Positions 1 to 21,498 of a stretch of DNA of 21,498 bases are shown here, piece by piece. Within the stretch, counting starts at the first letter, position 1, and every line of letters begins with the position of its first letter. Location: NCBI GenBank assembly GCA_012271065.1, contig JAAXHE010000104.1, forward strand, positions 7,411 through 28,908, given 5' to 3'. The notes under the pieces are model-generated. The model was not told the DNA's origin. It was given only the letters and a program-made list of their open reading frames with translations, and ran no database searches. The DNA comes from Candidatus Latescibacterota bacterium (GTDB lineage Bacteria; Latescibacterota; UBA2968; GCA-2709665). The position numbers were made by a program, and so were the translations under genes.

Positions 1-91
1 AGTCCCATCCTGCGATTCGGCGAGGGCGCGCAAAGCCGTATTTCGACCGCAAGGGCCGGCCGCAGCCCCGATGGGCTTTTTCAACGGGATG
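1..91 (-). repeat. MITE-like dispersed repeat, copy A (cut by window edge)
   Basis: Read on the minus strand, this begins with CATCCCGTTGAAAAAG, a near match to the terminal repeat of the copy at 10438-10583, and continues colinearly with it. A block at 12-31 is identical over 20 bases to 10498-10517, and the CTTGCGGTCGAA core is also shared. The copy runs off the left edge, so its other end is not visible. It lies just downstream of the glycoside hydrolase stop codon. Confidence 0.85.
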
Positions 92-114
92 CTAAAGTGG
101 ATGTCTGCATCCCT

Positions 115-2067
115 TCAATGGAGGTACCGCTCACGCAGGAACCTTGCGATCTCGCGAACGGTTGACTCCGTGCCTCGAATCGCGTCGTGGACCCGATTGT
201 GCCACGGCTCGGGCCCCAGCGTCTCCCGCCAGTGCCGGATCGCGGCGACGTTCGACGCGCCGGCTGCCTCGAGCGACTCAAGCGCCGCCCGAAGCTCCAT
301 CTGAACGTCCGGGTCGGCCAGGTCGCGCGTCGCCACCTTCTCCGCAACGCGATAGACGCCCCGGGCAAGCTCCACGTAGGTCATGACGACGCGAGTCTCG
401 TTGACGCAATCCGGGCTCTCGAATCCTGAAGCGATCTGAATCGCCCGGCGGCACGCGTCGACCTTTCCGTCAAAGGCGTACTCATTCTCGTAATAACGGA
501 ACATGCCCTCGCCGAGATACGGTCGCCGCTTACTCCGTACCATCTCGACCGCCTTTCCCCAGGAATAACAGACCGGAAAGTCAGAATCGTAGACATCGAA
601 CGCCACGGGCCCCAGTCGTTCGGACCAGTCCGCGAACGCCTCGACATCGACGTAGCCTTCCCGGGTTGCCCACGCGGCGGCGAACTCCCGCTCACTTCGT
701 CCTTTCAGGTTCCAGGAATACTCTGCGAGGGCCGCGACGTTGTACCCGCACGTCTCCCTGCCCTTGGTTACCCACGCCATCATTCCGAATGCGCCGCTGT
801 ATTGCCGCCGGATCAGATGGCCAACGTAGTTCCGGATCCGGTGCGGCGAGGACTGCGGCACCTTGAATTCGGGGGTTTCCACCCGCCCGTTGGCATTGAC
901 CGGCACGTCGTAGCTCGCGATCCACCGACCCTGCGACGCGTGGTAATCCAGGAGAGGATTGGCCGTCAGATCTCTGGGCAGATGCAGCACGCGTTCCATT
1001 TCGGCAGCGCAGGCGCGCCCGACCCTTACCTCCGGCGGCAACTCCGCAAGGACGCGGTAGTCCCGCTGCGACGTCGTGGTGGACAGAAAAATGCGAAGAT
1101 CGAATTCGGGAAACCGCGGGCGAATCCGCTTCCAGGCGTTGACAAACGCGCGGGCTTCGAGGACAAACTGCCCAAGCGCCGTGCAGTCGTCACACTCGCA
1201 CTGGGCGGGGCGTTCGGTCAGCCAGCAGCCCACCTCGGATGCGCCCTGGGCGGCGATATCCGCCATCCACTCTTCGAGAATGTCCACCAGCAGGGGATTT
1301 GAGGCGCACGGCGCCCGATGCTGATTGCCCTCCTTGTGGGCGAAGTACCTCCCGGCCAGCGCGCCGTCGCCCTTTCCCGCCAGCTCGGGATAAGCGCGGA
1401 ACAGGCCACGGTCATGCAGAAAATTCAAATGGGTGATGAGCGGCACATAGTTGAAACCGAGCAGACGCGCCTCTTCCATTAGCGCACGATCGATTCGGGC
1501 GCTGTTGGGTTTCCCGCGCACCACCGTCGACAGTTCCGTGGAGTCCATCTTGCCGTAGTTCAATTTCATCGACGCCATCCAGGGTATCCACTCCTCCGGC
1601 ATCGGAAAGTTCCACATGCCCCGTTCGTCCAGGTCCGGCCAATCGGTCACCGAAACGAGCGGAATACGGATGCTGTCGGGCGACAGATTCGGTTCAAGGA
1701 GTTGGCGAAGGGTCTGGGCCCCATACGTTATCCCGCGTTCAGACAAAGCGGCCAGTACCAGACGCCGTCCCTCGGGACGGATCGTGTATGCCTGCCGGCA
1801 ATTCGGCAATCCCTTCAGCCGTTCCGCATCCGGCCCGCTTTCAACGAGCCCGATCGAGATACTGAAAGCGCCGCCGACGGGTTTGGCGCCTTCCTCGCCG
1901 GGACACAGCGCTTCCAACATGGCTGCCGCACTTTTCTCCAACGCACCCGCTCCCGGCCTTAACGCTACCGAAACCGATTCCGGGCGGCATTCAACGTCAC
2001 CCTCGAACGTGATCTCATGTGGAAGCGGCAGCAGATATCGCTTCCATTGCTCGAAGCGATCTTCCAT
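115..2067 (-). CDS. GH20-related glycoside hydrolase (beta-N-acetylhexosaminidase-like, atypical catalytic region)
   Basis: A 650-residue protein without a signal peptide, so probably cytoplasmic. Residues about 15-135 look like the N-terminal GH20 domain 2 (zincin-like fold), ending in the typical RGITYGAQTLRQLL helix. Next comes the entry to a TIM barrel, VTDWPDLDERGMWNF (140-154), the usual GH20 barrel start. The expected GGDE acid/base motif is not found. Where it would be expected there is CWLTERPAQCECDDC (281-295), with a Glu and a C-x-C-x2-C cluster at C290, C292 and C295 that resembles motifs in related uncharacterised hydrolases. It probably acts on a hexosaminide or related glycan, but the substrate is inferred only from the N-terminal domain. 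The gene stands alone, divergent from the dUTPase gene. The ATG at 2067 is preceded by a weak GGTGGATGAGAG ribosome site. Confidence 0.75.
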   Translation of the reverse strand: MEDRFEQWKRYLLPLPHEITFEGDVECRPESVSVALRPGAGALEKSAAAMLEALCPGEEGAKPVGGAFSISIGLVESGPDAERLKGLPNCRQAYTIRPEGRRLVLAALSERGITYGAQTLRQLLEPNLSPDSIRIPLVSVTDWPDLDERGMWNFPMPEEWIPWMASMKLNYGKMDSTELSTVVRGKPNSARIDRALMEEARLLGFNYVPLITHLNFLHDRGLFRAYPELAGKGDGALAGRYFAHKEGNQHRAPCASNPLLVDILEEWMADIAAQGASEVGCWLTERPAQCECDDCTALGQFVLEARAFVNAWKRIRPRFPEFDLRIFLSTTTSQRDYRVLAELPPEVRVGRACAAEMERVLHLPRDLTANPLLDYHASQGRWIASYDVPVNANGRVETPEFKVPQSSPHRIRNYVGHLIRRQYSGAFGMMAWVTKGRETCGYNVAALAEYSWNLKGRSEREFAAAWATREGYVDVEAFADWSERLGPVAFDVYDSDFPVCYSWGKAVEMVRSKRRPYLGEGMFRYYENEYAFDGKVDACRRAIQIASGFESPDCVNETRVVMTYVELARGVYRVAEKVATRDLADPDVQMELRAALESLEAAGASNVAAIRHWRETLGPEPWHNRVHDAIRGTESTVREIARFLRERYLH

Positions 2068-2171
2068 CTCTCATCCACCCTTCGGAACGTGATTCGGCCG
2101 CGCCAGCACTGCGTTTTGCACGCGAACGCGTTGCCGTCTGCAGGCTTCGGTACGCGTTGAATTAACGTTGT

Positions 2172-2202
2172 ATATGATGACAACGAGGCACTGGAAAGTC
2201 AA
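2172..2202 (-). promoter_or_regulatory. Possible promoter of the glycoside hydrolase gene
   Basis: On the minus strand a TTGACT -35-like hexamer (2197-2202) is followed after 19 bases by TCATAT (2172-2177). The spacing is long and the -10 match is modest. It is supported mainly by its position about 105 bases upstream of the ATG and by the AT-rich stretch. Confidence 0.3.
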
Positions 2203-2255
2203 GCTATAACGGCAGTACGCATCGACGGATTTCCGCGTCAAACCCAGGAAAACTG

Positions 2256-2284
2256 TTGACAGCAATCCAGCCGATGGTTAATAT
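2256..2284 (+). promoter_or_regulatory. Sigma70-type promoter for the dUTPase gene
   Basis: A perfect TTGACA -35 box (2256-2261) is followed by a 17-base spacer and TAATAT (2279-2284) as -10. The predicted start of transcription is near 2291, about 20 bases before the inserted repeat copy at 2312-2410, so the repeat would be transcribed as part of the leader. Confidence 0.7.
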
Positions 2285-2311
2285 GGTCTCATCGACAAAC
2301 CGGCCTCCTGA

Positions 2312-2410
2312 CAGCCCGATTGAAGCGTCCTTCCGGGCTGCGGCCGGCCCTTGCGGTCAAAATACTGCGTTGCTCGGCCTCGCCTGCAGAGCGACTTTAT
2401 CCACGGATTG
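2312..2410 (+). repeat. MITE-like dispersed repeat, copy B (short form)
   Basis: The left end CAGCCCGATTGAAGCGTC and right end GACTTTATCCACGGATTG correspond to the inverted ends of the copy at 10438-10583. Internal blocks CTTGCGGTC, ACTGCGTTG and CTGCAGAGCGACTTT (2384-2398) are shared. Compared with that copy it lacks roughly 45 central bases. It lies between a consensus promoter and the dUTPase coding region. Confidence 0.85.
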
Positions 2411-2427
2411 CCAAAGGAATCGCGACG

Positions 2428-2877
2428 CTGGGCGAGCATGTAAAGAAAATTCAGATCAGCAGAGTGGACCCGTCGCTCCCTCTGCCGCGCCATCAGACAC
2501 CCGGCTCGGTCGGATTCGATCTGCTCTGCAGGAAGGACATCGTTGTCCCACCGGGTGAAATCCGTTTGGTCCCGGTCAATCTCATCGTTGCCGTTCCGCC
2601 GGGGTACATGCTCCTGCTTGCGGCCCGAAGCAGCCTGCCGCACAGGAAGGGCCTGATGGTACCGAATGGCGTCGGCATTGTCGATCAGGACTACCGCGGA
2701 CCGAACGATGAGATCCACATCCAGGTCTATAACTTCACAGACAGTCCGGTAAACGTCCGGCGCCGTGAACGGCTCGCGCAGGGGATATTCGTTCGCATCG
2801 TCCAGGCCGACTGGGATGAAGCCGAACACCTCGGGGCAGCCGACCGGGGCGGGTTCGGCAGCACCGGACAAGAGTGA
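2428..2877 (+). CDS. dut: dUTPase (deoxyuridine 5'-triphosphate nucleotidohydrolase)
   Basis: Hydrolyses dUTP to dUMP and pyrophosphate, keeping uracil out of DNA and supplying dUMP for thymidylate synthesis; the family works as a trimer. All five family motifs are seen in order: TPGSVGFDLL, ARSSLPHRKGL, GVGIVDQDYRG with the catalytic Asp, RERLAQGIF, and the C-terminal RGGFGSTGQ that closes over the nucleotide. The start is uncertain. There is no in-frame ATG. The frame opens at TTG 2320, but that lies in repeat copy B. I prefer CTG 2428, which has AAAGGA nine bases upstream and gives 149 residues, the normal family size. ATT 2449 and GTG 2464 are alternatives, although GTG would remove the usual first beta strand (KIQISRVD). 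Ends 250 bases before ispH on the same strand. Confidence 0.88.
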   Translation: MGEHVKKIQISRVDPSLPLPRHQTPGSVGFDLLCRKDIVVPPGEIRLVPVNLIVAVPPGYMLLLAARSSLPHRKGLMVPNGVGIVDQDYRGPNDEIHIQVYNFTDSPVNVRRRERLAQGIFVRIVQADWDEAEHLGAADRGGFGSTGQE

Positions 2878-3044
2878 GAAGCGAAAGCAACAGCCACAAC
2901 GTCTCCGGGCGCGGGGATGCGACGACCTTCAGAAGCTGCATCAAAATTTCCAGCGGTCTTCGCGCGGCTGCAAACGCGTCGGTCTGCGTTGGTCGAATCC
3001 ACCCAGAGAGGCGAGGGGCGCGCAGCCTCGATACATCTAGATAG

Positions 3045-3058
3045 GGGCGAATTCGCCC
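3045..3058. other. Perfect 14-bp palindrome between dut and ispH
   Basis: GGGCGAATTCGCCC is fully self-complementary and sits about 70 bases before the ispH start. It has no loop and no following T tract, so it is not a normal intrinsic terminator. It could be an operator or simply chance. Confidence 0.4.
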
Positions 3059-3128
3059 GCCTGGACCGACACCCTTTCGCTCGCGCTCGGGAGCGCACCG
3101 GGAATTTTGATACTGCTTCTCACCATCT

Positions 3129-4352
3129 ATGGCACGCAAATTCGACATACCCGACTTCTACAAGAGTCCCGTCATTGCGCGCGTGAAGGCGTACAGACAG
3201 ATGCAGGACATGCGCAAACGGGATCTGTCGCCCTCAGTACTCGACTTCGGCCCGGTCCGGTTTCTGCTGGCCCGTCATTTCGGGTTCTGCTTCGGCGTGG
3301 AAAACGCGATCGAAATCGCTTACAAGACGCTCGATGAACACCCGGACCGGCGCATCTATTTCCTTAACGAAATGATTCACAATCCCAACGTCAACAACGA
3401 CCTGAAAGACAGGGGCGTGGAGTTCATATTCGATCCGTACGGAATGCAGCTCATCCCATGGAATTACCTTGCGCCGGAAGACATCGTCGTGGTGCCCGCG
3501 TTCGGCACCACCGTTGAAATCCAGGATGCCCTTGCGTCCCGCGGCATTGACGCCTACACCTACAACACGACCTGCCCCTTTGTGGAGCGGGTCTGGAACC
3601 GGAGCGCCAAACTGGGTGAGTCGGGATTCTCCGTGGTCGTACACGGCAACGATGCCCACCAGGAAACACGCGCTACCTTCTCTCACAGTGTACGAAACGC
3701 GGCGACGGTCGTGGTACTGGATCTCCAGGAGTCACACGTTCTTGCCGACGTCATCCGTGGGGCGGAGGGCCGCGGTGTTTTCTTCGAGCACTTCGGCCAC
3801 AAATGCTCGGAAGGCTTCGATCCGGACCGAGACCTCCAGCGCATCGGAATCGTCAATCAGACGACCATGCTGGCCACCGAAACGCGGCGCATCGCGAAGA
3901 TTCTGCGCGGCGCCCTTGCGGACCGTTACGGAGAAGAAAACATCCAGAAGCACTACGCCGACACTTCGGATACCCTGTGCTACGCAACCAACGAAAACCA
4001 GAACGCGACTTACGTCCTCGTCGAGCAGGAGGCGGACCTGGCGCTGGTCGTCGGCGGATACAACTCCTCCAACACGTCGCACATCGTGGAACTCTGCCTC
4101 GAACGGATGCCCACCTATTTCATCAAAGACGCGGACGAAATCCGTTCGGAATCCCTTATCCGCCACTACAACCTGGAGACAAAAAAAGCCGCCCTTACGA
4201 CGGACTGGCTGCCTGACAAACGCCCCCTGAGCGTTGCGCTGACGTCCGGCGCTTCGTGTCCCGACGCCATTGTCGATGCCGTGCTCCTGCGCGTTCTCTC
4301 CTTTTTCGAACCCACCCGTTCCCTCGACGACGTCCTCGCCTGCTACGCGTGA
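3129..4352 (+). CDS. ispH: 4-hydroxy-3-methylbut-2-enyl diphosphate reductase, long plant/cyanobacterial type
   Basis: Last enzyme of the MEP isoprenoid pathway; it reduces HMBPP to IPP and DMAPP with a 4Fe-4S cluster. The three cluster cysteines are visible: C54 in HFGFCFGVENAI, C149 in YNTTCPFVERVW and C377 in TSGASCPDAIV. Further family marks are NEMIHNPNVN (substrate His H84), HGNDAHQETRAT and SNTSHIVEL. At 407 residues it is about 90 longer than the E. coli type, with an N-terminal extension and inserts. It has PAFG where the E. coli enzyme has a substrate-binding His-Gly pair, as I recall is usual in the plant and cyanobacterial branch. The ATG has no strong ribosome site. It is convergent with the M16 gene pair; the 132 bases between them hold no clear gene. 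Confidence 0.95.
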   Translation: MARKFDIPDFYKSPVIARVKAYRQMQDMRKRDLSPSVLDFGPVRFLLARHFGFCFGVENAIEIAYKTLDEHPDRRIYFLNEMIHNPNVNNDLKDRGVEFIFDPYGMQLIPWNYLAPEDIVVVPAFGTTVEIQDALASRGIDAYTYNTTCPFVERVWNRSAKLGESGFSVVVHGNDAHQETRATFSHSVRNAATVVVLDLQESHVLADVIRGAEGRGVFFEHFGHKCSEGFDPDRDLQRIGIVNQTTMLATETRRIAKILRGALADRYGEENIQKHYADTSDTLCYATNENQNATYVLVEQEADLALVVGGYNSSNTSHIVELCLERMPTYFIKDADEIRSESLIRHYNLETKKAALTTDWLPDKRPLSVALTSGASCPDAIVDAVLLRVLSFFEPTRSLDDVLACYA

Positions 4353-4484
4353 ACGGACGGACCCGAATCACAAGTCCGGCGCCCTGGAAGCCGATCTCTT
4401 CGTTGAAGCCGACATAAACCCACAGGTGCATCTTCTGTCCCGCCACCGCCCCGGACAGGCGTCGCCCAACCGTGACCTCGCCCG

Positions 4485-5717
4485 TCAGATTGACGTCAAC
4501 GGCCCGAGCGCCACCACCGCCGGCTCGCAATGGAGAGGGAAACGCTCCAGGTATTCGGCGATCCGTTTCGGTGTAACGGCGTCGATCTCGGCCAACTCTT
4601 CTTCAAGCGTCTTCAACGGCGTATCCGTACTCAGGCTTCCAACGATCTGTGAGAAACGCCTGAGCCCGTGTTCGCCGCCGACCACCAGCGCTGTCGCCTG
4701 CTTGGTCCTGGACCTGGCGAGGGCATCTCCGTCCACACCCGCCTTCAACTCTTCGATTTCTCTCCGCACGATCTCGAGGACCCGCGGGACGTTTTCCGGG
4801 TCGACGGAGACATACACGTAGAACAGACCGGTATCGCTGAAACCGTAGAAGTCCGCCGAGGCCTCGTCAGCCAGCCCCTTCTGGACAACCGACCAGAACA
4901 GACGGCTGTTGCTGGACGCGCCGAGATAGTGGGCGAGCAGATCCGCGGTCGTCGCCCATTCATCCGAGTCGCGGGGCCCGGGATACGCCATGGCGATATG
5001 CTCGCGGATCACGTTCGGGCGCTCCACCACGCGTGTGGTCGGGTGGAATACAGGTTCCACCTGCTGCCGTATCGCCTTCCGCGGTTCCCATCCGCCGCAA
5101 TGGGTTTCAGCCGCGCGAATCATTGAGTCCCTATCGAATCTGCCGGTAACGACGAGCGTCATATTGTCCGGCGCATATCGCCTGTCGAAATAATCCGCCA
5201 TCTGCTCCCGGGAGATTGATCCGATCGAGTCCTCGGTTCCCAGTACGCTCTGTCCGAGCGGGTGCCCCGCGAAAACCTCCTGAATCAGTTCGTCGATAAT
5301 CAGCGCGTCCGGCCGGTCACGATACATCGCGATCTCTTCCAGGATGACCTTCTTCTCCATGTCGAACTGGTCTTCCGGGATCGTAGGCCGCATCATGTCT
5401 GCAAGGATTTCGGCTGAGCTCTCGGCACGCTCGCTCTGCACCCAGTGAAAATATGCGGCGCCCTCCCACCAGGTATAAGCGTTCCACATTGCGCCAAGGT
5501 CGTCGACGTCCAGACTCAGCTGGCGCCAGTCGCGTTTTTTCGTACCCTTGAAACACATGTGCTCGAGGAAGTGCGACACGCCTGCAAGTTCCGGCGGTTC
5601 GTCGCGCGAGCCGGCGTGTACATAGAATCCGAGCGCCGCCGAGTTGATCCTTGGAATCGACTCGAACACCAGTTGAAGTCCGTTATCGAGCGTATGGGTG
5701 GAAAACGGTGACTGCAT
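4485..5717 (-). CDS. M16B zinc peptidase, catalytic (HxxEH-bearing) subunit
   Basis: A 410-residue insulinase/processing-peptidase family protein. The inverted zinc motif is intact: HFLEH (H49, E52, H53) in GVSHFLEHMCFKGT, with the third ligand at E127/E128 in VILEEIAMY, the normal distance of about 75 residues. The second half has SNSRLFWSVVQKGLADEAS at the place where homologues carry the REKRGLAY motif, so the Arg/Tyr pair that binds substrate appears to be missing. That pair is supplied by the product of the gene 31 bases upstream. The two are inferred to form a heterodimer like mitochondrial processing peptidase and bacterial two-subunit M16B enzymes. There is no signal peptide. The ATG at 5717 has an excellent CAGGAG ribosome site. 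The natural substrate cannot be told from the sequence. Confidence 0.9.
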   Translation of the reverse strand: MQSPFSTHTLDNGLQLVFESIPRINSAALGFYVHAGSRDEPPELAGVSHFLEHMCFKGTKKRDWRQLSLDVDDLGAMWNAYTWWEGAAYFHWVQSERAESSAEILADMMRPTIPEDQFDMEKKVILEEIAMYRDRPDALIIDELIQEVFAGHPLGQSVLGTEDSIGSISREQMADYFDRRYAPDNMTLVVTGRFDRDSMIRAAETHCGGWEPRKAIRQQVEPVFHPTTRVVERPNVIREHIAMAYPGPRDSDEWATTADLLAHYLGASSNSRLFWSVVQKGLADEASADFYGFSDTGLFYVYVSVDPENVPRVLEIVRREIEELKAGVDGDALARSRTKQATALVVGGEHGLRRFSQIVGSLSTDTPLKTLEEELAEIDAVTPKRIAEYLERFPLHCEPAVVALGPLTSI

Positions 5718-5748
5718 TCAAATCTCCTGTGAATCTTCGCCGGACCTG

Positions 5749-6987
5749 CTATGACTTCAATGCCCGGGGCCCAAGGGTCACGATCGTGGAAGGAGACGGC
5801 GGGAAAGCCTCCAGGGAGGCTGGGATCCGGTCCAATGTCACGCCGTCTATTCCCTCCGCAATCTGCTGTATGGAACGCGGTCGCCCATCGATGAACAAAC
5901 CGTCCATCATACTGCCCACGCGACCTTCAGGCAAATCGCCTGACGTGAACAACTGACCCTTCAGGACGGTCTTCGCCCGGTCGAGTTCGGCCTGCGTCAC
6001 ATCCTCCGCGACTCGCCCCAACTCTCTCCGGCATACGGAAAGGGTCTCGTCGGCGCGGTCAGCCGTGGCGCCGGCGTAAAGCGCAATCATGCCGCCGCCG
6101 CGACGGGCGCGATAAGAGGCCGATACGCTGTACGCCAGCCCCCGCTTCTCCCTTACCTCCGTGAACAGCCTGCTGGATCCGCTGCCGGAAAGTACGGTAA
6201 CCGCGAGCTGGGTCGGGTAGAAGAGCGTGTGACCCCGTGGCGCGGACTCGAAGAGCAGACAAATGTGCGCCTGTTCGGACTGTTTGGTATGGTGTACCTC
6301 CCGGTCGGCCACGGAGATCGGCTGTGGAACCGGTGGCGGGGGCCCGGACCTCGTCCAGCCGCCGAACGCCTCGTCAGCCGCCCGGAACATCGCGTCCGTC
6401 TCTAGGCCGCCGGCCACGGAGATCAGAAGTCGCTGCGGGCTGCAGTACCGCCGCCAGAACTCGCGCACGTGTTCCGGGGCGATCGCTGCTATTTTCGGGG
6501 CTTCTCCCAGAGGATTGCGCCCCATCGGATCCCCCAATCCCGCCAGGTAGGTCATATACAGAACCTGGTGGGTCGGATTGTCTTCCAGGCGTTTGAGCTC
6601 TTCCAGTGCTAGCGTTTTCGCCACGTCAACCTGCTCGTCCGGAAAGGATGCGCTGCGAAATACCTCGGCGTAGAGTCTCATGCCCTCCGGGAAATGCCTG
6701 GGCAGGAGCTGGGCCTGGAACTCGGTGAATTCGACGGCCGTCGCCGAGCCGCGGCGCGCGCCCAGGGAATCGAAAGCGTCGTAGATCGAGCGCGCGTCGC
6801 GATTCGGCGTTCCCTTGAGAAGCGTTTCTTCCGCAACCCAGGCCAACCCGAGCCGATCGGCGGGATCGTCCCGCGCTCCGAAGCCGAATCGGAAGGCAAC
6901 AACAACGGATTGGGCGCCGGGCATGGACTCGGCAACGACTTCAATCCCGTTCTTCAAGGTGTGCCGCTGCGGTTCAACGGAATGCAT
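5749..6987 (-). CDS. M16B peptidase-like protein, non-zinc-binding subunit
   Basis: A 412-residue M16 family protein in which HxxEH has become WVAEE (W50 to E54, in LGLAWVAEETLLKGT), so both histidines are gone and zinc cannot be bound normally. It keeps the second-half motif GSSRLFTEVREKRGLAYSV with the Arg/Tyr pair used for substrate binding. It complements the downstream gene at 4485-5717, which has the zinc site but lacks this pair. The start is set at ATG 6987, which has GGAAGG six bases upstream. The frame stays open to 7233, but that extension lies in the promoter region and has no family counterpart. First gene of a two-gene minus-strand operon with a 31-base gap. A periplasmic or cytoplasmic site cannot be decided; no signal peptide is visible from this start. 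Confidence 0.9.
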   Translation of the reverse strand: MHSVEPQRHTLKNGIEVVAESMPGAQSVVVAFRFGFGARDDPADRLGLAWVAEETLLKGTPNRDARSIYDAFDSLGARRGSATAVEFTEFQAQLLPRHFPEGMRLYAEVFRSASFPDEQVDVAKTLALEELKRLEDNPTHQVLYMTYLAGLGDPMGRNPLGEAPKIAAIAPEHVREFWRRYCSPQRLLISVAGGLETDAMFRAADEAFGGWTRSGPPPPVPQPISVADREVHHTKQSEQAHICLLFESAPRGHTLFYPTQLAVTVLSGSGSSRLFTEVREKRGLAYSVSASYRARRGGGMIALYAGATADRADETLSVCRRELGRVAEDVTQAELDRAKTVLKGQLFTSGDLPEGRVGSMMDGLFIDGRPRSIQQIAEGIDGVTLDRIPASLEAFPPSPSTIVTLGPRALKS

Positions 6988-7063
6988 AGTCAACCTTCCA
7001 TGAAAATACCCTAGTGGGAAGCCCGTTTCCACCTGGAGGAGTGCTAATAAACACGGACGACGG

Positions 7064-7090
7064 AATATAGGATACGGAACGTATAGACAA
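7064..7090 (-). promoter_or_regulatory. Possible promoter of the M16 gene pair
   Basis: On the minus strand TTGTCT (7085-7090), a 15-base spacer and TATATT (7064-7069) lie about 75 bases upstream of the ATG at 6987. The -10 is strong, but the spacing is short and an overlapping TTTACT / TATCCT pair is an alternative. Confidence 0.4.
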
Positions 7091-7185
7091 AAGTAAAACA
7101 TGGCGACAATTCGACATTTCCGAACCTGGTCAAGTCCTGGACCCGCGCGGGCCCCGATATATAGCCCCGCAATCCATCTTTCCAC

Positions 7186-7214
7186 TTGACACAGACCCAC
7201 CCATTGTCTAATTT
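7186..7214 (+). promoter_or_regulatory. Promoter of the lysine biosynthesis operon
   Basis: A perfect TTGACA (7186-7191) is followed by TCTAAT (7207-7212, spacer 15) or TAATTT (7209-7214, spacer 17). Either predicts transcription starting near 7219-7222, just before the riboswitch at 7230. This arrangement supports both calls. Confidence 0.65.
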
Positions 7215-7229
7215 GTTTGATTCCGAAAG

Positions 7230-7406
7230 GCAAGGGTAGAGGCGCAGGTTTTCAAGAGTACCCGGTGAATGCGAGGCGAAACCAGCGCACCGGTGAAAGG
7301 GTAAACCTGCCGAAGCCCCGATTCTGTTCCGCCACAGAAAGGGGCTGGTCCAATCGGATAAGATCCGCTGGACTGTCACGGAATGCTCCGTGGAGTGCTC
7401 TCTTGC
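7230..7406 (+). promoter_or_regulatory. Lysine riboswitch (L box)
   Basis: The conserved L-box blocks occur in the right order: GGTAGAGGCGC, TTTCAAGAGTA, GGTGAAAGGGTAA, CTGCCGAAGC, GGGGCTGG, CTGTCACGG and GTGGAGTGCTCTC. The closing P1 helix can form between GCAAGGG (7230-7236) and CTCTTGC (7400-7406), and P5 between CACGG (7377-7381) and CCGTG (7388-7392). These blocks match the B. subtilis lysC leader as I recall it. It is followed by an intrinsic terminator, so lysine binding is expected to stop transcription of dapA and the genes behind it. Confidence 0.93.
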
Positions 7407-7428
7407 GCCATCCATGCTGGAACTTGCA

Positions 7429-7474
7429 CGGCCGGCCTTGCCTCCATCCCCATCGGGAACCGGCTGTTTTTTTT
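7429..7474 (+). terminator. Riboswitch-controlled intrinsic terminator
   Basis: CGGCCGG (7429-7435) pairs with CCGGCTG (7460-7466), including one G-U pair, with a small inner stem TCCC/GGGA, and is followed directly by eight T residues (7467-7474). It lies 23 bases after the riboswitch and 55 bases before the dapA start, as expected for attenuation by the lysine aptamer. Confidence 0.88.
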
Positions 7475-7477
7475 GTT

Positions 7478-7493
7478 ATACCCTGATGGGTAT
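7478..7493 (+). other. Small hairpin in the dapA leader
   Basis: ATACCC (7478-7483) and GGGTAT (7488-7493) form a six-pair stem with a TGAT loop between the attenuator terminator and the dapA ribosome site. No T tract follows. It may have no function of its own or may stabilise the read-through mRNA. Confidence 0.35.
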
Positions 7494-7529
7494 TCCGGTT
7501 TCCACTATTTCAATACTGGAGGTGACCCC

Positions 7530-8567
7530 ATGTTATTCAGCGGATGTTACACGGCCCTCATCACACCCCTGGACGCCGACAAAGGCGTGGATGAACCAGG
7601 GCTGGAAAAACTCGTCCAATTCCAGATTTCACAGGGAGTAAGCGGAGTCCTCGCAGTGGGCACCACCGGCGAGAGTCCAACCCTCAACAGTGGAGAGCAC
7701 AACAGCGTCACGGAACGGGTCTGCGCGCTGGCCAGCGGGGAATGCCGGGCTATCGCCGGCACCGGTGGAAATTCCACCGAGGAGACCCTTCGCGCAACGG
7801 ATCACGCCGCACACGCCGGCGCAGATACGGCGCTGCTGGTCGATCCGTATTACAACGGCCCCAGTTCGCTCGAAATCCGCCGTGAATACGTCGCGCCCGT
7901 TGCCGAAGCTTTCCCGGAAATTCAGATGGTTTCCTATGTCATTCCGGGCCGCTCGGGAACGAAACTGCTCCCCGAAGACCTGGCCATCCTGCACCGCGAC
8001 TTCGGAAACGTCAACACCGTGAAAGAAGCAACGGGCGACCTGGAGAATATGGCCCGGACGCGTGAAGTCTGCGGAGACAGCTTCTACATTCTCTCCGGTG
8101 ACGACGACATCACCTACGCCATGATGACCGACGCCCGCATCGGCGCATCCGGCGTCATCTCCGTCATGTCCAACGTGGTTCCCGGTCCCATTCAGCGATT
8201 CACGCAGGCGATTCTCAGGAGAGACATGACCGAAGCGGATCGGCTGGCGGATGCGCTCAAGCCCCTTTTCGGAATGGTCACGGTCCTGTCGGATGAAGAA
8301 ACGCCCTTCGGGACGACACAGGTCAAAGCCCGTAACCCGGTGCCCATAAAAACCCTGATGAACATACTTGGCATGCCGGCCGGTCCGTGCCGGCGGCCGC
8401 TGGGCAGAATGAACCACGACGGTCTGAAACAGGTGCTTGAAATCGCGCGAACCGTTCAGCACAACAACCCTGAACTGTTCGCACCCATCGAACGATTTTT
8501 CAACGTGGACATATCAAGTCGTGTCGCGGACGCCTCGGTTCTCCAGGATCTGGCGTACGCAGACTGA
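7530..8567 (+). CDS. dapA: 4-hydroxy-tetrahydrodipicolinate synthase, C-terminally extended
   Basis: Condenses pyruvate with aspartate semialdehyde, the first committed step to diaminopimelate and lysine. Family residues are present: GTTGE (T45, T46), DPYYNGPS (Y107/Y108), SYVIPGRSG with Y136 and R141, and the Schiff-base lysine K165 in NTVKEATGDL. The lysine riboswitch upstream makes the lysine assignment far safer than for most members of this aldolase family. At 345 residues it is about 50 longer than the usual 290-300; the extra length is at the C-terminus (about 295-345), with no motif I recognise. The start is ATG 7530 with GGAGGT seven bases before it; the frame is open to 7383, but that stretch is riboswitch and terminator. 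First gene of an operon with pckG and dapB; its stop abuts repeat copy C. Confidence 0.95.
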   Translation: MLFSGCYTALITPLDADKGVDEPGLEKLVQFQISQGVSGVLAVGTTGESPTLNSGEHNSVTERVCALASGECRAIAGTGGNSTEETLRATDHAAHAGADTALLVDPYYNGPSSLEIRREYVAPVAEAFPEIQMVSYVIPGRSGTKLLPEDLAILHRDFGNVNTVKEATGDLENMARTREVCGDSFYILSGDDDITYAMMTDARIGASGVISVMSNVVPGPIQRFTQAILRRDMTEADRLADALKPLFGMVTVLSDEETPFGTTQVKARNPVPIKTLMNILGMPAGPCRRPLGRMNHDGLKQVLEIARTVQHNNPELFAPIERFFNVDISSRVADASVLQDLAYAD

Positions 8568-8617
8568 CAGCCACAAGAATCGGCCGCAGCCCGGATGCCC
8601 TCTTTCAACCGGTTGTT
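8568..8617 (-). repeat. MITE-like dispersed repeat, copy C (partial, one end)
   Basis: Read on the minus strand, this region (AACAACCGGTTGAAAGAG, then GGGCTGCGGCCG and a degenerate CTTGTGGCTG) aligns with the left end of the copies at 2312 and 10438. Only about 50 bases of one end remain, up to the dapA stop codon. Its orientation is opposite to copy D on the other side of pckG. Confidence 0.7.
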
Positions 8618-8643
8618 AACCAGCGAATTCTGGAAGGAGTCGA

Positions 8644-10437
8644 ATGAGAAACGCAAGTACCACAAACCACAAGCTGCTGACATGGGTCGATGACGCAGCG
8701 AAACTCTGCCAACCGAAAGACATCTACTGGTGCAACGGTTCAAGTGAAGAGTACGATCGCCTTGCCGACCTGCTGTGCAGCGCAGGGACGTTCACCCGCC
8801 TGAATCCGGACCTTCGCCCCAACAGCTTTCTGGCCCGCTCGGATGCGGGGGACGTCGCCCGCGTGGAAGACCGCACCTACATCTGTACACCTGACGAAGA
8901 GGACGTGGGCCCCACCAACAACTGGCGGGAGCCGGTCGAGATGAAACGCACGTTGAAGGGTCTGTTTGCCGGATCCATGCGCGGAAGGACCATGTACGTC
9001 ATCCCGTTTTCCATGGGCCCCGTCGGTTCGCCGACATCCAAGATCGGCGTGGAGATCTCGGATTCGCCGTATGTCGTGTGCAGCATGCATATTATGACCC
9101 GAACGGGCGACGCCGTGCTGAACGCCCTGGGCGACGGCGAATTCCTTCCCTGCCTGCATTCGGTGGGCGCACCGCTCGAGCCGGGAGAGAAAGACGTCTC
9201 ATGGCCCTGTGACGCAGATCAGAAATACATCGTTCACTTTCCCGACGAGCCTTCCATCTGGTCCTACGGCTCGGGCTACGGCGGCAATGCGCTGCTCGGT
9301 AAAAAGTGTTTCGCGCTTCGCATCGCCTCGACAATGGCGCGCGACGAAGGATGGATGGCCGAACATATGCTCATCCTGGGTCTCACGTCGCCCGAGAACC
9401 GGAAACATTACATCGGCGCAGCCTTTCCTTCCGCGTGCGGCAAAACGAACCTGGCCATGCTGCAGCCCACGGTCCCGGGCTGGAAAGCCAATTGCGTCGG
9501 CGACGATATCGCATGGATGCGCCAGGGTCCCGATGGCGCGCTCCGCGCGATCAACCCGGAGGCCGGATTCTTCGGCGTCGCTCCCGGCACCAGCCTTAAG
9601 TCCAACGGTCACGCCATGGCCGCCCTTGAAGAGAACTCCCTGTTCACGAACACCGCGCTGACCCCGGAAGGCGACGTGTGGTGGGAAGAGATGACAGACG
9701 ACCCGCCGGCCCGGCTGGAAGACTGGCTCGGACGAGCGTGGACACCGGCGTCGGATGACAACGCCTCGAACCCCAACGCGAGGTACACCGCCCCCGCCGC
9801 ACAGTGCCCCGTCATCGATCCTGAATGGGAAAACCCGGACGGGGTGCCCATGTCCGCGTTCATTTTCGGCGGTCGCCGCTCCACGGTCGTACCTCTGGTA
9901 TTCGAAGCATTGAACTGGACGCACGGCGTTTTCCTGGGCTCCATCATGGCGTCCGAAACCACGGCCGCCGCCGCGGGCGCCGTAGGCAAGCTGCGGAGAG
10001 ATCCCTTTGCGATGCTTCCCTTCTGCGGCTATAATATGGGCGACTATTTCAGACACTGGTTCAAGATCGGCGCCATGCTGGACGGCAACGCGCCCAGAAT
10101 CTTCTACGTGAACTGGTTCCGAAAAGACGCCGAAGGGAACTGGCTCTGGCCGGGATTCGGCGAGAACAGCCGCGTGCTCAAGTGGATCTGCGAGCGGATA
10201 GACGGCGCCGCCGACGCGATCGAAACGCCGATCGGCTATGTGCCCACGCCCGAAGCCCTTGATCTCGACGGACTTGACATCCCGGAGGCCGACGTTGAAG
10301 AGCTGCTTTCCGTGGACCCGGACGCCTGGCGCGCCGAACTGCCCGACATCCGCGACTTCTACGCGGGATTTGGAAATCGACTACCGGTGGAACTGCTGAC
10401 CGAACTCAACGCCCTCGAGGAGCGGCTGAACGCATAG
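8644..10437 (+). CDS. pckG: Phosphoenolpyruvate carboxykinase (GTP)
   Basis: Interconverts oxaloacetate plus GTP with PEP, CO2 and GDP in gluconeogenesis or anaplerosis. The 597-residue length is normal for the GTP family. The P-loop is [12 protein letters not shown] (258-269), the metal-binding kinase-2 motif is GDDIAW (286-291), followed by [14 protein letters not shown]. The [14 protein letters not shown] segment and the [13 protein letters not shown] segment are also typical. AAGGAG lies just upstream of the ATG. The gene stands between dapA and dapB, an uncommon place, and is flanked by repeat copies C and D in opposite orientation; copy D starts right after its stop codon. It would be read from the lysine-riboswitch promoter. 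A link to lysine synthesis through oxaloacetate/aspartate and PEP/pyruvate is possible, but it is inference. Confidence 0.96.
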
Positions 10438-10583
10438 CAGCCCGTTGGAAAAGTCCATCCGGGGTAGGGCCGGACCTTGCGGTCGAACTACTGCGTTGCG
10501 CGCCCTCGCCGAATCGCTGGATGGGATTCGGTCGCGCGTCATGTCTTCAGCCTCGACTGCAGAGCGACTTTCTCAACGGACTG
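10438..10583 (+). repeat. MITE-like dispersed repeat, copy D (most complete)
   Basis: Bounded by imperfect 18-bp terminal inverted repeats: CAGCCCGTTGGAAAAGTC (10438-10455) and GACTTTCTCAACGGACTG (10566-10583), which match at 15 of 18 positions. It shares an exact 20-base block with copy A (10498-10517) and a 15-base block with copy B (10557-10571). It fills most of the pckG-dapB gap. It encodes no protein I recognise; the open frame upstream of dapB that passes through it has no family similarity. Confidence 0.88.
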
Positions 10584-10618
10584 ACAGGGACCGGACGGAA
10601 CACCGGCGGAGAATCCAC

Positions 10619-11425
10619 ATGACAAACCTGGTTATCTGCGGCATCGCGGGCCGCATATGCGGACGAATCGCCCACCTGAGCATGGAAACCGGAGAACTGA
10701 ACATCGCCGGTGGCGTGGAAGCGCCGGGCAACCCGGCCGTCGGGCGGGACATCGGCGAGGTCCTGGGCACCGGGGCCACCGGTCACCATGTTGTCGACAG
10801 CCTGGAATCCGTCATCGAAAACGCGGACGCGGTCGTCGCCTTCACTGCGCCCCCCGACGGGACGCTGGACGCCGCGCGGATCGCAGGGAACGCGGGCAAG
10901 CCCATGGTGGTGGGAACCACAGGGATGTCGACCCAGCAGCTCGCCGAATTCGAATCCGCACTTGAGGACGTCGCCTGCGTCTTTGCCCCCAGCTTCAGCA
11001 TCGGCGTGACGGTTCTGATCAGACTGGTCGAAGACGCCGCACGTATGATGGGCAGCGGGTACGACGTGGAGATCGTCGAGGCCCATCACCATTTCAAGAC
11101 CGACGCCCCCAGCGGCACCGCCCTCGCGCTGGCGAACGCCGCGGCAACGGGTCTGGGCCGCAACCTTGACGACGTGGCCCTTTACGGGCGCCACGGAGAA
11201 GTGGGCGCGCGGACGGGGGATGAAATCGGCATCCATGCAATACGCGCCGGAGACCTGGCCGGGGAGCATACCGTCATCTTTGGCGGCACCGGCGAAGTCT
11301 TTCAGCTTGTGCACCGTGCGCAAAGCCGGGATTCCTACGCCGTGGGCGTTATTCAGGCGATCCGCTACGTCGTGAACTCGCCCCCGGGGATGTTTAGTAT
11401 GAGAGACGTGCTGGGCATCGAATGA
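10619..11425 (+). CDS. dapB: 4-hydroxy-tetrahydrodipicolinate reductase
   Basis: Reduces the dapA product to tetrahydrodipicolinate with NAD(P)H. The 268-residue protein has an N-terminal dinucleotide site ICGIAGRICGRIAH (C14 replaces the usual third glycine of GxxGxxG, with G15 next to it), VVGTTGMS, APSFSIGVTVL, the signature EIVEAHHHFKTDAPSGTAL with catalytic His and Lys, and HAIRAGDLAGEHTVIFGG. All are standard for DapB. The start is ATG 10619 with GGCGGAG about six bases upstream. The frame remains open back to TTG 10445, but that part is repeat copy D, so the extension is rejected. Third gene of the riboswitch operon, 103 bases before the transaldolase-like gene. Confidence 0.95.
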   Translation: MTNLVICGIAGRICGRIAHLSMETGELNIAGGVEAPGNPAVGRDIGEVLGTGATGHHVVDSLESVIENADAVVAFTAPPDGTLDAARIAGNAGKPMVVGTTGMSTQQLAEFESALEDVACVFAPSFSIGVTVLIRLVEDAARMMGSGYDVEIVEAHHHFKTDAPSGTALALANAAATGLGRNLDDVALYGRHGEVGARTGDEIGIHAIRAGDLAGEHTVIFGGTGEVFQLVHRAQSRDSYAVGVIQAIRYVVNSPPGMFSMRDVLGIE

Positions 11426-11528
11426 CTCTTACCTGGAGGACCGCGGAACAGAGTTCGCCGGTGCGTCTGCCGGCGGGTGGTGAACAGCGGCGAATTAAGT
11501 CCGATACGATGTGAAGGGAGGTCCCAGA

Positions 11529-13469
11529 ATGGCAATCGACAACTCCGCTGTCGTGGAAGCGGTCCAGAGCGGACAGACGCTCGCCGCGGCGGACCAGGTA
11601 CTCATCGATCCGCAACCCGGCGCGCTCGCCGCCCGTGTGGAGGAACTCCTTTCGGCTTTGCAGAACGACGACTGCCCTGCCGCCGAGGTGTGCCGAACTC
11701 TGATTCGGCTCGGCATGAACTTCGTCGGTCGGGACGCCGAAATCGTGGGATATGGCGCCGACGAATCCGACCGTGCGCTCGAACAGGTCCTGGCCGCCAT
11801 CGCTGATCTTGAAGGCGCCGTTATGGCGGACGTGGTGGCTGAATTCCTGGACGACATGAAGTCAGTCAACCTGAATGACAGCCTCTCGGGCCTTCTGGCG
11901 GAACGCATCGAAGCGGACTTGAATAACGCAAGCCCGGGCCGTTCGTTTCTGACGCTGCTCAAAAGCCAGATGCGCGGCGGTGTCTACTGGAGGATGATTG
12001 GCGAGGACTACTGCAAATTCGGCAACGACTTTGCGCGCGGTCTGGAATACCTGCGCCACTACGGATTCTGCCAGGTGTCCACCAACCCCGTCCTGGCGGC
12101 TAAGGCCTTCGACGAAGACGGTTCACTCGCCGAACAACTCAAGGTTGAAATCGACAAGCACGACGAATGGAAGCAGGACCCCGAGGCGCACGCCGATGAA
12201 ATCGCCATGGCCGCCACCCTCATCGCCCTCTGGCCCAATCTGTCCATCTTCCGGCCGCTTGCGGTGCATACGGAGCTCAGGGACTATATGGTCAGCTTCC
12301 AACTCAATCCCAACATTGCGGACCAGGCCGATGAGAGCATCGAAGACGCGCGAAATGCCTACGGGCTAGCCTCCGACTTTCTTGAACGATACGATCGCCT
12401 GCTGGGTCTGGGGGACCGTTCCGGCCGTATCAACCCGAACATTGTCTTCAAAGTCGCCGCAAGCCACGAGGCCGCGCGTAAAATCACGACGACGCTCAAC
12501 AGCAATGAGATCGGCTCCAATAACACCGTGGTCTATACCGTGGCCCAGGAAGTCCAGCTGATACTTGACGCGTTCGAGGGTAAAGCCCGTGCCGCCGCCG
12601 CGGGCGAACAGGTCGTGCGTACCTACGAAACCAACATGGGCGGCCGGTTCGTGAGTCACTTGCGGGAAGTCGAAGCCGAGAAGATCTTCCTCGCCGCTGC
12701 GGAAAGGGCCGGCGAAGGCAAGGCGAGCGAACTCATTGGCGCCCTGGCCGCCGACCTGGGTGCTGAAGATTCGGCCGGTGGATCTCTGGCCGACAGGGCC
12801 CGGGAAGTCTGCGCGTACGCGCACCTTAAAACCCTCGACCACCCCATCGTCCTGGAGGCTGCCGAAGCCGCGGGCCAGTCCGCTGACGCCATCCGGCTTC
12901 TGGAAGACGACCTGAAAAAAGCGGGCACGCTGGTTGCCCGCCGCGTTTACCGGATCTTCTTCAGTCCGGAAAACCGGCCGAAATGGGTCGAACATCTGAA
13001 AAAGACGTACGGCCTTACGGACGATCAGGCGCGGTGGATCGTGGATTCCATGGACGTACTTCCGGCCTCCAAGCGCATTCCCGACGACTCGTTCCACACG
13101 CTGGGCGCGTCCAACATGTGCAACACCGAGTTTCCGAACCACGCGAGAGCCGTTCAGGTCGCTTCCGAAGCGGAGGGGTTCAATCTCGAAGACTTCAGGG
13201 ACGCGGTGCTGGACACCTACGAACCCGGCGTGGACCAGCGCCTGCGCGAACTGCCGGATTTCTGTCGCGGCTACGACCTGACGCCCTCTCTCAAAGACTT
13301 TCTCCAGAACGTGGTGGGCATCGACGTCGCCGGCTGGCAGACCCGGGGCCTGGAACCCGGCGACTGGCCTGATTTCGGCTCCGTGCAGAAAACCAGCGCC
13401 GAGTTCCGCGCGGCCTACGACACGTTTGCAGCACAATGCATCGCCATCGCCAAAGAGGTCGCGGGTTGA
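11529..13469 (+). CDS. Large transaldolase-like protein
   Basis: A 646-residue protein with a transaldolase-type barrel in its middle. GFCQVSTNPVLAAKAF (179-194) matches the strand-2 signature with its Thr-Asn-Pro, MVSFQLNPNIADQ (254-266) resembles the later family strand, and INPNIVFKVAASHEAARKI (301-319) carries K308, the likely Schiff-base lysine. The first 170 residues and the last 200 or so (RRVYRIFFSPENRPKW onward) are extra to classical transaldolases of 220-330 residues; I recognise no separate domain in them. The product is probably a sugar-phosphate aldol-transfer enzyme of the pentose phosphate pathway, but its substrate is open. The start is ATG 11529 with GGGAGGT before it; GTG 11511 lies within that ribosome site and is less likely. 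Last gene before the terminator at 13595. Confidence 0.78.
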   Translation: MAIDNSAVVEAVQSGQTLAAADQVLIDPQPGALAARVEELLSALQNDDCPAAEVCRTLIRLGMNFVGRDAEIVGYGADESDRALEQVLAAIADLEGAVMADVVAEFLDDMKSVNLNDSLSGLLAERIEADLNNASPGRSFLTLLKSQMRGGVYWRMIGEDYCKFGNDFARGLEYLRHYGFCQVSTNPVLAAKAFDEDGSLAEQLKVEIDKHDEWKQDPEAHADEIAMAATLIALWPNLSIFRPLAVHTELRDYMVSFQLNPNIADQADESIEDARNAYGLASDFLERYDRLLGLGDRSGRINPNIVFKVAASHEAARKITTTLNSNEIGSNNTVVYTVAQEVQLILDAFEGKARAAAAGEQVVRTYETNMGGRFVSHLREVEAEKIFLAAAERAGEGKASELIGALAADLGAEDSAGGSLADRAREVCAYAHLKTLDHPIVLEAAEAAGQSADAIRLLEDDLKKAGTLVARRVYRIFFSPENRPKWVEHLKKTYGLTDDQARWIVDSMDVLPASKRIPDDSFHTLGASNMCNTEFPNHARAVQVASEAEGFNLEDFRDAVLDTYEPGVDQRLRELPDFCRGYDLTPSLKDFLQNVVGIDVAGWQTRGLEPGDWPDFGSVQKTSAEFRAAYDTFAAQCIAIAKEVAG

Positions 13470-13594
13470 CAACTCGCGACTCGCCGATCGGGCAGACACG
13501 CCGGTGACGGCGGCAACAACCAGCGCGGGGAAAACGCGTCAATGTTCTAGCAAACGGACGCGGCGGATGGAATTACAAGCCATAGAGACTGAGC

Positions 13595-13617
13595 GGGGCA
13601 GGCACCAGGCCTGTCCC
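13595..13617 (+). terminator. Terminator-like hairpin ending the dapA-pckG-dapB-transaldolase operon
   Basis: GGGGCAGGC (13595-13603) and GCCTGTCCC (13609-13617) form a nine-pair stem with one G-T pair and a five-base loop, followed by TTCATCTTTCC. The T tract is weak, so termination may be partial. It sits 125 bases after the transaldolase stop. Confidence 0.65.
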
Positions 13618-13831
13618 TTCATCTTTCCGGCAATTCTCTTCGGTCAGTACTGAATGACTGCACCGGCAAATCGCGACGAAAGATGTCGCGGTATACCGAC
13701 CCCTGGCGCGAGGAATGCAACGGTGCAATCCCGGAAACTGATTTTGCCGGGTCTCCCTATCGGAACGTCGATATCGTGCGTCACGACGGCAGCTGATACC
13801 TGCATCCGGGATACACTCTCCTCCGGGCCCG
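13618..13831. other. Intergenic region before the amidohydrolase gene; no gene seen
   Basis: With the terminator this completes a gap of about 360 bases (13470-13831). Short open frames here have no ribosome site and no recognisable similarity. A CCCGG/CCGGG hairpin lies near 13725-13750. A promoter for the amidohydrolase operon must be here or further upstream, but I do not see a convincing pair of boxes. Confidence 0.5.
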
Positions 13832-15076
13832 ATGGAACCGAAGTCGATGACTGATCAAAATTCATGGATTCGGAAACTCGACCGGACGGTCGATGCGTTT
13901 CAGGACCGTATGGTGAAGACCAGGCGGCATCTCCATACCCATCCCGAAGTAAGCGGCGAGGAAACGGAGACCACACGGTACCTGGAAGGACAGTTGCTGT
14001 CCGACGGCTTCCGGGTCCGCACGGGTCCCTCCGGCCTGGGGGTGATCGCCGAATCCGCCGGAAACGGGTCCGGTCCCATAATCGCCCTGAGGGCCGACCT
14101 CGACGCGCTGCCCATCCAGGACGCCAAAGCCGTAGACTACCGCAGCACTGTGCAGGGCGTGATGCACGCCTGCGGCCACGATGCACACGCGGCAGCGGTG
14201 CTCGGCGCCGCACTCGCGCTCGACGCCGCCGACAAATCCGGTATATTGCCCTGGCCCGTATCCTGGCGGGCCATTTTTCAGCCCGCGGAAGAGACCAATC
14301 AGGGTGCGCTGGAGATGATCGAGGCAGGCGCGCTTGACGGCGTGGGCGCAATGCTGGCGCTGCATGTGGATCCCTCGAGGCCGGCAGGAACCATCGGGCA
14401 TAGATCGGGCGTTCTGACGGCGCATTGCGACGAGATGCACGTGCTGATCAGAGGCAGCGGCGGTCATGCGGCCCGACCCTATGAGTCCAGGGATCCCATC
14501 GCCGCGGCGGCCCAGTTGATCATCGCGTTTTACGTGGCGGTACCGAGGTCGCTCGACCCGCGGCATACCGTGGTCCTTACGGTCGGCTCAATTGCGGCCG
14601 GAAAACGGTACAATGCGATTCCCGATCGCGCGTTGCTGAAGGGCACCGTACGCAGCCTCGACGAAGACGCGCGACGCCGGGCCATGGAACGCGTGCGGGA
14701 GGTCGCGGAAGGCGTGGCCAGGGTTTCCGGAACGGAAATCGAAATTACATTCAGGTCGGGACCGCCTTCGGTCCTGAACGATCCGGGCCTGACCGATCTG
14801 ATCCGTCAGTGCGCGGTCGATCTGCTGGGGGCCGACAGGGTCCGCCATATTGGTCATCCCAGCATGGGGGGCGATGATTTCGCCCATTATCTCAACCGCG
14901 TTCCAGGCAGTCTGTTTCGTCTCGGATGCTCGGGTCCCGGGACAACGACGACGGGCCTGCATACACCCGATTTCGACGTCGACGAACGCGCGCTGGGCAT
15001 AGGCGCGAAGATTCTCGCTCGGGCGGTCGTGCGCTGGGCGGAACCGAAAACACACGAGAAAGAGGCCACTCGATGA
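13832..15076 (+). CDS. M20D family amidohydrolase (N-acyl amino acid deacylase type)
   Basis: A 414-residue metal-dependent deacylase. Metal-binding and catalytic residues are in place: MHACGHDAHAA with C114 and H116, FQPAEETNQGA with E153/E154, LALHVDPS with H178, and the late GGDDFAHYL histidine. RRHLHTHPEVSGEE near residue 31 is the usual family opening. Members cleave N-acyl amino acids such as hippurate, acyl-aminobenzoyl-glutamate or N-acetyl-diaminopimelate. The nearby lysine operon makes the last possible, but the specificity is unproven. The start may be ATG 13832 or ATG 13847; neither has a strong ribosome site, and the second (MTDQNSWIRKLDR) looks natural. Its TGA overlaps the ATG of the next gene (ATGA), so the two are probably translated together. 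Confidence 0.88.
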   Translation: MEPKSMTDQNSWIRKLDRTVDAFQDRMVKTRRHLHTHPEVSGEETETTRYLEGQLLSDGFRVRTGPSGLGVIAESAGNGSGPIIALRADLDALPIQDAKAVDYRSTVQGVMHACGHDAHAAAVLGAALALDAADKSGILPWPVSWRAIFQPAEETNQGALEMIEAGALDGVGAMLALHVDPSRPAGTIGHRSGVLTAHCDEMHVLIRGSGGHAARPYESRDPIAAAAQLIIAFYVAVPRSLDPRHTVVLTVGSIAAGKRYNAIPDRALLKGTVRSLDEDARRRAMERVREVAEGVARVSGTEIEITFRSGPPSVLNDPGLTDLIRQCAVDLLGADRVRHIGHPSMGGDDFAHYLNRVPGSLFRLGCSGPGTTTTGLHTPDFDVDERALGIGAKILARAVVRWAEPKTHEKEATR

Positions 15077-16200
15077 GCCGGATGGAATTCAACCCCAGCC
15101 GCGAACCCACGGTCGGCGTCGAAATCGAATTGGCGCTGGTTGACAGTCGGACGATGGCGCTGTGCAGCGCCAGCCAGAGGCTTCTGGACCGCGTGCCGCC
15201 GGAACTGGAGGGGACGATCAAGCCGGAGCTGATGCAGTGTTACGTGGAAATCAACTCAGATGTCTGCATGACGCTGCAGGAGGTCGAGGCGGACCTCAGG
15301 AAGAAGCTATGCGAGTTGGAGGCCATTGCCGACCGGGAGGGCGTGCGGCTATACTGGTCCGCAACCCATCCGTTTTCCACCTGGCAGGAACAGGAAATCA
15401 CGCCCAACAAACGCTACGCGGGCCTGGTGGACCTGCTGCAGGACACGGCCCGTCAACTCGTCACGTTCGGTCTGCACGTGCACGTGGGCGTGGACAGCGG
15501 CGACAAGGCAGTCATGATCTGTGAGTTCATATTGCGATACATGCCGCTCCTTCTGGCGCTGAGCTGCAACAGCCCGTTCTGGGAAGGACGCGACACGGGT
15601 GTCTGCTCGTGGCGGTCCAAGATCATGGACGGCCTGCCCACGGCCGGCCTGCCCCCGCTGATGCGAAACTGGAGTGAATACGTCTGGCTGGTGAATCACC
15701 TCGTGGAAACGGGCTACATCGAAACGATAAGGGAAATCTGGTGGGACGTTCGCCCCCACAACAGATTCGGTACGGTCGAGATCCGCATCTGCGATATTCC
15801 CGGAAACTTTCACGACACCCTGGGCCTTGTGGCCATGATGCAGTCGCTCATCAAATACCTTTCCGACCACATCGACCACGGCGCGTACCAGCACGACTGC
15901 CACCCCATGCTCATTCGCCAGAACAAATGGCGCGCGGCCCGGTACGGGCTCGACGCTCAGCTTGTCGACTCCGACACCTACCAGCCCCAGCCCGCGCGCG
16001 AACTCGTCAAGCGCCTCGTCGATCAACTCAAACCCACCGCCCGGGAACTGGACTGCGTTCCCTACCTCGATCGGACTCTGGATCTGGCGTCCGGGCCGAC
16101 GTGGGCGCAGCGGCAGGTGGATATCCTGAAGAAAACGGGCGATGCCCGCTCCGTCGTACGGGAATTGACCGACGCCTCCCGCCTGACGTCCCCAGCCTGA
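15073..16200 (+). CDS. Carboxylate-amine ligase of the GCS2 (glutamate-cysteine ligase type 2, YbdK-like) family
   Basis: A 375-residue ATP-grasp-like ligase of the glutamine-synthetase fold. PTVGVEIELALVD (12-24) is the metal/ATP-binding opening, then EINSDVC, GLHVHVGVD (133-141) and GTVEIRICDIPG (233-244), the family signature. Members join an amino group to a glutamate-like carboxylate; some make gamma-glutamylcysteine, many are of unknown specificity. The true substrate is not visible here. The ATG at 15073 overlaps the preceding amidohydrolase stop by four bases, with GAGG upstream. An open frame extends further back inside the amidohydrolase gene but is a shadow. The pairing of an N-deacylase with an amide-forming ligase suggests one short pathway that forms and cleaves the same or a related amide bond; this is inference. 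Confidence 0.88.
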   Translation: MSRMEFNPSREPTVGVEIELALVDSRTMALCSASQRLLDRVPPELEGTIKPELMQCYVEINSDVCMTLQEVEADLRKKLCELEAIADREGVRLYWSATHPFSTWQEQEITPNKRYAGLVDLLQDTARQLVTFGLHVHVGVDSGDKAVMICEFILRYMPLLLALSCNSPFWEGRDTGVCSWRSKIMDGLPTAGLPPLMRNWSEYVWLVNHLVETGYIETIREIWWDVRPHNRFGTVEIRICDIPGNFHDTLGLVAMMQSLIKYLSDHIDHGAYQHDCHPMLIRQNKWRAARYGLDAQLVDSDTYQPQPARELVKRLVDQLKPTARELDCVPYLDRTLDLASGPTWAQRQVDILKKTGDARSVVRELTDASRLTSPA

Positions 16201-16230
16201 CACAAATCCTCGAACGGTTCCAATGACAAA

Positions 16231-16256
16231 AGGCGCATACCTCACGGCATGCGCCT
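16231..16256 (-). terminator. Intrinsic terminator of the pyrH-purD-methyltransferase-purE operon
   Basis: On the minus strand AGGCGCAT and ATGCGCCT form a perfect eight-pair stem with a ten-base loop, followed by TTTGTC. It lies about 30 bases after the purE stop, in the convergent gap with the carboxylate-amine ligase gene. The opposite strand has no T tract, so it mainly serves the minus strand. Confidence 0.75.
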
Positions 16257-16283
16257 AGAATCCTGAGCCGCCAGACACCCTTG

Positions 16284-16739
16284 CTATCCCGCCGCGAGGG
16301 CCTGCTTGTAGGCTTCCACCCTTGCCTTGACGTCCGGATCGGTCTGCGCGACGATCTGCGCGGCCAGCACGGCCGCGTTTCGCGCGTTGTCGATTCCCAC
16401 GCAGCCCACGGGCACTCCCGGCGGCATCTGCACGATCGCATAGAGCGAATCGATTCCGTTCAGCGCGCCCGAGGCAATCGGCACGCCGATAACCGGCAGC
16501 GTCGTGTGCGCCGCCATCACGCCCGGCAACGCGGCCGCCAGTCCCGCCCCTGCGATAATCACTTTCAGTCCGCGCGCCTCGGCAGTGCGCCCGTATTCGC
16601 CCGTCCGATCGGGATTCCGATGCGCGGACGATACGGTCATCTCGTATGCGATCCCCAGTTCTTCCAGAACGGGGACCGCTTTCTGCATGATCGGTTCATC
16701 GGACTTGCTGCCCATAATTATGCCAACCACGACCCTCAT
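16284..16739 (-). CDS. purE: N5-carboxyaminoimidazole ribonucleotide mutase
   Basis: Converts N5-CAIR to CAIR in purine synthesis. The 151-residue protein has IIMGSKSDEPIM, SSAHRNPDR with the catalytic H40 and R41, AGAGLAAALPGVMAA, and PVIGVPIASGALNGIDSLYAIVQMPPGVPVG split over the conserved C-terminal half. SAHRNP favours the bacterial class I enzyme over the class II AIR carboxylase, which has SAHKGP. The start is odd: a perfect AAAGGAGG ends immediately before ATG 16739, with no spacer, while GTG 16730 (codon 4) lies nine bases after it and would give the usual short opening before GIIMGS. GTG 16730 may be the true start. Last gene of the minus-strand nucleotide operon, 63 bases after the methyltransferase gene. 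Confidence 0.95.
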   Translation of the reverse strand: MRVVVGIIMGSKSDEPIMQKAVPVLEELGIAYEMTVSSAHRNPDRTGEYGRTAEARGLKVIIAGAGLAAALPGVMAAHTTLPVIGVPIASGALNGIDSLYAIVQMPPGVPVGCVGIDNARNAAVLAAQIVAQTDPDVKARVEAYKQALAAG

Positions 16740-16802
16740 CCTCCTTTGTTATGATTGATCGGCTCGTTGTTGAGCCCGCGGTCTCGCCGTGACGCGAACA
16801 CC

Positions 16803-18020
16803 TCAGCCAACCCCTGTCATTTGCTGGAAGGGCTTGCCGAGCAACCGCTCGATGCTGGGAGAGACGTCCCAGAACGCCTTGAGCTTCCGATACGAATCCA
16901 CAGCCTCCGCGTCGTCGCCGGGAGGCGCGGTCTTCACTGCACGGATCATCAGGTTCTTTGCCGTACGCTCGGGGTCCACGAATTCCACCACGTCGGTTCG
17001 GTATCCCATAATCCGCAACGCCTGCGCACGAAACGCATCCGTCAGAATATCCGCGGTGCGTTGCTTCAGGACGCCGTGGCGTAGCACCGGACCGAAAACG
17101 TCTGCATCCAGCTGAGAGCGGAGCTCGTGCTGGCAGCACGGCGCCGCAAGGATAATACTGCTTCCCCGTCGCGCTCCCAGGGCGATCGCCTCGTCGGTGG
17201 CCGTATCGCAGGCGTGCAGGCTCAAGACGATATCCGGTCCGGTTTCCGGAACGTACTCCGCGATTTCGCAGATGCGAAAATCCACGCCGCTCAATTGCAG
17301 ATCGTCCCTGATCGCGCGGCATGTCTCCACGATTTCCGGATCGTGATCGATCCCCGTCAGATGCGTGGGTATGCCCTTCTTCCGTGACAGATAGTCGTGT
17401 GCGGCAAAAGTCAGGTAAGCGCGGCCGCAACCGCAATCCACCATCTGTATCCGTCGCATCGACGGCTTCGCCGAAAGGATCATCTGCCGGAGATGCCTGA
17501 GAAACTCGTTGACCTGCCGGAACTTGCCCTGCATTGCCGGAAGCACGTCGCCGCGTTTGCCCGCAATCCCTATCGCCCGCAGCAATTCCCCGGCCCCTTC
17601 TCCTTCGAGGAGGCGCCGCTTTTTGCGATTGTGGTCGAAAACGGGCGCTTCGTCCGGAAGGGACGGTCTGCCGTGCCTCATCAGCACGCGATTCTTCTTC
17701 GTCCTGCGGACGTGCAGGTCCCTTGATGTGCATTGTACATGGATCTGGCCGAAGGGAAGCCCCAACAGCGACTCCAGAGCGGGGCCGACCTCCTCGCCTA
17801 CGAAGTTCTTCTGCAGGTTCTTCTTATCGCTGAAATACGAGACCTGAATCCCTCGCTTCCGCCTGGCCGCCACCGGCCGCGCGACGACCTTCACCCAAGG
17901 CGTCTGCTGACCGCGAACCTTCCCGCTCATCGTGAGCCGGAGGAACGTGTCCGCATCCAGCACGGCCTCCGTCACAGCCGCACGATACCTCCGGATCTGT
18001 TCGTCAGCGTGCGTTTCCAT
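16803..18020 (-). CDS. SAM-dependent methyltransferase (Methyltransf_32 / METTL25-like)
   Basis: A 405-residue protein with a Rossmann methyltransferase domain in the second half. IQMVDCGCGRAYLTF (191-205) is the SAM-binding loop and TGIDHDPEIVE (222-232) holds the acidic ribose-binding residue. LSLHACDTATDEAI (267-279) and ILAAPCCQHEL (290-300) are the paired motifs that mark the Methyltransf_32 family, which includes eukaryotic METTL25 and GSTCD-like proteins. The first 180 residues are basic (ARRKRGIQVSYFS, RRTKKNRVLMRHG) and may bind RNA. The target is unknown; an RNA or translation-related substrate is a guess from the basic N-terminus. It sits between purD (35-base gap) and purE (63-base gap), so it is probably expressed with purine synthesis. 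Confidence 0.82.
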   Translation of the reverse strand: METHADEQIRRYRAAVTEAVLDADTFLRLTMSGKVRGQQTPWVKVVARPVAARRKRGIQVSYFSDKKNLQKNFVGEEVGPALESLLGLPFGQIHVQCTSRDLHVRRTKKNRVLMRHGRPSLPDEAPVFDHNRKKRRLLEGEGAGELLRAIGIAGKRGDVLPAMQGKFRQVNEFLRHLRQMILSAKPSMRRIQMVDCGCGRAYLTFAAHDYLSRKKGIPTHLTGIDHDPEIVETCRAIRDDLQLSGVDFRICEIAEYVPETGPDIVLSLHACDTATDEAIALGARRGSSIILAAPCCQHELRSQLDADVFGPVLRHGVLKQRTADILTDAFRAQALRIMGYRTDVVEFVDPERTAKNLMIRAVKTAPPGDDAEAVDSYRKLKAFWDVSPSIERLLGKPFQQMTGVG

Positions 18021-18055
18021 GATCCGTCACCCGCCGAAACACCGGCCCGGGGATC

Positions 18056-19336
18056 TCACACTTCATAGCGCTCCAGCGCGCGGTGTGCGATGTCCTTCCG
18101 GAAATACGCATTTTCGAATTGAATCTTTCCGATCGCCTCGTATGCAAGATTGACGGAAGCCCTGATATCCGCACCAACGGCCGTTACCCCCAGTACCCTG
18201 CCGCCGTCGGTAACAGTTGAACCTCCACGCCGCGCCGTGCCCGCGTGAAACACCAGCACGTCGTCCCCGGTTTCCGCCTCGCCCAGCCCGGAAATCGCAA
18301 ATCCGGTTTGATGCGCGCCCGGATACCCTCCGGAAGCCAGAACCACGCAGGTTGCGGCCCGATCGTCCAGCTCGATTTCCAGGTCTTTGAGGGTGCCTTC
18401 GGACACGGCTTCCATAATGTCCACAAGATCGGTCTTCAGCAACGGCAGCACCACCTGCGCCTCCGGGTCGCCCAGTCGGCAGTTGAATTCGATAACGCGG
18501 GGCCCGCTTTCGGTCATAATCAAGCCACCATAGAGGATCCCCTTGTACGGCCGCCCTTCCGCCGCGAGCGCATTAACCGTGGGCAGCATCACGCGTTCCA
18601 GTATGACCTTCTGCATCTGCGGCGTCACCACGGGGGCCGGTGCGTAGGCGCCCATGCCCCCGGTATTGGGGCCGGTATCGCCCTCGCCGATGGTTTTGTG
18701 GTCCTGGGACGGGACGACGCACACCACGTGTTTCCCGTCGGTAAACCCTGTAATCGACGCTTCCTCTCCCTCCAGATACTCCATCAGCACCAGCTTTTCA
18801 CCGGCGTCGCCGAACTCCCGGTCGACGAGTACCCGGTCCACGGCACGCAGCGCCTCATCCACCGTATGGCACACCAGCGCACCCTTTCCGGCGGCCAGAC
18901 CCGAGGCTTTCAGTACTACCGGCGCTCCCCAGTCCCGCACGAACCCCCGCGCTTCGTCCGGGTCCGTAAACGTACGATACTCGCCCGTGGGAATACCATG
19001 TTTGTGCATCAGACGGAGCGCAAAGTCCTTGTCGGCCTCGATCTGTGCCGCTTCTTGCGAGGGGCCAAACACCCGAAGCCCCAACGCCTCAAACCGGTCC
19101 GCAAGCCCGTTTGCAAGCGGGTCTTCGGGGCCGACCACGGTCAGGTCGATGCGTTCCCGCCGCGCGAACGCCACGAGTCCGTCCAGGTCGTCGACGCCGA
19201 TATCCACGCAAGTGGCATGTCCCGCCATTCCCGGATTTCCGGGAGCGGCATAGATACGGCTCACCCTCGGACTCCGGGAGATCTTCCACGCGAACGCGTG
19301 CTCGCGCCCCCCCTTACCCACAATCAACACTTTCAT
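18056..19336 (-). CDS. purD: Phosphoribosylamine--glycine ligase (GAR synthetase)
   Basis: ATP-dependent joining of glycine to phosphoribosylamine, the second step of purine synthesis. The 426-residue length is normal. The order is MKVLIVGKGGREHAFAWK with YAAPGNPG (N-domain), ASGLAAGKGALV (ATP-grasp glycine loop), LMEYLEGEEASI, PSQDHKTIGEGDTGPNTGGMG (the family signature, about residue 220) and VIEFNCRLGDPE (metal-binding Glu and Asn), followed by a C-terminal domain. The start is ATG 19336, giving the standard MKVLIVGKGGREHA opening, with a GGGGG stretch ten bases upstream. An earlier ATG at 19402 would overlap the end of pyrH and add residues without a family counterpart. Second gene of the operon, 40 bases after pyrH. 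Confidence 0.96.
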   Translation of the reverse strand: MKVLIVGKGGREHAFAWKISRSPRVSRIYAAPGNPGMAGHATCVDIGVDDLDGLVAFARRERIDLTVVGPEDPLANGLADRFEALGLRVFGPSQEAAQIEADKDFALRLMHKHGIPTGEYRTFTDPDEARGFVRDWGAPVVLKASGLAAGKGALVCHTVDEALRAVDRVLVDREFGDAGEKLVLMEYLEGEEASITGFTDGKHVVCVVPSQDHKTIGEGDTGPNTGGMGAYAPAPVVTPQMQKVILERVMLPTVNALAAEGRPYKGILYGGLIMTESGPRVIEFNCRLGDPEAQVVLPLLKTDLVDIMEAVSEGTLKDLEIELDDRAATCVVLASGGYPGAHQTGFAISGLGEAETGDDVLVFHAGTARRGGSTVTDGGRVLGVTAVGADIRASVNLAYEAIGKIQFENAYFRKDIAHRALERYEV

Positions 19337-19376
19337 CTGAACGGAACCCCCGCGTTGGTGTCTTTGTACACTGTAC

Positions 19377-20111
19377 CTATTCCAACTCGTCGTCGGCGCC
19401 ATGCGCGATCACCGTGCCCAGATCCTCGCCCTCGAGAATTCGCCGCATGGTCCCGCGTGTGTCGAAATCGAATACATGGATGGGAAGCCGGTTGTCCCTG
19501 GCCAGAATCACCGCGGACTGGTCCAGCGCGCCCAGGTTTTCCCGCACCACGGTATCGTAGCCGACGCTGCGGTACAGTCGCGCATCGGGTCTCCTGTTCG
19601 GGTCGTCGGTATATACGCCGGCTGTCTTGTGTTTCGCGAAAAGAATGGCATCCGACCGGATCTCAAGGGCCCTTTGGACACCGGGATAGTCCGTTGTGAC
19701 GTAGGGATTGCCGATACCGCCGGCGAAGATGACGATATAGCCCTTTTCGATGTGGTGGATGGCGCGCAGGCGGATAAACGGTTCGGCGACCGCGTTGATC
19801 GGAATCGCCGTCATCACGCGCACTTCGGCGTCGCTCCGGGCGGTCATCACGCCGCGCAACATCAGGCTGTTGACGATCGTTCCGAGCATACCGATGTTGT
19901 GGGCTTCGGACTCTTCGATGCCCCACTGCGCGCCGAGCATCCCTCTGAAGATGTTCCCGCCGCCGATAACCACGCCGACGCCGACGCCCAGCCTGTGGAC
20001 AGCCAGGATTTCATCGGCGATGTACTCCAGCGCAATCGGGTCAAAACCGAATTCCCGGTCACCGGCGACGGCCGCGCCGCTCAACTTAAGCACAATTCGC
20101 CTGTATCTCAT
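19377..20111 (-). CDS. pyrH: Uridylate kinase (UMP kinase)
   Basis: Phosphorylates UMP to UDP; bacterial hexameric enzyme of the amino acid kinase fold. The 244-residue protein has RIVLKLSGAAVAG (7-19 or so), VVIGGGNIFRG, IFAGGIGNPYVTTD and AGVYTDDPNRRPDA, and a normal C-terminal DQSAVILARDNRLPIHVFDF. The nucleotide-loop segment DAILFAKHKTAGVY differs somewhat from the usual DAILKATKVDGVY. The start is ATG 20111, which begins MRYRRIVLKLSG, with GGAG twelve bases upstream. An earlier ATG at 20228 would add a Ser/Pro/Arg-rich stretch with no family match. First gene of pyrH-purD-methyltransferase-purE. In many bacteria pyrH sits by frr and tsf, so placement with purine genes is less usual. Confidence 0.95.
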   Translation of the reverse strand: MRYRRIVLKLSGAAVAGDREFGFDPIALEYIADEILAVHRLGVGVGVVIGGGNIFRGMLGAQWGIEESEAHNIGMLGTIVNSLMLRGVMTARSDAEVRVMTAIPINAVAEPFIRLRAIHHIEKGYIVIFAGGIGNPYVTTDYPGVQRALEIRSDAILFAKHKTAGVYTDDPNRRPDARLYRSVGYDTVVRENLGALDQSAVILARDNRLPIHVFDFDTRGTMRRILEGEDLGTVIAHGADDELE

Positions 20112-20294
20112 TATTCTGGTATACTCCGGGGTACGGATGGAAAGACAAGTATGGGGTGAAAACCGGGGGAGGAAGGAACTCGGATTGCGGGTCGAGGGTG
20201 AATCCCGGAGTCGCCGTGGGCGTTTCATGCACCAGACGGGAGTATCTGATCCGAAACGCTGCGGGAAGGCGCCTCCTGCAAACCGTACTGGTTT

Positions 20295-20322
20295 AATATA
20301 GACGCGTCGCGCCGTGTGTCAA
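20295..20322 (-). promoter_or_regulatory. Promoter of the pyrH-purD-methyltransferase-purE operon
   Basis: On the minus strand a perfect TTGACA (20317-20322), a 16-base spacer and TATATT (20295-20300) predict a start of transcription near 20288. This leaves a leader of about 180 bases before pyrH, in which I recognise no known riboswitch. Confidence 0.7.
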
Positions 20323-20670
20323 CGAAATTAAACCCCTCCCTCACCTCTACGGCCCGCGGGCTGCCGTTACGTACCCCACGCCAAGTCGAAAAGCCGGTTT
20401 CTGCAGACGAGTGAAAGCCGAAAACCAATGGAATTCAGCTGATTCCACCGGCCCGGCGGATGAGGCGAGCAGTCGCGTTTTCTCTTTCCTAATTCACACG
20501 GTTGCGTTAACTTGATTCGCCATTCGTCGGGGAACCGCGGGGACGACCGCAAGCGTCGCGCTTTCTCGAATGATCTGAGCAAGTAGTTATTACATATTGC
20601 TTTATTAAATGTCTTCTGATATTCGATCCGTCCAGGCCTTATCGCGAACACATCCCTCCATGGAGGTGAC
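20323..20670. other. Intergenic region between divergent pyrH and epimerase genes; no gene seen
   Basis: About 350 bases beyond the pyrH promoter carry only short open frames without ribosome sites. An AT-rich stretch at 20580-20620 (TAGTTATTACATATTGC, then TTTATTAAATG) probably contains the epimerase promoter, but I cannot fix the boxes. No copy of the dispersed repeat is visible. Confidence 0.5.
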
Positions 20671-21477
20671 ATGCCCCCCCGAAAAGTTCTCGTCACGGGC
20701 GTATACGGGCTGATCCCGGGCGCCATTTACGAGCACCTGGTTCAGTCGCCCGACGAATACGACACGTACGCGCTCGCGCGCAGGCGCTTTTCTTCGGACC
20801 GGGCGCCCGGCGGTCGCATGCTCAACATCCCGGACGACAAATTTCACCTCGCGGATCTCTCCGACCTGGACGCCGTGCGGAACGCCGTCGACGGCATGGA
20901 CACAGTCGTTCAGATGGCCGCCGATCCGCGGCCCGAAGCCGGCTGGGAAGACATTTTGAACAGCAACGTAATCGGGGCCTATAACGTCTTCGAAGCCTGC
21001 CGCCTCGCGGTCGTCAGGCGGATCATCTACGCCAGTTCCATCATGACCAACTGGGGATATCAGACCGAAGAACCCTACAAGGCCATCCAGGAATGCCGGT
21101 ACGACGATATTCCCGACCCCATCCCCATTGTCACGCACAAACACCCGACCTGGCCCACGGAACCCTATTCCGCCAGCAAGGTCTGGGGTGAAGCCCTTTG
21201 CCGATTCTACTCAGACGCACACGGGCTCTCGTGCATCTCTCTGCGGATCGGGGCGGTAAACGCCGAAGACCGACCGGCCAGTCCCGAACTCTCCGCGGTG
21301 TGGTGCAGCCAGCGCGACGTCGTGAAGATCACCGAAGACTGTATCGTCGCGCCTGACGACCTCCGTTTCGATATCTTCTACAGCATCTCCAACAACAGGT
21401 ATTGCTGGGTGGACATGAACCACGCCAGGGAGGTCCTCGGTTTCGTCCCGCGGGACCGCGCGGAAGACTATATCTAG
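20671..21477 (+). CDS. NAD-dependent epimerase/dehydratase (extended SDR), uronate-dehydrogenase-like
   Basis: A 268-residue extended short-chain dehydrogenase. The N-terminal Rossmann motif is KVLVTGVYGLIPGAI (5-19), where the third glycine of TGxxGxxG is shifted behind a proline. VVQMAADPRP, NSNVIGAYNVFEACR and IIYASSIM follow, with the catalytic pair YSASK (Tyr and Lys) and LRIGAVN later. The size and the AADPRP and NVxGxxNVFEA elements are close to uronate dehydrogenases and related sugar epimerases; the substrate is probably a nucleotide sugar or sugar acid, unproven. GGAGGTGAC lies directly before the ATG. The stop TAG at 21475-21477 is inside the window, so the gene is complete. It is divergent from the pyrH operon; the following 21 bases show nothing. 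Confidence 0.85.
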   Translation: MPPRKVLVTGVYGLIPGAIYEHLVQSPDEYDTYALARRRFSSDRAPGGRMLNIPDDKFHLADLSDLDAVRNAVDGMDTVVQMAADPRPEAGWEDILNSNVIGAYNVFEACRLAVVRRIIYASSIMTNWGYQTEEPYKAIQECRYDDIPDPIPIVTHKHPTWPTEPYSASKVWGEALCRFYSDAHGLSCISLRIGAVNAEDRPASPELSAVWCSQRDVVKITEDCIVAPDDLRFDIFYSISNNRYCWVDMNHAREVLGFVPRDRAEDYI

Positions 21478-21498
21478 TCTCTAATTAAGCGAGTTATT

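What the first reader, a model, noticed from the sequence alone, without database searches (positions are those of the whole stretch)
1..10583. Dispersed MITE-like repeat family with four copies in one 10.6 kb stretch
Copies at 1-91 (minus), 2312-2410 (plus), 8568-8617 (minus, partial) and 10438-10583 (plus) share long blocks: an exact 20-base match between 12-31 and 10498-10517, and an exact 15-base match between 2384-2398 and 10557-10571. The best copy has 18-bp terminal inverted repeats matching at 15 of 18 positions. Copies differ by loss of a central segment (B lacks about 45 bases that D has) or by loss of one end (C). All copies sit in intergenic DNA and none encodes a transposase. This is the design of a non-autonomous element mobilised in trans, or of a repeated structured RNA/REP-type element. 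I do not recognise it as a named family.
Basis: partly seen in the sequence, partly recalled or inferred. Interest (0 to 1): 0.8.

Follow-up and report, generated by a model that had tools for sequence, protein, structure and literature searches.

The report
Small transposon hitchhikers in uncultured bacteria
The four repeats are copies of a tiny "hitchhiker" transposon that cannot move by itself but has spread to roughly a hundred places in the genomes of a group of uncultured bacteria, apparently using the enzyme of a larger mobile element with the same ends; a new family of an ordinary kind.

Summary
The four stretches are copies of one ~160-bp, imperfectly palindromic family with ends CAGYCCGTTGAWAAAG. 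The nearest held genome, G001 (98% identical over PEPCK), has 236 such ends against 15 for a reversed control. It is a MITE, not a structured RNA or REP: 4-bp YTAN target duplications (65 of 141 copies exact, shuffled mean 13.0); sites B and D, and A on its visible flank, empty in G001; no excess of compensating changes. Among 64 genomes of the phylum the end occurs in one genus and in two MAGs of another family of the class. The probable mover is an IS1182-like transposase group: a 1,513-bp insertion sequence on a viral contig and a decayed 1,177-bp relative in the same genus share the MITE's ends and YTAR-type target. No intact partner was seen in the four genus genomes, and the window's own assembly is not held. 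One third of copies (40 of 120) abut the stop codon of a long open frame. New family of a known kind; moderate interest.

The parts
1..91 (-). MITE copy A, cut by the window edge; right-hand end 76-91, followed by CTAA at 92-95
   Evidence: right flank aligns to G001, G002, G003 and G004 without the element
2308..2311 (.). left target-site copy of B (CTGA; right copy CCAA at 2411-2414, two of four bases equal)
2312..2410 (+). MITE copy B, complete 99-bp deletion form, upstream of the dUTPase gene
   Evidence: site empty in G001 and G004; same 99-bp form with the same junction at three other sites
8568..8615 (-). MITE copy C, old and internally deleted, starting right after the dapA stop codon (8565-8567); TTAA at 8616-8619
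   Evidence: shared with G001, absent in G003 and G004, longer relative at the same place in G002
10434..10437 (+). left target-site copy of D (ATAG), containing the PEPCK stop codon TAG
10438..10583 (+). MITE copy D, complete 146-bp form
   Evidence: site empty in G001
10584..10587 (.). right target-site copy of D (ACAG, one base from ATAG)

Best explanation
[quoted passage not shown] The usual form is 160 bp, with a common 146-bp and rarer 58- to 324-bp forms, an imperfect palindrome bounded by CAGYCCGTTGAWAAAG. A transposase made elsewhere binds these ends, cuts the element out or copies it, and inserts it at a YTAN site, making a 4-bp duplication. The shared ends, the duplication and the empty sites are shown; the cut or copy step and the action in trans are inferred. 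The mover is most likely a DUF772/DDE transposase of an IS1182-like group whose elements have the same kind of ends and the same 4-bp YTAR-type target. One decayed relative with these ends lies in the same genus. Because YTAR holds TAA or TAG, many copies land on stop codons, which the duplication keeps intact.
For: Copy number: 40 scored matches of 80-89% identity in G001 plus one 19-nt piece (40 of 138 candidates scored); 236 ends versus 15 control. Target duplications: 32 of 84 exact 4-mers versus shuffled mean 6.4, maximum 15 in 2000; 65 of 141 versus 13.0, maximum 24 in 2000; the outer duplication positions agree in 67 and 62 of 84, reached by 0 of 2000 shuffles, while the two inner, nearly fixed ones (T, A) agree no more often than shuffled. 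Empty sites: B and D, and A on its visible side, lack the element in G001. Partner: L150 5023-6535 carries CAGCCCGTTGAAAAAGTC at its left end, one mismatch at the right, TTAG on both sides, and DUF772 plus DDE domains in its two pieces. L252 1176-2352 in G004 has 16-bp ends that fit the MITE pattern without mismatch, CTAG/ATAG flanks and a frame-shifted relative of L150's transposase (59% identity, E 3.5e-80). Relatives L255, L258, L259 and L260 have CAG-type ends and identical 4-mers outside (TTAG, TTAG, GTAG, CTAA); L261 has CTAA/CTAG.
Against: No intact partner was found in the four genus genomes. PF01609, PF05598 and PF13546 searches gave no element with these ends, but they also missed the decayed G004 relative, whose longest frame has no Pfam match, so they are not sensitive; the protein search hit 1 of 47 class genomes. 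The window's own assembly is not held. MITE and IS share only the 16-18-bp ends, not the interior. 76 of 141 copies lack an exact 4-mer duplication, and neither B nor D in the window has one. Three of the seven plasmid relatives examined (of 17 records) showed no clear CAG ends. Shared ends do not prove mobilisation.
Confidence: 0.88

Rival explanations
1. A MITE as above, but moved by a different, unseen insertion sequence with a YTAR target, for example one of the IS5 subgroup proper; the likeness of the ends to the DUF772 elements reflects shared ancestry only.
For: E. coli IS5 makes YTAR duplications (passages of PMC10359306). No intact partner was seen in the genus, while B and D are present in the window and absent in G001.
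Against: The decayed element in G004 has ends that fit the MITE pattern without mismatch and relatives of its transposase share the kind of ends and target. The PF01609 and PF05598 matches found in G001-G004 were not flanked by these ends on both sides.
Confidence: 0.12
2. A repeated structured RNA or REP/RAYT-type palindrome kept for a function in transcripts.
For: The consensus folds into a long hairpin; folded as DNA, copy D is more stable than its shuffles (z -2.6, 2 of 200 as good) and B slightly so (z -1.7, 13 of 200). Pairs of the hairpin are kept in 95.9% of cells, against 34-42% when one side is slid, as a hairpin taken from the consensus of near-identical copies would be in any case.
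Against: On 46 copies (45 distinct) pairs change on both sides in 2 pairs against 2.4 in shuffles, and covariation is 0.031 against 0.031. Of 160 variant cells 110 break a pair, 47 keep it by a change on one side, 3 on both. Copies A and C are no more stable than shuffles. No Rfam match over the copies. The 4-bp duplications and empty sites are not expected of REP (recalled).
Confidence: 0.02
3. A fossil family: once mobile, now inert everywhere, its copies being lost from G001 rather than gained in the window.
For: Only a decayed partner was found in the genus; copy C is old and degraded, and G003 and G002 keep an end-like scrap at site B.
Against: B and D are missing in G001 at clean junctions and G004 has no MITE at either place. 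The 46 aligned 160-bp copies are on average 96% identical to their consensus.
Confidence: 0.15

Closest known systems
MITEAba12 of Acinetobacter and its parent ISAba12 (PMC6382973; passages seen)
   Same: Short non-coding element with inverted ends like those of a resident IS and the same target-duplication length as the IS, hence thought to be moved in trans.
   Different: 113 bp, 9-bp duplications and other 16-bp ends; there the proposed parent is resident in the same strain and a new insertion was observed.
Small mobile repeats of bacteria such as Correia, RUP and RPE (review PMC2229807; passages seen)
   Same: Under 200 bp, no protein, most with inverted ends, TA at the ends and duplications.
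   Different: Described as mostly A+T-rich; this family is G+C-rich and long-palindromic, with a 4-bp YTAN duplication.
IS1182 family, for example IS1272 (PMC5678879; passages seen) and NCBIfam NF033551
   Same: IS1182 is the best NCBIfam match of the partner's two pieces and of four intact plasmid relatives; DUF772 domain.
   Different: All six scores (53.7 and 91.4 bits for the pieces, 157.7-180.4 for the intact relatives) are below the 270-bit cut-off. IS1272 is reported to replace palindromes without duplications, whereas this group shows 4-bp YTAR-type duplications.
IS5 (YTAR target; passages of PMC10359306)
   Same: 4-bp YTAR duplication; one relative of the partner (plasmid pLB1) is annotated as IS5 family.
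   Different: E. coli IS5 ends (recalled) are not of the CAG...GTTGA type; NCBIfam IS5 models score lower than IS1182 and below their cut-offs.

Membership tests
MITE | short (about 50-600 bp) and without a transposase | tested here: met
   58-324 bp, 67 of 141 copies 160 bp; the forms aligned hold only MITE arms, small hairpins or a second palindrome
MITE | terminal inverted repeats | tested here: met
   CAGYCCGTTGAWARAG at both ends with at most 3 mismatches defines the set, so this is by construction for the set; D has 15 of 18
MITE | target-site duplications | tested here: met
   65 of 141 exact 4-mers versus 13.0 shuffled; 32 of 84 versus 6.4
MITE | multiple dispersed copies | tested here: met
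   236 ends versus 15 control in G001
MITE | filled and empty sites between relatives | tested here: met
   B and D empty in G001; A on its visible side only
MITE | shares ends and target with an autonomous-type element | tested here: met
   L150 and L252, both with broken frames, and intact relatives with related ends
MITE | intact autonomous partner in the same genome | tested here: inconclusive
   no relative in G001-G003, a decayed one in G004; the window's assembly is not held
Structured RNA family | compensatory base changes beyond chance | tested here: not met
   2 pairs versus 2.4 shuffled; covariation score equal to shuffles
REP/BIME moved by a RAYT | no target duplication (recalled) | tested here: not met
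   4-bp duplications present
REP/BIME moved by a RAYT | RAYT (Y1) transposase in the genome | not tested
   not searched
IS1182 family (for the partner transposase) | passes the curated NF033551 cut-off of 270 bits | tested here: not met
   pieces of L150 53.7 and 91.4 bits; intact relatives L258, L259, L260, L261 178.2, 157.7, 180.4 and 180.2 bits
IS1182 family (for the partner transposase) | DUF772 plus DDE domains | tested here: met
   L150 pieces: PF05598 61.4, PF01609 32.3, PF13751 29.8 bits; intact L258: 69.4, 41.2, 29.8. The decayed L252 frame (265 aa) has no Pfam match at 0.001

The most novel reading that the evidence does not exclude
The family is adapted to gene ends. Its YTAR target falls on stop codons, and the 4-bp duplication leaves the stop codon in place while adding a 160-bp palindrome as a new 3' tail to the transcript. 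It could thus fill a compact genome without breaking genes and serve as a mobile 3' end.
Probability: 0.2. Interest if true: 0.5.

Novelty: new member of a known kind. Interest (0 to 1): 0.38.

Why it matters
It adds a high-copy MITE family in Latescibacterota-like bacteria. None of the titles listed by my paper searches describes it (one search listed 15 of 905 papers and 15 of 36; open-licence papers only). It ties the family to a transposase group by matching ends and target. It also points to an IS1182-like group that makes 4-bp YTAR-type duplications, unlike IS1272, which is reported to make none. The stop-codon bias is a simple, testable account of how such elements can reach about a hundred copies in a compact genome.

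Tried and rejected
(1) PF01609, PF05598 and PF13546 transposases in the genus as partners: 2 of 4, 3 of 4 and 0 of 4 genus genomes have matches (PF13546 also 1 match in G036); within the loci fetched none lies between two MITE ends, though one DUF772 frame (L070) has a complete MITE beside it. (2) End pairs 0.5-4 kb apart in the loci held then, most of them only 3-8 kb long: one pair of 2,996 bp (L198). (3) Single ends in the NP952 and UBA8231 MAGs as ends of full elements: beyond them I saw, by eye, ordinary-looking frames, an N gap or the contig end, no transposase (frames not searched). (4) Three weak matches in G024, G028 and G047 (E 6e-4 to 8e-4) carry no such ends (one locus has a single end-like site with 2 mismatches about 370 bases away) and were set aside. 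(5) Structured RNA: not supported. (6) Hypervariable palindrome centre as a sign of hairpin-tip processing: column 81 has the highest entropy (1.79 bits) and most inferred changes. When other variable columns are left out of the tree in the same way they reach 14-24 changes against 26-30 for column 81 and 19-20 for column 80, so the effect is weak and I do not rest on it. (7) The stop-codon bias was first counted on 74 copies (28) and then on 120 (40). The control YTAR sites (138 of 849) include sites inside genes, some overlapping loci and only TAA/TAG stops, while copies may also count TGA; frames of at least 150 codons stand in for genes; orthologous copies are counted apart. So the Fisher p of 2.4e-5 is rough. 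(8) Set make-up: one search gave 85 copies, two of them from NP952 (L043, L081); one search dropped L043; one search dropped all NP952/UBA8231 loci and copies within 15 bases of a locus edge, giving 141, of which only D is from the window (B has too many mismatches in one end, A is cut, C incomplete). (9) Only one bundle of 20 genome stretches was taken, so no genus genome was scanned base by base for partners.
Full report
What is there. Repeat search in the window recovers all four copies, with A/D at 87% over 92 nt, A/B at 81% over 73 nt, B/D at 82% and 85% over two blocks, and A/C at 78% over 49 nt. Reading the ends against relatives corrects the limits: A ends at 91 and continues beyond the window; B is complete at 2312-2410 (99 bp); C is 8568-8615; D is complete at 10438-10583 (146 bp). 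B lies upstream of a dUTPase gene, C directly after the dapA stop codon, D directly after the PEPCK stop codon and before dapB.

Copy number and spread. The window's own assembly is not held; the nearest genome, G001, shares 60% of the window's 31-mers and is 98% identical over the PEPCK gene. In G001 copy D finds 40 scored matches of 80-89% identity plus one 19-nt piece (40 of 138 candidates scored). The end CAGYCCGTTGAWARAG with up to 2 mismatches occurs 236 times against 15 for the reversed control, so by my estimate roughly 110 elements. With the exact pattern CAGNCCGTTGAWAAAGNC, 6 of 64 genomes of the phylum have the end: the four of the genus (97 to 127 each), G030 (8) and G036 (1), with no control hit in any; the class search agrees, 6 of 47. 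By whole-element search 9 of 60 relatives match; the three beyond these six (G024, G028, G047) are weak, E 6e-4 to 8e-4, and lack the ends. In the named collection all 95 stretches come from six MAGs (80 shown, all 95): RHO1_bin_28, RHO2_bin_5 and RHO3_bin_7 (titled Gemmatimonadota), 277c_44 and UBA8231 (titled Candidatus Latescibacterota) and NP952 (titled Gemmatimonadetes). The tool warns that records very near the window may be left out. That RHO stands for the sponge Rhopaloeides is my guess; a paper on that sponge reports Latescibacteria among its MAGs (abstract passage of PMC13224822).

Anatomy. 85 distinct copies (two from NP952), later 141 in the genus plus the window, have both ends. 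Of the 141, 67 are 160 bp, 17 are 146 bp, 8 are 324 bp, and 58- and 99-bp forms occur four times each. The 46 aligned 160-bp copies are on average 96% identical to their consensus. The two arms differ in type (X...CCATCCGGGC; Y...TCGCTCTGCAGG) but pair into one long hairpin. The deletion forms appear to move too: four 58-bp and four 99-bp copies lie between different flanks, three of these eight with exact duplications, and three of the four 99-bp copies share B's junction. The two 324-bp copies aligned, from G001, contain a second, unrelated palindrome in one arm.

Target duplications. On 84 copies, 32 have identical 4-mers on both sides against a shuffled mean of 6.4 (maximum 15 in 2000); the outer two positions agree in 67 and 62 of 84, more than in any of 2000 shuffles, the inner two (mostly T and A) no more than shuffled, and no exact repeat of 5 to 7 bases is seen. 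On 141 copies it is 65 against 13.0 (maximum 24). The commonest are TTAG, CTAA and TTAA. 76 of 141 are not exact, and neither B (CTGA/CCAA) nor D (ATAG/ACAG) is; I read this as decay.

Filled and empty sites. In G001 the sites of B and D are empty at clean junctions; A's right flank also lacks the element, but its left flank lies outside the window. D: GCGTAG-GAACC in G001 against GCATAG-[D]-ACAGGGACC in the window. G004 also lacks B. G003 and G002 keep a short end-like scrap at site B, so an older event there cannot be excluded. At D's place G002, G003 and G004 hold longer other DNA. C is shared with G001, absent in G003 and G004, and a longer relative is at that place in G002. In turn, a G003 copy (L118 3086-3245) is missing in the window and G001, where its flanks adjoin within 3 bases. 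A G002 copy upstream of dapA is missing in the window, G001, G003 and G004, but there 33-42 other bases lie between the matching flanks, so the junction is not clean.

Not a structured RNA. On 46 copies (45 distinct), 2 pairs change on both sides against 2.4 in shuffles and the covariation score equals its shuffles; 110 of 160 variant cells break a pair. Folded as DNA, D is more stable than its shuffles (z -2.6), B slightly (z -1.7), A and C are not. Rfam finds only a lysine riboswitch elsewhere in the window at gathering scores.

The mover. A scan of viral contigs for a slightly wider end gave 10 loci. One, L150, has paired ends 1,513 bp apart (5023-6535): CAGCCCGTTGAAAAAGTC at the left, one mismatch at the right, TTAG outside both. 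Its two open frames, parted by an in-frame stop codon, match DUF772 and DDE domains and, below the cut-off, NCBIfam IS1182; four intact plasmid relatives also score below it, 157.7-180.4 of 270 bits. The C-terminal piece finds a relative in 1 of 47 class genomes, G004, at 59% identity. That relative is frame-shifted and lies inside L252 1176-2352, between CAGTCCGTTGATAAAG and CAGTCCGTTGAAAAAG, with CTAG and ATAG outside. Its 265-aa frame has no Pfam match, which is why the Pfam searches of the genus passed it by. Beyond the 16 bases MITE and IS do not match, so I take these to be the IS's own ends and not two half MITEs. Of seven plasmid relatives examined (of 17 records found), L258, L259 and L260 have CAG-type ends with identical 4-mers outside (TTAG, GTAG, CTAA), L261 has CTAA/CTAG, and L256, L257 and L262 gave no clear ends; the viral L255 has TTAG on both sides. 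So ends, target and duplication length agree between the MITE and this transposase group. The same kind of inference was made for MITEAba12 and ISAba12 (passages of PMC6382973). What is inferred, not shown: that this transposase moves the MITE, and that it still does. No intact partner was seen in four genus genomes; multi-copy IS are often lost from metagenome assemblies (recalled), so absence is weak evidence.

Gene ends. Among 120 copies with at least 700 bases on both sides (of 141), 40 have a stop codon at the target site that ends a frame of 150 or more open codons; among 849 YTAR sites in the same kind of DNA, 138 do (Fisher p 2.4e-5). The likely reason is plain: in G+C-rich, gene-dense DNA a YTAR site that can be hit without harm is often a stop codon, and the duplication keeps it. 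The control includes sites inside genes, so this does not show a preference beyond selection.

Novelty. A new family of MITE, of a known kind. The partner group differs from the IS1272 type of the IS1182 family, for which replacement of palindromes without duplication is reported (passages of PMC5678879). The YTAR target is that of IS5 (passages of PMC10359306). None of the titles listed by my paper searches describes it (one search listed 15 of 905, 15 of 36).

Noticed in passing
window 7229-7408 (+): Lysine riboswitch RF00168 (90.5 bits, gathering 30) upstream of dapA (7530-8567).
   Followed up: no
L120 (G002) 8899-9058: In G002 a 160-bp MITE sits between the T-run after the lysine riboswitch region and the dapA start; the window lacks it there. 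It may alter control of dapA.
   Followed up: partly
L107 547-870, L108 507-830 (G001): These 324-bp forms hold a second, unrelated palindrome with ends near GTGTYCCG...CGGAAATA inside one arm; in all, 8 of 141 copies are 324 bp, the other six not read.
   Followed up: partly
L113, L114, L115, L106 (G004): In 277c_44 the X arm of these copies carries an extra GC-rich hairpin of about 28 bp (GCCTGCCTGTGCGGTGCACGCAGACAGGC).
   Followed up: no
alignment A2, columns 80-81: The two bases at the exact centre of the palindrome are among the most variable (column 81 entropy 1.79 bits, highest of 160); a matched control weakens the claim of a hotspot.
   Followed up: partly
L149 1324-1483; L155 1287-1440: Two viral contigs hold possible short elements with related ends (CAGGCTGTTGAAAAAG; the second end of each has 3 mismatches), 160 and 154 bp apart, so similar MITEs may be widespread.
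   Followed up: no
L043, L081, L092 (G030, MAG NP952): A diverged sister family with ends CAGCCCGTTGATAAAG but a different interior in another family of the class.
   Followed up: partly
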